Shown here one piece after another: positions 1-64,000 of a stretch of 64,000 nt of DNA (the first letter of the stretch is position 1; every line of letters starts with the position of its first letter). Below the pieces are notes generated by a model. The model was not told the origin of the DNA. It was given only the letters and a program-made list of their open reading frames with translations, and searched no databases. Both the position numbers and the translations under genes were made by a program. This stretch comes from Trichocoleus desertorum NBK24 (GTDB lineage Bacteria > Cyanobacteriota > Cyanobacteriia > FACHB-46): positions 2,184,628 to 2,248,627 of the forward strand of contig NZ_CP116619.1 of the NCBI RefSeq assembly GCF_030409055.1, written 5' to 3'.

Positions 1-1600
1 GATTTCTCGCCTGAGAAACGACAAAATCAGTTTTGATGTGCATCCGCCTCGCAATGATGGTGCCATCTGGGGCTTGTTGGGCAACCTAGTCTTTCCCATC
101 TTGCTCATCGCTGGGCTCTTCTTCTTGTTCCGTCGCTCTAACAACGTGCCAGGTGGTCCGGGCCAAGCCATGAACTTTGGTAAGTCACGGGCTCGCTTCC
201 AAATGGAAGCCAAGACTGGCGTGATGTTCGATGATGTGGCTGGCGTGGAAGAAGCCAAAGAAGAATTGCAAGAAGTCGTTACCTTCCTGAAGAAGCCAGA
301 GCGCTTCACGGCGGTTGGAGCCCGCATTCCGAAGGGTGTACTGCTAGTTGGCCCTCCGGGAACGGGTAAAACTCTATTGGCTAAGGCGATCGCGGGGGAA
401 GCGGGCGTACCCTTCTTCAGCATCTCTGGTTCCGAGTTCGTGGAAATGTTTGTTGGTGTGGGTGCGTCTCGCGTCCGTGACCTGTTCAAGAAAGCCAAGG
501 AAAATGCTCCTTGCATCATCTTTATCGATGAAATTGACGCAGTGGGTCGTCAGCGAGGAGCAGGCATTGGCGGTGGCAACGATGAGCGAGAGCAAACCCT
601 TAACCAGTTGCTCACCGAGATGGATGGCTTTGAAGGCAACACTGGCATCATCATTATCGCGGCCACCAACCGTCCTGATGTCTTAGACTCGGCGCTGTTG
701 CGTCCCGGTCGCTTTGACCGTCAAGTTACAGTGGATGCTCCCGATATCAAGGGCCGCGTAGAAATTCTGCAAGTCCATGCCCGCAACAAGAAGCTATCTG
801 ACGAAGTTTCGATCGATTTGGTGGCTCGTCGGACTCCTGGCTTCACAGGTGCAGACTTGGCGAACTTGCTGAACGAAGCTGCTATCCTAACCGCGCGTCG
901 CCGGAAAGAAGCGATCACCATGCTAGAAATCGATGACGCAGTCGATCGCGTGGTGGCTGGGATGGAGGGTACGCCTCTAGTTGACAGCAAGAGCAAGCGC
1001 CTAATCGCCTATCACGAAATTGGTCACGCCGTAATTGGCACCCTGGTCAAAGCACACGACCCCGTACAGAAAGTAACTTTGATCCCCCGTGGACAAGCTC
1101 AAGGCTTAACCTGGTTTACCCCTAGCGAGGAGCAAGGTTTAATTTCCAAAGCCCAACTGATGGCTCGCATCATGGGAGCCTTGGGCGGTCGGGCGGCTGA
1201 GGAAGTGATCTTCGGTGACGCTGAAGTTACCACTGGCGCTGGCAACGACCTGCAACAAGTCAGCAGCATGGCACGGCAGATGGTGACTCGGTTCGGGATG
1301 TCTGACTTAGGGCCTTTGTGCCTTGAAAGCCAATCAGGTGAAGTATTCTTGGGCCGCGACTTGATGACTCGCTCGGAGTTCTCCGATGAGATTTCGTCTC
1401 GGATCGATGGTCAAGTTCGCTCGATTGTAGAGCACTGCTACGATGAGTCTCGCCGCATCATCCGTGAGAACCGCACTGTAGTCGATCGCCTAGTGGATCT
1501 CTTAATCGAGAAAGAAACTATTGATGGCGAAGAGTTCCGTCAGATTGTAGCTGAATACACCGTCGTACCTGAAAAAGAACAGTACGTACCTCAGCTTTAA
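1..1600 (+). CDS. ftsH: ATP-dependent zinc metalloprotease FtsH (FtsH2 type), 5' end missing
   Basis: This is a membrane AAA+ zinc protease; FtsH2-type enzymes degrade damaged photosystem II D1 protein in the thylakoid. The frame is open from base 2, so the gene starts before the window and roughly the first 100 residues (first membrane segment and lumenal part) are missing. What remains shows one hydrophobic segment (bases about 65-130), Walker A GPPGTGKT (350-373), Walker [12 protein letters not shown] with the FtsH-typical QRGAG stretch, the second region of homology ending RPGRFDRQ, and the zinc motif HEIGH (1013-1027). The C-terminus KEQYVPQL closely resembles that of Synechocystis Slr0228 (FtsH2) as I recall it. 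A strong terminator follows directly. The family is certain; the FtsH2 subtype is an inference from overall similarity. Confidence 0.95.
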
Positions 1601-1628
1601 TCTCTAAAAGCAAAAAATTCTGAATATA

Positions 1629-1657
1629 GGGGACGGTTTCCACCGTCCCCTTTTTTT
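1629..1657 (+). terminator. Rho-independent terminator of ftsH
   Basis: A perfect 8-bp stem GGGGACGG/CCGTCCCC with a 6-base loop is followed by seven T. It lies 28 bases after the ftsH stop codon and between convergent genes. Confidence 0.9.
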
Positions 1658-1660
1658 GTT

Positions 1661-2005
1661 CTAAACAAACTCGATCGATTCGTAATATCGACAGTCCTGA
1701 CAAGGGCCAACAGGATTCACAGCGCAACGGAGATGAGGCGATCGCGCATTGAACCGACAGGTAATATCCCCTGTAAGAAACCCAATGCCTTCCACATACT
1801 GTTGCTCACCCGATCGCTGGAGGCTCTGCATACCTCGACGCTCGACCGCTGCCATTGCCCTTCTCAATCGGCTCTGGGCGCGTTCTTCGGCTTGTCGCAT
1901 GAAGCACAGCGATAAGAGGGGAGGGAGTAAACCTAGAATTACCACAAAGATAGTCTCGATCATGGCAGCTCGCCTCGCTACAGACATGATGCGATCGCCA
2001 ACCAT
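1661..2005 (-). CDS. DUF6464 family small membrane protein
   Basis: A cyanobacterial protein of unknown function. It has one N-terminal membrane segment (about residues 15-36, IETIFVVILGLLPPLLSLCF), a basic helix rich in Arg and Ala, and a C-terminal Cys motif: GDITCRFNARSP, then RCAVNP, then CQDCRYYE. This order matches the DUF6464 family as I know it. The Cys pattern suggests a metal or disulfide site, which is inference. Three in-frame ATG codons are possible; homologues commonly begin near the third (MIETIF, about 1963), so the first 14 residues may not be translated. It is convergent with ftsH and shares its terminator region. Confidence 0.75.
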   Translation of the reverse strand: MVGDRIMSVARRAAMIETIFVVILGLLPPLLSLCFMRQAEERAQSRLRRAMAAVERRGMQSLQRSGEQQYVEGIGFLTGDITCRFNARSPHLRCAVNPVGPCQDCRYYESIEFV

Positions 2006-2099
2006 TACGGCCCCAAGACCAGCATGATTGGCAAGCTCTACTTATCTCAATCCTAGTGAATTCAGCGGGCAAGTGTCCAGCTAACGAAAAACTCGTAAG

Positions 2100-3053
2100 C
2101 TAAGCCTTTTGAGCCACGATGGTACGATGGCGGGGGCTATTGGAAATAATGGTGGGTGGATGGAAACCCGCTTCGACTAGGGTTTTTTCTATATCTAAAG
2201 CGAAGTACTGATCAAGATAAGGCTCGGTACTCTTGAGCAGCGTCAGAATGTAGGGCGGCATCTTGGCGTAGATCTCGGACTGGGGGTTCATGTCCATGAT
2301 CGTCAAGTGCCCACCGGGACGCAGAACTCGTCTCGCTTCCTGGAAGATGGCGATCGCCGCACTTTGGGGCAGTTCATGGAAGACTAAGACAGCAGAAACT
2401 AGATCAAAGGAAGCATCGGGTAAGCCTGTCTCTTCGGCTTTAGCATGCACCCAATTAATCTGATTGATCTGAGCTTGGCGTTGTTGGGCTTTGTAGCGAG
2501 CCACCGCCAAGAAGTATGGAGATAGCTCCAATCCCGTGACCTTTGCTTGCGGATAGGTTTCTTGTAGTGCGAACGTGCTCATGCCGACACTACATCCCAA
2601 ATCCAGAATATCCTTGGGGTCTGCAAGAATCTCAGCTTTCAACACATTGTGGTAGCTCTGGCGCAGCTTAGCATCACCTTGCGCTCCTGCCTCTGGCCAA
2701 ATTCGAGCATGGACTGCGTGCGCTGCCACCTCAACTTCCGTCGCAGGCTCCCATCCCATATTGCCTTCGTCGTAGGCGTGGAACGAAGTCAGGTAATAGT
2801 CTGGGTAAGTCAAATTAGGATTCTGAACTTGGGCTAAGTCTGCCTCCCACTCTGGCGAAAATTCAGCAGTGCCACCCCGCGCCTTGAGCGCTTTCACTTC
2901 TTTCGGCCAATAAACTCCAATGGTTTCAGCCCGCTTGATCATCATGTTGCGAGCGCGGTTCTTGGCTAGCTTGGCGAGCGGTTTGATTGAAAGTACTCCA
3001 TTTACCAAGCGAGAAGCTAAGCGGGGAGCAGTCTTGGCAGCAGTGGCAGTCAT
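2100..3053 (-). CDS. Class I SAM-dependent methyltransferase
   Basis: Predicted to transfer a methyl group from S-adenosylmethionine to an unknown substrate. The N-terminal 120 residues are basic and helical with no clear domain. The Rossmann methyltransferase fold follows: motif I DLGCSVGMST near residue 153, the acidic loop GLELSP near 175, HAKAEETGLPDASFDLV near 205-220, and the post-motif ARRVLRPGGHLTIMDMNP near 242-258. Gly-rich motif I and the LRPGG turn are those of the Methyltransf_11/25 group. The 317-residue length with a long N-terminal extension is seen in cyanobacterial relatives. No neighbour points to a pathway. Substrate unknown. Confidence 0.85.
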   Translation of the reverse strand: MTATAAKTAPRLASRLVNGVLSIKPLAKLAKNRARNMMIKRAETIGVYWPKEVKALKARGGTAEFSPEWEADLAQVQNPNLTYPDYYLTSFHAYDEGNMGWEPATEVEVAAHAVHARIWPEAGAQGDAKLRQSYHNVLKAEILADPKDILDLGCSVGMSTFALQETYPQAKVTGLELSPYFLAVARYKAQQRQAQINQINWVHAKAEETGLPDASFDLVSAVLVFHELPQSAAIAIFQEARRVLRPGGHLTIMDMNPQSEIYAKMPPYILTLLKSTEPYLDQYFALDIEKTLVEAGFHPPTIISNSPRHRTIVAQKA

Positions 3054-3388
3054 AGAGTGATGTTAAAACACAGCTTTCAACAAGCTCAATTATCGCAAAT
3101 TTCCTACTTTTAACACACAAATACGATTAAGAAGCTTCTCTCGTTAACCAGATATGTTCATCTACTTGACTAAAATCAATTACTTGACTTAACGATATTA
3201 ATAATTCAAGAACACAAAAAGATTAACAATTTAAGGTTTCTCTAATAACACATATCGTTTAGCAACAATATCAAAAACTGCCAATCCCCGACACTCCACT
3301 TAGCCCATGCTAGACTAAGCAGAATGTGGTTTTTATCAGTTTGTCACGTTAACGTTGGCAATAAAATTATTTCATAGGTAAGGCTAAG
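3054..3388. other. AT-rich intergenic region before the OLD-family gene
   Basis: It separates two divergent genes and contains no ORF of note and no tRNA. It is clearly more AT-rich than the flanking methyltransferase gene, and that composition continues into the OLD-family gene. A GGTAAGG-like ribosome-binding sequence (about 3376-3383) sits just before the ATG at 3389. No convincing promoter or repeat could be assigned. Confidence 0.5.
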
Positions 3389-6019
3389 ATGCTTCTTAAA
3401 ACAGTCTTTATTCGTTTTTACAAGTCATTCAATGACGACTTCCTAAGAAGATTGCATAAAGAAGCAAAGCCAAAACCGTGGGAGAGAGTCAATGGAGACT
3501 GGTATCCTTATATTGAAGTAGCAATTGATTCGGAAATCACAACTGTTGTTGGTGCCAATGAATCTGGAAAGTCACACCTCTTAAGCGCCATAGAAAAAGC
3601 GATTTCTGGAAGCAAAATAGAACGTGATGATTTCTGTAGATATTCACGATTCTTTACCGTAAAGATGGGAGAGCTAAAACATCCTGACTTTGGAACTGGC
3701 TGGAAAGATTTAACAAATGAAGAAAAAGCTTTTTTTCGAGAAGCTTGCGGGATGTCAGACAATAGTGAATTTAATAATTTATTGATATTTAGAACAAGCG
3801 TAGATGATTTGACAGTATACATACCTGAGGAAAATTATAGATCTTACAAAGTACAGGATGATTTTATATCTAAAGTTCCGAATATTCTACCTAAAACATT
3901 TAGAATTGATGCCGAAATAGCACTTCCAGATAGTATACCTATCCAAAAACTAGTTAAGCATTCAAAAGGAGGAGACACAAGTTTTGAGTTGCTGGAGCGT
4001 GATGAAAAAATCAGAATCTTTGATCTATTAAATAAACTTGCTAACACCCCTAGACCTGAACGAAATTTTCCCGTTACAGATTCCGATCCTTTTGAAAAAG
4101 TAGTTTCTAGCTTGGTTTCAGCCCTAAAAGAATCCAACTTAAATCAAGATGAGGAGACTAGACGTGAAAAGCAGCTTGAGCTGGCAAAAAAGTTGATTTA
4201 TAAAATCGCTCAAGTCGATCCTGAAGTTCTTTCAAACCTTGCAGAAGCCATTAAGAAAGGAAAACAAGGATATGCCAATGGAATTATTAAGATGATCAAT
4301 GATCAGCTAGCCACAAATTTAAACTTTCCTAATTGGTGGGTACAAGACCGGAATTTTCAATTAAAAGTTATGGCTAGAGAGCATGACCTAGTTTTTACCA
4401 TAACTGACAAGACTGGAACTGAGTACTCTTTTAAAGAAAGAAGTTCAGGATTAAAATACTTCCTTAGCTACTACATACAGTATCGCTCTCATGAATCACA
4501 CAAATTAAAAAATGAAATTCTTCTGATGGATGAGCCCGACACATATTTGTCCAGTCAGGCTCAGCAAGATTTATTGAGAATTTTTGAAGCATTTGCAAAC
4601 CCAGAAGAAGGCTCTCATATTATTCGTCCAGTACAAGTAGTTTATGTAACCCACTCTCCCTTCCTAGTTGACAAAAACCATGCTGAAAGAATCCGTGTAT
4701 TGCAAAAGGGTAATGAAGATGAAGGGACACGAGTTGTAAAAGATGCCGCTAAGAATCATTATGAACCCCTTAGATCCGCATTTGGTGCGTTTGTTGGTGA
4801 AACAACTTTTATTGGTAACTGTAACTTGATGGTTGAAGGTATAGCAGACCAAATACTACTGGCTGGTGCATCTAATCATCTTCGTCGAAAGCGAGGTATC
4901 TCCACTTTAGAAACACTGAATCTGAATAATCTTACTATTGTGCCCGCAGGTTCTGCGTCACATATTCCATATTTGGTTTATTTAGCTCGTGGTCGTGATA
5001 TTGAACAGCCAGCAGTAATTGTGCTTTTAGATAGTGACTCAAGCGGGAATGATGCCAAGAAGCATCTCTTAGGTAAAGGTGGAAGGCATAGAAGACCTTT
5101 GATCAAAGAAAGTTTTATTGTTCAGATTGGTGACTTATTCAAGCAGCGTGAATTAAGTGATGAAACAAAACTAAAACCAATCGAAATAGAAGACTTAATT
5201 CCTTTAGAGATTTGTGTTTTGGCAGCTAGGCAATACGCACTTGAAATGTGCAGTATAGATGAGTCCACTGCCACTTTGATCCACAAAGACTTAATTTTAT
5301 CGAACCTGACAGAAGATAAAACTGTTTTCGATGCTTTGCAAGCATGTTTCGAGAATTTATCCAATTCAAAGCTTCACATTGAAAAGGTTGGTTTTGCCAG
5401 AAATGTAGTTCAGATCCTGAATGAATTATATAAAAACCCTAGAAACCCTCTTGCCAAAGTTTCAGAAGGTGCAATGCAAGAGTTCGAAGAAAATTTTAAG
5501 ACTTTATTCCAGTATTTAAACAAAATGCAACGTCAAGCTCAAAGCAAACTTATTAAAGCTCGCTTGTCTCAACAAATCAAAAATAGAATTGACGGGTTTA
5601 TTCAACAACATCAAGTAATATCAAGACGTGAAAATGCATTAATCCTTCTTCAAGATATAGAGTCTTTAATGGATGAAAATCGAAATGAGTCTTCGCCTAT
5701 TGAACTTGATAAAGTAAAAGAAGCAATTCAAAATATTCGTCATTCTTACAACCTTGATCAAGGAATGACAAAATATATTGATGATTATGAAGGATTTAAA
5801 TTGTCCCTGGAGAAGATTCGTTATGCAGGTCTATTAGCAATTCAAGAGGATGAGTTGGAGTCAGAGCAGATGCTCGGCTTGTCTATAGATTCTGATAATA
5901 CTACAACCCAGGAGCAGTTGAAGGCTGAAGCAAGTAGTCATATTAATGATTCAGAACCAATGAAAACATCAGAAGAATTGAAGCCTAGAAGCCAAAATAA
6001 AATTGGCAAAAAAGTGTAA
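3389..6019 (+). CDS. OLD-family ATP-dependent nuclease (ABC ATPase plus TOPRIM), candidate defence gene
   Basis: The 876-residue protein joins an ABC-type ATPase to a TOPRIM nuclease domain. Visible motifs are Walker A GANESGKS (55-62), a signature-like RSSGLKYFLSYY (351-362), Walker B ILLMDEPD (377-384), the H-loop THSPFL (421-426), the TOPRIM acidic motif LMVEGIADQ (480-488) and its DSDSSG motif (548-553). A helical C-terminal extension of about 300 residues follows. OLD proteins act as anti-phage nucleases alone or with a helicase partner (Gabija GajA/GajB) or in retrons. No UvrD-like helicase, reverse transcriptase or other partner lies beside this one, so it resembles a stand-alone class 1 OLD; that class call is inference. 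The gene is AT-rich and I found no GCGATCGC in it, unlike its neighbours, which suggests transfer. Confidence 0.85.
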   Translation: MLLKTVFIRFYKSFNDDFLRRLHKEAKPKPWERVNGDWYPYIEVAIDSEITTVVGANESGKSHLLSAIEKAISGSKIERDDFCRYSRFFTVKMGELKHPDFGTGWKDLTNEEKAFFREACGMSDNSEFNNLLIFRTSVDDLTVYIPEENYRSYKVQDDFISKVPNILPKTFRIDAEIALPDSIPIQKLVKHSKGGDTSFELLERDEKIRIFDLLNKLANTPRPERNFPVTDSDPFEKVVSSLVSALKESNLNQDEETRREKQLELAKKLIYKIAQVDPEVLSNLAEAIKKGKQGYANGIIKMINDQLATNLNFPNWWVQDRNFQLKVMAREHDLVFTITDKTGTEYSFKERSSGLKYFLSYYIQYRSHESHKLKNEILLMDEPDTYLSSQAQQDLLRIFEAFANPEEGSHIIRPVQVVYVTHSPFLVDKNHAERIRVLQKGNEDEGTRVVKDAAKNHYEPLRSAFGAFVGETTFIGNCNLMVEGIADQILLAGASNHLRRKRGISTLETLNLNNLTIVPAGSASHIPYLVYLARGRDIEQPAVIVLLDSDSSGNDAKKHLLGKGGRHRRPLIKESFIVQIGDLFKQRELSDETKLKPIEIEDLIPLEICVLAARQYALEMCSIDESTATLIHKDLILSNLTEDKTVFDALQACFENLSNSKLHIEKVGFARNVVQILNELYKNPRNPLAKVSEGAMQEFEENFKTLFQYLNKMQRQAQSKLIKARLSQQIKNRIDGFIQQHQVISRRENALILLQDIESLMDENRNESSPIELDKVKEAIQNIRHSYNLDQGMTKYIDDYEGFKLSLEKIRYAGLLAIQEDELESEQMLGLSIDSDNTTTQEQLKAEASSHINDSEPMKTSEELKPRSQNKIGKKV

Positions 6020-6122
6020 GAGTTCAGCTTCTGTCCCATCTCCTCTGTCTAACCATAAATACTTATAGCTACTGCATTGGTATTGTAATAATGTGAGATT
6101 TTTAGGAAATTATTAATTTGGT

Positions 6123-7013
6123 ATGAGAAAGGTAATATCCTGGATTCCTCAACTCACCGATGATGGTTCTTTCACCTTTTTCTCCGAGGAATTTAACGAG
6201 ACATTCCATAGCAGCCAGGGTGCGAAAGCAGAAGCATTTTCCAAATTTGCTAAAGCCACCGATTTAGTAGAGAAAGCTCAGCAAGGGCAAGTACGCTTAC
6301 TCGATGTCTGCTATGGCCTGGGCTACAACACTGCCGCCGCTCTAGAAACCATTTGGACCGCCAACCCAAATTGCCAAGTAGAAGTCTATGGGCTGGAACT
6401 CGATGCCACAGTTCCTCAAGCCGCGATCGCGCCTCCCTTAATCGAGTCTTGGTCTTCCACGGTGCAAACAATTTTGATTGCCTTGGCTCAGGAACATGAA
6501 TATCAGAGCGATCGCTTGCAAGCCAAAGTGTTGATTGGGGATGCGAGACAAACCATTCAATCGCTAGCAGCATCTCAGTTTCAAGCCGATGCCATTTTCT
6601 TCGACCCCTTTTCTCCCCGTCGTTGCCCGCAGTTGTGGACGGTAGAGTTCTTTACCCAAGTCGTAAGTTGCTTGGCTCCCACCGGGAATTTAGCCACCTA
6701 CTCGCGATCGGCTTCAGTGCGATCAGCCATGCAAGCGGCTGGTCTATACATTGGCACCATTCCTCTCAGTGAGGGAGAAGTGTATGAATCGCACGAATGG
6801 TCTCAAGGAACCGTCGGCAGTTTTAATCCTGAAACGCTACATCCTCTCTCGCAAATGGAGCAAGAACATCTACAAACGAGAGCTGCCATTCCTCTGCGTG
6901 ACCCCGATTTGAGCGATCGCGCCGAAACTATTTTGCAGCGACAAAAGCAGGAGCAACAACAGTCTCAGCGAGAATCAACTTCCAGTTGGCGACGACGTTG
7001 GGGAATTAAATAG
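6123..7013 (+). CDS. MnmC-like tRNA wobble-uridine methyltransferase (MnmD type)
   Basis: The protein corresponds to the methyltransferase half of MnmC (DUF752 family), which methylates the aminomethyl group of modified U34 in some tRNAs; it lacks the FAD oxidase half, so MnmD fits better. It shows the family start SWIPQLTDDGSFTFFSEEFNETFHS (residues 5-30, with the typical YHS-like GA motif next), motif I LLDVCYGLGYNT near 59-70, and the substrate-side FFDPFSPRRCPQLWT near 159-173, equivalent to FDGFAPxxNPxMW in MnmC. The C-terminal 30 residues are Gln/Arg-rich and probably disordered. It lies 9 bases before mug and probably shares a transcript with it. Confidence 0.8.
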   Translation: MRKVISWIPQLTDDGSFTFFSEEFNETFHSSQGAKAEAFSKFAKATDLVEKAQQGQVRLLDVCYGLGYNTAAALETIWTANPNCQVEVYGLELDATVPQAAIAPPLIESWSSTVQTILIALAQEHEYQSDRLQAKVLIGDARQTIQSLAASQFQADAIFFDPFSPRRCPQLWTVEFFTQVVSCLAPTGNLATYSRSASVRSAMQAAGLYIGTIPLSEGEVYESHEWSQGTVGSFNPETLHPLSQMEQEHLQTRAAIPLRDPDLSDRAETILQRQKQEQQQSQRESTSSWRRRWGIK

Positions 7014-7022
7014 GGTGTAGCT

Positions 7023-7580
7023 ATGGCATCTCTACGTAGACCAACCAAAGAAGAAATCCAGGCTGCGATCGGCACTACAGTTTCCGACACGATCGCGCCT
7101 AATCTCAAAGTGTTGTTTTGTGGCATTAACCCCAGCCTCTACAGCGCTGTTGTAGGTCATCACTTTGCTCGTCCTGGCAATCGCTTTTGGCCGACTCTAC
7201 ATCAAGCGGGCTTCACCGATCGCCTATTTGACCCTGCCGAGGATCGCGACTTGCTCAACCTCGGTTATGGCATCACCAATGTAGTCGATCGCGCTACTGC
7301 TACAGCCGATGAGTTATCCAAGCAAGAACTATTAATTGGTGGCCAGAATCTAGCAACCAAAGTAGAACAATATCGCCCCCGCTGTTTAGCCGTGCTAGGC
7401 ATTGGCGCATATCGTACTGCCTTCAGCAAACCCAAAGCTGTAGTCGGACGACAGGAAGAAACCCTACACAACGCGATCGTCTGGGTATTACCTAATCCTA
7501 GTGGGTTGAATGCTCATTATCAACTCAAGGATTTAGCTGAGGTCTTCCGAGAATTATTAGTTGCTGTTGAACGTGCCTAG
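7023..7580 (+). CDS. mug: G/U mismatch-specific DNA glycosylase
   Basis: This single-domain uracil-DNA glycosylase of the Mug/TDG family removes U or T opposite G after deamination. The catalytic-loop motif GINPS is at residues 34-38 (GINPG in E. coli Mug, where the Asn is catalytic), followed by HHFARPGNRFWPTLHQAG (46-63), a hallmark stretch, and the DNA-intercalation segment NPSGLNAHY near 157-165. The 185-residue length is normal. The only deviation seen is Ser for Gly after the GINP motif. It follows the mnmD-like gene by 9 bases. A 26-bp perfect palindrome stands 3 bases after its stop codon. Confidence 0.9.
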   Translation: MASLRRPTKEEIQAAIGTTVSDTIAPNLKVLFCGINPSLYSAVVGHHFARPGNRFWPTLHQAGFTDRLFDPAEDRDLLNLGYGITNVVDRATATADELSKQELLIGGQNLATKVEQYRPRCLAVLGIGAYRTAFSKPKAVVGRQEETLHNAIVWVLPNPSGLNAHYQLKDLAEVFRELLVAVERA

Positions 7581-7583
7581 TTG

Positions 7584-7609
7584 CATCGAAAGGCGATCGC
7601 CTTTCGATG
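7584..7609. repeat. 26-bp perfect palindrome centred on HIP1
   Basis: The half-site CATCGAAAGGCGA is followed by its exact reverse complement, with GCGATCGC at the centre. It starts 3 bases after the mug stop codon. No T-run follows, so it is not a standard terminator, although the RNA would form a long hairpin. Confidence 0.8.
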
Positions 7610-7771
7610 AATAGAAGCAGAAATCTTCGTACTGTGCAGGGCTTCAAATTGGCGAGAACTTTTTGAAGATTAGAGAAATTTGTGTAGTCGCCAAAAGTAT
7701 TCAAAGTGAATCGTGATTAAGCTTGAAGCGCTGGGTACTACTAGCAAAAACACGATTAGGAGTAAAGCACT

Positions 7772-8923
7772 GTGGGGCAGTTATTCGATCGCATAAGCCG
7801 TGTAGCCCGAGCTGAGCTGAACTCTAGTAAAGGTAATTACGAGAAAGATTACTTGAATGGAGGAGCTGCCTTAATTGCTGGTGGAGCAGTTGCAGGTGCT
7901 TCGATTGGCAAGGTTGGAATCTTGGCAGGTGGGGCAGGCTACAGCCTGGGTGCGGCTCCACTCGCTGCTGCTGGTGCGTTGACAGGTGCCGCTCTTTATG
8001 AAGCGTTGCGATCGCTTCTTGAAAACGATGCTTCCTCTGCTAGTGCTGCGGCGATCGGAGCAGCGACAGGTGCAGCCACTTCAGCAGCGATCGGAGGCGT
8101 GGGTGTAGCGGTTGGTGGCAGTGCGATTGGGGTTGGAATGGCTTCAATGGCGGCAGGTGGAGCCGTGGTTGGTTTGGGTCTAGTAGGATTAAATCGTCTG
8201 CTTCAACAAGGCACTGATCCAGAAAAGCTTCTGGATAGTGCGATCGCGCAAATGGAAGCAGACGCACGGGATGCACGGCAAGCAGCCATCAATGCAATTG
8301 CTAGCCAAAAGCGACTTCAGCAACAGTACGAACAGGCACAGGCGGAAGTTAATAAATGGCAACGACGGGCACACTTGGCCCTGCAAAAAGGAGATGAGTA
8401 TCTGGCACGGGAAGCGCTGATTCGCAAGAAAACGCACACTAGAACTCTTAGCAGCCTGAAATCTCAGCTCAATCAAGAATCACCTTCGGTTAAGAACCTC
8501 AAGCAGAATCTAATACTTCTAGAAGCCAAAATCTCTGAAGCAAAAATAATGGAAACCGTCTTGAAGGCTCGGATTGCGACTACTAAGGTAAATGAGCAAC
8601 TGCAAAGCACAGTAGGTCAGATAGGTACCAATAGTGCAATGGGTACTTTTGAGCGCATGGAAGAAAAAGTACTGCAAATAGCAGCGCGATCGCAGGCAGC
8701 GGAATTGGTCGGTAGTAGCTTAGAAGAGCAATTTGCCAGACTAGAGGCAGGTAGTGATGTTGATGACGAACTGGCAGCAATGAAAGCACAGTTACTCGGC
8801 TATCCCCAACAATCTCAGTCACAGTTTCCTGATTCTGAACCCTCAAATAGTCTTTCTAGCAATGCATTAGTTGATGCGGAACTGGAGGATTTGAAACGAC
8901 AGCTTGATTCGCTTGATGCCTAA
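7772..8923 (+). CDS. PspA/VIPP1 (IM30)-like protein with an inserted glycine-zipper membrane domain
   Basis: PspA/IM30 proteins are ESCRT-III relatives that bind and remodel membranes. Residues 1-18 (MGQLFDRISRVARAELNS) are the amphipathic helix 0 of that family, and residues from 148 (TDPEKLLDSAIAQME) onward are its helices 1-5, including ASQKRLQQQYEQAQAEVNKW, ALQKGDEYLAREAL and NEQLQSTVGQIGTNSAMGTFERMEEKV. Normally helix 0 runs into the DPEK segment after a few residues. Here about 128 residues (19-147) are inserted, almost all Gly, Ala, Val, Ile and Leu, with many GxxxG steps and a short charged break at 77-90. This looks like a pair of glycine-zipper membrane hairpins. The C-terminus ends in ELEDLKRQLDSL. 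The GTG start has AGGAG 9 bases upstream. A normal vipp1 gene is presumably elsewhere. Confidence 0.9.
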   Translation: MGQLFDRISRVARAELNSSKGNYEKDYLNGGAALIAGGAVAGASIGKVGILAGGAGYSLGAAPLAAAGALTGAALYEALRSLLENDASSASAAAIGAATGAATSAAIGGVGVAVGGSAIGVGMASMAAGGAVVGLGLVGLNRLLQQGTDPEKLLDSAIAQMEADARDARQAAINAIASQKRLQQQYEQAQAEVNKWQRRAHLALQKGDEYLAREALIRKKTHTRTLSSLKSQLNQESPSVKNLKQNLILLEAKISEAKIMETVLKARIATTKVNEQLQSTVGQIGTNSAMGTFERMEEKVLQIAARSQAAELVGSSLEEQFARLEAGSDVDDELAAMKAQLLGYPQQSQSQFPDSEPSNSLSSNALVDAELEDLKRQLDSLDA

Positions 8924-9090
8924 CGATTCAGAGAATTGGGAATGAGCTGAAAGATGGGTTGTAGATGTGGGCGATCGCCCAAGCTTCATCATGGTGAGTT
9001 GGTATAGGATACATCGTGACACCAAGAGAGATAGAGTATAAGCCAATCGTCAACTTCGTTAGTGGACACCTCACGCCAGCCAAGTATCAA

Positions 9091-9495
9091 TCAAGGTACA
9101 CAAATCACACCCAACCCAGCCATTTGCCGAATATGCTCATCAAAAGCTAGGACTTGTGGTACTCCTAGACGCTGAGACATCACCAATAACGAGCAATCGG
9201 TATAGCTCCAGCGTTTATCATCGTAGCGGCAGAAAACTTCCCAAATCGCTGCATCGTCGGTTTCCGTCAATACAACATAGCGATGTTCTTCTCGTAAGAC
9301 CCGCCCAATTTCAATTGAGCTTTTAGTGGAAACCTTGGTTCGGAGCCAAGTTACTGTTTCATCAAACACAGAAGACAGAATGATCCAGCGAATTGCTGGA
9401 TTTTGCAAAACATATTGACGAACCGCTGCATGATGCCGTTCTGATTTTACAAAAAAGGCAATTAAGGCCGAAGTGTCAGTGAGAATTTCAGGCAT
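9091..9495 (-). CDS. VapC-type PIN-domain ribonuclease toxin
   Basis: A PIN-domain protein of 134 residues. The acidic residues expected for the metal site are visible: Asp7 in LTDTSALIAFF, Glu in FDETVTW, Asp in YTDCSLLVMSQ and Asp in AFDEHIRQMAG. PIN toxins cleave RNA, often initiator tRNA or rRNA. The gene starts 8 bases after the stop of the antitoxin-like gene on the same strand, the standard antitoxin-toxin order. The target RNA cannot be read from sequence. Confidence 0.85.
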   Translation of the reverse strand: MPEILTDTSALIAFFVKSERHHAAVRQYVLQNPAIRWIILSSVFDETVTWLRTKVSTKSSIEIGRVLREEHRYVVLTETDDAAIWEVFCRYDDKRWSYTDCSLLVMSQRLGVPQVLAFDEHIRQMAGLGVICVP

Positions 9496-9503
9496 TAACC
9501 GCT

Positions 9504-9770
9504 TTAGTACAACACGTCATCTACATGTTCAGCATAGTTGGTGTGAATTACACCTTCTCCACTCTGCTCAGCGAGGTCAGACTGGTTAGGATTAGCAACC
9601 TCTAGAGTCCCTGCAAGTTGCCAAGTCCGCGTTTGAGTCATCAAAAATTGGTTGCGCTCTACCTCAACATATTGTTGCAACACCCGCACAACAAGCTCTT
9701 GCACAGGCTCCCCCAGTTGTTCAAGTTGAGAAGCCAATTCATCAGGAACCTCAACGATTAGTTGTGCCAT
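9504..9770 (-). CDS. VapB-like antitoxin
   Basis: An 88-residue acidic protein directly upstream of the PIN toxin gene. The N-terminus IVEVPDELASQLEQLGEPVQELVVRVLQQYVEVER resembles a ribbon-helix-helix-type dimer region, and the acidic tail probably binds the toxin. The antitoxin call rests mainly on gene order and size; the exact antitoxin family was not recognised. Confidence 0.7.
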   Translation of the reverse strand: MAQLIVEVPDELASQLEQLGEPVQELVVRVLQQYVEVERNQFLMTQTRTWQLAGTLEVANPNQSDLAEQSGEGVIHTNYAEHVDDVLY

Positions 9771-9841
9771 CCGTTTATTTCCCCGTTAAAGACAAAAATT
9801 GGTGTTGAAAGAAACCAGACTACAGCCTCGATAGTTCAACC

Positions 9842-11545
9842 TCAATGCAAATCTGCATCCCACACCCCGATGTAAATCCGATCGCGATCATCTCGCTGGA
9901 TGACACCCTTCACACCATTGCGCTCGAATGAATATTGGTTGGTTTGGCGATCGCGCACTTGTCGTAATGCCGCTTCTATTTCCTCGCTGGATCTGCCACT
10001 CAACATCCCATTCAGTGCTGTCCGCATCACCAACGGGTCAGCCGATGGAGGGAAAGACGCTTCCGTTTGCCGCACTCGATTGGAGTCGCGATCGTAGATG
10101 TAGCCCAAATTCACCCCATTGCCCAAGTCATACAAAGCCGAGCGGGTATTCGGCCAGTAGCCTGCTTGAAGACTAGCGGGTGCTCCTAATAACTGTTCCA
10201 CTTCATTTTTTGATGTGCCTGTGGGAATTCCGCGTACAGGTTGGTTAGTTGGAATAGTGGAACTGCGATCGCCCGTCTCATTTCTTGTTGGTCTTTCCTG
10301 AGGTTGCTCCGATGGCTCCTCAAAATTGATCGGGGGAGAAGGCTCTATAACTGGTGTCGGGGTAACAGTAGGCGAAGCTTCTGGCGGGGGAGGCTCAGAA
10401 GGCGTAATGCTAGGTGTAGGAGAAAGTACAGGGGTAGGTGTGGGTGTAATCTCTGGGCTAGGGGATGCACTCGAAGTCACCGTTTCTGTAGCAGGTTGGC
10501 GAGACTTGAGTGCCACCGTTCCTAGAGCAACCGCAGCCACAGTTGCGATCGCCACACCTCCTAGGAGCAAAGGCAGAGGCACACCACTGCGCCTATCGGG
10601 AATCATCGCATTCGTGCGATCGCCCACGGGACTAGGTTGAGGGGATACCGCACGATTTCGGGGAGCGACTGCCACCGTAGCCACCGTCTGAGTTGCCCCT
10701 ATAGGTGTTGCGGGTGCCGTGGGTGCCGTGGGTGCCGCTTCTGGCAACATTGCTAACCATTCATCAATCGTTGCAGGACGATAATGCACTTCCACCGCCA
10801 TCCCTCGCATCACAGCCTGATTCACCGCTGGGCTGAGTTCGGGTCGTACATCTCGCGGGGCAGGCATTTGTTGGCGATCGCGCAAAATAGAAGCGACTGG
10901 AACTTGTGCTGTCAGCAAGGCGTAGAGTGTTGCGGCTAAACCGTAGACATCGGTGGCTGGGGTGCGCTTTTCGTTGGAAACATATTGCTCAATCGGCGCA
11001 TAACCCGACGAAATCATACTGGTGTGAGTTTGGGTGACACCAGGAGTAAACTCCCGCGCAATGCCAAAATCAATCAGGACTACTTCTTGAGTGTTTTGGC
11101 GCAGAATAATATTTTGGGGTTTGATGTCTCGGTGCAGCAACCCATTGCGGTGTACCACTTTCAGAGCGTCACCAATCTGCCGCATGTAGTGAATCGCGAT
11201 CGCCTCTGACAAAGGCTGATTCGGAAAAACCACAGCCTCTAGCGTGGAGCCAGGGATGTAGTCCATCACCATATAGGAGCGGTCATCTTCGATGAAAAAG
11301 TCGCTCAGCCGCACAATATTGGGATGCACACACAAAGCCAATCGCCGAGCTTCATCCTGAAACTTAAGCTCAAATTCGGCATAGTTTGGTTGCTGGCGCA
11401 TCGCTTCATTCAGGGTTTTGATCACCACAGGTTGCCCCAAATAGCGATGGATGGCCTTGAACGTAATGCCAAAGCCACCCCGCCCTAGTTCTTGCTCTAG
11501 GGTATATTTACCACCCTGTAAGGTTTTGCCGAGGAGTGTGTCCAT
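9842..11545 (-). CDS. Membrane Ser/Thr protein kinase with a BamE-like C-terminal domain
   Basis: An eukaryotic-type kinase of 567 residues. The catalytic domain (about 14-268) has the Gly loop GRGGFG (21-26), Lys43 in VVIKTL, HRDIKPQN (138-145) and DFG (159-161), so it should be active. A low-complexity Pro/Ala/Thr linker leads to one membrane segment (about 323-346). A Pro/Thr/Ser-rich extracytoplasmic stalk (350-430) follows, then a C-terminal domain (about 437-567) starting PTGTSKNEVEQLLGAP, which resembles the SmpA/BamE fold. Substrate unknown. It begins 37 bases after the Omp85 gene on the same strand, so the two are probably co-transcribed. A BamE-like sensor beside an Omp85 gene suggests envelope monitoring, which is inference. 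Confidence 0.85.
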   Translation of the reverse strand: MDTLLGKTLQGGKYTLEQELGRGGFGITFKAIHRYLGQPVVIKTLNEAMRQQPNYAEFELKFQDEARRLALCVHPNIVRLSDFFIEDDRSYMVMDYIPGSTLEAVVFPNQPLSEAIAIHYMRQIGDALKVVHRNGLLHRDIKPQNIILRQNTQEVVLIDFGIAREFTPGVTQTHTSMISSGYAPIEQYVSNEKRTPATDVYGLAATLYALLTAQVPVASILRDRQQMPAPRDVRPELSPAVNQAVMRGMAVEVHYRPATIDEWLAMLPEAAPTAPTAPATPIGATQTVATVAVAPRNRAVSPQPSPVGDRTNAMIPDRRSGVPLPLLLGGVAIATVAAVALGTVALKSRQPATETVTSSASPSPEITPTPTPVLSPTPSITPSEPPPPEASPTVTPTPVIEPSPPINFEEPSEQPQERPTRNETGDRSSTIPTNQPVRGIPTGTSKNEVEQLLGAPASLQAGYWPNTRSALYDLGNGVNLGYIYDRDSNRVRQTEASFPPSADPLVMRTALNGMLSGRSSEEIEAALRQVRDRQTNQYSFERNGVKGVIQRDDRDRIYIGVWDADLH

Positions 11546-11582
11546 GTCCAGCAGCTAGACGATTCTTTTCGTTCACTCTAGC

Positions 11583-13739
11583 TTAGAACCGCTGCCCTAG
11601 ACCGAACTGTAGGCGATCGTCTCCTTGATCATTAATACCGTAATCAGCCCGAATGATGCCCAGAGGCGACTTCACTCGTACTCCCAGCCCATAGCCAAAT
11701 CCTGTCCCTGGTTTGTCTCGTACTGCCCCTGGGTCGCCAGGAACTGTACTGCCAGAGCCTAAATCGGAAGCAAAGTCCGCAAACACTACCCCACTCACAG
11801 GCGATGCCAAGATGGGAATGCGGTACTCCGCTGAGGCTAAAACGTAACTGCGACCTGTAGCAACTTCCCCTTGTCCGTAACCGCGCACTGTATTCGGGCC
11901 ACCCAAGTTGAAAGCATTGTAGGGAGGCAGATCACCGATTGTGGTTCCTCCTTGCAAGTTGAAGGCAAAGACTTCTGGCTCTTTCTCGCTAGAGTTGATG
12001 ATGCGAGTGGGGACATACTGTGTGTAGTTGGCTTGTAGTCGATTCGAGAGAATATTGCCCTGACCTACAGGAACCGATTGAGCAGTGCTGAGAGTCAGAA
12101 CTGAACCATCGGTTGGGTTTACAGGATTGTTGCGGCGATCGCGCGTGGCCCCAAACGAAACCGTCGTCAGATCATCAATGCCTGTACCGCTGAAGGAAAG
12201 AGGATTGCCAAGTTCGTCCACGGGGGAAATATTACCTTCGCTGTCCCGGATGCTGGTGCGGGTATAGTTTAGCCCTACAGAACCTTGCCAGTCTCCCAAC
12301 GGTCTTTGGAGCGTGACGCCACCCCCAAACTTACCTTCGCGAACTTTGTCGCCGTTGGGTAGCCCAATATCTTCGTTAAACGTGGAGGAAAGACCTCGTT
12401 TGCGGAAGGTATCTACTTGATAACCAATCTTGTCAGGTTGGCTGGCACGGTAAGGACTCTTGAAGTTGGCATCAAACTGCACATCTCGGCGACCGACCAA
12501 CACATTGCCACCGACGCTTTGGCCTACACCGCCAATGTTTTGGTCTTGGTAGTTGACGGTGCCATATAGCCCGCTGTCCTCGCTGTAGCCAGCTCCCACG
12601 TTTACCGCTCTGGGCGGACGCTCTGAGAGATTGTAAGTGACATCCACCTGCCGCGAATCACCATCTAAGGTAATTTCGGCATTATCGAACAAGCCTAGTT
12701 GGTAGAGGCGCTGTAAATCTTGCCGCACCACGTCTTCTCGGAAGGCTTGCCCTGGTTGCAACTGGATTTCTCGTCTCAGAAATGATTCTTGAGTTCTACC
12801 TTGAATCGTTTTGCCTTCTTCATCGACGGTTTCTCCCTCGTTATTTACAAAGAGGAAGTTGATTTTACCAACCGTTCCTTCCGCTACTTCTAGAGTCACG
12901 ACCCCGTTCTGGCTAGGTTCAATGGCAATGACTCTGGCTAAGGAGTAACTATTTTTCTTGTACCACTCGTTAACATTGCGTCCCGCTTGGTCGAGGGCGG
13001 CGGGACTCGCTGGAGCACCTAACTGAGCAGCAAATAATTCTTGGGCGATCGCGGGGGTGAGTACTTTGGCCCCAGTCAGTTGCAGCAATCGCACCACCAC
13101 TGGCGTGACTTGATAGGTGACATCCAAGCCCGAAGGATTACTACGGCTGCTGACCCTTGCATTGGCAAATAGCCCTGTACTCAAAATGCGGCTCACATCA
13201 TCTTGCAACTGGCTTTGGCTCGTGTTGCCACCTAGGCGAGTGCGAATCACATTTTGGATGATTTGTTGCAGTTCTGCATCGGCTCCTACGATTTGCACAT
13301 CCGTGGCAGTAACGACCAAATCACCGTTGGTCGCGGGTGGTGTGGTTGCACGATTGGGCGTAGCGGCGACTTGAGGCTTAGGAGCGATCGCGTTAGAACC
13401 TGTAGGCTTTGGAGCAGAGGGTGTGGGGAAGGCGGCAGGCTGAGTCGCAGGCTTAACGGGCGCAGTTGGGACTACGACAGCGGGTTGATATTGCTGATAA
13501 TACTGAGCGCTGTCGCTCACCTGGGTCGTATTCTCTGAAAACTGCTGAGCAACTAGAGTTTCTGGAGGGGCGATCGCTTCTACGGGAGTGGGGGCAGTAG
13601 TTTCAGCAGGAACGACAAAGTTGCTGGCTGTAGGCTGTGGGGCGACGGCTTTCGGTGCCTGACCAGCACTCGCTTGGTGAGTTAAATCCCAGCCCGCCAC
13701 AGCAGCTAGGGTACAAAGTGCAAGAGTTGGGACACGCAT
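11583..13739 (-). CDS. Omp85/BamA-family outer membrane protein
   Basis: This is the cyanobacterial relative of BamA and chloroplast Toc75, which inserts or translocates proteins at the outer membrane. Its order is a signal peptide (MRVPTLALCTLAAVAGWDLT, cut near ASA-GQ), a long Pro/Ala/Thr/Gln-rich linker, POTRA repeats (from VTATDVQIVG; further units at VRLLQLTGAKVLTPA and VGKINFLFVNNEG), and a C-terminal 16-strand barrel (from RAVNVGAGYSEDSG) ending in LQFGLGQRF with the outer-membrane terminal Phe. The VRGYGQGE stretch in the barrel is the conserved loop-6 VRGY motif. The frame extends to a TTG at 13760, but the ATG at 13739 gives a clean signal peptide. The kinase gene follows 37 bases later. 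Confidence 0.9.
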   Translation of the reverse strand: MRVPTLALCTLAAVAGWDLTHQASAGQAPKAVAPQPTASNFVVPAETTAPTPVEAIAPPETLVAQQFSENTTQVSDSAQYYQQYQPAVVVPTAPVKPATQPAAFPTPSAPKPTGSNAIAPKPQVAATPNRATTPPATNGDLVVTATDVQIVGADAELQQIIQNVIRTRLGGNTSQSQLQDDVSRILSTGLFANARVSSRSNPSGLDVTYQVTPVVVRLLQLTGAKVLTPAIAQELFAAQLGAPASPAALDQAGRNVNEWYKKNSYSLARVIAIEPSQNGVVTLEVAEGTVGKINFLFVNNEGETVDEEGKTIQGRTQESFLRREIQLQPGQAFREDVVRQDLQRLYQLGLFDNAEITLDGDSRQVDVTYNLSERPPRAVNVGAGYSEDSGLYGTVNYQDQNIGGVGQSVGGNVLVGRRDVQFDANFKSPYRASQPDKIGYQVDTFRKRGLSSTFNEDIGLPNGDKVREGKFGGGVTLQRPLGDWQGSVGLNYTRTSIRDSEGNISPVDELGNPLSFSGTGIDDLTTVSFGATRDRRNNPVNPTDGSVLTLSTAQSVPVGQGNILSNRLQANYTQYVPTRIINSSEKEPEVFAFNLQGGTTIGDLPPYNAFNLGGPNTVRGYGQGEVATGRSYVLASAEYRIPILASPVSGVVFADFASDLGSGSTVPGDPGAVRDKPGTGFGYGLGVRVKSPLGIIRADYGINDQGDDRLQFGLGQRF

Positions 13740-14220
13740 AACAGTCACTTCGTTTATCAATCTGGGTTTAATGGGTCACAACAGGCTTTTCTCGCCATGC
13801 CTACAACAACATTTGCTTACTAATGAATTGGGTTCAGCGCCAACACTGCCCTCTATTCTGCCTTGACCTTTGCTTGACCTTGAAGGAGCAAGCTCTCAAT
13901 TGATATAAGGTCGCAGAAATACATTAATTACTTTATTAACTGTTAAAAAACTCACAAACAAGTCCCATGATTTAGCAATATGCTAAACCTCCACACCACA
14001 AACTTAAGTTTGAACAGCAAATGTTGTCTAGTAACCTGAGCGAGCAGGAGTTGCAGCTATGAGCGCTGCCATTGAGTATCTGGCAACGTGATTAGCTTTG
14101 TTCACTTTGACTGCAACCCAGCTCATCAGGTTCCAGGCTGCTGCAATCGGCATCGGGTTAGCTCTACAACTGGCTACAACCTACAACCCACTGTCCTGTA
14201 ATTGTCCTGTAATCTAGCAT
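13740..14220. other. Intergenic region between omp85 and the DUF2062 gene
   Basis: Both flanking genes read on the minus strand, so this holds the omp85 promoter and the DUF2062 gene's downstream region. AT-rich DNA lies at 13910-14000. A tandem repeat sits at its left end. No gene was seen. Confidence 0.5.
14192..14213. repeat. Tandem duplication of an 11-bp unit
   Basis: TGTCCTGTAAT occurs twice in exact head-to-tail copy, 7 bases beyond the stop codon end of the DUF2062 gene. Its role is unknown; replication slippage is the simplest origin. Confidence 0.8.
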
Positions 14221-14742
14221 TCAATGAAATTGTGAGCGATCGCGATACTGAAAATGCTTGTAAAAACGGGCCTTGCGCCGCTTTAATCGGCGAGCTACAT
14301 TGCGCCGCTGAATCTCATCAATGACTGGAATACCCACCAAATAGCTGACCACCCCAAAAGCCAACCCGACAATTAAACAACCCATCAAGTAGCTGGTGAA
14401 GAAGTCGCCACCCAGTTCCAAAACTGTATCGAGCGATCGCAAGTTTTCGGTTGGCAAGTCTTCCCACTCCCGTCCTAGCACCGACTGCCCCACATGAAAG
14501 TTAAACGCAGTCAACGGTAGAGTGGTCAAAGGATTGCTAAACCAAGTCCCTGCCGCCGCCGCCAGTTTGCTGCCACGAAGCACAGCTGCGCTCACAACTG
14601 CGATCGCCATTTGCAATCCGGGCAGCGGAAACATCCCCCAAAAAATCCCCAGAGCAAACCCTCGTGAGATCTGCTCAGGTGTCGCTTGCAACCGGACGAA
14701 CCTTAGGTAGAGATAACGGAGTCCCCGCTGCCATCGCTTCAT
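14221..14742 (-). CDS. DUF2062 domain membrane protein
   Basis: A small inner-membrane protein of unknown function. The DUF2062 signature is clear: ISRGFALGIFWGMFPLPGLQM, then a helix, then GTWFSNPLTTLPLTAFNFHVGQ, and a second hydrophobic pair FFTSYLMGCLIVGLAFGVVSYLVG. The C-terminus is strongly basic (RRNVARRLKRRKARF), placing it in the cytoplasm. I chose ATG 14742 (MKRWQRGLRYLYLR); an upstream ATG at 14772 would add 10 residues. No neighbour suggests a role. Confidence 0.8.
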   Translation of the reverse strand: MKRWQRGLRYLYLRFVRLQATPEQISRGFALGIFWGMFPLPGLQMAIAVVSAAVLRGSKLAAAAGTWFSNPLTTLPLTAFNFHVGQSVLGREWEDLPTENLRSLDTVLELGGDFFTSYLMGCLIVGLAFGVVSYLVGIPVIDEIQRRNVARRLKRRKARFYKHFQYRDRSQFH

Positions 14743-15009
14743 GACTTGATTTGTCCCTACGTCCCTAAACAAAAATTACACGGGAGTAGACCAGGATTCC
14801 GTATCTACTTCGGAGATTGTCTCCTCTATTTTAAGTTATGAAAATTTGACTCTTCTTGGCTCCTTCTCCAGATGGAAAGCCAATTTCCAGCCTTCATAGA
14901 GACGAAACAGAGCGATCGACCCTGCTTCTGGTGTTCAATTCCAATATTTATTCGCTACCAGTAGTTGATTTTCGCTTAGCTCTGCTATCATGGTTAAGCC
15001 AGATAACAG

Positions 15010-15091
15010 GCGGATGTGGCGGAATTGGCAGACGCGCTAGATTTAGGTTCTAGTTCCTCACGGAGTGAAGGTTCAAGTCCTTTCATCCGCA
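15010..15091 (+). tRNA. tRNA-Leu (anticodon UAG)
   Basis: The acceptor stem GCGGATG pairs with CATCCGC, and A15091 is the discriminator base. The anticodon stem CTAGA/TCTAG encloses the loop TTTAGGT with anticodon TAG. A long variable arm (TTCCTCACGGAGTGAA) marks a class II tRNA, and GGTTCAAGTCC forms the T arm. CCA is not encoded. A toxin-antitoxin pair and a NACHT gene lie directly downstream, so the 3' end should be checked as an integration site. Confidence 0.95.
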
Positions 15092-15179
15092 TTTAAACTA
15101 AAGATTAAAGAATCTCCTGACTACGTCATTGAATGATTGTGAGATAGGAGATTTTAGTCTTTTGAGGTTGCAATCATCA

Positions 15180-15428
15180 ATGGTGAATATCTCACTTCCA
15201 GACCAGATTCAATCATTTCTAGATCAGCAAGCAACCGCCGCTGGTTTCGATACGGCTAGCGAGTACGTCTATCACCTGATCCTGCAAGAGCAAGAGCGGC
15301 TTAGCCAGCAAGAACGGGTGGAATCGCTATTACTAGAAGGCATTGATAGCGGCGAGGCAATTGAAGCAACGGATGATTGGTGGAACCAAAAGCGCCAGCA
15401 ACTTGTTGAGCGATTTGACCAGTCGTAA
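15180..15428 (+). CDS. ParD-like antitoxin
   Basis: An 82-residue ribbon-helix-helix antitoxin: MVNISLPDQIQSFLDQQATA, then GFDTASEYVYHLILQEQER, which is the ParD/CopG pattern of a strand and two helices, followed by an acidic, Trp-containing tail (ATDDWWNQKRQQLVERF) that typically wraps the toxin. The upstream ATG at 15129 would add 17 residues unlike the family, so ATG 15180 is preferred. Its stop lies 2 bases before the toxin start. Confidence 0.85.
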   Translation: MVNISLPDQIQSFLDQQATAAGFDTASEYVYHLILQEQERLSQQERVESLLLEGIDSGEAIEATDDWWNQKRQQLVERFDQS

Positions 15429-15430
15429 GC

Positions 15431-15751
15431 ATGACTAAACGAATTTTTATTCGGCCTCAAGCTAGCCAAGATCTAGAAGATCACTTTGCTTACATCACTC
15501 AAAACAACAGTGAAGCTGCACTCAAGTTTTTTGATGCGGCACGCTTAACAATCGCGCAGATTGCGAGAAATTCAGGTATTGGCAGTCTTTATCGAACCCA
15601 AAACCCACGTTTACAGGGGTTACGCAAGTGGGCAGTAAAAGATTTTAGAAAATATCTGATCTTCTATTTCGATCGCGAGGGTTCTATAGAAGTTGTGCGA
15701 ATTCTCTACGCTGCACGAGACATTGCCAAAATCTTAGAGAACGAGACATAG
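15431..15751 (+). CDS. ParE/RelE-superfamily toxin
   Basis: A 106-residue toxin of the ParE branch, which usually inhibits gyrase. Family features are RPQASQDLEDHFAYITQNN at the start, an Arg-containing middle (GLRKWAVKDFRKYLIFYF) and the end VRILYAARDIAKIL. It follows the ParD-like gene by 2 bases. ParE rather than RelE is favoured by the VLYAARD-type end and lack of the RelE basic catalytic set; the target is inferred. Confidence 0.85.
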   Translation: MTKRIFIRPQASQDLEDHFAYITQNNSEAALKFFDAARLTIAQIARNSGIGSLYRTQNPRLQGLRKWAVKDFRKYLIFYFDREGSIEVVRILYAARDIAKILENET

Positions 15752-15875
15752 CAGGCTTTGTCTTAAAGCTGATTTAACTGATAGGTGGCGATCGCACCAT
15801 ATTTCTTAAAACCTGTAGTTGTTTTTTATTCTACATAAAGATAAATATAGGTTTGGAATTTGAAATGATTAAAAA

Positions 15876-18203
15876 TTACACTCCATAATTGTCAATATGA
15901 AGGAAGAGAGCACAACCAACAGCAGAGATCGCGACGACATTGCCTAAGAAATCATCATCGACGAAAACTGCAGGCGGAAGCTGATCTCTCTCAACAACTC
16001 CCATCCAAATTCCAAAAAAGGGAAGATAGCCCAGTAATGCTTCTTCACTCAATACATCATTAGTGGCGTAGATGGAGTATTTCCCATTCCGTAGCCACTG
16101 AATGCGCTCACAAAACTCCTCCCAAATTTCGCTATCTGGATAGTTGCCATCCGCTTTGCCGCCACACTCCAGGTAAATTTGCTTTTGTACACTAAAGCCA
16201 AACTTACCGTTGCTGTACTTCACCCAGAGTTTGTCAACCGTTCGCAAGTCTTCGCGAGGAAAATTCAGTAGATCTTCCCGATCAAACCATTGCCCCTCTT
16301 CTTTACCCACCGTGGTAATCATTAAGCGATAAGTTTCCTGATCTGCTGCCTGCCACTGTCCATTTTTCAGATGGCTTTCTAGGATTTGGTAACGCAAGGC
16401 TTGTACAGTTTGTTGTAGGGTACGAAGTTTCGTTGCCAACTCAGGATCAACCCGTTTTGTAGTTTCTTGAAAGCATGTATAGGCCAGCTCTGTAGCACCC
16501 TGGTTCATTGCTTCTTGAATTAAGCTAGTCGGGTTTTTAGCTTGTCCAATATAGAGCAAGCAGGTTTGCTTCCACCAGTCATCGTAGAAGTGTTCATAAA
16601 ACAGGCTTTCTCGCTGTTTTTGGGCAATCTGGGTGGCAGCTAAATATTCCTGAAAGCTCAAGTGGGCAAATTCAAATTCATCTGGTTCTCGCTCCACTAA
16701 TAGCTCACTGATTTGCACCACTTGTTCTAAAAACTCTTTGGCATCTACTATTTCCCTCTGTTCCGTGAGGTACCCAGTTAACCGCTGAAGCAAGGTCGTG
16801 CGGTCGATCCGTTCTTGCTTTTGTTGCATCATCTCCAGTGCCAGCATTTGCAGAATGGTTTGCGCTTCGCATTGGGTCAGCAACGTTTCTAACTTTCTGG
16901 CACTAGGGCGATCGCGCAATTGCAAAAGACAAATCTCTCGATATAACTCCACGCGACGCCTCGGCAAATCTGCACCTGGGTAGCGCCGATGAAAAGTAAC
17001 GATCATATTCAGCAAAAGTGGATTTTTTGCCAGATCCTTTAGCTCTTGCCGTGCCTCGATTTGCACCAACAGTTCTGTTGCGGCTTGAGTTGCCGATTGC
17101 TTTACATCTGGGGTATCGCGGCCACCGTTGGCGTAGCGCTCTTGGCACAGATACCACCGACCTACAAAATCTTGACGCTGTTTGGCATTAAAGTCCCGCA
17201 CCCAGAGCGGAGTTGTAAACTCTAGGCGATCGCCCACTTCCCGCTCGGTGTAAGCCTTAGGCCGAGACGTGAGAATGAATATTGACTTGCCATACTGCCG
17301 CATTTGTTCATTAATCCAACGAGCAACTGCTGGACGTTGGGATTTTGCCACTTCGTCAAACCCATCCAGCATGACGATCGCGTCACCTTTCTTGAGGATG
17401 TCCTTCATCCAATCAGCCGACACCTGTAAATCACTCCCTCCAGGAAGTTTTGGTACATGCTGACTGATAATCAGCTCTGGCAAAGTAGGCGGTTGCTCTT
17501 GTGCTAATACATCTCGATATTTTCTCAACGCTAGGAACACCGGAATCTTCTTCGGTACGTTGTAGCGACTTTGTTTCCGAGTGCCATAGATATAAGCAAT
17601 ATGCTTTAACAGAGTGGTTTTGCCATAACCACCCCAAGCTAAGATTACGATTTGACGAAAAGTGGGCTGTTTAGAGGCTCTACTTAAGAAATTCCAAATG
17701 CCTAGATCGCCTTCAGTTGCGATTTCCGTTGGTAATGATCGGAATCCTGGCAGGCTAGCACTAGCAGCCAACTCCAGTGGCACAAATACTTCTTCTAAGA
17801 GCGGAATAAAAATGCCTTGATGTTGAGCAGCTCCCTCCGATCGCAATGCTTGGCAATCTAACGCCTGACATTCCAAATATCGGTCTTCAGTTGTTCGTCG
17901 GGCTGGTTCTGCCAAACCGCGATCGATCGCCGCATTAAATTTTTTACCCGCCTTTTCAAATCGCTCCTTATTGCCCTCATGTACAGGCTGAAGTAGCTTA
18001 GCTCCATAGGAAATTCCTACTCCAATCACCAAAGAGGCGATCGCTTTGAGAATATCGCTCTCCATGAACAGTTGCCAAAAAGCTCCTACTCCTCCAACTG
18101 CCACTCCTCCAGGCTTAACTGCTTTTAGTACAATCTCAGCAATTTGCTCATTCAGTGACGTTTTCTCAGCAGATTTCTCTTTGGGGTCTGGCGCTTGGGT
18201 CAT
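15876..18203 (-). CDS. NACHT-family NTPase with C-terminal GUN4 domain
   Basis: A 775-residue STAND NTPase. The N-terminus has a Gly-rich hydrophobic pair (about 31-70) that could sit in a membrane. The NACHT core shows Walker A GGYGKTTLL (191-199), Walker B IVMLDGFDEV (276-285) with the NACHT-type small residue and acidic pair, the sensor LTSRP (311-315), KNPLLLNMIVTF (393-404) and the winged-helix end EFAHLSFQEYLAA (511-523). Residues about 605-728 are a GUN4 domain: ILESHLKNGQWQAADQETYRLM, FPREDLRTVDKLWVKYSNGKFGFSVQKQIY and WEEFCERIQWLRNGKY. GUN4 binds porphyrins and stimulates Mg-chelatase. Bacterial NACHT proteins can be anti-phage sensors; here GUN4 takes the sensor position, so a tetrapyrrole or protein ligand is plausible but unproved. 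The neighbouring genes are a ParDE pair and a tRNA. Confidence 0.9.
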   Translation of the reverse strand: MTQAPDPKEKSAEKTSLNEQIAEIVLKAVKPGGVAVGGVGAFWQLFMESDILKAIASLVIGVGISYGAKLLQPVHEGNKERFEKAGKKFNAAIDRGLAEPARRTTEDRYLECQALDCQALRSEGAAQHQGIFIPLLEEVFVPLELAASASLPGFRSLPTEIATEGDLGIWNFLSRASKQPTFRQIVILAWGGYGKTTLLKHIAYIYGTRKQSRYNVPKKIPVFLALRKYRDVLAQEQPPTLPELIISQHVPKLPGGSDLQVSADWMKDILKKGDAIVMLDGFDEVAKSQRPAVARWINEQMRQYGKSIFILTSRPKAYTEREVGDRLEFTTPLWVRDFNAKQRQDFVGRWYLCQERYANGGRDTPDVKQSATQAATELLVQIEARQELKDLAKNPLLLNMIVTFHRRYPGADLPRRRVELYREICLLQLRDRPSARKLETLLTQCEAQTILQMLALEMMQQKQERIDRTTLLQRLTGYLTEQREIVDAKEFLEQVVQISELLVEREPDEFEFAHLSFQEYLAATQIAQKQRESLFYEHFYDDWWKQTCLLYIGQAKNPTSLIQEAMNQGATELAYTCFQETTKRVDPELATKLRTLQQTVQALRYQILESHLKNGQWQAADQETYRLMITTVGKEEGQWFDREDLLNFPREDLRTVDKLWVKYSNGKFGFSVQKQIYLECGGKADGNYPDSEIWEEFCERIQWLRNGKYSIYATNDVLSEEALLGYLPFFGIWMGVVERDQLPPAVFVDDDFLGNVVAISAVGCALFLHIDNYGV

Positions 18204-18277
18204 ACTGTCATCAGGGCAGCGATTTCCATATTTTGGCTTGCAGAGAGAGATAATGACAGAAATTTAACTCAAAATAG

Positions 18278-18307
18278 CGATCGCTTTCCTAGGTTGGAAG
18301 CGAAGGT
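18278..18307. repeat. 30-bp direct repeat, copy A (3' end of CPBP gene)
   Basis: GCGATCGCTTTCCTAGGTTG and the next 10 bases recur at 21077-21106 in the same orientation with two mismatches. Copy A includes the stop codon and last residues of the minus-strand CPBP gene. Confidence 0.7.
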
Positions 18308-20889
18308 GACGGATCAAGATTGAGTTTGGCATGTCCGCCTAACCCGATTAGCCAGACCACCACAACGACCCAGTGGACAAAAGCGATCGCCCATAAAGAG
18401 CCTGTCACGGCATAAACTGCTGTACAAGTCACTCCTAGCAATCCTGTCAAAGTCAGAAAAATGGGGTCTAAAAAGGTAGTTGCACCAGCCTTATACAGAG
18501 TTTTGCCGTTTAGCGGGTGATAGAGGATGAACAGCAGCAAACTCAGCGCTGCCCATCCGCCCCAGATATACCAAGCCACTCCCACCGTGGGATGCGGCAG
18601 TAGTAATACTCGGAAGCTTAATTCCTCTAAGAGCGCTGGTGTGAGTAATGCTCGTAAGGCCAGCAAACAATAGCTGAGCCAATTGGCAGACCAAAGATTG
18701 ACTTGTAAAAAACCAGAGGCAAAGCCTAGGGGTAAGGCGATCGCGCCATAAAGGAACAGCAACCCGACTGTCATCAGCCAGCCTCGCAGATCAGAAGGAT
18801 TTAGAGCGCTCAAAACCCGATTGAGCAAAATAGAAGCGATCGGAGCTTTCGCGACTGGAACGGTCAACTGACCCAATAACGCAGTCGGTGCAATGGGGAC
18901 GATATCCGGGTTCCAGCCGCCGACTTGATTCGTGCGGAGAAACCAGAGCTGTGCCCCATGTTGTAAGAACAAGTTAGCCAATTCATCTTGGGCTTGTCGG
19001 GGAATCATGGTTCGCCAACTGGTCAACCCTGCGAGTGGGTCGCGGCTACTCGTAAAGTCTTGTTCAGGATTGGTTCCCGCTAAAACAGTTGCGTTTTGCT
19101 GCCAGTCCGATCGCAAAATCCCTAGCGGAATTAGCCGCTCTTCGAGATCTTTGGCTAAGGATACGAGCTGCTGAAACCGTAGGGTTTGCTCATCTTTAGG
19201 ATGGGTGGCTAGCCAACTTTGAATCGCAGGCGTGGAGCTGACTTGCTGCTTGATGTGCAGAATTGTGGCATAGAGAGCTTGATTAGAGTCTTGTACACAA
19301 GAGGTTGCAGGCGTTACGGTAGCGCTTCCTGTACCATCTCCCACCCGATACCGCGCCATCATCACCTGTAACTGTTGCTGAAATTCCCGTAGGGGCGAGA
19401 GCGTAATGCCACCGAAGTCATAGTCGCGCAGCACTGGGTCAAATTTCACGAGCACATCTGAAACAGGCCGAGTTCCCAGCCAACCCCACTGTAAATTGCC
19501 CATGTAGTTCGGCCAGGTCGTGGTGCCTGAAATAATGGCATTGGGATTGTGGGCATAAACCTGCTGATACTGGACATCAAACTGTAACTCTTGGGTCAGC
19601 GGCTCACGCACTACCTCGGCTAGCCCATAGGAAAAGTGGCCCGTGACGGTATAGCCTAAAGCCGCTTCTGCTTTTCTGCCACCAATGCCGCCAAAGGTAT
19701 GTAAAACGATCGCGCGATCGCCTAGCTTCCACTTGAAAGGTTTTGCTTTGGCTTTCGTGACGGTTGAGCCAGGTTTAACTAAAACTTTCCGAAGAGTGCC
19801 TTTCTGCGTTTCAACCTTCTGCCAGTTTTGCTGGTTGATGTAGGTCAAGCCTGCGGGATGGCCTAGAACGACTCGCTCTGGCTGCAACTGTACCAGCGAT
19901 CGCGGCTGTATTGCTTGCACCACAAAAACCCCCTCAGCACTTTTAACGCCATAGATGTACCAGCCTGCTTTACCAGCCGGGGAGGTTTCGATTTGGCGAG
20001 GAGTGGAGGGCGCAATGCCGCTACGTCCAGCCAGTGGTTGTGGGATACGAATGGTTTCTAAGACACCATCAAATTTTTTAGAAACTGAATTGTAGTGTTG
20101 GACGCGAAAAAACTCGCGATCGCAGAAAGGGGGTTTTGAGCAGAGACTGGGTGCTACTTGCTTACCTGCGTGGTCATCTACGCCTAAAATTTTCACCAAC
20201 CCGTAGAAGCGTCCTGTGGCTAAAACAGGTTCCCGACTAATCTGGAGAATGCTGGAGGAGTTCCCTGCTGGGAGTACGGTGACATCCTTGAGCGTGACGA
20301 TGACATCATCGTTGGGCCTAGCTCCAGCCAAAGACTGCAACGGCCCTACAGCTTTATGACCATTGAGGCGATCGGGGTGGACATTGCCTTGCTGTTTACT
20401 GGTCTCAGTCCTAGCCGTAAAACTGACATTTTTTGTGACGGCTTGCACATAAGCTTGGACTTCTGTCTGGCGGCTCCATTCCAACCGAACCACTTTTCCT
20501 ACTAAGTTTTGCGCTTCGCTGGGTGCGTGTTGCACCTCTAACCAGACCCAATCTGAAACTGAAGCATTATTCGCTTGATCAAGTTGCAACTGCTGATAAT
20601 CTGGCAGCTTTGGGTCAGACAAGCCCTGACTCGGTAAGATCAGCCGACCCACCCACTCTCCTACGGGTTGATAGAGATTGGTTGGCAGTTTTTGGCTCAG
20701 AGGATAAAACTGGGGTTGGTTGAAGCTGGACTGTGAATGAATGGCGTAGTCAGTTGCCTGGATCGCTGACTTGGGTTTAGGCGCAAGTAACAAGCAGGCG
20801 ATCGCGGTCAATGCCACTAACAAAACAAAAACGCCTAACTGGTATCTCCCGCTCTGGCCTAACTTTCGTTTGATGTCTTGTAGAGCCAT
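18289..20889 (-). CDS. CPBP-type intramembrane protease with a large extracytoplasmic domain
   Basis: The last 190 residues form a multi-helix membrane domain with the CPBP (Abi/CAAX protease) motifs: EELSFRVLLLP (EExxxR) and FILYHPLN (FxxxH), followed by a third helix with a conserved His (IAFVHWVVVVVW). These residues form the glutamate-type active site. Before it lies a very long region (about residues 55-670), predicted outside the cytoplasm because it follows one N-terminal membrane helix (YQLGVFVLLVALTAIACLLL) and is rich in beta-type sequence. I do not recognise that region. Typical CPBP proteases are 200-300 residues, so 866 is unusual. Substrate unknown. Confidence 0.75.
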   Translation of the reverse strand: MALQDIKRKLGQSGRYQLGVFVLLVALTAIACLLLAPKPKSAIQATDYAIHSQSSFNQPQFYPLSQKLPTNLYQPVGEWVGRLILPSQGLSDPKLPDYQQLQLDQANNASVSDWVWLEVQHAPSEAQNLVGKVVRLEWSRQTEVQAYVQAVTKNVSFTARTETSKQQGNVHPDRLNGHKAVGPLQSLAGARPNDDVIVTLKDVTVLPAGNSSSILQISREPVLATGRFYGLVKILGVDDHAGKQVAPSLCSKPPFCDREFFRVQHYNSVSKKFDGVLETIRIPQPLAGRSGIAPSTPRQIETSPAGKAGWYIYGVKSAEGVFVVQAIQPRSLVQLQPERVVLGHPAGLTYINQQNWQKVETQKGTLRKVLVKPGSTVTKAKAKPFKWKLGDRAIVLHTFGGIGGRKAEAALGYTVTGHFSYGLAEVVREPLTQELQFDVQYQQVYAHNPNAIISGTTTWPNYMGNLQWGWLGTRPVSDVLVKFDPVLRDYDFGGITLSPLREFQQQLQVMMARYRVGDGTGSATVTPATSCVQDSNQALYATILHIKQQVSSTPAIQSWLATHPKDEQTLRFQQLVSLAKDLEERLIPLGILRSDWQQNATVLAGTNPEQDFTSSRDPLAGLTSWRTMIPRQAQDELANLFLQHGAQLWFLRTNQVGGWNPDIVPIAPTALLGQLTVPVAKAPIASILLNRVLSALNPSDLRGWLMTVGLLFLYGAIALPLGFASGFLQVNLWSANWLSYCLLALRALLTPALLEELSFRVLLLPHPTVGVAWYIWGGWAALSLLLFILYHPLNGKTLYKAGATTFLDPIFLTLTGLLGVTCTAVYAVTGSLWAIAFVHWVVVVVWLIGLGGHAKLNLDPSPSLPT

Positions 20890-21249
20890 GTGTTGCAGCC
20901 GTAATGTTGTGCTTTGGTAGTGGCTATGGTTAAAGCACTTGGTTTAAAGCATTGTTCCCATCTGCTGGCTATGCACCGCTAGCTTCATCACCCATACCAA
21001 TCCTTTAAACAAACAGCTAGAGCATTTTTTCTGGTACAACCTATAGATTCTGCTCAATGCCAGAGCTTTATTGATGCGATCGCTTTCCTAGGTTAGAAGC
21101 CAAGGCTTTTGAGTTGCGCTAAGTTGAGACAGCGCTCTACAAGTCAGAAACTCTTAAAATTGCACTCAACTCTGCTTAAACAGCTTAGTAATAGCGCTAT
21201 TCATAAGCTTTATCAGCATATAGACAAGTAATCGGCGAGGGGTGGAACT
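20890..21249. other. Intergenic region between divergent CPBP and invertase genes
   Basis: It should hold both promoters. Its centre carries copy B of the 30-bp repeat. No gene or RNA was seen. Confidence 0.5.
21077..21106. repeat. 30-bp direct repeat, copy B (intergenic)
   Basis: GCGATCGCTTTCCTAGGTTA and the next 10 bases match 18278-18307 at 28 of 30 positions. The copies flank the CPBP gene 2.8 kb apart. Copy B in reverse also encodes LeuLeu-Thr-stop-like codons, as if the 3' end of the gene had been copied. Confidence 0.7.
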
Positions 21250-22662
21250 TTGGGCAAAGCAACTCTAGAACAACAAGCATCAGAAGCGGCCAAATCAACG
21301 CTCGATCAACAGGCATGGGAAGCCCTAGAACAGTCCATTATTTATTACCAAGACCGTCCTGTAGGTACAGTGGCGGCTCGCGATCCAGAACTCACAGCCC
21401 TTAACTACGATCAGTGCTTCATTCGTGACTTTGTTTCTTCTGCCCTCGTCTTCCTGATCAGGGGCAAAACCGACATTGTTCGCAATTTCCTAGAAGAAAC
21501 CCTGAAGCTGCAACCTAAAAAACGCCAGTTTGACTGCTCCAAACCAGGCCGTGGCTTGATGCCAGCCAGCTTCAAGGTTGAGTCATCTCACGGGCATGAA
21601 CGGCTCAAGGCAGATTTTGGGGAACATGCGATCGCTAGGGTTGCTCCGGTTGACTCTTGCCTATGGTGGCTAATTTTGCTCCGGGCCTATTTCAAAGCCA
21701 CCCACGACGAAGAATTGGTCAGTCGAGAAGACTTCCAGCAAGGAATTCGGCTGATTGTTGAGCTTTGCCTGGTTGCTCGGTTCGATATGTACCCCACACT
21801 GCTGGTTCCTGACGGCGCTTGCATGATTGACCGTCGCATGGGGCTTTATGGGCACCCGCTAGAAATTCAATCTCTGTTTTATGCCGCGTTGCGCTCTGCC
21901 CAAGAGTTGTTGCTGCCCACCAAGCACAATCGCTATTTCATCGACGCTGTCAACTCTCGCTTGGAGCCAGTCACTAAGCACATCCGCGAAAACTACTGGC
22001 TCGACACCCACCGCCTCAACGTCATTTACCGCTACAAAGTAGAAGAATACGGCGAGCAAGCACTCAACCAGTTCAATATCTACTCCGATTCCATTCCGTT
22101 CTATCAACTCACCGAGTGGCTACCTACCGAAGGTGGCTACTTAGCAGGCAACCTCGGCCCCTCCCAAATTGACTGCCGTTTCTTTGCCGTGGGTAACCTG
22201 ATGGCTGTACTTTCTGGCCTGTCGAGCAAGAAGCAATCTCAAGGAATTTTGCAGCTGATCGAGTCTCGTTGGGAAGATCTCGTTGGAGACATGCCGATGA
22301 AGCTTTGTTATCCAGCCCTAGAAGATCAAGGCTGGAAAATCCTGACTGGATGTGACCCCAAAAATCGGCCTTGGTCTTATCACAATGGCGGCAGTTGGCC
22401 TGTTTTACTTTGGATGTTAGCGGCAGCAGCCCAGAAAGCAGGTCGGCCAGAAATTGGCAAACAAGCTCTCAAAATTGCCGAGGATCGCTTAGCTGAGGAT
22501 GAATGGCCCGAATATTATGACGGCAAAAACGGGCGACTGATTGGTAAAGAAGCCAGAAGATACCAAACCTGGACAATCGCGGGTTATTTACTCGCCAAAG
22601 AGATCATTCAGAAACCCAGCAACCTCTCCTTCATCTGCTTCGAGGAATTGGAGTTCGCTTAA
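21250..22662 (+). CDS. Alkaline/neutral invertase (GH100)
   Basis: This cytosolic enzyme hydrolyses sucrose to glucose and fructose at neutral pH. GH100 hallmarks are seen along the whole 470 residues: [24 protein letters not shown] (catalytic Asp region, about 41-64), [34 protein letters not shown]-like [32 protein letters not shown], and [21 protein letters not shown] (catalytic Glu/His region). Length is normal. Translation appears to begin at TTG 21250 after a GAGGGG ribosome-binding sequence; no ATG is near. It converges on pntB. Confidence 0.92.
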
Positions 22663-22669
22663 AGCTCTA

Positions 22670-22702
22670 TAAAAAAGAGGGGCACTGAACTTGTACCCCT
22701 CT
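22670..22702 (-). terminator. Rho-independent terminator of the pnt operon
   Basis: Read on the minus strand, the 7-bp stem AGAGGGG/CCCCTCT with a 13-base loop is followed by six T. It starts 25 bases after the pntB stop and may also slow transcription from the convergent invertase gene. Confidence 0.8.
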
Positions 22703-22726
22703 GCCTTGATGTTTAAGCTTTCTAAC

Positions 22727-24127
22727 CTAGAGTTGCTTCACTTCGGAAACCAACTTATCTACCACTTCTTTGGCACCGCCAAACATCATCATCGTTTTGT
22801 CTTTGTAGAACAGATCATTATCTACTCCCGCAAAGCCTGTGCTCATTCCTCGCTTAATCACAATTGTGTGGAGTGCCTTGTCTACTTCTAAGATAGGCAT
22901 ACCGTAGATCGGGCTGCTGGCATTATCCCGTGCCGCTGGATTCACGACATCGTTGGCTCCAATTACCAGAGCTACATCCGTGCGATCGAGGTCTGGGTTA
23001 ATATCTTCCATGTCGCAGAGCTGGGGGTAAGGCACATTCGCTTCTGCTAGCAACACGTTCATGTGCCCAGGCATCCGACCCGCTACCGGATGGATAGCGT
23101 ACTTCACAGTCACATTCAGTCTTTCCAATTGGTCAGCCAGCTCTCGGACTGAGTGTTGAGCTTGAGCAACTGCCATGCCATATCCCGGTACAATCACCAC
23201 TGAGCGAGCATAGCCCAGCATCATTGCACCTTCTTCTGGGTCGATGGAGTGAATCACTTTGTCACCCTGAGCGCCTTCGGCTGTAGTTGCAGAAGCACCA
23301 CTGCCAAAAGCACTAAACAACACATTAGTGAGCGATCGGTTCATCGCCTTACACATAATCTGCGTCAGGATGATCCCCGAGGCACCAACCAAAGCACCCG
23401 CGATGATCAGCATGTTGTTACCCAGGATGAACCCTGCTGCACTAGCCGCCAAGCCAGAGTAGGAGTTCAGTAGCGAAATAACGACTGGCGTATCTGCCCC
23501 TCCAATCGGGATCACAAATAGCACCCCCAAAAGTAAGGAAATGCCAACCAATCCTAGAAAGATAGAAGCGTTGTGAGGTTCAACTATTAGGTAAGCACTG
23601 CCTGCCAAAAAGATCAGCAAGAGCGAAAGGTTGAAAGGCTGTTGCAACTTGAAAGTAATAGGAGCACCGGGCATAATGCCTTGCAACTTGGCGAAAGCAA
23701 CCAAACTACCCGTGAGCGTTACCCCGCCAATTAGTACTCCTAAAATGGTGGTGATTGTGGCTTCTAGGGGCACTGCGGCGGCAGTGCCAAGGAGTCGCCA
23801 AAATTCAGCGATCGCGACTAGAGCGGAGGCCGCACCACCCAACCCATTGAGCAGACCCACCATCTGGGGCATTTCGGTCATGGCGACTCTTTGGGCCGCG
23901 ATCGCGCCAATCACAGAGCCAGCCGCGATCCCCAACAAAATCATTTCGTAGTTGAGGACGTTGCGATCAAGCAAGGTAACGACGATGGCGATTAACATCC
24001 CAACTGCCGCGATCGTATTGCCTTGGCGAGCTGTAGCGGGCGATCCTAAACGCTTCAGACCAATAATGAATAGAGAAGAGGCAATTAAGTAGCTCAGTTC
24101 GATACCAGTAGAACCAAAGTAGCTCAT
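22727..24127 (-). CDS. pntB: NAD(P) transhydrogenase subunit beta
   Basis: PntB carries the NADP(H)-binding domain and part of the proton channel of the membrane enzyme that moves hydride from NADH to NADP+, driven by the proton gradient. About nine hydrophobic segments fill residues 1-270. The NADP domain follows: VIVPGYGMAVAQAQH (the GYGMAVAQ fingerprint), VKYAIHPVAGRMPGHMNVLLAEA, VALVIGANDVVNPAA and the C-terminal MFGGAKEVVDKLVSEV. Length 466 is normal. Its start overlaps the pntA2 stop by 4 bases, so the two are translationally coupled. Confidence 0.97.
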   Translation of the reverse strand: MSYFGSTGIELSYLIASSLFIIGLKRLGSPATARQGNTIAAVGMLIAIVVTLLDRNVLNYEMILLGIAAGSVIGAIAAQRVAMTEMPQMVGLLNGLGGAASALVAIAEFWRLLGTAAAVPLEATITTILGVLIGGVTLTGSLVAFAKLQGIMPGAPITFKLQQPFNLSLLLIFLAGSAYLIVEPHNASIFLGLVGISLLLGVLFVIPIGGADTPVVISLLNSYSGLAASAAGFILGNNMLIIAGALVGASGIILTQIMCKAMNRSLTNVLFSAFGSGASATTAEGAQGDKVIHSIDPEEGAMMLGYARSVVIVPGYGMAVAQAQHSVRELADQLERLNVTVKYAIHPVAGRMPGHMNVLLAEANVPYPQLCDMEDINPDLDRTDVALVIGANDVVNPAARDNASSPIYGMPILEVDKALHTIVIKRGMSTGFAGVDNDLFYKDKTMMMFGGAKEVVDKLVSEVKQL

Positions 24128-24417
24128 GCCTTCACCTCTTTTTTCTTAAACATTTGCAGCATCCGGTCTGTCACTAGAAAGCCACCAACCACGTTGATCG
24201 TTGCGAGCACAATGGCAATCAAGCCCAAAATGACGCTTAGGTTTGAATCTCTAGGACCAGCTACCAGAAGCGCGCCAATCACAGCGATCCCAGAGATGGC
24301 ATTAGAGCCAGACATCAGGGGGGTGTGGAGCGTGGGTGGTACTTTGTTGATTACTTCCACCCCTACAAAAGAGGCAAGGACAAAAACGACGAGTCCTGCA
24401 ATTAATCCTGCTGCCAT
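24124..24417 (-). CDS. pntA2: NAD(P) transhydrogenase alpha subunit, membrane part
   Basis: A 97-residue piece with three hydrophobic segments (GLIAGLVVFVLASFVGVEV, HTPLMSGSNAISGIAVIGALL, LSVILGLIAIVLATINVVGGFLVT) and a Lys-rich end. The TLHTPLMSGSNAISG stretch is diagnostic of the transhydrogenase alpha C-terminal domain. In cyanobacteria, as here, alpha is split into two genes. It lies 4 bases after pntA1 and overlaps pntB by 4. Confidence 0.96.
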   Translation of the reverse strand: MAAGLIAGLVVFVLASFVGVEVINKVPPTLHTPLMSGSNAISGIAVIGALLVAGPRDSNLSVILGLIAIVLATINVVGGFLVTDRMLQMFKKKEVKA

Positions 24418-24421
24418 TACG

Positions 24422-25597
24422 TTAGTGGCTCCTTTCCATTACTTGTTCGTTTGCTGCTGCCAAGGCATCCTTAATCCGCTGGTTGCGAATTTCTCCCGCA
24501 TGGGTGATACAAGCCGCATCAATAATGTCGTCGTCAAAGTTCAGATTTAGCGCTTGGTCTTTCACCAAGTACTGCACCAAGGTCAAGACGTTCTTGGCAT
24601 ACATCTGGCTGGCGTGAATAGGCACAGAAGAAGGCAGGTTAATAGGGCCAATGACAGTCACGCCATTGACTAGTACGTCCTTTCCTGGCTTGGTACAGGC
24701 GCAGTTGCCGCCTTGCTCTGCGGCTAAATCCACGATCACTGAACCTGGTTTCATTTGAGCCACCATTTCTTCAGTGACGAGCAGGGGTGCTTTTCTGCCA
24801 GGAACTTGAGCGGTGGTGATCACAGCATCGGCGGTCTTGACATGCTCAGCAACTACTTCACGCGATCGCTGTTTAGCGGCCTCAGAAATTTCTTTGGCAT
24901 ATCCACCTGCCGCCACCGTATCTTCTTCGATTGGGACTTCGATAAATTTCGCGCCCAAGCTTTGCACTTCTTCCTTCACCGCAGGACGAATATCAAATGC
25001 TTCTACCACAGCACCCAAGCGGCGAGCAGTGGCGATCGCTTGCAAACCTGCCACTCCCGCTCCCATGATAAACACCTTGGCAGGTCGGATCGTTCCTGCT
25101 GCTGTGGTCAACATCGGGAAGTACTTGGGCAAGGCGGCAGCAGCAATCAAAACAGCTTTATAACCCGCCACACTCGCTTGAGACGACAAAGCATCCATAC
25201 TTTGCGCTCGCGTGGTACGTGGAATCATTTCCATACTGAAGGCTGTCACTTTGCGATCGGCCAACCGCTGAGCCAAGGTCGGAGTCCCTAGGGGATCAAG
25301 AAAAGCAATGACTACTTGGCCCTCTCGCAGCAAATCGGCCTCATGCTGTCCATCCCCACGTTCTTGAAGCGGGGATACTTTCAGAAGCACGTCAGCCTCT
25401 CCCCAAAGAGCCGCTGTATCGCTTACAATTCTGGCTCCAGCAGCTTCATAGGTATCATCTGAGAAGCAAGCTCGTTCCCCAGCCCCCGCTTCAACCAAAA
25501 CTTCTATTCCTTGCTTCACCAAACGAGCAACCGTATCTGGGATCAAGGCAACCCGACGCTCACCGACTTCACTTTCTTTAGCAACTGCTATTTTCAT
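24422..25597 (-). CDS. pntA1: NAD(P) transhydrogenase alpha subunit, NAD-binding part
   Basis: The soluble NAD(H)-binding part of the split alpha subunit, related to alanine dehydrogenase. Features are KESEVGERRVALIPDTV at the start, the catalytic-site region EMIPRTTRAQSMDALSSQA, and the nucleotide fold VFIMGAGVAGLQAIATARRLGAVVEAFDIRP. VPGRKAPLLVTEEMV and DLAAEQGGNCACTKPG are further family marks. The ATG at 25597 has AAGGAGAG (25601-25608 on the minus strand) at close spacing. First gene of the pntA1-pntA2-pntB operon, which balances NADH and NADPH pools. Confidence 0.97.
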   Translation of the reverse strand: MKIAVAKESEVGERRVALIPDTVARLVKQGIEVLVEAGAGERACFSDDTYEAAGARIVSDTAALWGEADVLLKVSPLQERGDGQHEADLLREGQVVIAFLDPLGTPTLAQRLADRKVTAFSMEMIPRTTRAQSMDALSSQASVAGYKAVLIAAAALPKYFPMLTTAAGTIRPAKVFIMGAGVAGLQAIATARRLGAVVEAFDIRPAVKEEVQSLGAKFIEVPIEEDTVAAGGYAKEISEAAKQRSREVVAEHVKTADAVITTAQVPGRKAPLLVTEEMVAQMKPGSVIVDLAAEQGGNCACTKPGKDVLVNGVTVIGPINLPSSVPIHASQMYAKNVLTLVQYLVKDQALNLNFDDDIIDAACITHAGEIRNQRIKDALAAANEQVMERSH

Positions 25598-26634
25598 GAA
25601 CTCTCCTTCGTAATCAACAACTCGCCACTTCTAGAAGCAGCAATTTAAGGGGGTAAAATTTTGACTTCTATACAGCCTGAATTTTGAGGCAGCGCTCAGC
25701 TTTTAAGGCGAAAAGGTGAGATCTAGCCAGTACAAATTCATAGACGTAAATTCATTTCAAGCGAAGCAAAAACTATAGGAGGGCGATCGCTCACTTGCGC
25801 TTGTCAGAATACACATCAGGCATGAAGTGAATCTGTTCTATTACTAACATTAATAACAACAAAGCTTTGAACGCTCTCTCAGCAACAAATCAACCATTTT
25901 AGCCAAGCTACATTTTCAGCAAACGAATCTCTAGCAAACGAATCGCCAAACCTTAACTTCTAAGCGTGATGCTGGTTGCAATAGCACTCCTGCTATTATT
26001 CTCCCCTCTCAATCCAGCGATCGCGCCTTGCCCAAAGACAAGCTCTTCTTCCTCTGGGTTAACTCGGCCATATTGCCCTAAGCAATCGCGACAGACGGGG
26101 TCAGCTTGTAAATTGACTTGGCTTACTCGACTTAAAAAAAACAATTCTAGGGATTCCCAGCTAAGCGTAGAGGTGTATTTCGCATAGTAGGTTGATCCCC
26201 AAAATCCGATAGGTATCTTTAACTTGTTTTAATAGATTTCAATATTTAAAGACACAACTTTGAAGACAGCATCAATGGAACCAAGTTTTTCGGTTGCAAC
26301 AAGCTGAGCCATTTTCTGTCAAATGTCCGCCCTCATCCCCTAGAAGAAATTTTTCAATTTTTTCAGGTCTGTAATTTAGATATGTCATGAGTTTCATGCA
26401 TCATCTTCATGCCCGAAATCCATGAGCCATCCAAGCTCATCCATTTAGCAACCTACGCTAGTACTTTTTGCCGACCTCAGACCCTCAAGCTTGATCTAAG
26501 TTCAGACAGATGGCACTTTTTAGTAGGCTTATCGTCACCCAGCTCAGGATGGAACTTGATCAATACTGGTACAGTCAGTATTGGTGAGGTTTTGCAACTC
26601 AACGACTCAACCCTATTGTCCAACCACAAGGCTT
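25598..26634. other. Long intergenic region between pntA1 and the DUF2808 gene
   Basis: About 1 kb, with promoters presumably at both ends because the genes diverge. The middle (25953-26241) is open in frames on both strands and is listed separately. I found no tRNA, no known structured RNA and no clear repeat. Confidence 0.5.
25953..26144 (-). CDS. Possible small hypothetical protein or gene remnant
   Basis: The minus frame has no stop from about 26241 to 25953, but the only near-standard start is TTG 26144. Its product contains LSRVSQVNLQADPVCRDCLG and an acidic NPEEEELV stretch, with a CxxC pair that looks protein-like. The open frame continues upstream of the TTG (reading GFWGSTYYAKYTSTLSWES) with no ATG or GTG, which fits a decayed 5' end. 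On the plus strand 25966-26187 could encode a signal-peptide-like start (GTG ATG, then LVAIALLLLFSPLNPAIA). Neither has a good ribosome-binding site. I do not recognise a family; at most one of the two is real. Confidence 0.3.
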   Translation of the reverse strand: MFFLSRVSQVNLQADPVCRDCLGQYGRVNPEEEELVFGQGAIAGLRGENNSRSAIATSITLRS

Positions 26635-27168
26635 ATGTTCTCTAAAAAATTGATGGCTCGCAGCGCTTTTTCCACCCTCGCGATCGCAGGTTGTTTATTG
26701 GGTGCAATCCCTGCTGTCACGCTAGCTAACAGCTTGCCTGGATTGACCATCTTTAGCGGCGTCAAGCCAGAATATCGGCTCAGCTACCGCTTGGACTTTG
26801 GGGGCCATACTAACGGTTGGGATCGCTATCGCCTCCGAGTTCCAGCCAAGAAAATGAAATTGGCAGTTGCCCAATTCAGTATTACCTATCCCGACTATTA
26901 CAAAGGCAAATTCGATCAAAAAGACATGGAGATTCGGGTAAAAGGTAAGAGCGTACCCCTCCAAGAAGTCAATTGGAATAAAGAAAGTCGAGTTATTGAA
27001 CTGATTCCTCAAGAACCCATTCCTGCCAACAGTCCTGTTGAGTTGGTATTTTCCAACGTCAAGAATCCTTCTAGCCCTGGCATTTTTTACTTCAATTGTC
27101 AGATTTTGTCCCCCGGAGATGTGCCGCTATTGCGCTACTTAGGCACTTGGGAACTCAGCGTCGGCTAA
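26635..27168 (+). CDS. DUF2808 domain protein, secreted
   Basis: An exported cyanobacterial protein of unknown function, about 177 residues from ATG 26635. A signal peptide (KKLMARSAFSTLAIAGCLLG, cut near TLA-NS) precedes one beta-rich DUF2808 domain: FGGHTNGWDRYRLRVPAKKMKLAV, FSITYPDYYKGKFDQKDMEIRV, IELIPQEPIPANSPVELVFSNVKNP and YFNCQILSPGDVPLLRYLGTWEL. All match the family pattern. Upstream in-frame TTG would add 18 unlikely residues. It precedes rpmH by about 80 bases. Confidence 0.85.
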   Translation: MFSKKLMARSAFSTLAIAGCLLGAIPAVTLANSLPGLTIFSGVKPEYRLSYRLDFGGHTNGWDRYRLRVPAKKMKLAVAQFSITYPDYYKGKFDQKDMEIRVKGKSVPLQEVNWNKESRVIELIPQEPIPANSPVELVFSNVKNPSSPGIFYFNCQILSPGDVPLLRYLGTWELSVG

Positions 27169-27249
27169 TCGAGCCAAATTCAGTGGTACGATGGTAGACT
27201 GTGGCTTTTTTCACGCTTATCGATTAGCACGTTTGGAGCAACTTGGACT

Positions 27250-27387
27250 ATGACTAAGCGCACTTTTGGTGGCACCTCTCGAAAAAGAAAAAGAACTTCC
27301 GGATTCCGGGCTCGTATGCGCACTAAGAATGGCCAGCGAGTCATCAAAGCCCGCAGACAAAAAGGCCGTCAACGTCTTGCAGTCTAG
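27250..27387 (+). CDS. rpmH: 50S ribosomal protein L34
   Basis: A 45-residue basic protein, [20 protein letters not shown] followed by [16 protein letters not shown] and KGRQRLAV, which is L34 throughout with the conserved GFRARM and RRxKGR segments. It is too short for most ORF cut-offs. It opens the conserved rpmH-rnpA-yidC cluster; rnpA starts 41 bases later. Confidence 0.97.
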
Positions 27388-27428
27388 GCATTATTCATCT
27401 CAATTAACGGAGTGGCTCGAAGACTGAC

Positions 27429-27803
27429 GTGTCCCTGCCCCAGTTAAATCGGCTCAAACGGCGACAAGATTTTAGCGCTGTCTATCAAGGTGGAATTCGT
27501 CGCTCAACCGCGCATCTAACCTTACGAGCCTTAAATAAACAAGGCCATTTCAACCATTCCAGCCACTCTCAAGTATTACCCACTCAAATTGGTATTTCTG
27601 TTAGTCAGAAAGTCAGTAAACGTGCCGTAGTACGCAATCGCATTAAGCGGCAGATTCGGGCTGCTCTGCGACAATTTTTGCCTAAGTTATCCTTGGGATG
27701 GCAGCTGGTGGTTGTGGTACGTCCCGCAGCCATTCAGTGCGATTATCATCAAATTCTGCGAGAATTAGAGCAGTTGTTGGCAGATGCTGAGGTCTTACGA
27801 TAA
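27429..27803 (+). CDS. rnpA: Ribonuclease P protein component
   Basis: RnpA binds the RNase P RNA and helps mature the 5' ends of tRNAs. The 124-residue product starts at GTG (MSLPQLNRLKRRQDFSAVYQ) and carries the RNR signature in KRAVVRNRIKRQIRAALR plus the flanking FSVSQKV-like ISVSQKVSK. Its stop codon overlaps the next start by one base (TAATG), indicating coupling with the PH-domain gene. Confidence 0.96.
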   Translation: MSLPQLNRLKRRQDFSAVYQGGIRRSTAHLTLRALNKQGHFNHSSHSQVLPTQIGISVSQKVSKRAVVRNRIKRQIRAALRQFLPKLSLGWQLVVVVRPAAIQCDYHQILRELEQLLADAEVLR

Positions 27804-28201
27804 TGGCGATTAATGAGGAAGCGTACTACGAGGGTGGTCCTCACATTGGCGATCTGATCATTAACCTGTTATTGGGATTCACCATTATTTGTATCCCCCT
27901 CACTGTCGGGGCAATTGTTCGGGCTTTGTGGGTTCGCTATCGCATTACTAACCGTCGGATCTCTGTAACAGGGGGTTGGATGGGACGCGATCGCTCGGAT
28001 ATTATCTATTCCGAAATCGCCAAGGTAGTTACTGTACCTCGCGGACTGGGGGGCTGGGGTGATATGGTCATCACCCTCAAAGATGGCAGCCGTTTAGAGT
28101 TGCGATCGGTGCCTAAATTTAGAGAGGTCTACGACTACATCAACGAGAAGCTTTCCACCAGAGCTCAGCAAGCTAGTGGGGCGGTAGGTGCTAAATCTTA
28201 G
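27803..28201 (+). CDS. PH domain membrane protein in the rnpA-yidC operon
   Basis: A 132-residue protein with one hydrophobic stretch (IGDLIINLLLGFTIICIPLTV, 15-36) followed by a bacterial PH domain of the YdbS/YdbT type: VRYRITNRRISVTGGWMGRDRSDIIYSEIAKV and LGGWGDMVITLKDGSRLELRSVP. Function unknown. It stands between rnpA and yidC, where many other bacteria have yidD. The same order occurs in Synechocystis (slr1469-slr1471) as I recall. Confidence 0.85.
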   Translation: MAINEEAYYEGGPHIGDLIINLLLGFTIICIPLTVGAIVRALWVRYRITNRRISVTGGWMGRDRSDIIYSEIAKVVTVPRGLGGWGDMVITLKDGSRLELRSVPKFREVYDYINEKLSTRAQQASGAVGAKS

Positions 28202-28310
28202 TCCTTAACCCTCCTAAGCTAAGAGCCTGAAAAAACTCTCTTACAATCAGCGCAGTCTTAGTCTTGACCAACAATACGGTTGTTTGCGATCGCCTAAACT
28301 CGCTTCCTTT

Positions 28311-28331
28311 AGCCCTTAAAGGGCTTTATTT
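28311..28331 (+). terminator. Possible weak terminator or attenuator before yidC
   Basis: The stem AGCCCT/AGGGCT with a 3-base loop is followed by TTATTTAT. It is 110 bases after the PH-domain gene and 82 before yidC, so it may reduce read-through inside the cluster. Confidence 0.45.
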
Positions 28332-28412
28332 ATGTCAATGCCTCTCCAGGCTGAATTAATATTAGATAGATTAGATTAGAACATTCAGAGCACGTAGGTT
28401 GACTTAGAGCGA

Positions 28413-29555
28413 ATGGACTTCGGTGTAGGATTTCTCTCCAACAATGTCATGCTGCCAATCCTGGACTTTTTCTACGGGATTGTGCCTAGTTACGGTCTAG
28501 CCATCGTGGCTTTGACACTAGTAATTCGCTTTGCCCTCTATCCTCTCAGCGCTGGCTCGATCCGGAGTATGCGCCGAATGCGCGTGACTCAACCCGTAAT
28601 GCAAAAGCGGGTCAAGGAAATTCAAGAGCGTTACAAAGACGATCCGGCTAAACAGCAGGAGGAAATGAGCAAAATTTACAAAGAGTTCGGCAACCCACTG
28701 GCAGGCTGCTTTCCCGTTTTAGTGCAAATGCCTGTGCTATTTGCGCTCTTTGCAACTCTGCGTGGTTCACCGTTCTCAGATGTAAACTACAGCGTTAACT
28801 TGCAAATCTTGCCTCAGGAGCAGATCACTCAAGTTCAGCTTCAAGCATTTGCAACTGCTCCTCAGAACATCTTTGTCGCTGACAAAATTCATGCGCCCGT
28901 TGTGGCTCTGCTTCCTGGTGGTAACCGCTTAGCAGTAGGCGAGAAAACCAAAGTTGAATTTCAAACAGTAGAAGGTAAGCCGCTAAGGAGCTTGCTAAAA
29001 GAGCATTCCGAAACTGAAATTCAACCTCGCTGGACAATCACTAAAGGAGAAGAGCGAGTTCGCATTGATGAAAATGGCAATTTAGAGGCTTTACAACCTG
29101 GAGAAGTCACTATTCAGGGGGTCGTTCCTGGTCTAGCAGCCGATAAAGGGTTTCTATTTATTGATGCGCTAGGGCGAGTAGGAGCTTTTGACGAAGACGG
29201 CGCGATCCATTGGGACATCGTCGGAATGGTGCTCTTCTTCGGCATCAGCTTGTACATTAACCAGCTCTTGTCGGGTCAAGGGCCTAATTCCAACCCTCAA
29301 CAGGCAACGGTCAACAAGATTACGCCCATTCTCTTTTCTGGGATGTTTTTGTTCTTCCCACTGCCAGCGGGCGTTCTGATGTACATGCTGTTGGCTAACA
29401 TCTTCCAGACCTTCCAAACCTTTATCCTGTCACGCGAACCCCTACCGGAAAATCTACAGAAGATTGTAGATGAAGAAGCTAAAACTTCCGGTGGCACTAG
29501 TACAGATAGAGAATCCCTACCTTTTGAACCAGGGCGAGCTAAGAAGAAAGCCTAG
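28413..29555 (+). CDS. yidC: Membrane protein insertase YidC/Alb3
   Basis: The insertase places proteins into the plasma and thylakoid membranes; Alb3 is its chloroplast form. Visible are the first core segment ([21 protein letters not shown] with the conserved membrane Arg), the cytoplasmic hairpin rich in charge ([35 protein letters not shown]), the [25 protein letters not shown] segment, and three more helices near the C-terminus. Between the third and later helices lies a soluble stretch of about 130 residues, with a small Ig-like part ([17 protein letters not shown]). The C-terminal tail is basic. The khpB gene follows. Confidence 0.95.
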
Positions 29556-29595
29556 TTCGATCAGTTGGCAATTCGTTCCGGAGGACAGTCGTCAC

Positions 29596-30123
29596 GTGCA
29601 ACAAGGTCGAGAGTGGCTACAGGAGTTATTGACGTTAGTGGATCTACCTGTAGATGTACAGGTTGCTGAGCAAGCATCCAGCAATTTGGGTTCTACAGAA
29701 CCCACAACCAGTAACTCCCTAGAAGACAGAGCCAACTATTGGTTGACTATTGACGAAACCGAGCTGACTCCAGAGCAAATTCAACAACTGACGGGTACTA
29801 ATGGTGCTGTTCTGGACGCGATTCAATATCTTGCCAACACTATTCTTAATTTAGGCCAGGCTGAGGATCAGCAAAAAGCCTATACGATCGAGTTGGCAGG
29901 ATATCGCGCCCGTCGTCAAGCTGAGTTACAGGCTATGGCAGAGCAGGCAGCCGAGCAAGTTAGGCAAACAGGCCAAGAGGTTGAAATGAAGGCGCTCTCT
30001 TCCGCTGAACGTCGGCAGATTCATACATTTTTGCAGTCTTATCCTGACCTGGAAACTTATAGTCGAGGACGAGAACCAGATCGGCGCTTGGTTGTGAAGC
30101 AGGCGCAGACGGAGCCAAGCTAA
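29596..30123 (+). CDS. khpB: KhpB/Jag-like RNA-binding protein with R3H domain
   Basis: KhpB proteins bind RNA and sit next to yidC in many bacteria. The KH-like part (about residues 55-95, ELTPEQIQQLTGTNGAVLDAIQYLAN) and the C-terminal R3H domain (ALSSAERRQIHTFLQSYPDL then EPDRRLVV) are clear. The Jag N-terminal domain is absent, as usual in cyanobacteria. The open frame reaches back to 29470 inside yidC, but GTG 29596 has GGAGG (29579-29583) 12 bases before it and begins at the family-like QQGREWLQELL, so I chose it. Confidence 0.88.
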   Translation: MQQGREWLQELLTLVDLPVDVQVAEQASSNLGSTEPTTSNSLEDRANYWLTIDETELTPEQIQQLTGTNGAVLDAIQYLANTILNLGQAEDQQKAYTIELAGYRARRQAELQAMAEQAAEQVRQTGQEVEMKALSSAERRQIHTFLQSYPDLETYSRGREPDRRLVVKQAQTEPS

Positions 30124-30216
30124 CCAAGCATTTATCTACCATTGCAACCGAAACTCAAAGCTATAAATTGCTAGGGTAGAGTAGCATCTCAACTTTTTGA
30201 TTGGCACACAATCTGT

Positions 30217-30720
30217 ATGGACGCCATATATATTCCTCAGCTAACAAGAGCTCCTGAGCAGACAGAAGTTCTTGAGTTTAAAGAGTTTCTTCCCGATCTG
30301 GAAACCCTAACCCCCGTTCAAGGCCAACTCAAGGTCATCCATCGCGGCAACTACTTAGAAGTTTCAGCGCAAGCCGAGACCATCGTCACTTTGGCTTGCC
30401 ACCGTTGTTTGCAAAACTACAATCATCGCTTGGCAGTGGATACTTCCGAGCTGATTTGGTTGGATGAAGCAGCAAGTGATGCAGATGCGATCATTTTAGA
30501 TCGCGAGGTGGGACTGGAAGATTTGGTAGAAAGCTTGTCTCCTCAAGGTTCTTTTGATACTGGCAAGTGGCTCTATGAGCAATTGTGTCTTGCCATTCCC
30601 CAGCGACAGCTCTGTGATGAAGCGTGTGCTGGTATCCAGCTTTCGGACTCACTCTCTACTTCAGGAACGGATCGTCGCTGGGCCTCTTTAGAAGCGTTAA
30701 AAAAACAGCTGCCTTCTTGA
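30217..30720 (+). CDS. YceD/DUF177 family protein
   Basis: A 167-residue protein of the DUF177 family, linked in bacteria and plants to 23S rRNA accumulation. It has the CHRCLQNY motif near residue 65, a hydrophobic and acidic middle (GLEDLVESLSPQG), the EQLCLAIPQRQLCDEACAG motif and the end RWASLEALKKQL typical of the family. The four Cys could bind metal. It follows khpB in the same direction and precedes ycf46 by 28 bases. Confidence 0.88.
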   Translation: MDAIYIPQLTRAPEQTEVLEFKEFLPDLETLTPVQGQLKVIHRGNYLEVSAQAETIVTLACHRCLQNYNHRLAVDTSELIWLDEAASDADAIILDREVGLEDLVESLSPQGSFDTGKWLYEQLCLAIPQRQLCDEACAGIQLSDSLSTSGTDRRWASLEALKKQLPS

Positions 30721-30748
30721 TGTCGTTGTCCTGAGTTGGGTCTTCCTT

Positions 30749-32272
30749 ATGAACTTTAGTGATGAGTTCGAGCTACTGCTGCGAGCCCGCTATCCTCTGA
30801 TTTATATTTCGACTCGTGAAGAAGAGCGAGTGGAGGCAGCGATCGCGCAGTCTGCGAAACATCAGGGCAATCGAGCAGTTTATATCTGGGATTTCGTCGA
30901 TGGCTACCAAGGCAATCCCAATGACGTGGGGTTTGGTAAGCGTAATCCGCTGCAAGCCCTAGAGTTTATCGAGAAACTTCCCGCGACAGCCCCCGCAATC
31001 TTTATCCTGCGAGATTTCCATCGCTTTGTAGAAGATATTTCTGTTTCTCGGAAGCTGCGGAATCTAGCCCGATTGCTAAAGTCTCAGCCTAAGAATGTAG
31101 TTTTGGTGGCAGCACAAATTACCATTCCAGATGAGCTGAGTGAAGTCATCACTGTTTTGGAGTTTCCGTTACCTACTCCTACAGATATCAAAATCGAAAT
31201 TGAACGTTTGCTGGCGGCGACAGGCCAGTCTCTCGAAGGCCGAATTTTAGATGATTTAGTGCGGTCTTGTCAGGGTCTTTCTATTGAGCGGATTCGACGG
31301 GTATTGGCACGAGCGATCGCCACACACCGCGAACTGCAACCAGACGATGTAGATTTGATCTTGGAAGAAAAACGCCAGACAATTCGGCAAACCCAGATTT
31401 TGGATTTTTATCCCGCTACCGAGGAAATTTCAGACATCGGGGGGCTGGATAACCTCAAAGATTGGCTGTTGAGGCGAGGTGGCGCATTTTCTGACAAAGC
31501 TCGGCAGTATGGCCTACCACACCCTAGAGGCATGTTACTGGCGGGTATTCAGGGCACTGGAAAGTCCTTAACGGCTAAGGCGATCGCCCATCACTGGCAT
31601 CTGCCTTTACTCCGTCTAGACGTGGGCCGCCTATTTGCTGGGTTGGTAGGTGAGTCTGAATCTCGCACTCGCCAAATGATTCAGCTGGCGGAGGCACTAG
31701 CCCCTTGTGTGCTATGGATTGACGAAATAGACAAAGCCTTCTCTGGCTTTGATAGCAAGGGGGATGCAGGCACGACGGGTCGTGTCTTTGGTACTTTTAT
31801 TACTTGGCTGGCAGAGAAGACTTCGCCTGTTTTTGTGGTGGCAACTGCTAACAATGTCCAGGCATTGCCGCCTGAAATGCTACGTAAAGGCCGATTTGAC
31901 GAGATCTTCTTTGTAGGACTACCCAACCAGGAAGAGCGTCGAGCCATTTTCGCGGTGCATTTGTCTCGCCTCAGACCTCACAACTTAAAGAGCTACGACT
32001 TGGAGCGCCTCGCCTACGAAACTCCCGACTTTTCAGGGGCTGAAATTGAGCAAACCATTGTCGAAGCAATGCATATTGGATTTAGCCAGAATCGGGATTT
32101 CACCACCGACGATATCTTGGAAGCAGCTAGCCAAATGGTGCCATTGGCCCAAACCGCACGGGAGCAAATTCAATTTCTTCAAGATTGGGCTGCCGCTGGC
32201 AAAGCCCGTTTAGCATCTCGGCATGGTGGCTTAAGTAGCCGTGTCTCGCGCTCTATGCAATCTCCTGATTAA
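30749..32272 (+). CDS. ycf46: Ycf46-like AAA ATPase
   Basis: A 507-residue AAA+ ATPase conserved in cyanobacteria and some plastid genomes, reported to affect photosynthetic carbon uptake in Synechocystis. The N-terminal half is a RecA-like, catalytically weak part (LLLRARYPLIYISTREEERV at the start). The AAA core shows Walker A GIQGTGKS in RGMLLAGIQGTGKSLTAKAI, Walker B PCVLWIDEIDKAFSG, the second region of homology ATANNVQALPPEMLRKGRFDE, and the C-terminal helical lid FSGAEIEQTIVEAM. It closes the rpmH-to-ycf46 gene cluster. Confidence 0.93.
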   Translation: MNFSDEFELLLRARYPLIYISTREEERVEAAIAQSAKHQGNRAVYIWDFVDGYQGNPNDVGFGKRNPLQALEFIEKLPATAPAIFILRDFHRFVEDISVSRKLRNLARLLKSQPKNVVLVAAQITIPDELSEVITVLEFPLPTPTDIKIEIERLLAATGQSLEGRILDDLVRSCQGLSIERIRRVLARAIATHRELQPDDVDLILEEKRQTIRQTQILDFYPATEEISDIGGLDNLKDWLLRRGGAFSDKARQYGLPHPRGMLLAGIQGTGKSLTAKAIAHHWHLPLLRLDVGRLFAGLVGESESRTRQMIQLAEALAPCVLWIDEIDKAFSGFDSKGDAGTTGRVFGTFITWLAEKTSPVFVVATANNVQALPPEMLRKGRFDEIFFVGLPNQEERRAIFAVHLSRLRPHNLKSYDLERLAYETPDFSGAEIEQTIVEAMHIGFSQNRDFTTDDILEAASQMVPLAQTAREQIQFLQDWAAAGKARLASRHGGLSSRVSRSMQSPD

Positions 32273-32386
32273 AGCAAAGCAGGACTATTCGGCTGCTAGT
32301 CTTTACAAGCTATGGAAGATTCCTCAACTAAATCCAAATAAATTCGGGATCGGCAATGTAGAATACAGTCTGATTTGGTTTTAGCC

Positions 32387-32848
32387 ATGAAATGGTCTGG
32401 CCTGATAAACCTGATAAAGTTTTTGCTGGGTTTTGCACTGGCGATCGCTCTCCTAGGTCTAGGAGGAGTGGTAGCTGCCCGTTATTTTGTCACTAAACTC
32501 ACTGCTCCTCCCCCAAGGCCCACGTTTGCAAACGATAAGCCCGTTAAAGCTGCTGTAGCCGCCAAATCAGGTGCCTCCGGGAATACTGCGGCTCCTCAGG
32601 GTGACAGTTCAGCCTCACCAACTTCTGCTTTAGAACCAGGTGCCTATCAAGCTCGCGTCGTGCAGCCCATTGGTCTAATTTTGCGGGACGGCCCTGGCAG
32701 TAATTCTAACCAAATCGGTGGTATCGAGTATAACAGCCGGGTAGTAGTGCTAGAAGAAAGCCCCGACAAAGTGTGGCAGCGAGTCCGAATCGAAGATAGC
32801 GATCGCACAGGTTGGGTGAAAGCAGGTAATACAGAGCGTGTAAATTGA
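32387..32848 (+). CDS. SH3-domain protein with an N-terminal membrane anchor
   Basis: From ATG 32387, one membrane helix (LINLIKFLLGFALAIALLGL) anchors a short Ala/Pro/Ser linker and a bacterial SH3 domain (about 90-150: VVQPIGLILRDGPGSNSNQIGG, VVVLEESPDKVWQRVRIED, RTGWVKAG). SH3b domains often bind peptidoglycan peptides, so an envelope role is inferred. An in-frame TTG at 32375 is less likely. The helix coding region carries an 18-bp palindrome (32450-32465), probably chance. Confidence 0.8.
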   Translation: MKWSGLINLIKFLLGFALAIALLGLGGVVAARYFVTKLTAPPPRPTFANDKPVKAAVAAKSGASGNTAAPQGDSSASPTSALEPGAYQARVVQPIGLILRDGPGSNSNQIGGIEYNSRVVVLEESPDKVWQRVRIEDSDRTGWVKAGNTERVN

Positions 32849-33062
32849 TTAGCCTGATGAAGCAGCTTCCTTTTGGGACTCATATTTTGCAGGATCGTCT
32901 GACTCAACCAACCACTTCACATCACCAGTTAGTTCTCCAGACAAAATAAATTCTCTGTAAAATTACTGATTGACCCCAATAGAAATGCCATAAAATACAG
33001 CCAATAGAGTTTGAGACAGTCCTCTAGCTTTGGCTTGTGAGTCAGCACTTTACAGAAGTTCT

Positions 33063-34160
33063 ATGGAAAACCTTGCCTACCTTCACCTAGCCTCGACCTA
33101 CGAGACGACTCCTTTGAGTCAGCTGGCTCCAACCAATTTTCGCCTTTCCTCATTTAATGCACTTAATCCACTGAAAGGCTTAAGGCTGCCTAGCTGGATT
33201 TTACTTAAGCTATTGCCAGTTGTCGTTATGCTGTCTATCGTCAGCTTGGTCAGTGCCGCCCATGCCCTAGAGAATGGTGATAGTGGGCTTGAAGTAACAG
33301 AACTGCAAACTCGACTCAGCAACCAAGGATACTATGACGGTCCTATTACAGGCTACTATGGCCCCCTGACTCAAGAGGCAGTAATTAGATTTCAGCAAGA
33401 GCGGGGGCTGGCTGCTGATGGGATTGCAGGTGAGAGAACTTTATCAGCATTAGAAGGTTTCAACCCAACAACGACTGCATCAGGCACATCAGGAGCCCTA
33501 AGATTAGGTGCTACAGGGGACGCAGTCAGTACTTTGCAAAATTCTTTGCGGGCAGCAGGATTTTATGAAGATGCAACGACAGGATATTTTGGGTCTTCAA
33601 CTGAAACCGCTGTCATTAGATTTCAGCAGGCGAATGCCTTAGAACCAGACGGGATTGTTGGCTCCAACACGCAGGCAGCTCTGCGGAGTTACACAAGCCC
33701 AACTGCAACGACATTTTACCCAACTCAGTCTTATAACAGTTCTTTTCCCACTCCTATCTCCAGCAGTGGTTCATCGCTGAGCAGAGGCGATAGTGGTGCT
33801 GCTGTCACAAACTTACAAACTAGACTTAAAACCGCAGGCTTCTTCGACGGCCCTATCACAGGTTACTTTGGCTCTCTAACTGAAACCGCTGTCATTCGCT
33901 TCCAGCAAGCTAGGGGACTTCCTGCCAATGGTATTGTAGGTAGCGCTACTTTAGCAGCATTACCTGGTTCGACGTCTAATCCAAGCGGAACCGTCGCCAA
34001 TCAATTCAGCGTTTTGGAGTTACAACGACGATTAAAAGCTAGAGGCTTCTATGCAGGCTCATTAGATGGAGACATGGGGCCCTCAACACAAAGAGCGATC
34101 GCGGCAGCTCAGCGTTTTTATGGGGTCAGCGATCGCGACGTTCGCAATGGGCAATTTTAG
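33063..34160 (+). CDS. Exported protein with four peptidoglycan-binding repeats
   Basis: After an atypically long N-terminal stretch with a hydrophobic segment (WILLKLLPVVVMLSIVSLVS, cut near AHA-LE), the protein contains three full PG_binding_1 domains, each starting LExGDSG-like and ending FQQxxGLxxDGIxGxxTLxAL (for example VTELQTRLSNQGYYDGPITG and VTNLQTRLKTAGFFDGPITG), and a fourth shorter one at the C-terminus (VLELQRRLKARGFYAGSLDG). Spacers are Ser/Thr-rich. No catalytic domain is present, so it probably binds cell wall. ATG 33063 is preferred over GTG-type starts upstream. Confidence 0.88.
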   Translation: MENLAYLHLASTYETTPLSQLAPTNFRLSSFNALNPLKGLRLPSWILLKLLPVVVMLSIVSLVSAAHALENGDSGLEVTELQTRLSNQGYYDGPITGYYGPLTQEAVIRFQQERGLAADGIAGERTLSALEGFNPTTTASGTSGALRLGATGDAVSTLQNSLRAAGFYEDATTGYFGSSTETAVIRFQQANALEPDGIVGSNTQAALRSYTSPTATTFYPTQSYNSSFPTPISSSGSSLSRGDSGAAVTNLQTRLKTAGFFDGPITGYFGSLTETAVIRFQQARGLPANGIVGSATLAALPGSTSNPSGTVANQFSVLELQRRLKARGFYAGSLDGDMGPSTQRAIAAAQRFYGVSDRDVRNGQF

Positions 34161-34181
34161 TACCTAAAACACCTTAATTTT

Positions 34182-34634
34182 TTACATTGGCGTTAATGAA
34201 CGTTGGCAAGTTGGGCAGATAGCATGAATTGACAACTGGCAATCCAGCAGATGATATCCCTCTTTCTGCGCCGTTTTTGTGCCGATTTTTAGAATCGAGT
34301 CACTCTTAAACTCAGTTGTTTTATTACAGCGGACGCAAATGAGATGGTGGTGATAGTAGGGATAGGGTTGGTTTAGCTCGTAATGTTTGTGGCCCTCTGC
34401 CAGCTCTAGTTCGCGCAGAATTCCCATCCGGGCCATTAACTTCAGAGTCCGGTAGATGGTGGATAGGCTGATTCGCTCCCCATCGGTTTGCAGTTCATTA
34501 TACAGATCTTCAGCACTCAGATGATTTCCCTTGGGGAGATTCTGAAACACTTGCAAAATAGTCTCTCGTTGCGGTGTTAGACGCCAGCCTCGCTCGTTCA
34601 GTTCAGCCTTTAGTGAAGACGTGGTGTAGAGAGA
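34182..34634 (-). CDS. fur: Fur-family metalloregulator (FurA-like)
   Basis: A DNA-binding repressor that uses a metal ion as co-repressor. The winged helix (SLKAELNERGWRLTPQRETILQVF, then ISLSTIYRTLKLMARMGILREL) precedes the dimerisation domain with PYYHHHLICVRCNKT (metal His plus CxxC) and HAICPTCQRS (second CxxC). The sequence is closest, from memory, to Anabaena FurA rather than Zur or PerR. ATG 34634 (MSLYTTSS) fits that family; ATG 34652 would add six residues. A spaced inverted repeat lies 49 bases upstream and could be an autoregulatory site. Confidence 0.88.
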   Translation of the reverse strand, partial: SLYTTSSLKAELNERGWRLTPQRETILQVFQNLPKGNHLSAEDLYNELQTDGERISLSTIYRTLKLMARMGILRELELAEGHKHYELNQPYPYYHHHLICVRCNKTTEFKSDSILKIGTKTAQKEGYHLLDCQLSIHAICPTCQRSLTPM

Positions 34635-34682
34635 CATAAACAACCTTCCCAATAAAGTCTCTTATTGAGAAGGATACACAAT

Positions 34683-34716
34683 CAACAAGGTTATTATCAA
34701 GAGAATCACCTTGTTG
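34683..34716. promoter_or_regulatory. Inverted repeat upstream of the Fur-family gene
   Basis: CAACAAGGT and its exact reverse complement ACCTTGTTG flank 16 bases (TATTATCAAGAGAATC). The position is 49-82 bases before the ATG at 34634. The spaced perfect 9-bp arms suit a protein operator better than an RNA hairpin; the binding protein is not known. Confidence 0.6.
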
Positions 34717-34838
34717 ACAATAATATTTAATTAAGTGGCTGGTACGAATCTACCATTATTTAGAGTCGACCCGAAAGCCCCCGAAAGTCCTAGGAACGGT
34801 TGGCCCTCAGAAACCTCTCTAGGCATTCGTAGCAGCTC

Positions 34839-36086
34839 TTAGCTCAGAGATTCTAGATAATCTCGCACCCGGTTACGACGCTTGGGCTGACGCAGTTTTT
34901 GCAAAGCTTTCGCTTCAATCTGACGGACTCGTTCCCGCGATAAGTCTAAAGCCCGACCAATTTCAGCCAAGGAGTAAGGATGACCATCCCCTAAGCCGAA
35001 CCGCATCAAAATCACATCCCGCTCCCGACTAGTGAGGTCTGTCAGCAGCTGTTGAAGATCCCGACGCAGAGATTCGCGCATCAAAATCTCTTCAGGTGAG
35101 ACATCTTCAGTTTCTAGCAAATCTCCCAGTTCTGTATCTTTTTCTTTACCCACTTTGGTTTCGAGGGAAACAGAGCGGGGGACTCGCAACAATACTTCTC
35201 TGACTTGGGGAGCAGTCATTTCTAGCTCTTTGGCAATGTCCTCAATAGTGGCCATGCGCCCTTTTTCTTGAGAAATTTTGCGTTGAGCTTTTTTAATTTT
35301 GTTTAGCTTTTCTGTGATGTGAACAGGTAGGCGGATCGTACGGCTCTGAGTCGCGATCGCCCGGGTAATGCCTTGGCGAATCCACCAGTAGGCATAGGTA
35401 CTGAAGCGATAACCTTTGGTGGGATCAAACTTCTCTACGGCACGCTCTAAGCCCAGGGTGCCTTCTTGAATCAAATCCAGCAGTTCTAAGCCCCGATTCT
35501 GGTACTTCTTAGCAACGGATACGACCAAGCGTAAGTTCGCTTTGATCATGTGTTCCTTGGCTCGCAGACCTTCTGTTTGGATCTGCTCCAGCTCTGTCAC
35601 TTCTAGCGCGACAACCTCGGCCCAGCGACGTTTTCCTTGAGCCACAATGGGCTTTAAATCCGCGACAGTAACGCCTGCTTGAGCAGCCCAGCGCTCTAAG
35701 GAAGGTCGATGACCTAATTGAGACGCTAAACAGTCATGAGCTTCAATTAAATCAACGTAACGCTTAATAGGCTCATCCCCTGCCGTTGCCACTTCATTCC
35801 GTAGCTCCAGCAATCGCATGTAGCGCTGAACTCTTTGGGCTTCTGAAACCTCTTCATCTCGCCCCAACAAGCGAACCCGACCAATTTCTTGGAGATACAA
35901 GCGCACCAAATCGGTAGTGCGGCGGCTCACATTTTTGCGTACCCCACCGACTGGATCGGCATACCCCATGTCTAAGTCAACGAGATCATCTACACTTGGC
36001 TCGATGTCCTCATTGCTCAACCGAAAGCTAGTAGCGTTCAGTTGATCGTCATATTCTGCATCAGCGTAAAAAGATGTTGCTGGCAT
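34839..36086 (-). CDS. sigC: Group 2 RNA polymerase sigma factor, SigC type
   Basis: A sigma-70 family factor. The N-terminus MPATSFYADAEYDDQ is the start I remember for SigC-type factors of filamentous cyanobacteria, and not the SigA start. Region 1.2 is VRLYLQEIGRVRLLGRDEEV, region 2 is NLRLVVSVAKKYQNRGLELLDLIQEG and FSTYAYWWIRQGITRAI, region 3 is LNKIKKAQRKISQEKGR, and region 4 ends LAEIGRALDLSRERVRQIEA. SigC factors are linked with stationary phase, nitrogen and carbon response, and heterocyst development. The DNA-binding regions are intact. The SigC group is fairly sure; the exact role is not readable. Confidence 0.85.
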   Translation of the reverse strand: MPATSFYADAEYDDQLNATSFRLSNEDIEPSVDDLVDLDMGYADPVGGVRKNVSRRTTDLVRLYLQEIGRVRLLGRDEEVSEAQRVQRYMRLLELRNEVATAGDEPIKRYVDLIEAHDCLASQLGHRPSLERWAAQAGVTVADLKPIVAQGKRRWAEVVALEVTELEQIQTEGLRAKEHMIKANLRLVVSVAKKYQNRGLELLDLIQEGTLGLERAVEKFDPTKGYRFSTYAYWWIRQGITRAIATQSRTIRLPVHITEKLNKIKKAQRKISQEKGRMATIEDIAKELEMTAPQVREVLLRVPRSVSLETKVGKEKDTELGDLLETEDVSPEEILMRESLRRDLQQLLTDLTSRERDVILMRFGLGDGHPYSLAEIGRALDLSRERVRQIEAKALQKLRQPKRRNRVRDYLESLS

Positions 36087-36592
36087 AGTGATCGTCTCAG
36101 TCGCTCCGGGTAATTATGGGGCTTGCTAGCTAGGTCTCGCTGCTATTGTTCCCGTCATGTCAGACTTCAGAACGCTGCTGAGAGTTCCACAGTCAAATCC
36201 GTCAAGCTTTCTTAACATGATTTGAGCCATAACCATCAGCGGCAAATTCAACAGCCAGACCTCCTAGGTAAGATTTGAGTCCTAACGGCTCAAGGGCTAG
36301 CTTCACGCTTCAATTAGCTCTACAGTAGGCACCCGTCTTGTTACTCGCACCCAATTTGAGATCTACTCCTAGGCAGATGCAGTTAAAACCTGTTTTACCT
36401 AACTATCCAAACTATAAGGAGGGAATGGGAAAGCATGAGTGACTCAGGTCAGGTGTTAGGTTAATCTACATCACCCCATCCAGCATTTCCTGATCACTAG
36501 ACGAATTTCACTAGATCTGCACCTAGAAATGATTTCTAATTAAGCTTTGATGTAGGTTGTACCAACTCAACGTCGCTTCTATAGAATCGCTT
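36087..36592. other. Intergenic region upstream of sigC and downstream of gpsA
   Basis: A 500-base stretch with no ORF of note. It must hold the sigC promoter. No tRNA, clear repeat or terminator was found. Confidence 0.5.
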
Positions 36593-37528
36593 CTATAAAT
36601 TGAGAGGGTTGTACTCTGGTTTAGTATTTCTCAGCATGAGGGCTTCGGTGGCCTGTTGTGGCGTAATTTCGCCTTCTAGCAAGCGATAGACTTGATGTGA
36701 GATGGGTACAGAAATATTGTATTGACGAGCCAGCGGAATCAAAACTTGAGTCGTGTTGATGCCCTCAGCGGTTCCTTCTAAGGTCGCCAGCACCTCCGAA
36801 AGCGTCTGACCTTGAGCCAAACCATAGCCAACTCGGTAGTTGCGGCTGAGAGGGCTGTTGCAAGTAGCCAGCAGATCACCTAAACCAGATAAGCCATAAA
36901 AGGTTTCTGCTTTTGCTCCCCAGTGAGTGCCAACTCGAATGATTTCTGTGAGCCCACGAGTTACTAGAGCTGCTTTAGCATTGGTTCCTAGTTGGAGACC
37001 GTCACAAATTCCAACCGCGATCGCAATAATATTTTTGAGCGTGCCACCCAGTTCTACCCCCAAGGGATCGGGATTGGTGTAAACCCGAAAAACACCGGAC
37101 GAAAAGACCGCCTGTACCTGTTCAGCGGCGATCAGCTTCTCGCTCGCAACTACAGTGGCAGCAGGTAATCCCTGCTCGATTTCCTTCGATAGATTGGGTC
37201 CAGATAGCACCACAACTGGATGCTGGGGAAAAGCTGCTTGCCAAATTTGGGCGGGAGTGAGCGTTGTGGTTGGATCTAATCCCTTAGTCGCGGTAACTAA
37301 AATTGCCGAGTCGGCGATCGCTAGGGACTGGAGCTGCTCCACTACGGGTCTCACACCCTGCATAGAAATCGCTGACACAATCAGGTCAGCCCCTTCTACC
37401 ACCTCTCCCAAACTTTGGGAATGGCGACGTGACCAAAGGCGTACAGAATGACCATTCTTGGCTGCTAAGTTTGCCAAGGCTGAACCCCATGCGCCTGATC
37501 CCAGTACTGCCAGCGTTACAGTTTGCAC
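36593..37528 (-). CDS. gpsA: Glycerol-3-phosphate dehydrogenase [NAD(P)+]
   Basis: GpsA makes sn-glycerol-3-phosphate from dihydroxyacetone phosphate for lipid synthesis. The Rossmann start VTLAVLGSGAWGSALANLA, the middle VVLSGPNLSKEIEQGLPAATVVAS and GVELGGTLKNIIAIAVGICDG with the catalytic Lys, then GLSGLGDLLATCNSPLSRNYRVG are all family marks. The open frame reaches 37576 into lipA, but GTG 37528 gives a normal start close to the nucleotide motif and leaves a 10-base gap. It follows lipA and is probably co-transcribed. Confidence 0.9.
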   Translation of the reverse strand: MQTVTLAVLGSGAWGSALANLAAKNGHSVRLWSRRHSQSLGEVVEGADLIVSAISMQGVRPVVEQLQSLAIADSAILVTATKGLDPTTTLTPAQIWQAAFPQHPVVVLSGPNLSKEIEQGLPAATVVASEKLIAAEQVQAVFSSGVFRVYTNPDPLGVELGGTLKNIIAIAVGICDGLQLGTNAKAALVTRGLTEIIRVGTHWGAKAETFYGLSGLGDLLATCNSPLSRNYRVGYGLAQGQTLSEVLATLEGTAEGINTTQVLIPLARQYNISVPISHQVYRLLEGEITPQQATEALMLRNTKPEYNPLNL

Positions 37529-37538
37529 AGCCCTTTTC

Positions 37539-38447
37539 TTAATCCAGTGGTAGAAGGTTGGCTGTGGGCACGCCAATGGTGCGAGGATAGCGTTCCATCA
37601 ACACCCTTACTTGCTCAGCATGATACGAACTACGGGTTAGGGGTGAGGACACAACTTGTAAAAAGCCGATAGATTCGCCAAATTCTCTCCAAGCATCGAA
37701 CTGGTCTGGGGTGACGAAGTTTGCAACGCCTAGGTGTTTTTGGCTGGGCTGCAAGTATTGACCAATTGTAAGGATGTCACAATCTACGGTTCGTAGATCC
37801 TGCATGGATGCCCGCACTTCTGCGTCAGTTTCACCCAAGCCGACCATGATGCCAGACTTGGTATAAACCCAAGGGGCTAGTTCTCGCGATCGCTTGAGCA
37901 ATTCCAAGGTACGCTCATACTGACCTTGAGGACGAACACGCCGATAGAGCCGAGGTACAGTCTCTGTGTTGTGGTTAAGCACTTCTGGCTGGGCCTGCAA
38001 AATCGCTTCTAACGCCTGCCAGTTACCACACAAATCTGGAATTAAAACTTCGATAGTCGTGCTGGGAGAAGTTGCTCGAATCGCTTGAATACAACGCTCA
38101 AACTGCGATGCGCCGCCATCAGGTAGATCATCTCGGTTTACAGAGGTGATGACCACGTGATTCAAGCGTAATCGGCTCACTGCTTCAGCCAAGCGATCGG
38201 GTTCAGTCGGATCGAGGGGTTGGGGCTTTTTCTCAAAGTCAATATCGCAATAAGGACAAGCTCTAGTACAAGCAGGTCCCATGATCAAAAATGTTGCTGT
38301 ACCGTGATTGAAGCACTCACCGATGTTTGGACAAGATGCCTCTTCACAGACAGTGTTTAGTGCTAAATCTCGGAGGATTTCTTTAACACTACCGACTCGC
38401 TCCCACTGAGGAGCTTTTACCCGTAACCACTCTGGCTTAACGACCAC
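37539..38447 (-). CDS. lipA: Lipoyl synthase
   Basis: A radical-SAM enzyme that inserts two sulfurs into protein-bound octanoate. The auxiliary cluster Cys are in [15 protein letters not shown] (Cys34, 39, 45) and the radical SAM cluster in [13 protein letters not shown] (Cys60, 64, 67, the CxxxCxxC motif). [12 protein letters not shown] and [18 protein letters not shown] are further conserved marks, and SSYHAEQV lies at the C-terminus with the conserved Ser ligand region. Length 302 is normal. First of two genes with gpsA. Confidence 0.96.
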
Positions 38448-38555
38448 GCTGAGTTTTGATTGCTGAAGTTATGTATGATTAATCTTAACAAGTCGCGGCA
38501 CATCACAATATCTTTGTGCCTATGGTACGCTAAACTTGATTGATTAAGAGTACAA

Positions 38556-38629
38556 CGGGATGTAGCGCAGCTTGGTAGCGCACTTCGTTCGGGACGAAGG
38601 GGCCGCTGGTTCGAATCCAGTCATCCCGA
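38556..38629 (+). tRNA. tRNA-Pro (anticodon CGG)
   Basis: The acceptor stem CGGGATG pairs with CATCCCG, with A38629 as discriminator. The anticodon stem CTTCG/CGAAG holds the loop TTCGGGA, anticodon CGG. The T arm is CTGGTTCGAATCCAG. The first pair C1-G72 is a mark of bacterial tRNA-Pro. A short T-run follows. It sits between lipA (minus) and hetR (minus, convergent). Confidence 0.95.
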
Positions 38630-38659
38630 TTTTTGCACTTATTTGATAAATGCCTTGAC

Positions 38660-40107
<1,448 letters not shown>

Positions 40108-40281
40108 TCACCTACCACTGCCACGATGAGGCTCTACACCATTGTTGCTTTGGGATGCTAGAACTTCTTGAGTGTGAACAGATAGCGAAGAATTGTGTAA
40201 GCTATAGCTAATAGGTTGCAAACTAAGTGTCCAGGCAACTGTCAGCAAACCAACTGCTACGACAGATTGATAAGTGTGCAT
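40108..40281 (-). CDS. patX: PatX-like RGSGR peptide precursor
   Basis: PatX proteins are exported precursors of the peptide that inhibits HetR. From ATG 40281 the product has 57 residues: a short start MHTY, a hydrophobic export-type segment (SVVAVGLLTVAWTLSL), a polar spacer, and the exact C-terminus EPHRGSGR followed by stop. RGSGR is the peptide motif bound by the HetR hood; it was read directly from the codons at 40111-40125. PatX is known to be tied to hetR across filamentous cyanobacteria and often lies near it, as here. An ATG at 40332 would add 17 residues; no strong ribosome-binding site decides. Confidence 0.88.
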   Translation of the reverse strand: MHTYQSVVAVGLLTVAWTLSLQPISYSLHNSSLSVHTQEVLASQSNNGVEPHRGSGR

Positions 40282-40357
40282 AGGAAGTATCCATCTCAGA
40301 GCTGCTACTTTCTGATACGGAACTTCAGGCACCTGATCAGGAAAAAAATTTCTATAG

Positions 40358-40375
40358 CTACCTTTGACTCGGTAG
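40358..40375. promoter_or_regulatory. Inverted repeat upstream of patX
   Basis: CTACC and GGTAG flank 8 bases (TTTGACTC), 77-94 bases before the patX ATG at 40281. A TATAGA-like -10 box overlaps on the minus strand. This could be an operator for patX; no known consensus fits exactly. Confidence 0.35.
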
Positions 40376-40602
40376 AATCTGAATCAAAGCTATGTTCTTG
40401 TTAATTTGATCTCATCATCGACTAGTATTCTGCAACGTTAGTTTTCCTGGCTAAAATTCCCATGAGTCGGCAACCCTGATTGTTATTGAACAAGAGGCTC
40501 AGATTGAGTGCCAACTTGGGATTAGTGGTATACCGATCGCTTGCCACTTCCTCGTAGACTAAAGGCAGCAAGTGACGTACTCCTGAACTGGGGGCAGCCG
40601 CC

Positions 40603-41994
40603 TTGACTGAGTATCTCTCTTCTCCTTTGCAACCTACTTCCCGAACTGAATTACGACAATTGGTGCGATCGCAACTCCAAGCCCTCTTAGAGCAAGGAAA
40701 TTTGCCAGGAGCTAAGGCGTTGTTAGTGCCTGTACAAGCGCCTGATATTGCTGAGGCGATCGAGGGCTTGCCCGAAACCCTCCAAGTGATTGCTTTTCGC
40801 TTGTTACCAAAAGATGAGGCGATCGAAGTTTATGAGTATTTAGATCCTTCGGTGCAACAAGCTCTGATTGAAGAGTTTAAGCGGCAGGAAGTACTAGATA
40901 TTGTTGACAAAATGTCTCCTGACGACCGAGTGCGCTTGTTTGATGAATTACCTGCTAAGGTCGTCAGCCGCCTGCTAGAGCAGTTAAGTCCGATCGAGCG
41001 CCAGTCTACGGCTTTGCTGTTGGGCTATGAACCAGGTACAGCAGGGCGGATTATGACGCCTGAGTATATTTCCTTAAAAGAAAGCTTCACGGCTTTTCAA
41101 GCTTTGGAGCGAATCCGTAGCCTAGCGAAATATACTGAGACCGTCTACTACCTTTATGTCACAGATGCAGCTCGTTGCTTAACGGGAACTCTATCACTGC
41201 GAGAGTTAGTGGTAGCACAGCCTCAGCAGGCGATCGGGGAAATCATGACCCGCGATGCGTTATTTGTGCAGACAGATACTGACCAAGAAGAAGTAGCTCG
41301 CTTAATTCAGCGTTACGATTTCCTGGCTGTGCCCGTGGTGGATACAGAGCAACGGTTGGTCGGGATTGTAACGGTCGATGATGTGATCGATATTCTGGAG
41401 CAGGAAACCACTGAAGATATTTATGCGCTGGGTGGCGTCCAGGCGGATGGTGACAACTACTTCCAAACCAATTTATTAACTGTAGCGCGGCGGCGGGTTG
41501 TCTGGCTCTTGGTATTGTTGCTGACCAATACCGTGACTGGCACCATTATCAAAGCTCAGGAAGAGTTGTTGCAGCAGGTGGTGACATTGGCGGCATTTAT
41601 CCCCCTTCTGACTGGAACTGGGGGCAATGTTGGGGCTCAGTCCTCTACGGTCGTGATTCGAGGCTTGAACACAGAGGACATTCGTCTGAAAGAAGCGCTC
41701 CGCATTATTCGACGTGAGGCGATCGCAGGACTTCTACTTGGCCTGATTTTAGGGACAATCACGATCGTCTGGGCCTACTTTCTCCAAGGCAACTTTTTAG
41801 TAGCGCTGGCTGTGGGAGTGAGTTTAGTGGCGATCGCGCTGCTTGCTTCAGTGTCTGGCTCGGCTCTGCCATTTCTCTTTCGGTATCTTAAGCTAGACCC
41901 AGCCTTGATGTCCGCTCCCTTTATTACCACGGCTGTTGATGTGGTGGGCGTGCTGATTTATTTCAATCTGGCACGACTGATTTTGCGGTTGTAG
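40603..41994 (+). CDS. mgtE: Magnesium transporter MgtE
   Basis: A gated Mg2+ channel of the plasma membrane. The N-domain of helical repeats (residues about 15-140, with ELPAKVVSRLLEQLSPIERQ) is followed by GYEPGTAGRIMTPEYISLKE, two CBS domains (about 145-270, closing with VGIVTVDDVIDILEQETTEDIYALGG) and five membrane helices. The pore segment LTGTGGNVGAQSSTVVIRGL with the conserved Asn-Val-Gly, and the PFITTAVDVVGVLIYF helix with its Mg-binding Asp, are intact. The start appears to be TTG 40603. No magnesium riboswitch was recognised upstream. Confidence 0.93.
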   Translation: MTEYLSSPLQPTSRTELRQLVRSQLQALLEQGNLPGAKALLVPVQAPDIAEAIEGLPETLQVIAFRLLPKDEAIEVYEYLDPSVQQALIEEFKRQEVLDIVDKMSPDDRVRLFDELPAKVVSRLLEQLSPIERQSTALLLGYEPGTAGRIMTPEYISLKESFTAFQALERIRSLAKYTETVYYLYVTDAARCLTGTLSLRELVVAQPQQAIGEIMTRDALFVQTDTDQEEVARLIQRYDFLAVPVVDTEQRLVGIVTVDDVIDILEQETTEDIYALGGVQADGDNYFQTNLLTVARRRVVWLLVLLLTNTVTGTIIKAQEELLQQVVTLAAFIPLLTGTGGNVGAQSSTVVIRGLNTEDIRLKEALRIIRREAIAGLLLGLILGTITIVWAYFLQGNFLVALAVGVSLVAIALLASVSGSALPFLFRYLKLDPALMSAPFITTAVDVVGVLIYFNLARLILRL

Positions 41995-42012
41995 AGTTCT
42001 ATAAAAACCTAT

Positions 42013-42046
42013 AAAAAAAGTGAAGACTTTTGCGGTAAGCCTTCAC
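42013..42046 (-). terminator. Terminator-like hairpin between mgtE and the PEP-CTERM gene
   Basis: The stem GTGAAG/CTTCAC (plus three inner pairs after a mismatch) is followed by seven T on the minus strand. It is 148 bases beyond the PEP-CTERM gene stop and 26 after the mgtE stop, so it can serve either side. Confidence 0.55.
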
Positions 42047-42193
42047 TCTCACTTCAGGGATTCATAACTATCGAACTTGCAACAAACAGCTCTCGACTAT
42101 AAGCTTGCGGCTATACACTAAAGACATCTCAGTTCTCAATCAAATCCACTAGGCAGGCTCTAGTTTCGGAGCTGTTGTTTGACAGGTTTGATG

Positions 42194-43105
42194 CTATGCA
42201 GCCTGCTTGGTTTTCCGACGAGATGTTGCTAAAGCTGCTGCCGCAAAACCTAAGCCAGCCAGAGCTGCAGGTTCAGGAACACTAGCAGGAGGTTGTTCGA
42301 CTGGAGGACGACTCACATGGTTAAACTGACCATTGCCCTTCACGCTAGCAGCTACTAGGGTGCCATTCATCTGACCGTTGTTAAATACAACACTGGCTTT
42401 GGGAGCTAGGATGCTACCTTCGATGCCTAAGCCAGAAGCAGTAAGGTTGGTTGCTTCAAAGAAGTTGAATAGAATATTTTGCTTGTCAATGCCATTCAGG
42501 AAGAAGCCAAAGTTCTTGAAGGAAACCTCTTCACCACTGACGTTAACGATAAAACTGCCTGAGCCTTCGAAGTTCAAGCTGCTGGCTTTGGCTAGGTCTG
42601 TGCCCGCCAGATCAAAGATGTTACTAGCACCTTTGCCCACTAAAGTAATCCCACCCTCTTTAATGTCTGCTTGACTAGCAGCACCAGACAAATAGGATTG
42701 CGACAAATTCACTAGAGACTGTCCCGCCTTGGCAAAGTCGATAGGTTTGCCTGACTTCAGTACACCACCTTGGAAGCCAACGCTAGTAAGCTGTGGGGTG
42801 CCACCCACAACGGCATTGCCGTATACAGTGCCGTTCGTAAATTTAAGATCGCCACCCACCACTAGGGCATCGCCACCTTTATCCATGAGGCCGACACTGT
42901 AGTTACGCAGGGTCGCATTTCCAGCGATCGCCATTTTACCTTCAGTATCAGAATCAAGGTCTACATCGCCTAACACGAAAACGTTGTAGCCTGTTGCGGG
43001 ACCGAGATTAACAGTAGCAGCACTGACTTGGGTAGAAAAACCGAAAACCGCAGTGGCTCCCGCAGCTACGACGGGCACCCAGGAGAAAAAAGTTTTAGTA
43101 TTCAT
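42194..43105 (-). CDS. Choice-of-anchor A family PEP-CTERM exoprotein
   Basis: A secreted protein with a C-terminal sorting signal. The signal peptide (TKTFFSWVPVVAAGATAVFG, cut near VSA-AT) precedes a choice-of-anchor A domain (GYNVFVLGDVDLDSDTEGKM, GGDALVVGGDLKFTNGTVYG, SGLGIEGSILAPKASVVFNNG, GTLVAASVKG). The end is the PEP-CTERM tripartite signal: VPEP, a hydrophobic helix (AALAGLGFAAAALA) and a basic tail (TSRRKTKQAA), recognised by an exosortase. Such proteins belong to the extracellular matrix or sheath, which is an inference here. It is divergent from the histidine kinase gene. Confidence 0.88.
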   Translation of the reverse strand: MNTKTFFSWVPVVAAGATAVFGFSTQVSAATVNLGPATGYNVFVLGDVDLDSDTEGKMAIAGNATLRNYSVGLMDKGGDALVVGGDLKFTNGTVYGNAVVGGTPQLTSVGFQGGVLKSGKPIDFAKAGQSLVNLSQSYLSGAASQADIKEGGITLVGKGASNIFDLAGTDLAKASSLNFEGSGSFIVNVSGEEVSFKNFGFFLNGIDKQNILFNFFEATNLTASGLGIEGSILAPKASVVFNNGQMNGTLVAASVKGNGQFNHVSRPPVEQPPASVPEPAALAGLGFAAAALATSRRKTKQAA

Positions 43106-43778
43106 CGCTGTGAACTACGAAAAGTTACGTAAGTTACAGACCAATCCTAGGGAGTGAATCTACGGAAAACAATCAAGCAAAGCTATTTTCAATACAGTCT
43201 TTATAAAAAAATTGTGTTTTATAAAGTTGTCATAAAACCAGCAGGTTCTCGAACTAATAGCATCACTGAAAATACGGTTGTATAAAATAATACGAGTGTC
43301 CGACGTATGAAAAGTCGAGTTATAGCTTGTTCCTTTACCTCTTTTTCTAAATGCTAAAAGCCACCTAAAAATTCAGAGATTTAGAGTTTGAAAATATCAC
43401 CGCTTCTACTTCTTTAGTCGTACTCCTAAAGGTGTAGAAACTAGAAAACATAGTAAATGGGCGATCGCGAAGGTAAGAACATTTCGGACTAGGTCTTGTT
43501 AGGTCGTGTATCGAACGACAAACTTCATTAGGTGAACAGGCGATCGCTCAGTCAAAATAGGAAACAGAACTTTTGGTAACCGCCTACCCCTAATCCTGAT
43601 TAAGATAGGTTGAGGTCAGTGGTTCAAGTGCTTTGTTATCTGTTGACCCTTCGCCGCCAGCCTGATTGCTAGATCGCTGCCATATCTGTAGCTTGATCTA
43701 CAGCTTGGAAAATAGGCGCAGTCTACCTCAACCCCGCTCTAACGTGGATTGTGTCCCGACGGACTGATAAAAACCTGA
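43106..43778. other. Divergent control region between the PEP-CTERM and histidine kinase genes
   Basis: A 670-base AT-rich stretch with no ORF of note. Near the PEP-CTERM gene it has a perfect palindrome (listed separately) and several further TATAAAA boxes. No tRNA or known structured RNA was recognised. Confidence 0.5.
43199..43226. promoter_or_regulatory. 10-bp-arm palindrome upstream of the PEP-CTERM gene
   Basis: CTTTATAAAA and its exact reverse complement TTTTATAAAG flank 8 bases (AAATTGTG). It is 94-121 bases before the PEP-CTERM start codon. An operator for a dimeric regulator is plausible; the regulator is unknown. Confidence 0.5.
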
Positions 43779-45881
43779 ATGAGTACCAACACTTCCATGC
43801 TGGAAGCTCTGCTACAAGCTCTACCCCAATTAAGACCGCAACTGTACTTCAAATCTTCCTTGACAGCGCTGTCTCATGCGATAGAAGACCAGGTTTTGGC
43901 AGGGACAGAGCGGCCCTTAGTCATTGCTAGCTTTCAGCGAGAGCGTTTCTATCGGCAGGAAGCGCATCGTTATCTACGAATCGCGGAGCGCACGGATCAG
44001 GTCTATGTCTTAGCAGCCCCAGAAACCGATTTTGCCAACCGTTCTGAAAGGTACGAAACGGTTGCCTTTGAACCTAGTGATGGATTGAGCCATGAGTGGC
44101 ACCTAATCGTGATTGGGCAACAGTATGCGAGCTGCTTGGTCTGTCGAGAGCGAGAAGACACGACCAGTCGAGTTAATACTCGGCGCGACACGATGCCGCA
44201 TCCAGAACAGCCTGCAATGGATCAAACTCGTCGGTTTGAGGGAGTTTGGACGTTCGATCGCCAGGTAACTTGCAGGGCTGCTGAGCTTTTGCTAAACCGA
44301 GTTTTGGTGTATCGACCGGAACTGGCAAAAAAGATCGCCCAAGCTAAAGCTGAATTTTTGGTGGAAAAGGCATCTGGTTTCCAAGGTGTTGATCCCGATC
44401 CTTTTGTGGAGCGGCTGGTTACTTATCTCCAGGCGGGCCAGTACAAGCTGCTAAAGACCTATCGCTCGATCGCGGCCCAGGAGCACAAAGAGCGTTTAGT
44501 CAACTCCATCAGTTCTGCGATTCGGCGATCGCTCAATCCAGACGAAATCTTTAAGGTGGCAGTGCAGGAACTGGGACAAACCCTCCGAGTGTGTCGCTGC
44601 TTGATGTATCGTTGCCGCGCCACAGATGCGACAGCCACCATTCAGTATGAGTTTTTGAGCCACAATGCAATTTGTGCCGACTCCATAGCCGACTCTACAA
44701 AAGATGGAGCGACGGTTCCTGCACTGAGCACCGCACCGACTACAGCATCTTCTTTAAGTGGTCAAGCTTGGCCGCTCCAGAACAATCCTTTATTTCAAGA
44801 AATTGCTCAAAAGCGAGAATTTATCCACATTGAGGATACGGCCAAAGATGCCCGTGTCCTTGCCACTCCAGACTTGCAGGCACTCACCGATCGCTGGCAG
44901 ATCCGCTCTTGGCTCATGGTGCCTTTACTCTATCAAGATCGCTTAATGGGAATGGTAGAACTGCATCACTGTGGTGCTTTTCCTCACCGTTGGGCCGATG
45001 ATGAGTTGTCTTTAGTAGAGGCGATCGCGACCCAAGTGGGAGTTGCTCTCATTCAAGCAGAAGCTTATGCCAACCTAGAAGATCTCAACCAGCAACTCGA
45101 AGCCTTCGATCGCACCCGCAGTAACCTGATCGCCATCACAGGACACGAACTTCGGACTCCCCTGTCCACTATTCAAGTGTGCTTAGAGAGCCTTGCCAGC
45201 GAACCGGATATGCCTTTGGAGCTGCGTCAAGTTATGCTCAGCACCGCCTTAAGTGATGCCGAGCGGATGCGTAAATTGGTGCAAGACTTCTTGACGCTAT
45301 CGCGCCTAGAAAGTGGGCGGGTACAGTGGAATCTTGAACCATTACCTTTGCAGGAATGTGTGGATCTAGCCCTGAGCAGCATTCACTCTCGGCAATCCCA
45401 AGAGCAGCTACCCCAAATTGCCGCCCAAGTGCCTCCAGAATTGCCACTGGTGCGAGCAGATGGCGAATGGTTGGTAGAAGTCCTTTCTAAACTGCTGGAA
45501 AACGCTTGCAAATTTACCGAACCAGAAGGCCAAGTCACCATTGAGGCGCGTCAGAACGGTGGGCAAATGCTGGAAGTAACGATTACGGATACGGGCCGAG
45601 GCATTGAACCCAACCGTCTCGAAGCAGTATTCGATCGCTTCTATCAAGAAGAAGGGGCATTGCGTCGCACCACAGGTGGGACTGGCCTGGGCTTAGCCAT
45701 TTGCCGTCAAATTATTACGGGCTTAGGGGGGCAGATTTGGGCCGAATCCGCAGGTCGAGATTGCGGTAGTCGCTTCCATTTCACGATTCCAATTAGTCAA
45801 GAGGGACGAGAGACGCGATCGCCTAGCCCCCAAAAAGGAAACGCCAAGCTCCGAAATAAGCGGGTATCCACTCGTCCTTGA
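43779..45881 (+). CDS. DICT-GAF sensor histidine kinase
   Basis: A 700-residue soluble two-component kinase. Residues 1-125 form a DICT domain (LYFKSSLTALSHAIEDQVLA, FQRERFYRQEAHRYLRIAERTDQVYVL), a sensor often found with cyanobacterial kinases. A GAF domain spans about 236-428 (SLNPDEIFKVAVQELGQTLR, SWLMVPLLYQDRLMGMVELHH, GVALIQAEAY). It lacks the Cys of a bilin-binding GAF in the usual place, as far as I can judge. The kinase core shows GHELRTPLS with phospho-acceptor His456, then the N box LLENACKFTEPEG, G1 ITDTGRGIEP and G2 GGTGLGLAI. No response regulator gene lies beside it. Ligand unknown. Confidence 0.9.
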   Translation: MSTNTSMLEALLQALPQLRPQLYFKSSLTALSHAIEDQVLAGTERPLVIASFQRERFYRQEAHRYLRIAERTDQVYVLAAPETDFANRSERYETVAFEPSDGLSHEWHLIVIGQQYASCLVCREREDTTSRVNTRRDTMPHPEQPAMDQTRRFEGVWTFDRQVTCRAAELLLNRVLVYRPELAKKIAQAKAEFLVEKASGFQGVDPDPFVERLVTYLQAGQYKLLKTYRSIAAQEHKERLVNSISSAIRRSLNPDEIFKVAVQELGQTLRVCRCLMYRCRATDATATIQYEFLSHNAICADSIADSTKDGATVPALSTAPTTASSLSGQAWPLQNNPLFQEIAQKREFIHIEDTAKDARVLATPDLQALTDRWQIRSWLMVPLLYQDRLMGMVELHHCGAFPHRWADDELSLVEAIATQVGVALIQAEAYANLEDLNQQLEAFDRTRSNLIAITGHELRTPLSTIQVCLESLASEPDMPLELRQVMLSTALSDAERMRKLVQDFLTLSRLESGRVQWNLEPLPLQECVDLALSSIHSRQSQEQLPQIAAQVPPELPLVRADGEWLVEVLSKLLENACKFTEPEGQVTIEARQNGGQMLEVTITDTGRGIEPNRLEAVFDRFYQEEGALRRTTGGTGLGLAICRQIITGLGGQIWAESAGRDCGSRFHFTIPISQEGRETRSPSPQKGNAKLRNKRVSTRP

Positions 45882-45979
45882 ATAATCTAAAGAATTATCA
45901 AGCCGCAATACTGAAGAACTGTAACAGTTCCTGACAAAGTAGATAGACGTGTCTCGTCTCAGTGATAGGATGCCGTAAA

Positions 45980-45995
45980 ACGTTCAGACGTTCAG
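45980..45995 (+). repeat. Tandem 8-bp repeat in the psaD leader
   Basis: ACGTTCAG is repeated twice head to tail, ending 10 bases before the psaD ATG. A 6-bp inverted repeat (GAACTG-TAA-CAGTTC, 45916-45930) lies further upstream. Confidence 0.6.
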
Positions 45996-46005
45996 AGAGA
46001 AATTC

Positions 46006-46431
46006 ATGGCAGAAACCCTTACTGGACAAACTCCTTTATTTGGCGGCAGTACAGGTGGCCTACTAACCAAAGCTCAAGTCGAAGAGAAGTACGCCATCAC
46101 TTGGACTAGCCCCAAAGAACAAGTGTTTGAAATGCCAACGGGTGGAGCGGCAGTTATGCGGCAAGGTGACAACCTGCTGTACCTAGCTCGTAAAGAGCAC
46201 TGCATCGCCCTCGGAGGCCAGCAACTGCGGGCAAAATTCAAAATCACTAACTATAAGATCTATCGGATTTTTCCGAACGGCGAAATGGAGTATCTGCATC
46301 CTAAGGATGGCGTGTTCCCTGAGAAGGTGAATGCAGGTCGTCCTTACGTGGGTAAGAAAGAACGCCGCATTGGTCAAAACACTGACCCTGCTAAAGTGAA
46401 ATTTAGTGGTGAGTCAACTTATAGCATCTAG
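46006..46431 (+). CDS. psaD: Photosystem I subunit II (PsaD)
   Basis: PsaD is the stromal-side PSI subunit that docks ferredoxin and steadies PsaC. The 141-residue product is unmistakable: [20 protein letters not shown], then [60 protein letters not shown] and the basic end [12 protein letters not shown]. Length and the Lys/Arg clusters for ferredoxin binding are normal. It has a GAGAG ribosome-binding sequence and is followed by its own terminator, so it is probably a single-gene unit. Confidence 0.98.
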
Positions 46432-46556
46432 GACGGGCTGCTTGAGTTCCCATCTCAAAACTTGATCGAGTTTTTGAGTTTTCAAAAATTCTTTCAGAGC
46501 GCTGAGATGGCTGCTTAGTGTAGTGCAATTAATTGACAGGACAAAGACAGTTGAGT

Positions 46557-46590
46557 CTCGGATGGCTTACTCCCTCCGAGGCTTTATTTT
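46557..46590 (+). terminator. Probable terminator of psaD
   Basis: CTCGGA/TCCGAG arms with a 12-base loop are followed by GGCTTTATTTTTT. It is 126 bases after the psaD stop. Confidence 0.6.
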
Positions 46591-46724
46591 TTAGCTTTAT
46601 TTCTTAAATTAACGAAGTGTTTTAATTTACTCTAGTTTTTTCACCTTAAACCAGCACGATTCAAGTAAACTCATTCCGCCCGTAAAGTATTTACGTGAGC
46701 CCCACCCAGACTGAAGATATAGCC

Positions 46725-48275
46725 ATGATTTTCCCGGATTTTTCGCAATTCTCAGCCCTCGCTCAGCAAGGTAATTTCATTCCGGTTTACCAGGAATGGG
46801 TGGCAGATTTGGAAACGCCTGTTTCAGCTTGGTATAAAGTTTGTGCGGGACAACCCTACAGTTTTTTGCTGGAATCTGTAGAGGGGGGTGAGCAACTGGC
46901 TCGCTACAGTTTATTGGGTTGCGATCCGCTGTGGATTTTGGAATCAAGGGGCGATCGCACCACCCAAACTCATCGCAATGGTTCCGTTCAGGAATTTTCC
47001 GGTAATCCATTAGATATTTTGGCGAGTTGCTTGCAACCTTACCAACCTGTCAAACTGCCAGAACTCCCTCCTGGCATTGGGGGACTGTTTGGGTTCTGGG
47101 GCTATGAATTGATTCGCTGGATGGAGTCACGGGTGCCTGTTTACCCCGCTACAGAAGCAGACCTCCCCGATGGTTTGTGGATGCAAGTCGATAACTTGCT
47201 GATTTTTGATCAAGTGAAGCGCAAAATTTGGGCGATCGCCTATGCCGACGTACAAAAGCCCGATGTAGACCTTGCCCAGGCTTATCAGCAAGCTTGCGAT
47301 CGCGTCCAACAGTTGGTCAACAAATTGCAGTTACCGCTCTCTGGCACCGATACCGTTTTGGCTTGGACACCACCCAGCAGTAGTAGTGGGCAAGCACCTC
47401 CCCTGAACTACACCAGCAACACTTCACAAGCTGAGTTCTGCGCCAATGTGGAGAAAGCTAAAGAACACATCAAAGCGGGTGACATTTTCCAAGTCGTGAT
47501 TTCGCAGCAATTGAGTACAGAATACAGTGGAGACCCATTTGCGCTCTACCGTTCCCTGCGCCTGATCAATCCCTCGCCCTACATGGCTTATTTCCACTTC
47601 CAAGACTGGCAGATTATTGGCTCTAGTCCAGAAGTTATGGTTAAAGCCGAACGGACTGCCGACCCGCAAAGCCCTCTAACTGCAACTTTACGCCCGATTG
47701 CAGGTACTCGTCCCCGTGGCAAAACTCCTACCGAGGATGAGGCTTTGGCCAAAGATTTGCTCCAAGACCCAAAAGAGATTGCAGAACATGTGATGCTGGT
47801 CGATTTGGGTCGTAATGACTTGGGGCGTGTCTGTCGGAGTGGCACAGTCAAAGTTGATCAGGTGATGGTGATTGAGCGCTACTCTCACGTCATGCACATC
47901 GTCAGTAATGTCATCGGCGAATTAGCTGCTGACAAAACAGCCTGGGATTTGTTGAAAGCTTGCTTCCCTGCGGGCACCGTCAGTGGCGCGCCTAAAATTC
48001 GAGCGATGGAAATTATCCATGACTTGGAGCCTTGTCGGCGGGGGCCTTATTCTGGGGCTTATGGCTACTACGATTTTGAGGGGCAGCTCAATACCGCGAT
48101 CGCCATTCGGACAATGGTGGTACGCAACCAAGGCAATGGCAAACATCGGGTAAGTGTGCAAGCGGGAGCAGGCTTAGTAGCAGATTCGGAGCCAGAACGC
48201 GAATACCAAGAAACTCTCAATAAAGCCAGAGGTCTGCTAGAAGCCATTCGCTGCCTCCATTCTGGCTCCGCTTAG
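46725..48275 (+). CDS. trpE: Anthranilate synthase component I
   Basis: TrpE makes anthranilate from chorismate for tryptophan synthesis, with ammonia supplied by TrpG. The product (about 516 residues) has the N-terminal regulatory part (SFLLESVEGGEQLARYSLLG, which carries the Ser of the tryptophan feedback pocket) and the chorismate-binding core: KEHIKAGDIFQVVISQQLS, RPIAGTRPRGKTPTEDEALA, LVDLGRNDLGRVCRSGTV and CFPAGTVSGAPKIRAMEII. I chose ATG 46725 because homologues begin MIFPDF; GTG 46695 would add ten residues. No fused TrpG domain is present. No leader peptide was seen. Confidence 0.93.
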   Translation: MIFPDFSQFSALAQQGNFIPVYQEWVADLETPVSAWYKVCAGQPYSFLLESVEGGEQLARYSLLGCDPLWILESRGDRTTQTHRNGSVQEFSGNPLDILASCLQPYQPVKLPELPPGIGGLFGFWGYELIRWMESRVPVYPATEADLPDGLWMQVDNLLIFDQVKRKIWAIAYADVQKPDVDLAQAYQQACDRVQQLVNKLQLPLSGTDTVLAWTPPSSSSGQAPPLNYTSNTSQAEFCANVEKAKEHIKAGDIFQVVISQQLSTEYSGDPFALYRSLRLINPSPYMAYFHFQDWQIIGSSPEVMVKAERTADPQSPLTATLRPIAGTRPRGKTPTEDEALAKDLLQDPKEIAEHVMLVDLGRNDLGRVCRSGTVKVDQVMVIERYSHVMHIVSNVIGELAADKTAWDLLKACFPAGTVSGAPKIRAMEIIHDLEPCRRGPYSGAYGYYDFEGQLNTAIAIRTMVVRNQGNGKHRVSVQAGAGLVADSEPEREYQETLNKARGLLEAIRCLHSGSA

Positions 48276-48343
48276 GCAAGTGTAAGCCAGCATACTTGAC
48301 CTTACCTTAAGCAGCAGTTACCCTAATTGAGCCATACTGCCGC

Positions 48344-48377
48344 TTTGTGAGTGAACTTTGTGAGTGAACTTTGTGAG
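48344..48377 (+). repeat. Tandem 13-bp repeat upstream of the Crp/Fnr gene
   Basis: TTTGTGAGTGAAC occurs twice in exact copy, followed by the partial copy TTTGTGAG. The partial copy forms the left arm of the CRP-type palindrome. Confidence 0.8.
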
Positions 48378-48387
48378 CAAAATCACA
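48372..48387. promoter_or_regulatory. Perfect CRP-type operator
   Basis: TGTGA-N6-TCACA is the textbook CRP consensus with both arms intact (TGTGAGCAAAATCACA). It lies 100-115 bases before the Crp/Fnr-family start at 48488. It does not match the NtcA site GTA-N8-TAC. Each upstream repeat also carries a TGTGA half-site. Confidence 0.65.
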
Positions 48388-48487
48388 AGTAGCATAACCA
48401 AAGCTTAACCAAGTCTGAACCCAGCAATTAACTTTCCTTGATCTCAAACATCTAGATTAAGGAAGAGATTTAGCCTGGGTTCTTGGT

Positions 48488-49141
48488 ATGCTCCATTCTT
48501 TTGCCTCTGAAGCAAGCTCTCAGCCTGACTTACGTCAGTTGCTAGAGGAGCTTTACGCAGGTCGAAGCCTATACCCCTATAGCAGTGGTCAAGCTATCCG
48601 CATGGCTCCCCATGAGGTTTGGATTGTCTGTCGTGGTGTGGTGCAACTAAGCACTTTGTATTCCAATGGAGACGAAGCTTTACTTGGCTTAGCGGGGCCT
48701 TCTATGCCTTTTGGCCTACCCTTCACCCTCACCAATCCCTACCAAGCTACGGCTCTATCCGCTGTAGATTTAATGCGGTTAACGATCTCTGAGGTAGAAC
48801 AATCTCCTACCTTGACCAAAGGCATTCTGCGCCATATTAACCGCCGCCTACGACAAACCGAGGCGATTCTAGCTTTAGTGGGTCACCGCCGAGTTAAAGA
48901 TCGGCTCTGTCATTTGTTGTTGTTGCTCCAGCAAGAAATTGGGGTTCCAACGACCGAAGGCACTCGCTTGGGAGTCCGGTTAACTCATCAGCACTTAGCC
49001 AATGCGATCGGTACGACACGGGTCACAGTTACTCGACTGTTGGGCCAACTGCGCGAAGAAGGATGGCTGAACATCGATCGCGATCACCACATTGTGATGC
49101 CAGTGCTGCCATCTCACTCCAACTTACAGGCCAGCCGTTAG
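48488..49141 (+). CDS. Crp/Fnr-family transcription regulator
   Basis: A 217-residue regulator with an N-terminal cyclic-nucleotide-type beta barrel (about 40-120: [32 protein letters not shown]) and a C-terminal winged helix (about 150-205: [31 protein letters not shown]). The barrel lacks a recognisable cAMP phosphate-binding GExxxRSA motif, so it may sense another ligand or none. It is not NtcA. A perfect CRP-type site and TGTGA repeats lie upstream, which may mean autoregulation or control by a true cAMP receptor protein. Its last 18 bases overlap the convergent rlpA gene. Confidence 0.85.
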
Positions 49142-50467
49142 TTGGGAACCCGTAGCGAGGCGCTGAGATCCATTGGGCCGCATAATCACCGCTTGGAAGG
49201 AAATCACACCTGCATCCTCGCTGTTGATTTGACGAGCCGCTTCCCGTGATAGATCCAGAACTCGGTTGTCTACATAGGGGCCACGGTCATTAATTCGGAC
49301 AATGACTGAGTGACCACTGTTGAGGTTTGTAACTTTGAGATAGGTATCGAAGGGGAGCGAAGGGTGAGCGGCTGTTAGCTCATTTTGGTTAAAGGTTTCC
49401 CCGGTAGCAGTCAATCGGCCATGAAAATAGGGGCCGTACCAAGAAGCCAGCCCCTCAATCTTGCGATCCGTTTCTACCAAGCCGTACATTTTAGCCTGGG
49501 CTTCCGCTAGGGTCAGGGGTGGGGTTGACAAAGCAATGCGTAAGTTGTTGACCCACTCCACCGCTAGCAACTCGCGAGTACGGTTCATGTGAGCAGCGAT
49601 CGCCGGATCAACCGCAAACAAAATGCGATCGCCCAATTTACCAGCCGGATTTCCCTGAGTCAGACCCACTTGCAGTTGAGCTGCATCAAAGTGAGGGTTT
49701 TGTAAGATCTGCTTAAATCTTGAGGCTACGAGTTCAGCTTGATCACGAGCTGGTAGCTCAGCAATTAAATACCCCTTCACCCACACTTGAAACACGGTGC
49801 GATGAGAGGAATGGGATGAAAAATTTTGGATAAAGGCAGTGTGTAGAAAGGCAGGGCGTTTTTGCTGCCCACTGGCTATAGTCTTGCCTTCTGGATTAAT
49901 GGCTCGGTTGGCTCGGACAACCACGACTGATTTAGCAGCGTTAAGACTATTTTCATGCCCCTGCCAAGAAAACAGATCTTTAAATAGCCGCAGAACTTGG
50001 CCTGGATAGTGATCCATGAAGTTCTTGCCAGCATTAGAGGTGATGGCGAGAGATCGGGCAGCCCAGAGTTGGGGTTCTACTTTGATACCCGTAATACCAG
50101 CATTTACAACGGCAGGCGTGACTCTGAACTTGGGAGAAAAAAGTGGATTTTCAACCGGATTGAACCAGGTAGTGGTTGAAGAAGAGACTAAAGCACTTTG
50201 ACGCTGTGGGCGCGGGGATAGGGTCAGAAGTGCAAGCCTAGGTGAATAGGTGCTGTAAAGACTGGAGGAGACGGAGGGTTGGAACCAAGCTGAAGTGGAC
50301 TTATGAGGGGGTCGGTTTACCACCGAAAGCATCTTGGCAGGAAAGTTACTGAGTAGACGTTCGGGAGCCTTAAACAAACTTTGACCCGATGACAAAAAGT
50401 ACTCTGCTTGGGATGCAACCCAGACAAGACAAAATAGCAACATGGATAAATGCTTGAGAGGATGCAC
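49124..50467 (-). CDS. rlpA: RlpA-like septal lytic transglycosylase or binding protein
   Basis: The C-terminal 100 residues form the double-psi beta-barrel of Rlp[36 protein letters not shown] with the catalytic-region Glu and His, then [24 protein letters not shown] with the Asp. RlpA cuts or binds naked glycan strands. The preceding 300 residues are not recognised and include a stretch with processing-type repeated hydrophobic and basic parts ([22 protein letters not shown]), which resembles a cyanobacterial RlpA-like N-terminal region. The N-terminus is uncertain: the frame opens at TTG 50575, with GTG 50467 and ATG 50443 as alternatives; a hydrophobic export segment ([14 protein letters not shown]) follows the latter two. 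Confidence 0.8.
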
Positions 50468-50654
50468 GAAACGTTGAATACAGTAGTGCTGTATACAACT
50501 TCTGTTAGCTAGGTAGTAGAGTATACTAACTCTTACCACGAAATAATCCACCCATGGGGTGAAACCCCCTATCAATCCTAAGTAGAGAGTTTTTTCATCA
50601 AAACTCTTATCTAGGCGCAGCCATTTTTTCCTGGTAAGTTGCCACTATTGTCTA

Positions 50655-51524
50655 GTGGAATGGAAGTTTTGGGTGGAGTTAAAAGCTCGACTACAGCATC
50701 ACTTAACGCAGGTTGCCCGCGATCGCGATCCTTATTTAGCCACCGCTGGCCACTTCTTTGTTCAACAATACATCCGTCAGCAGTTAGAACAATGGGGCCA
50801 GGTAGCGATCCAAAACTTTCAGGTTCAGGGGATGAGCCTGCAAAACTTGATTTTGGATTTGCCAGGGGCCACGAAAACGAACGCGAACAGAGCCAGACTA
50901 CCAATTTTGATTGGGGCTCATTATGACGCCGTTATAGGCTCCTCCGGCGCAGATGACAACGCCACTGGGATTGCAGTGCTGCTGGAGCTAGCAAAAGCTT
51001 TCTGCCAAGAACCTGCCCGTCATCCGATTCGATTGGTTGCTTTTGATTTTGAAGAAACGAGCTATAACCTTGCAGGCAGCACCTATTATGCAAACTCGCT
51101 CCAGGAGGAGCCACTGCGGTTGATGCTGGCGTTAGAAATGCTGGGGTATTGCGATCGCACCCCTGGCTCTCAGCAATACCCACCAGGCTTAAAGTATTTT
51201 TTTCCCAACCAAGGCAACTTCATCGGCTTGATTGGCAACTTGAAAACAATTCCAGATTTAATTCACCTCAGCCGTCATTTGCGTCGGGCAGGTGTGCCTT
51301 GTCGTTGGTTGCCTGCGGGAAAAAAAGGCTTGATTCTGCCAGATACCCGTCGCAGTGACCATGCAGCCTTTTGGGATCGAGGCGATCGCGCCCTGATGGT
51401 GACAGATACGGCGCATCTGCGAAATCCGCACTATCATAAGCCCAGCGATCGCCTCGAAACGCTCGATCTGGATTTTTTGACAGGGATTTGTCGAGGCTTA
51501 GAAATGGGAATTCGATCTTCGTAA
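50655..51524 (+). CDS. M28-family zinc aminopeptidase-like protein
   Basis: A 289-residue peptidase of the M28 group. The two-metal site is visible: His89 and Asp91 in LIGAHYDAVIGSSGADDNATG (with bridging Asp100), Glu133-Glu134 in FDFEETSY (catalytic base and ligand) and RRSDHAAFWDRGDRALMVTDTA with the C-terminal His. No signal peptide is evident, so it may be cytoplasmic. GTG 50655 was taken as start. It is divergent from rlpA, which suggests but does not prove a cell-wall link. Substrate unknown. Confidence 0.85.
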   Translation: MEWKFWVELKARLQHHLTQVARDRDPYLATAGHFFVQQYIRQQLEQWGQVAIQNFQVQGMSLQNLILDLPGATKTNANRARLPILIGAHYDAVIGSSGADDNATGIAVLLELAKAFCQEPARHPIRLVAFDFEETSYNLAGSTYYANSLQEEPLRLMLALEMLGYCDRTPGSQQYPPGLKYFFPNQGNFIGLIGNLKTIPDLIHLSRHLRRAGVPCRWLPAGKKGLILPDTRRSDHAAFWDRGDRALMVTDTAHLRNPHYHKPSDRLETLDLDFLTGICRGLEMGIRSS

Positions 51525-51534
51525 GCCAGTTACT

Positions 51535-52374
51535 TCAAATGCTAGTCGAGGTGGAACTGGAGTTGTAATAGGAACTCTGACTGGGTTGGTAGAGGGCGAT
51601 CGCCTCATAGTCAGGTTGCCAGATTCTCGATGCTTCTAGCGGGGCTTGGATCGGTCTGCCAATATAGCGAGTCACCTTCACCCGATAACCGGGCATCCCT
51701 TCGGCGTGAAGCGGTGGGGTTCTCTCTAAGGTTTCGGCAGTCACGTTCACAGCAAAAGGGCAAGGCGTTGCTCCCCAAACCCTAGAAGTGACTTCTCCTC
51801 GCTCTGGATCAACCTCTAGTCGTAGTTGCAAAGGCACAGCACTCGTGTTTCTCACCATCAAATCTTTGTAACCATAGGCAACTGTGGCATCTCGTCCCAG
51901 CGGAAAGAAACGCTTGCTGCCGTACGGGTCGATGCTGTGATGATGACGTTCTAGAATCTCAAATCCGGCAAGTAAAAAAGCATTGAATAAATTGGTGGAA
52001 ATCAGGCACAGCCCTCCCCCAAAATCTAGCTTGACTTCGCCTCGAACAAAGACTGGGCCCTGACGAAAGCCGCTAAAACGAGTGGGACGGGGGACTCGAT
52101 GCCAAAAGCTGAATATTTGCTGGGGTTGGATCACCAAGCCATGAATCTTCCGGGCTGCTAATTGCAGGTTCCATAGCCGATCTTCGCTCACCTGAGGGGA
52201 GTCAGGCCGTGGAGGAATCGGAGTTGTAAATTGGCTCCACAGACAGGGATAGCGCCCAGTCTGTTCTGGCTGACGTAGACGAGCGTAGTACCAAGGGTAA
52301 CCCTGCCTCCAAGCAACCCCATATTTCAATCCCGATTTCAGCGAAGTTTTGCAGGCTTGGCAGATTTGTTTCAT
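51535..52374 (-). CDS. VanW family protein
   Basis: A protein of the VanW family, found in some vancomycin-resistance clusters but with unknown biochemistry. Marks are IFSFWHRVPRPTRFSGFRQGPVFVRGEVKLDFGGGLCLISTNLF, of which the GGGLCLIST core is diagnostic, and the following HHHSIDPYGSKRFFPLGRDATVAYGYKDLMVRN. ATG 52374 gives a start at MKQICQACKTS; an ATG at 52458 would add 28 residues. The Ser/Tyr-rich tail is probably disordered. Ends 10 bases from the convergent M28 gene. Confidence 0.88.
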   Translation of the reverse strand: MKQICQACKTSLKSGLKYGVAWRQGYPWYYARLRQPEQTGRYPCLWSQFTTPIPPRPDSPQVSEDRLWNLQLAARKIHGLVIQPQQIFSFWHRVPRPTRFSGFRQGPVFVRGEVKLDFGGGLCLISTNLFNAFLLAGFEILERHHHSIDPYGSKRFFPLGRDATVAYGYKDLMVRNTSAVPLQLRLEVDPERGEVTSRVWGATPCPFAVNVTAETLERTPPLHAEGMPGYRVKVTRYIGRPIQAPLEASRIWQPDYEAIALYQPSQSSYYNSSSTSTSI

Positions 52375-52528
52375 GCTGTTGAGATGAAGCTTAGTGAATG
52401 CAACGCCCTGAGCAATGCTGATTCCTAAAAACCCATAAAATTTATCGCTCAAGAGCATTCATAGGGTTCGGAAACTTAAGCAAAATTACAGCAATACGAA
52501 CGAACGCGGTAATGGTTGAGGAACCGAA

Positions 52529-55500
52529 ATGTCTGGTGTATTTGATTCGCGTTGGCAATTTTGGATTGATCGAGGCGGCACGTTCACCGATATTGTGGCG
52601 CGACGGCATGATGGTAAGCTAGTTGTCCACAAGCTGCTATCAGAAAACCCTGAACGCTATGCTGACGCACCTCTACAAGGCATTCGAGAGTTGTTGGAAA
52701 TAGCGGCTGAGGCACCTGTCCCAGCAGAGCAGATTGCAGCAGTGAAGATGGGAACGACGGTGGCAACCAATGCCTTACTGGAGCGAAAGGGCGATCGCAC
52801 GCTACTCCTCATCACCAAAGGCTTCCAAGATGCGTTGCGGATCGGCTACCAAAACCGCCCGAATATCTTTGCCCGTCAAATCATCCTGCCCGAAATGCTT
52901 TATGAGCAGGTGATTGAGGTGGAGGAACGATACACGGCTCAAGGTGAAGAATTAATTCCAGTGAATCTGGAAGCCCTTCGTCCTGAGTTACAAGCAGCTT
53001 ATGAAAGCGGGATTCGGGCTTGTGCGATCGCCTTTCTCCACGGCTACCGTTACCCCAACCATGAACAACAAGTTGCAGCATTGGCGCGAGAGATAGGTTT
53101 TACGCAAATTTCGGTCTCTCACGAAGTCAGTCCCTTGATGAAACTGGTGAGTCGGGGAGATACGACGGTGGTGGATGCCTATCTGTCTCCGATTCTGCGG
53201 CGCTATGTCGATCGCATGGCGGCTCAGTTGGGGGATACGCAACTGATGTTTATGCAATCTAATGGGGGACTGACCGACGCGAAGTTTTTCCAAGGCAAAG
53301 ACAGTATCCTTTCGGGGCCTGCGGGAGGGATTGTTGGTGCAGTCCAAACCAGCAAATTAGCAGGATTTGACCAGATCATCACCTTTGATATGGGTGGTAC
53401 CTCGACCGATGTCGCCCACTACAACGGCGAATACGAGCGCACCTTTGAAACTGAAGTGGCGGGTGTGCGGATGCGATCGCCGATGATGTCGATTCACACT
53501 GTGGCAGCGGGCGGTGGCTCAATTCTGCAATTTGACGGATCACGCTATCGAGTGGGGCCAGAGTCAGCAGGGGCAAATCCTGGGCCTGCTTGTTATCGCA
53601 AAAATGGCCCCTTAACGGTAACTGATGCCAATGTTATGGTCGGCAAGTTGTATCCCCAGTTCTTCCCCAAAGTCTTTGGCCCCCAAGGGGATTTGCCACT
53701 AGATGCTGAAGTAGTGCAAGAGAAATTTGCTGAACTCGCCGCACAAATTCGTGAAGCTACGGGAGACAATCGTACTCCAGAACAAGTAGCTCAAGGATTT
53801 CTGGCGATCGCTGTCGAGAAGATGGCGAATGCAATCAAGAAAATCTCGGTGCAGCGGGGTTATGACGTTTCGGAATACACTCTCTGCTGTTTTGGCGGTG
53901 CGGGCGGACAACATGCTTGTGCGATCGCGGATGCTCTGGGAATGAGGCAGGTGTTTATCCATCCGTTCGCAGGTGTGCTTTCTGCTTATGGGATGGGTTT
54001 GGCGGATCTGCGAATATTGCGAGAGCGATCGGTTGAGGCGAAATTGACAGACACCTTGATTCCAGAGTTAGATCGACTGCTGACAGACCTTGCCACCGAT
54101 GCAAAAGCAGAACTGACTCCGTTGGGTAATGAGGCCCCCCTAACCCCCCAAGAGTGGGGGGAACTGGAGTTTTCGAATATTCAAGTTCTTCCTAAGGTGC
54201 ATTTGCGTTATGAAGGGACAGACTCAGCGCTGATTGTGGAGTTTGGCAAGATTCCAGATATGGTGGCTCGGTTTGAAGCAGCTCACCAACAGCGATATGG
54301 CTTTACTGCGCCCCACAAACCCTTGATTGTCGAAGCGGTTTCGGTGGAAGTGGTGGGCGTTACCGAGATTCCTGAAGAAGCGATCGCTGAGCAGCGGCGA
54401 ACTGGAGAACCAGAGGTGATCGCAACTGTCCAAATGTTCACCGGAGATACTTGGCACGATACCCCCGTTTTCGATCGCGCCCATCTCCAACCCAGCGATC
54501 GCATTACTGGCCCAGCGATCATCGTTGAAGCCACTGGAACTAACGTGATTGAACCCGGATGGCAGGCGCAGGTGAATGAACGCAATCATTTAGTGCTCCA
54601 ACGCATTCAACCGTTGGCAAGGCAGCAAGCGATCGGCACTGATGTTGATCCGGTGATGTTGGAGATTTTCAACAACTTGTTTATGGCGATCGCGGAACAG
54701 ATGGGGTTTACGCTGCAAAACACCAGCTACTCGGTCAACATCAAGGAGCGGTTGGATTTCTCCTGTGCGATTTTTGACGGGCAGGGACAACTGGTAGCAA
54801 ATGCCCCTCATATCCCAGTGCATTTGGGGTCGATGAGTGAGAGTGTGCAGAGTTTATTGACTGCAAAAGGAGATCAGCTCAAATCAGGTGATGTCTATGC
54901 GATCAACAATCCTTACAATGGCGGGACGCATTTGCCAGATGTCACGGTGATTACGCCTGTGTTTGCAGCAGTTGGCATAGATCACTCTTCACCTCTCTTC
55001 TTCGTCGCTTCTCGCGGTCATCATGCGGATATTGGCGGAATTACACCGGGGTCGATGCCGCCGAATAGTACTTCGGTGGAGCAAGAGGGGATTCTGATCG
55101 ATAACTTCCAAGTGGTAGATCAGGGGCAGTTTCGAGAGCAAGAGCTAGTTGAGTTATTGACTTCTGGGCCTTATCCAGTAAGGAATTTGACGCAGAATTT
55201 AGCCGATTTGCAGGCGCAGATTGCGGCGAATGAGAAGGGGGCGCAAGAGCTGCATCGGATGGTGGAGCATTTTGGTCTAGAGATGGTGCAAGCTTACATG
55301 CGCCATGTGCAGGACAACGCGGAAGAGTCGGTGCGGCGGGTAATTGCGGTGTTGAAGGATGGCTGCTTTACCTATGAGATGGATGATGGCAGCCAGATTC
55401 AAGTAGCGATCGCCATCAACCACACTGCCCGAACTGCCCGGATTGACTTCTCTGGCACTTCCCCGCAGCAACCGAACAATTTCAACGCGCCCTTAGCGGT

Positions 55501-56182
55501 GACGAAAGCAGCCGTGCTGTATGTGTTCCGCACGTTGGTAGAGGATGACATTCCCTTAAACGCTGGATGCCTGAAGCCTTTGGAGATTCATATCCCGGAA
55601 GGTTCTATGTTGAATCCAAAGTATCCAGCAGCAGTAGTGGCAGGAAATGTGGAAGTGTCCCAGGCGATCGTGGATACGCTCTACGGGGCATTAGATGTGT
55701 TGGCGGCTTCTCAAGGGACGATGAACAATTTCACCTTTGGCAGCGATCGCTATCAATATTACGAAACCATCTGTGGGGGTTCTGGTGCAGGCCCAATGTT
55801 TGCGGGTACTGATGCCGTGCAGACTCACATGACTAACTCTCGCCTTACAGACCCAGAAGTGCTGGAATGGCGTTTCCCTGTGCTGCTAGAAACCTTTGGA
55901 ATTCGGCCTAACAGCGGGGGGGCGGGAAAGTATCGAGGTGGCAATGGCGTGATTCGTCGCATCCGTTTTCAGGAAGCCATGACTGCGGCAATTCTTTCTA
56001 ACCGGCGTCGCATTCCACCTTTTGGTTTGCAGGGAGGTGAACCAGGGGCGATCGCGCGTAACTGGGTAGAACGACAAGACGGCACCATTGAGCCATTAGA
56101 CAGCAAAGCCGAGGTCGCAATGAACCCCGGCGATGTGTTTGTGATTGAAACCCCCGGTGGTGGCGGTTATGGTTCGCTCTAA
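52529..56182 (+). CDS. 5-oxoprolinase (ATP-hydrolysing), HyuA-HyuB fusion
   Basis: This ATP-dependent enzyme opens 5-oxo-L-proline to glutamate in glutathione turnover, and is related to bacterial hydantoinases. The 1217-residue product joins a HyuA half ([20 protein letters not shown] at the start, [20 protein letters not shown] and [18 protein letters not shown] as actin-like ATPase motifs, [25 protein letters not shown]) to a HyuB half from about residue 705 ([61 protein letters not shown]). This length and order match the eukaryote-like OPLAH. A GC-rich palindrome-like insert lies within codons about 533-546. The gene overlaps the convergent rbsC by 4 bases. Confidence 0.9.
54131..54164. 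repeat. GC-rich interspersed-repeat-like palindrome inside the 5-oxoprolinase gene
   Basis: CCCCCCTAACCCCCCAAGAG followed by TGGGGGGAAC forms a C6/G6 hairpin-like block. It is translated as [11 protein letters not shown] between two domains of HyuA. Such C-tract sequences are common extragenic repeats in cyanobacteria, so an in-frame repeat insertion is likely. Confidence 0.5.
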
Positions 56183-57180
56183 CGGCGATTGCGGCGGCGC
56201 AAACGGTCGATCGTCACAGCCGCGATAATCACCAAACCCTTGACCACCAGTTGCCAGAAATAGGACATATTCAGCAAGGTCAAGCCATTGTTGAGCACTG
56301 CGATGATCAACGCACCGACCAATGTGCCGACGATGGTACCAATGCCTCCAGTGAAGCTGGTGCCACCGAGTATCACTGCGGCGATCGCGTCTAGCTCATA
56401 GCCGTTGCCCAACATTCCTGTGGCGCTGTAGAGGCGGCTGGCGCTCATGATGCCCGCTAAACCGGAGAGCAAGCCACTGACACCATATACAAACAGCAGC
56501 ACCCGATTCACTTTAATCCCGGTTAAGCGCGCCGCTCTTGAGTTTCCCCCTACCGCATAGATCTGCACGCCCAATACCGTGCGCCGGAGGACAAACCAGC
56601 TCGCCGCCACTGCCAGTAACGCAATCACCACTAGCCAAGGTATGGGACCAAGATAGTTGTTGCCAATCCAGGCGAAGTTGAGGTCGCGGTTGATCACAGT
56701 TGTGCCGTTCGCCACTAAATAGGCGGTGCCGCGCCAAGCCGTTAACGCACCTAGGGTGACGATAAACGGCGGCAAATCCAGAAAGGCAATCAACGCACCG
56801 TTGGCCAAGCCCATTGCTAGCCCTGCCAGTAGCGCTGCGGGAACAGCCGCCCAACCTAGCGCCGGAATTAGGGAAACGAGCACCGCAACGACCGCAGAAA
56901 CCCCCAGAATCGAGCCAACGGAAAGGTCAATGCCTCCGGTCAGAATTACGAAGGTCATCCCGGTCGCCAGCACGATATTGATTGAGGCTTGGCGAGCGAT
57001 ATTGACTAGGTTGCCAGGAGTTAGGAAGGTCGGCGTGAGAAACGTAAACAGAATGCCAATAATCAGCAGGATGGGCAAAATCCCTGCCACTTGGAGTAAA
57101 TCCCTGGCTCCTTTGCGTTTCTGAGCACGGGGGCGATCGCTGGTCTGGTCTCGACGCGGTCTTAATTCGGTTTGGCTCAT
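56179..57180 (-). CDS. rbsC: Ribose-type ABC transporter permease
   Basis: The membrane subunit of a carbohydrate ABC importer (CUT2 family). After a basic cytoplasmic start come about eight hydrophobic segments, with the RbsC marks [19 protein letters not shown] (near residue 74), [23 protein letters not shown] and [18 protein letters not shown]. The coupling-loop sequence [15 protein letters not shown] is also typical. Its start overlaps the rbsA stop by 4 bases, showing an operon rbsB-rbsA-rbsC. The substrate is a pentose or similar sugar, inferred from the family only. Confidence 0.92.
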
Positions 57181-58730
57181 GATCCTGCTACCTCCGATGC
57201 GCCAGTGGCGTAAGCCATGATGTTTTCTTGCGTAATCTGTCTGCCAGTGGAGCCGCCCAGCTCGCCCACCAGTTCTCCTTCTCGCATCACCAACACGCGA
57301 TCGCTCATGCCCACCACTTCTGGCAGTTCGCTAGAAACCATGAGAATGGCGACTCCTTCGGCGGCTAAGTCGCTAATAATGCGGTAAATTTCACTTTTTG
57401 CGCCGATGTCTACCCCACGGGTCGGTTCATCCAGCAATATCACTCTGGGTTTGATCGCCAACCAACGTGCCAATAACAGCTTCTGTTGATTGCCCCCCGA
57501 TAGGTCTACGGCTCGGATTTCTAAGTTGGCCAGACGGATATTGAAGTTCTCCACCGCGTCTGTCGCCACTTGATTGACTGCGCCCCAATTGACCAAGCCA
57601 GCGTGAGCATCTTGCTTCAGCCGATTCAGGACGATGTTTTTGCGAGAACTCATCTCTAGAAACAGCCCTTGGTCTTTGCGGTCTTCTGGGACATAGCCAA
57701 TCCCTGCCGCGATCGCATCTCCGGGAGAGTTGATGCTGAGTTTTTGCCCATTCAAGAAAACTTCGCCACTGGTTTTAGGGTCAGCGCCAAAAATCAGCCG
57801 CGATAGTTCCGTCCTGCCTGCACCGACTAGACCCGCTAGACCTAGCACTTCTCCGGCGTGGACTGCAAAACTGGCAGGCTTGACCTTGCGACCATCGCTG
57901 ATATTTCTCACCTCCAAGACCACCGGACCTGCTGTGGTTTGTCGCTGGTGCTCGTAGAAGTCTTGCATGGCCCGCCCGACCATCATCTGCACTAGGCGAT
58001 CGGGGGAAATTTCGCTGCGAGTTAGGCTACCAATGTATTGCCCATCCCGCAAAACGCTAACTCGATCGGCCAAGGCATAGATCTCCTCCATACGATGGCT
58101 GATGTAGATAATGGCAATGCCGTCACTCCGCAACCGCCGAATCACCTCAAATAAGTGTTCTGTCTCGCGATCGGATAGAGCGGCTGTGGGTTCGTCCATC
58201 ACCAGAATGCGGCTGTTGTCTTTGAGGGCGCGGGCGATTTCGACCTGCTGCTGCTCCGCGATCGCCAAATCCCCCACGATATCGTGAGAGCTAAAACTGG
58301 CTCCTAAGGTTCTGAGGACTTGGGCTGCTTCTCGTTCCATGCCGTCGCGATCGAGAAATGGGCCTCGCCGCAACTCGCTGCCCATGAACATGTTTTCGGT
58401 CACGGTTAGGTTAGGTGCGACATTCAACTCTTGATAAATCAGGTTGATGCCTGCTTGTCTGGCGATCGCTGGATCGGTGATATTGACGGGACGACCATTG
58501 ATCAAAATCTCGCCTTCGTCTGCAACATAAGCGCCCGCCAAGATCTTCATCAGCGTGCTTTTGCCAGCCCCGTTTTCCCCCATCAGGGCATGAACTTCTC
58601 CGGGATAAATGGTGAGGTTCACACCTTGCAGCGCCGGGACACCATGAAATCGTTTGGTGATGCCTCGCATTTCCAGCACCGGAGTGGCGATCGCTCCTTC
58701 TGGAGATGAGGCTCGGATATCTGTAGTCAT
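57177..58730 (-). CDS. rbsA: Ribose-type ABC transporter ATPase (two ABC domains)
   Basis: The double ATPase of a CUT2 importer. Domain 1 has Walker [11 protein letters not shown], signature region [15 protein letters not shown] and Walker [12 protein letters not shown]. Domain 2 has the family's degenerate Walker [13 protein letters not shown], with a complete signature [15 protein letters not shown] and Walker [13 protein letters not shown]. The pattern matches RbsA and XylG, in which the second site is weak. Length 517 is normal. It lies 20 bases after rbsB and overlaps rbsC by 4. Confidence 0.94.
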
Positions 58731-58750
58731 CAGTAGCTCCTAGATCAATC

Positions 58751-59752
58751 TCACTGCCAGCCTGGATATTCGCTGACGTTCTCGCGCGTGATTAGCTTGA
58801 CTGGAATCAAAATGTCGGGGTTAGCAGGTTTCTTGCCATGCAGCAGGTCATTGCCCACTTGAACGGCCTTGCGCGTCATGCCTAAGGGGTCTTGAGCCGC
58901 AGTTGCTACAAAGAGACTATTGGGGTCCTCGATCGCCTCTTTGGCTTCTGGTGCACCATCCACACCCACAATGAAAAACTCACTGCGCTTGGCTTGGCGA
59001 GCGGCTAACTCTGCCCCCACTCCCGAAGGATCGTTAATGGCAAACACCGCATCGATTTTTGGGAAAGAGGTGAGCAAGTCACTCATCACTCTCAGCCCCC
59101 CATCTCGGCTGCCTTCCGCGTTCTGGTCCTTGGAAAGAACCTTGATGTCGGGGTATTTGGCCAGAATTTCCTCGCAGCCATCGACTCGCTCAAATACTGA
59201 GTTGACCGGAGGACCATTGACGATGACGATGTTGCCTTTTCCTTTCAGGCGATCGGCAATGTATTGGCAGCTAACTTGTCCCGCTTGGACGTTGTTGGAG
59301 GTGATGGTGGCATCTACACCTCCCTCGGCTCCTGTATCTACAGCGATGACAGCGATGCCCGCTTGTTTAGCTTTCTCTACGGCTGGAGCAATGCCTTTGC
59401 TATCACCCGCGTTGAGGACGATCACGTCCGTATCTGAAGCGATGAAATTTTCGATTTGATTAAATTGCTGGTTCAGGTCATAGCCACTAGAGACCAGCGT
59501 GACTCTGACATCTTCCCCACCAATCTTTTTGGCTTCCGCTTCCGCCCCTCGTCCCATCAGCACGAAAAAAGGATTACTCAAATCCCCTACCGTGACAGCC
59601 ACAGATTTCAGCTTCACCGCTTCATTGCCTGGGTTGCCCTGATTGCCTTCAATCGCTAATCGGTTGTTTGGGGTCGTCGGTGAGCAAGCCACAAGGGCAC
59701 TACTGGCGAGACTCAAAGCGCCAGCAGCGATCGCTACTCTCTTCACGTTCAT
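58751..59752 (-). CDS. rbsB: Ribose-type ABC transporter substrate-binding lipoprotein
   Basis: The binding protein of the CUT2 importer, of the LacI-like periplasmic fold. The N-terminus is a lipoprotein signal (VKRVAIAAGALSLASSALVA) with lipobox LVAC and Cys23. The two lobes show SVAVTVGDLSNPFFVLMGRGAE, DVIVLNAGDSKGIAPAVEKAK, AVDTGAEGGVDATITSNNVQ and AVFAINDPSGVGAEL, typical of RbsB. It is the first gene of the operon. The expected sugar-contacting Asp and Arg (VDT, DR) look in place. The sugar is not determined. Confidence 0.92.
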   Translation of the reverse strand: MNVKRVAIAAGALSLASSALVACSPTTPNNRLAIEGNQGNPGNEAVKLKSVAVTVGDLSNPFFVLMGRGAEAEAKKIGGEDVRVTLVSSGYDLNQQFNQIENFIASDTDVIVLNAGDSKGIAPAVEKAKQAGIAVIAVDTGAEGGVDATITSNNVQAGQVSCQYIADRLKGKGNIVIVNGPPVNSVFERVDGCEEILAKYPDIKVLSKDQNAEGSRDGGLRVMSDLLTSFPKIDAVFAINDPSGVGAELAARQAKRSEFFIVGVDGAPEAKEAIEDPNSLFVATAAQDPLGMTRKAVQVGNDLLHGKKPANPDILIPVKLITRENVSEYPGWQ

Positions 59753-60314
59753 CTATTTCCACCAACTCATCAAGAGAGCCAACAGAATATAGATCTGTAA
59801 ATTAATCAAAAGCATGAGCTAGCCCTGAATGACTCAGACCTAACTGAGAGGCATTTGAGCTTCTACAATTTCAACTCTTCCTAATATTTTGTTTTGATTT
59901 AGAAAAGAGCGCTATTAGCTCCAACTAATTGAATGCCTAACTAGATGCAGAATTATCTCTACACCTCAAAGCATTAAATTATTTACTTATGTTAAAACAC
60001 ATTTAGAAGTGTTTAATCTCGAAATAGCCTTTAGCTAAAACTGCTAGAAGACGTTGCTATTAAACTGACAGATTTATATTCAAATGACCCTTTACTCTGT
60101 TTATCCTCCGCTTTTATAAAAACAAACCACATCTATCCAATGGCTTAGTTAAAATCCCTAACTCAATTAATAATTTTTTTTATCTTTAATGTAATTTTAT
60201 TTAAACCTAGAGGTAAATCAGTTAAGCGATCGCCCTTTCTACAGTTTAGAAATAAAGCGATCGACAAACCTAGAAAATAGATCTGAAAATTAGGTGACAC
60301 TTTTATATTTTCAA
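59753..60314. other. AT-rich intergenic region upstream of rbsB
   Basis: About 560 bases, very AT-rich between 59870 and 60200, with no ORF of note. It should hold the rbs promoter. No tRNA, repeat or operator was assigned with confidence. Confidence 0.5.
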
Positions 60315-60524
60315 CTATGCTTCATTAACAGTTTCTGTAACTTCACTGCTAGTGGTTTCATCTGGTAGAGCAGCGATCGCGGCTAAAATGCTTGCAGCAT
60401 TTCCTTTGGGAGCATTAGCATCATTAGTCTTGATAATAACTTGTACCTCCGTTCCTTCTGGTAGATCAATCGGCTGAGTCAGTCTTAAAACCCCGTTTTC
60501 ATAAATGGCCGTAATTGTTTTCAT
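60315..60524 (-). CDS. DUF104-like antitoxin without a nearby toxin
   Basis: A 69-residue protein with the DUF104/AF2212-like antitoxin start TITAIYENGVLRLTQPIDLPEGTEVQVII, an AbrB-like beta motif, and a polar tail rich in Ala, Thr and Glu that would bind a toxin. In the usual arrangement a PIN-domain toxin gene follows. Here none follows, so it is an orphan or its toxin gene has been lost. Confidence 0.75.
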   Translation of the reverse strand: MKTITAIYENGVLRLTQPIDLPEGTEVQVIIKTNDANAPKGNAASILAAIAALPDETTSSEVTETVNEA

Positions 60525-60649
60525 AGTGCTCCAGTATTAAGTTGATTAACTTATATAGTAGTCCCAAATTATTTATAAAATTAGCGATCGCCCCTCTCAT
60601 CTAGAAAAAAGCGATCGCACACATCACCACTTAATTGAGTAATGAAATT

Positions 60650-61039
60650 TTAAGCAGGAATTACAATATCGGGTTTGGTGCTTTGAACGATCGCAAATAG
60701 CTCAGCTTGCTCAGTAGCAGGGACAGAAAATTTGTCTAGGGTTTGTTGAAAATCGTCCAAAAAAGACTCCCACTCTTCTGCTGTAATTTTGAGGTGAGCG
60801 TGGGAATCGTGCATCGAGCGACCACTGTATTGTTGCGGGCCACCCGTTGCCCAGCAGACCATTTCTGTTACTAAATATTTGAAGCCAGATCTAGAAACGC
60901 GATGATGCGCTTCATCAACTAGCGGGTTGGAATTGAGGCGCGGGTCATCCATGATGCGATCGATAAAGTCATCGACTACAGTAGCAATGCTGTAGACACC
61001 ACCGAGCCGCTCGTAGAGAGAAGTTGCCTGAGATTGCAT
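60650..61039 (-). CDS. glbN: Group 1 truncated haemoglobin
   Basis: A 129-residue 2/2 globin that binds haem and small gases. The start SLYERLGGVYSIATVVDDFIDRIMDD and the middle GGPQQYSGRSMHDSHAHLKIT are family marks; His80 aligns with the proximal His of Synechocystis GlbN (His70) by the GRxMxxxH spacing. A second His at 46 is in the region of the distal His (HHRVSRSGFKYLVTEM). ATG 61039 has an AGGAGAA site. Roles proposed for GlbN are nitrogen oxide or oxidative defence; which applies is unknown. Confidence 0.88.
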   Translation of the reverse strand: MQSQATSLYERLGGVYSIATVVDDFIDRIMDDPRLNSNPLVDEAHHRVSRSGFKYLVTEMVCWATGGPQQYSGRSMHDSHAHLKITAEEWESFLDDFQQTLDKFSVPATEQAELFAIVQSTKPDIVIPA

Positions 61040-61129
61040 AGTGTAGGTTCTCCTGGGGGTTAGTGCTTATTGTTCCCGACACAAAAGACAGCTATTCCAA
61101 CGCTTCAAGCAATGCAACAAGCGATCGCC

Positions 61130-62020
61130 TTAAGACTGCGGTTGGTATTCTCGCTGGATTTCGTCTAGGGCTTGCCGCAGATCATCGGCATGGAGCCAAC
61201 CGACAAATCCACCGTAGAGACATTGCCCTCTGGGACTGGCAACAAAGACGTGATCCACGCCAAACGGATTTTTCCAGGTGCGAACCGTGGTGCCATCCTG
61301 AAAAGTGAAAAGGGTTTGCGATCGCTCAAAATCGCGGCGGTGAGCATCGGTCATGCCTGCCACCAAGCGCAAGCGTTGAATCAGGTGCCCGCTCAACTCC
61401 GATTCTTCAGTTGATTCGCCCCAAAAGTTACGAATCGCAGCGGCAACAGCAGGGTGGTTCTTTAAAGTGGCGTGGGGCAAGCCGTAGACGCAGACAAATT
61501 TGGCATGGCGAAACTTGCTCGACTCGACGGGAATGGTGCCATCGCTGCCGCCATCATAGTCTCCGGCGATCGTTAGGGTCGGGATTACAGCCGCGATCGT
61601 CTCAGCAATGGGACGACGGTTTTTACCCAAGTCGCGAGCAATACCTAACCCAAACTGCAACGGATCGAAAATGCGACCTAAATCGGAGCCCCCCACTGGA
61701 GATGCAACCAGCACCAACGAGTCTACCTGCGACCACCATTCAGGATGACGATTTAGCACTTCTAGCCAAATCAAGCCACCCATCGAGTGCCCAATAATTC
61801 TGATTGGCGTGTCGGGGTAGGTCGCCAGTATATCGATCGCGACTTGCTCCACATGATCAATCAGCGGCTCGATCCGCAGCCAAGTTTTAACGAAACCCAA
61901 ATTCGGCGTGACTACCTGGGTCTGGGGCGAAGCGAGGCTCTGAGCCAAAGCTGTAATCTCGCGGCTGCTATCGGCCCACCCATGCTGAGCGTAAAGAATA
62001 AAATCTGGTGTCTCGCTCAC
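61130..62020 (-). CDS. Alpha/beta hydrolase
   Basis: A serine hydrolase fold of 296 residues. The nucleophile motif GHSMGG is at 77-82 (Ser79), with the HG-type oxyanion loop AQHGWADSS at 11-19. A likely acid is in TIAGDYDGGSDGTIP and a His in GLPHATLKNHPAV. The C-terminal 90 residues (LIQRLRLVAGMTDAHRRDFE and beyond) are an unusual extension with beta-type sequence and are not recognised. Substrate unknown. It ends 11 bases after the oxidase gene start region on the same strand. Confidence 0.85.
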   Translation of the reverse strand: MSETPDFILYAQHGWADSSREITALAQSLASPQTQVVTPNLGFVKTWLRIEPLIDHVEQVAIDILATYPDTPIRIIGHSMGGLIWLEVLNRHPEWWSQVDSLVLVASPVGGSDLGRIFDPLQFGLGIARDLGKNRRPIAETIAAVIPTLTIAGDYDGGSDGTIPVESSKFRHAKFVCVYGLPHATLKNHPAVAAAIRNFWGESTEESELSGHLIQRLRLVAGMTDAHRRDFERSQTLFTFQDGTTVRTWKNPFGVDHVFVASPRGQCLYGGFVGWLHADDLRQALDEIQREYQPQS

Positions 62021-62031
62021 CCTATACTCCT

Positions 62032-63129
62032 TTACTCGGTGGTAATCAGTTGGCGAATCATCTGAGCCGTTGCAGGAGCGAGCAAAACGCCATTGCGGTA
62101 ATGCCCTGTAGCGAGAAAAACATTACTGTAGCCAGGTAGCGGCCCAATAATTGGAGCAGGGCGACCTTCTGGGCGAGGACGAAAACCAGACCAAGTTCTA
62201 AGCACTGTGGCTTTAGCTAAGGCAGGGCAGAAGGCGATCGCTTGCTCTAAAACTGCTCGCAATTGCGCTTCATCCGCCATAACTTCCTCACCAGCAGCGA
62301 ATTCGACTGTTGCGCCCACCCAGCACTCATCCGAGCCTAACGGCACAATATGCACATCGTTGCCTGTAATGACAGGCTGTTTCTCCGGGATGTCTAAAGG
62401 TTGGTCGAGTCGTAGATGCAGCGCTTGACCGAGAACTGGACGAATTTCTATTGATTCTTTAAGAGACGCAGTCAGAGGAGTGGAACCTAAACCCGCTGCC
62501 ACAACCAGCCAATCAGTCTCAAAGTTTCCTGCTGTTGTGTATAACCGAGAGCAGATTTGTGAAATCTGCGTCTCTGCACTACAAGTGACAGCCTCAACAG
62601 CCGCATCAAAATGAAAAGTCACACCTTTCTGCTTGGCAGCAGTTACTAGGGCGTGAGTGAGAGCGACCGGATCAACTTGGCGATCGCGAGGTGAGTAGAT
62701 AGCCGCATTGACCGAATCTAGGTTGAGGTAAGGATACTGAGCTTGCAGTTGAGCCGCATCCAGAATCTCTAACGGCCAGCCTTGGTTCTTTCGAGTTTCA
62801 GCCAAGGTTTGCCATTTGGTGAGGTCGTCCTCGGCAAAACAAAGCTTCAAAATGCCCTTGCGATTCCAGGGAATGGTGCAGCCTGCGATCCCCTCTATTT
62901 CTGGAATCAGAGTCTCATACCGCTGCATACTAGCAAGCCGCAACTGCCAAGCTTTACCCTTCACTTTGTGGCTAATGATGCCCATTAGCACACCTAAGGC
63001 AGCTCCCGTTGCGGCTTGAGCAGGAAGTTGGCGATCGAACACAGTGACCGTCAATCCTGGGATTTGGCTGAGTTCGTAGGCGATCGCGGCTCCAACCACC
63101 CCACAACCCACCACAGCAACACGACTCAT
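62032..63129 (-). CDS. ThiO-like FAD-dependent amino-acid oxidase
   Basis: A DAO-family oxidase of 365 residues. The FAD dinucleotide motif VAVVGCGVVGAAIAYEL is at 4-20, and the C-terminal ATGHYRNGVLLAPATA is the mark seen in glycine oxidase ThiO and similar enzymes. The middle has a substrate-type domain (RPVLGQALHL) and GFRPRPEGRPAPIIGPLPGYSNV. ThiO makes the iminoacetate used for thiazole of thiamin, which fits this family, but no thi genes lie nearby. A broader amino-acid oxidase role is possible. It is followed by the alpha/beta hydrolase gene 11 bases later. Confidence 0.8.
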   Translation of the reverse strand: MSRVAVVGCGVVGAAIAYELSQIPGLTVTVFDRQLPAQAATGAALGVLMGIISHKVKGKAWQLRLASMQRYETLIPEIEGIAGCTIPWNRKGILKLCFAEDDLTKWQTLAETRKNQGWPLEILDAAQLQAQYPYLNLDSVNAAIYSPRDRQVDPVALTHALVTAAKQKGVTFHFDAAVEAVTCSAETQISQICSRLYTTAGNFETDWLVVAAGLGSTPLTASLKESIEIRPVLGQALHLRLDQPLDIPEKQPVITGNDVHIVPLGSDECWVGATVEFAAGEEVMADEAQLRAVLEQAIAFCPALAKATVLRTWSGFRPRPEGRPAPIIGPLPGYSNVFLATGHYRNGVLLAPATAQMIRQLITTE

Positions 63130-63137
63130 AGATTCAG

Positions 63138-63159
63138 CCCCTCTCCTACAGGAGAGGGG
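63138..63159. repeat. Palindromic repeat between psbQ and the oxidase gene
   Basis: CCCCTCTCC and GGAGAGGGG form a perfect 9-bp stem with a 4-base loop, followed by TTTGGGGAGAGG. This looks like a common cyanobacterial extragenic palindrome. It lacks a T-run on either side. Confidence 0.6.
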
Positions 63160-63171
63160 TTTGGGGAGAGG

Positions 63172-63615
63172 TTAACTATTAGGCACCAGTTGGAAGAAGG
63201 CATCGAAGTCTTTTATGGCTTCTGCGTAGTTGCGAATTGCTTGGCGGTAGTCGCTCTTTTGCGCCGCTTCATCAATTTCCTCTAGATGGGTGAAGACATC
63301 TTGAGCAGCTTGCCGTGCTGGGCCTTGAGCATCGGGAAGTAAGTTGCGAGATAAGTTGCCCATTCTAGTCCTCAGCTCTCCCAAAGGACCATGAATAAAG
63401 CCGCGTACATCAATCCATTCACGATTTTCAATCAGAGTTGCTAGTTCAGGCATACGACTGCGAAGGGCAGTGATGCTAGAGCTATAACTTTGAATCCGCT
63501 CAATTTGAGTGGGGCTGTAAGTCAGGGTTTTGGTGCTGGTAGGGCTGCTGCAACTGACGAGAAATGCTGTGACGAAGGCTAGTGCTAGAGCCAAAATTGA
63601 CCGATAGTGTCTCAT
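63172..63615 (-). CDS. psbQ: Photosystem II lipoprotein PsbQ (CyanoQ)
   Basis: PsbQ binds at the lumenal side of PSII and stabilises the oxygen-evolving complex. The 147-residue protein has a lipoprotein signal (RSILALALAFVTAFLVSC, lipobox ending at Cys22) and a four-helix bundle: YSPTQIERIQSYSSSITALR, LATLIENREWIDVRGFIHGP, GNLSRNLLPDAQ and VFTHLEEIDEAAQKSDYRQA, with the W-IDVR-xFIHGPLGELR core characteristic of the family. Length is normal. Confidence 0.92.
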   Translation of the reverse strand: MRHYRSILALALAFVTAFLVSCSSPTSTKTLTYSPTQIERIQSYSSSITALRSRMPELATLIENREWIDVRGFIHGPLGELRTRMGNLSRNLLPDAQGPARQAAQDVFTHLEEIDEAAQKSDYRQAIRNYAEAIKDFDAFFQLVPNS

Positions 63616-63841
63616 AACTCTACTTGTTTACCACTTGCAAAATCAATTGCCTTATTGATTAGAACCTATTCCCAAAACTCAAAGCAGTTTTGAAAAAAGG
63701 GTCTAGGGGCGATCATTTATATTTTTCGTAAAGAAATATATCTCAAGACTGTCCCCAAAGTCTTCTGCCTAAATAAAGACTACCGGATTAACCCGTGAGC
63801 GATCGCCCAAATCAAAGTAGCCACCTCAATCCTAACTAGCC

Positions 63842-64000
63842 CTAAAGGCTTTGACGACGTAGAAAGGGTAAGATCACTTCATTTACCTTTTCATACCAGT
63901 CTTCTTGGGGGTAGTGCCCTACTTCTTGTAGTTGTACTAGCTCTGCATCAGGAATCGCTTTAGTAAAGTTTTCGGCCATGCTAAAGGGCAACCAAGGATC
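63842..64000 (-). CDS. Alpha/beta hydrolase, C-terminal end only
   Basis: The last 52 codons of a minus-strand gene run off the right edge and stop at 63842. The product contains DPWLPFSMAENFTKAIPDAE and EVGHYPQEDWYEKVNEVILP, where GHYPQED is the His loop of an alpha/beta hydrolase. The rest of the gene lies beyond 64000. Confidence 0.8.
   Translation of the reverse strand, partial: DPWLPFSMAENFTKAIPDAELVQLQEVGHYPQEDWYEKVNEVILPFLRRQSL

Follow-up and report, generated by a model that had tools for sequence, protein, structure and literature searches.

ESCRT-III-like proteins are usually soluble and are recruited to membranes. The window analysed here, 64,000 nucleotides of the cyanobacterium Trichocoleus desertorum NBK24 (contig NZ_CP116619.1), encodes a protein of this kind in which a long segment rich in glycine and alanine separates the first helix from the coil, and this raises the question of where such a protein comes from and what the additional segment does. 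The first-pass annotation had proposed that the segment embeds the protein in the bilayer or, alternatively, binds another membrane protein.

Layout, parentage and distribution of the fused protein

The gene (7772..8923, + strand) runs from a GTG at 7772 to a TAA at 8923 and encodes 383 amino acids, an extent matched by orthologues of the same architecture, and direct reading places a Shine-Dalgarno-like AGGAG (7758..7762, +) 9 nt upstream of the GTG. Sequence comparison establishes the following order, all on the + strand. An alpha0-like amphipathic helix (residues 1-18, 7772..7825), whose hydrophobic moment of 0.60 compares with 0.63 in canonical VIPP1, is followed by a variable linker (residues 19-27, 7826..7852) and by a two-repeat glycine-zipper module (residues 28-147, 7853..8212). 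The VIPP1 alpha1-alpha3 hairpin with the start of alpha4 (residues 148-290, 8213..8641), the alpha4/alpha5 tail with its FERM motif (residues 291-341, 8642..8794) and a flexible linker leading to the VIPP1-specific alpha6 (residues 342-383, 8795..8920) complete the protein, and the Pfam domain PspA_IM30 covers residues 140-340 (model 14-217, E 1e-41). The reading frame and its homologues uphold the description of a PspA/VIPP1 protein split by a Gly/Ala insert.

The window protein ends in alpha6 (VDAELEDLKRQLDSL; alpha6 profile E 5.4e-7), and its coil is about 61% identical to the VIPP1 encoded in its own genome. In the tree, 19 full-length zipper sequences cluster (87/89) among the VIPP1s, outside the PspA-like branch (100/100). 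Because alpha6 is retained and the coil is nested among VIPP1s, the parent, judged by sequence, is specifically VIPP1, and PspA is ruled out. Foldseek matches the AlphaFold2 (AF2) model of the coil to the VIPP1 structures 6zvr and 8qbw (ring and filament; E 1.5e-11). For one Nostocaceae copy, G793, the coil falls inside the Nostocaceae VIPP1s (100/100), and a single shared origin of all fused coils was rejected by an AU test against the forced grouping (p 0.006), a post hoc test picked after inspection of a tree that contains long branches. Together, these two results suggest module swapping, and the G793 copy may be such a swap rather than a new insertion. Elsewhere in the window genome, outside the window, an LRAT domain (E 8e-26) is joined to a partial PspA hairpin (L016 1144-1842, G000:C1 about 2724127).

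Whole-genome and contig searches recovered matching architecture and junctions from no fewer than 15 further genomes of cyanobacteria, and about nine Nostocaceae carry more divergent copies, mostly of 376-394 aa. The fused form was present in 14 of 390 Cyanobacteriia genomes in one draw, while the zipper profile matched 44 genomes in a 386-genome draw of the phylum, all in the window's own class. Nothing except the odd layout speaks for an assembly or sequencing fusion, and such an artefact, which the annotation had named as a refutation, is excluded: the genome of the window consists of one contig, and identical junctions recur in independent genomes and collections. The fused gene is an accessory one that genomes can lose: G001, of the same genus as the window genome, does not have it, and altered copies include one with a stop and a split coil that is apparently broken (G461), one in which 37 aa of the hairpin are absent (G002) and one with a shortened zipper (G641). 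A canonical full-length VIPP1 is also present in 22 of 22 carriers, with a further PspA-like paralogue in nearly all of them, and the coexistence with normal vipp1 that the annotation had proposed to count indicates that the fused form supplements VIPP1 and does not replace it.

A glycine-zipper module with several carriers

The module (28% Ala and 23% Gly in the window protein) is a tandem repeat of a unit of about 57 residues (hhalign probability 98.8, E 8e-17), with repeat 1 at about residues 31-86 and repeat 2 at about residues 89-147. All 54 sequences share the Asp at its centre, and its other charges are nearly limited to the central loop and the C-terminal end, the window type adding one Lys in the first turn. 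Among 13 orthologues, pairwise identity is 80% in the zipper, 62% in the alpha1-alpha4 region and 28% in the linker. The zipper, helix 0 and the tail have the lowest pN/pS ratios (0.25-0.27), a rough measure given far-diverged synonymous sites.

The many GxxxG steps first noted in the insert are there, nine of them, but they are not in excess of what its composition predicts (6.2 expected, P 0.11), and a spacing of seven occurs 11 times where 6.0 are expected (P 0.01, uncorrected across eight spacings). Chance does not account for how well the glycines are conserved, nor for the match to an independent profile of the family. Against that profile the window insert scores 81.5 bits; 2000 shuffles of two Gly/Ala-rich modules stay at or below 1.5 bits. 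A model (A4) that draws solely on stand-alone, WD40-DnaJ and truncated-VIPP1 zippers and leaves out the window type retrieves the window insert at E 3.9e-22 as its sole match in the window genome and, reciprocally, model A2 retrieves the other zipper types down to E 1.2e-21. Neither Pfam nor NCBIfam holds a family that matches the module, the best hit among solved structures (E 0.4) is not credible, and the module is apparently a cyanobacterial domain that has not been described before. A soluble, structurally neutral low-complexity spacer would suit the unremarkable GxxxG count and the low AF2 confidence described below. This explanation is nevertheless improbable, as no other part of the protein is so well conserved, the insert is built of defined repeats and its score greatly exceeds those of shuffles, while the linker that adjoins it does vary freely.

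Is the module a membrane segment? Its KD19 maximum is 1.71 in the window protein, with a family median of 1.86 and 98% of modules at 1.6 or more, and the two canonical paralogues of the window genome, VIPP1 and PspA, give 0.5-0.7. These values, and charges that sit almost only at the repeat boundaries, agree with weak membrane helices. A KD19 of at least 1.6 is, however, also reached by 32% of background genes, and the flat-sum dGapp of the best 19-mers is mildly unfavourable, at about +3 to +4 kcal/mol. Single-chain AF2 predictions, of the kind the annotation had called for, were made for the whole protein and for residues 1-165 with eight zipper sequences as the zipper input; they place helices at about 26-51, 63-84, 90-106 and 125-145 at low confidence (zipper pLDDT 26-48, below 50 throughout). 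On balance, we grade membrane anchoring by the zipper as likely and no higher.

The same module is found on other proteins. Stand-alone zipper proteins measure 140-190 aa. In proteins of about 560-630 aa the zipper is followed by a VIPP1 alpha4/alpha5 tail (E about 1e-10), WD40 and DnaJ, some members of this family having no detectable tail or J domain, and a zipper-plus-tail form also occurs. Nostocaceae encode truncated VIPP1s of 250-290 aa that consist of H0, zipper and alpha1-3 without the tail. At five Nostocaceae loci (L165, L205, L178, L206 and L207), the truncated VIPP1 gene lies on the same strand as a zipper-tail-WD40(-DnaJ) gene and at most about 1.5 kb away, and the two may represent a split VIPP1; at three others with the truncated form (L208, L212 and L213), there is no tail gene within the stretch read. 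The window-type gene is usually solitary, with one exception adjoining a stand-alone zipper gene (G159), and it has no conserved operon, its neighbours varying between the genomes compared. In the window, two small neighbouring genes (9091-9770, -) resemble a PIN-domain toxin and an antitoxin when their translations are read by eye, and a 725-aa protein (11583-13760, -) looks, also by eye, like an Omp85/BamA outer-membrane assembly factor.

The presence of the module on stand-alone and WD40-DnaJ proteins, often beside zipper-VIPP1 genes, adds weight to the annotation's alternative of binding to another membrane protein. The zipper could serve mainly for zipper-zipper docking, through which zipper-VIPP1, stand-alone zippers and zipper-tail-WD40-DnaJ proteins would associate laterally and recruit further partners, the Hsp70 system among them, to VIPP1 polymers, with anchoring being secondary. 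We regard this as possible, though doubtful. It would account for one module on differing, genomically clustered partners, for the five loci where a truncated VIPP1 lies near a zipper gene carrying the missing tail, and for an HPD motif that is intact in 19 of 19 zipper-DnaJ proteins; moreover, a J-protein/Hsp70 pair of Chlamydomonas both assembles and disassembles VIPP1 (PMC10602608). It fits less well with the solitary window-type gene, whose genome holds no second zipper match, and with the three loci where no tail gene was seen.

In other clusters, a stand-alone zipper is accompanied by genes for an HNH endonuclease and a WD40-DnaJ protein. The HNH endonuclease gene (about 127 aa, with an amphipathic N-terminus) adjoins or overlaps the stand-alone zipper at L172 1231-2020, L197 7765-8600, L198, L209, L210 and L211; an H0-like helix on these HNH proteins was considered and discarded, as the profile match is not significant despite the amphipathic character. 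The L197 cluster also encodes a protein of 335 aa (8673-9677) that has no alpha0 but carries two PspA alpha1-3 hairpins and an end resembling alpha6. One could speculate from the HNH neighbours, the patchy distribution, the uncharged hairpin repeats and a sub-threshold match of one stand-alone zipper to a Pfam pore-forming domain model (L154, E 0.0084) that the zipper permeabilises membranes as part of a system for conflict or programmed death, in which the VIPP1 core would be a delivery, scaffold or safety device. We consider this unlikely. Neither PADLOC nor PHROGs gave a credible match for the window protein or for one stand-alone zipper, and neither the zipper nor the whole protein was found in the plasmid, phage and viral-contig collections as searched. 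In addition, the HNH association does not reach the window-type gene, and strong conservation together with a retained polymer core suits a housekeeping role equally well.

Polymer contacts and a possible built-in tether

In Vipp1, alpha0 is the membrane anchor and is located in the outer leaflet, and its residues R6, E23 and P25 touch other subunits at their FERM region (PMC11919686), while alpha5 is indispensable for the formation of VIPP1 polymers (PMC8281802). The alpha1-alpha5 core of the fused protein retains the residues predicted to make ESCRT-III-type polymer contacts, and the earlier description of an ESCRT-III-like protein holds, with an intact core and an insert that is a real, conserved unit. 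Equivalents of FERM, F197 and L200 are mostly retained in the eight fused proteins aligned and are all present in the window copy; P25 is also kept in these eight. By contrast, E23, retained in 27 of 27 canonical sequences, is lost in eight of eight fused proteins, and the zipper breaks up the continuous alpha0-alpha1 junction of VIPP1. Since E23 is a FERM contact with a neighbouring subunit, its loss points to an altered alpha0-alpha1 junction. In the window copy, alpha0 keeps the equivalents of F4, R6, R9 and R12, but V11 is replaced by Ala (A12), as is E179 (A304), and this intact copy may therefore be somewhat specialised. A zipper-VIPP1 from Cyanosarcina (L053 7995-9050) has no alpha0 and begins at the zipper, which suggests that the zipper is able to stand in for alpha0.

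The simplest reading is that the zipper takes over or reinforces membrane attachment while the polymer core is preserved. We infer that the zipper inserts into the bilayer and that the protein co-polymerises with VIPP1. Its four weakly hydrophobic helices would probably form two largely uncharged hairpins that pack through their Gly/Ala faces within the bilayer, with alpha0 and the coil staying on the cytoplasmic side. The membrane contact of canonical VIPP1 is a peripheral helix, so the zipper copy would be a permanent seed or tether that sets the sites of VIPP1 polymers on cytoplasmic or thylakoid membranes. For this proposal as a whole, an accessory VIPP1 paralogue held in the membrane by its zipper and seeding or tethering VIPP1 polymers, we see an even chance. 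A canonical VIPP1 in every carrier tested is what one would expect of an accessory subunit; the weak hydrophobicity of the zipper, its low AF2 confidence and the altered G461, G002 and G641 copies argue against a membrane-held VIPP1. A VIPP1 with a built-in, conserved and probable membrane module that coexists with normal VIPP1 is a natural tether candidate for placement at the thylakoid.

More tentatively, the fused protein could belong to a wider ESCRT-III-like system built around a shared zipper. This system would comprise membrane-embedded VIPP1s, a split VIPP1 whose halves (H0-zipper-alpha1-3, and the zipper-alpha4/5 tail on the WD40-DnaJ protein) complete each other in the membrane, and stand-alone zipper partners. 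Through its J-protein, the polymer would have a route of its own for disassembly by Hsp70, in a role like that of Vps4 for eukaryotic ESCRT-III. The reuse of the zipper on a J-domain protein with a VIPP1 tail points to a specific factor for assembly or disassembly, and the related gene clusters hint at an unrecognised membrane-remodelling system.

Comparison with known VIPP1 systems

A full-text search of openly accessible literature found no paper that joins PspA, Vipp1 and a glycine zipper, in line with the annotation, which named no described relative of this layout; within that literature, the fused protein is a VIPP1 variant with a previously undescribed layout. A parallel comes from a 2024 survey of the phage shock system, in which PspA_IM30 proteins likewise carry rare additional domains, the fusions (NlpC/P60, PspAA and tandem forms) making up less than 2% of PspA homologues (Ravi et al. 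2024, PMC11237479); its text does not contain the word glycine, and the passages considered describe no insertion between alpha0 and alpha1.

With VIPP1/IM30 (6zvr, 8qbw), the fused protein shares alpha0, the alpha1-alpha5 core with the FERM and alpha5 contacts, the linker and alpha6. It differs by the 120-aa zipper between alpha0 and alpha1, by the loss of E23 and the replacement of the second half of alpha0, and by its coexistence with a normal VIPP1 in all genomes examined. With bacterial PspA, it has the PspA_IM30 domain in common, while alpha6 and its place in the tree set it with VIPP1. HSP70B/CDJ2/CGE1 is a known case of a J-domain protein working on VIPP1 polymers (PMC10602608); the cyanobacterial zipper-tail-WD40-DnaJ proteins differ in bearing a VIPP1 tail themselves, and their link to VIPP1 is putative.

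Membrane-integral partners of Vipp1 are already known, namely VIA1/Slr1603 and a PPR-related protein that combines a hairpin with a transmembrane segment (PMC13051332). VIA1 has been proposed as the recruiter of Vipp1 to membranes, and a 2026 review notes that its suggested function leaves recruitment to thylakoid membranes unexplained (PMC13051332). The distinction from the zipper is one of architecture: VIA1 has winged helices and the PPR-related protein has only the alpha1/2 hairpin, both being separate proteins, whereas zipper-VIPP1 would unite a membrane anchor and a full polymer subunit in one chain.
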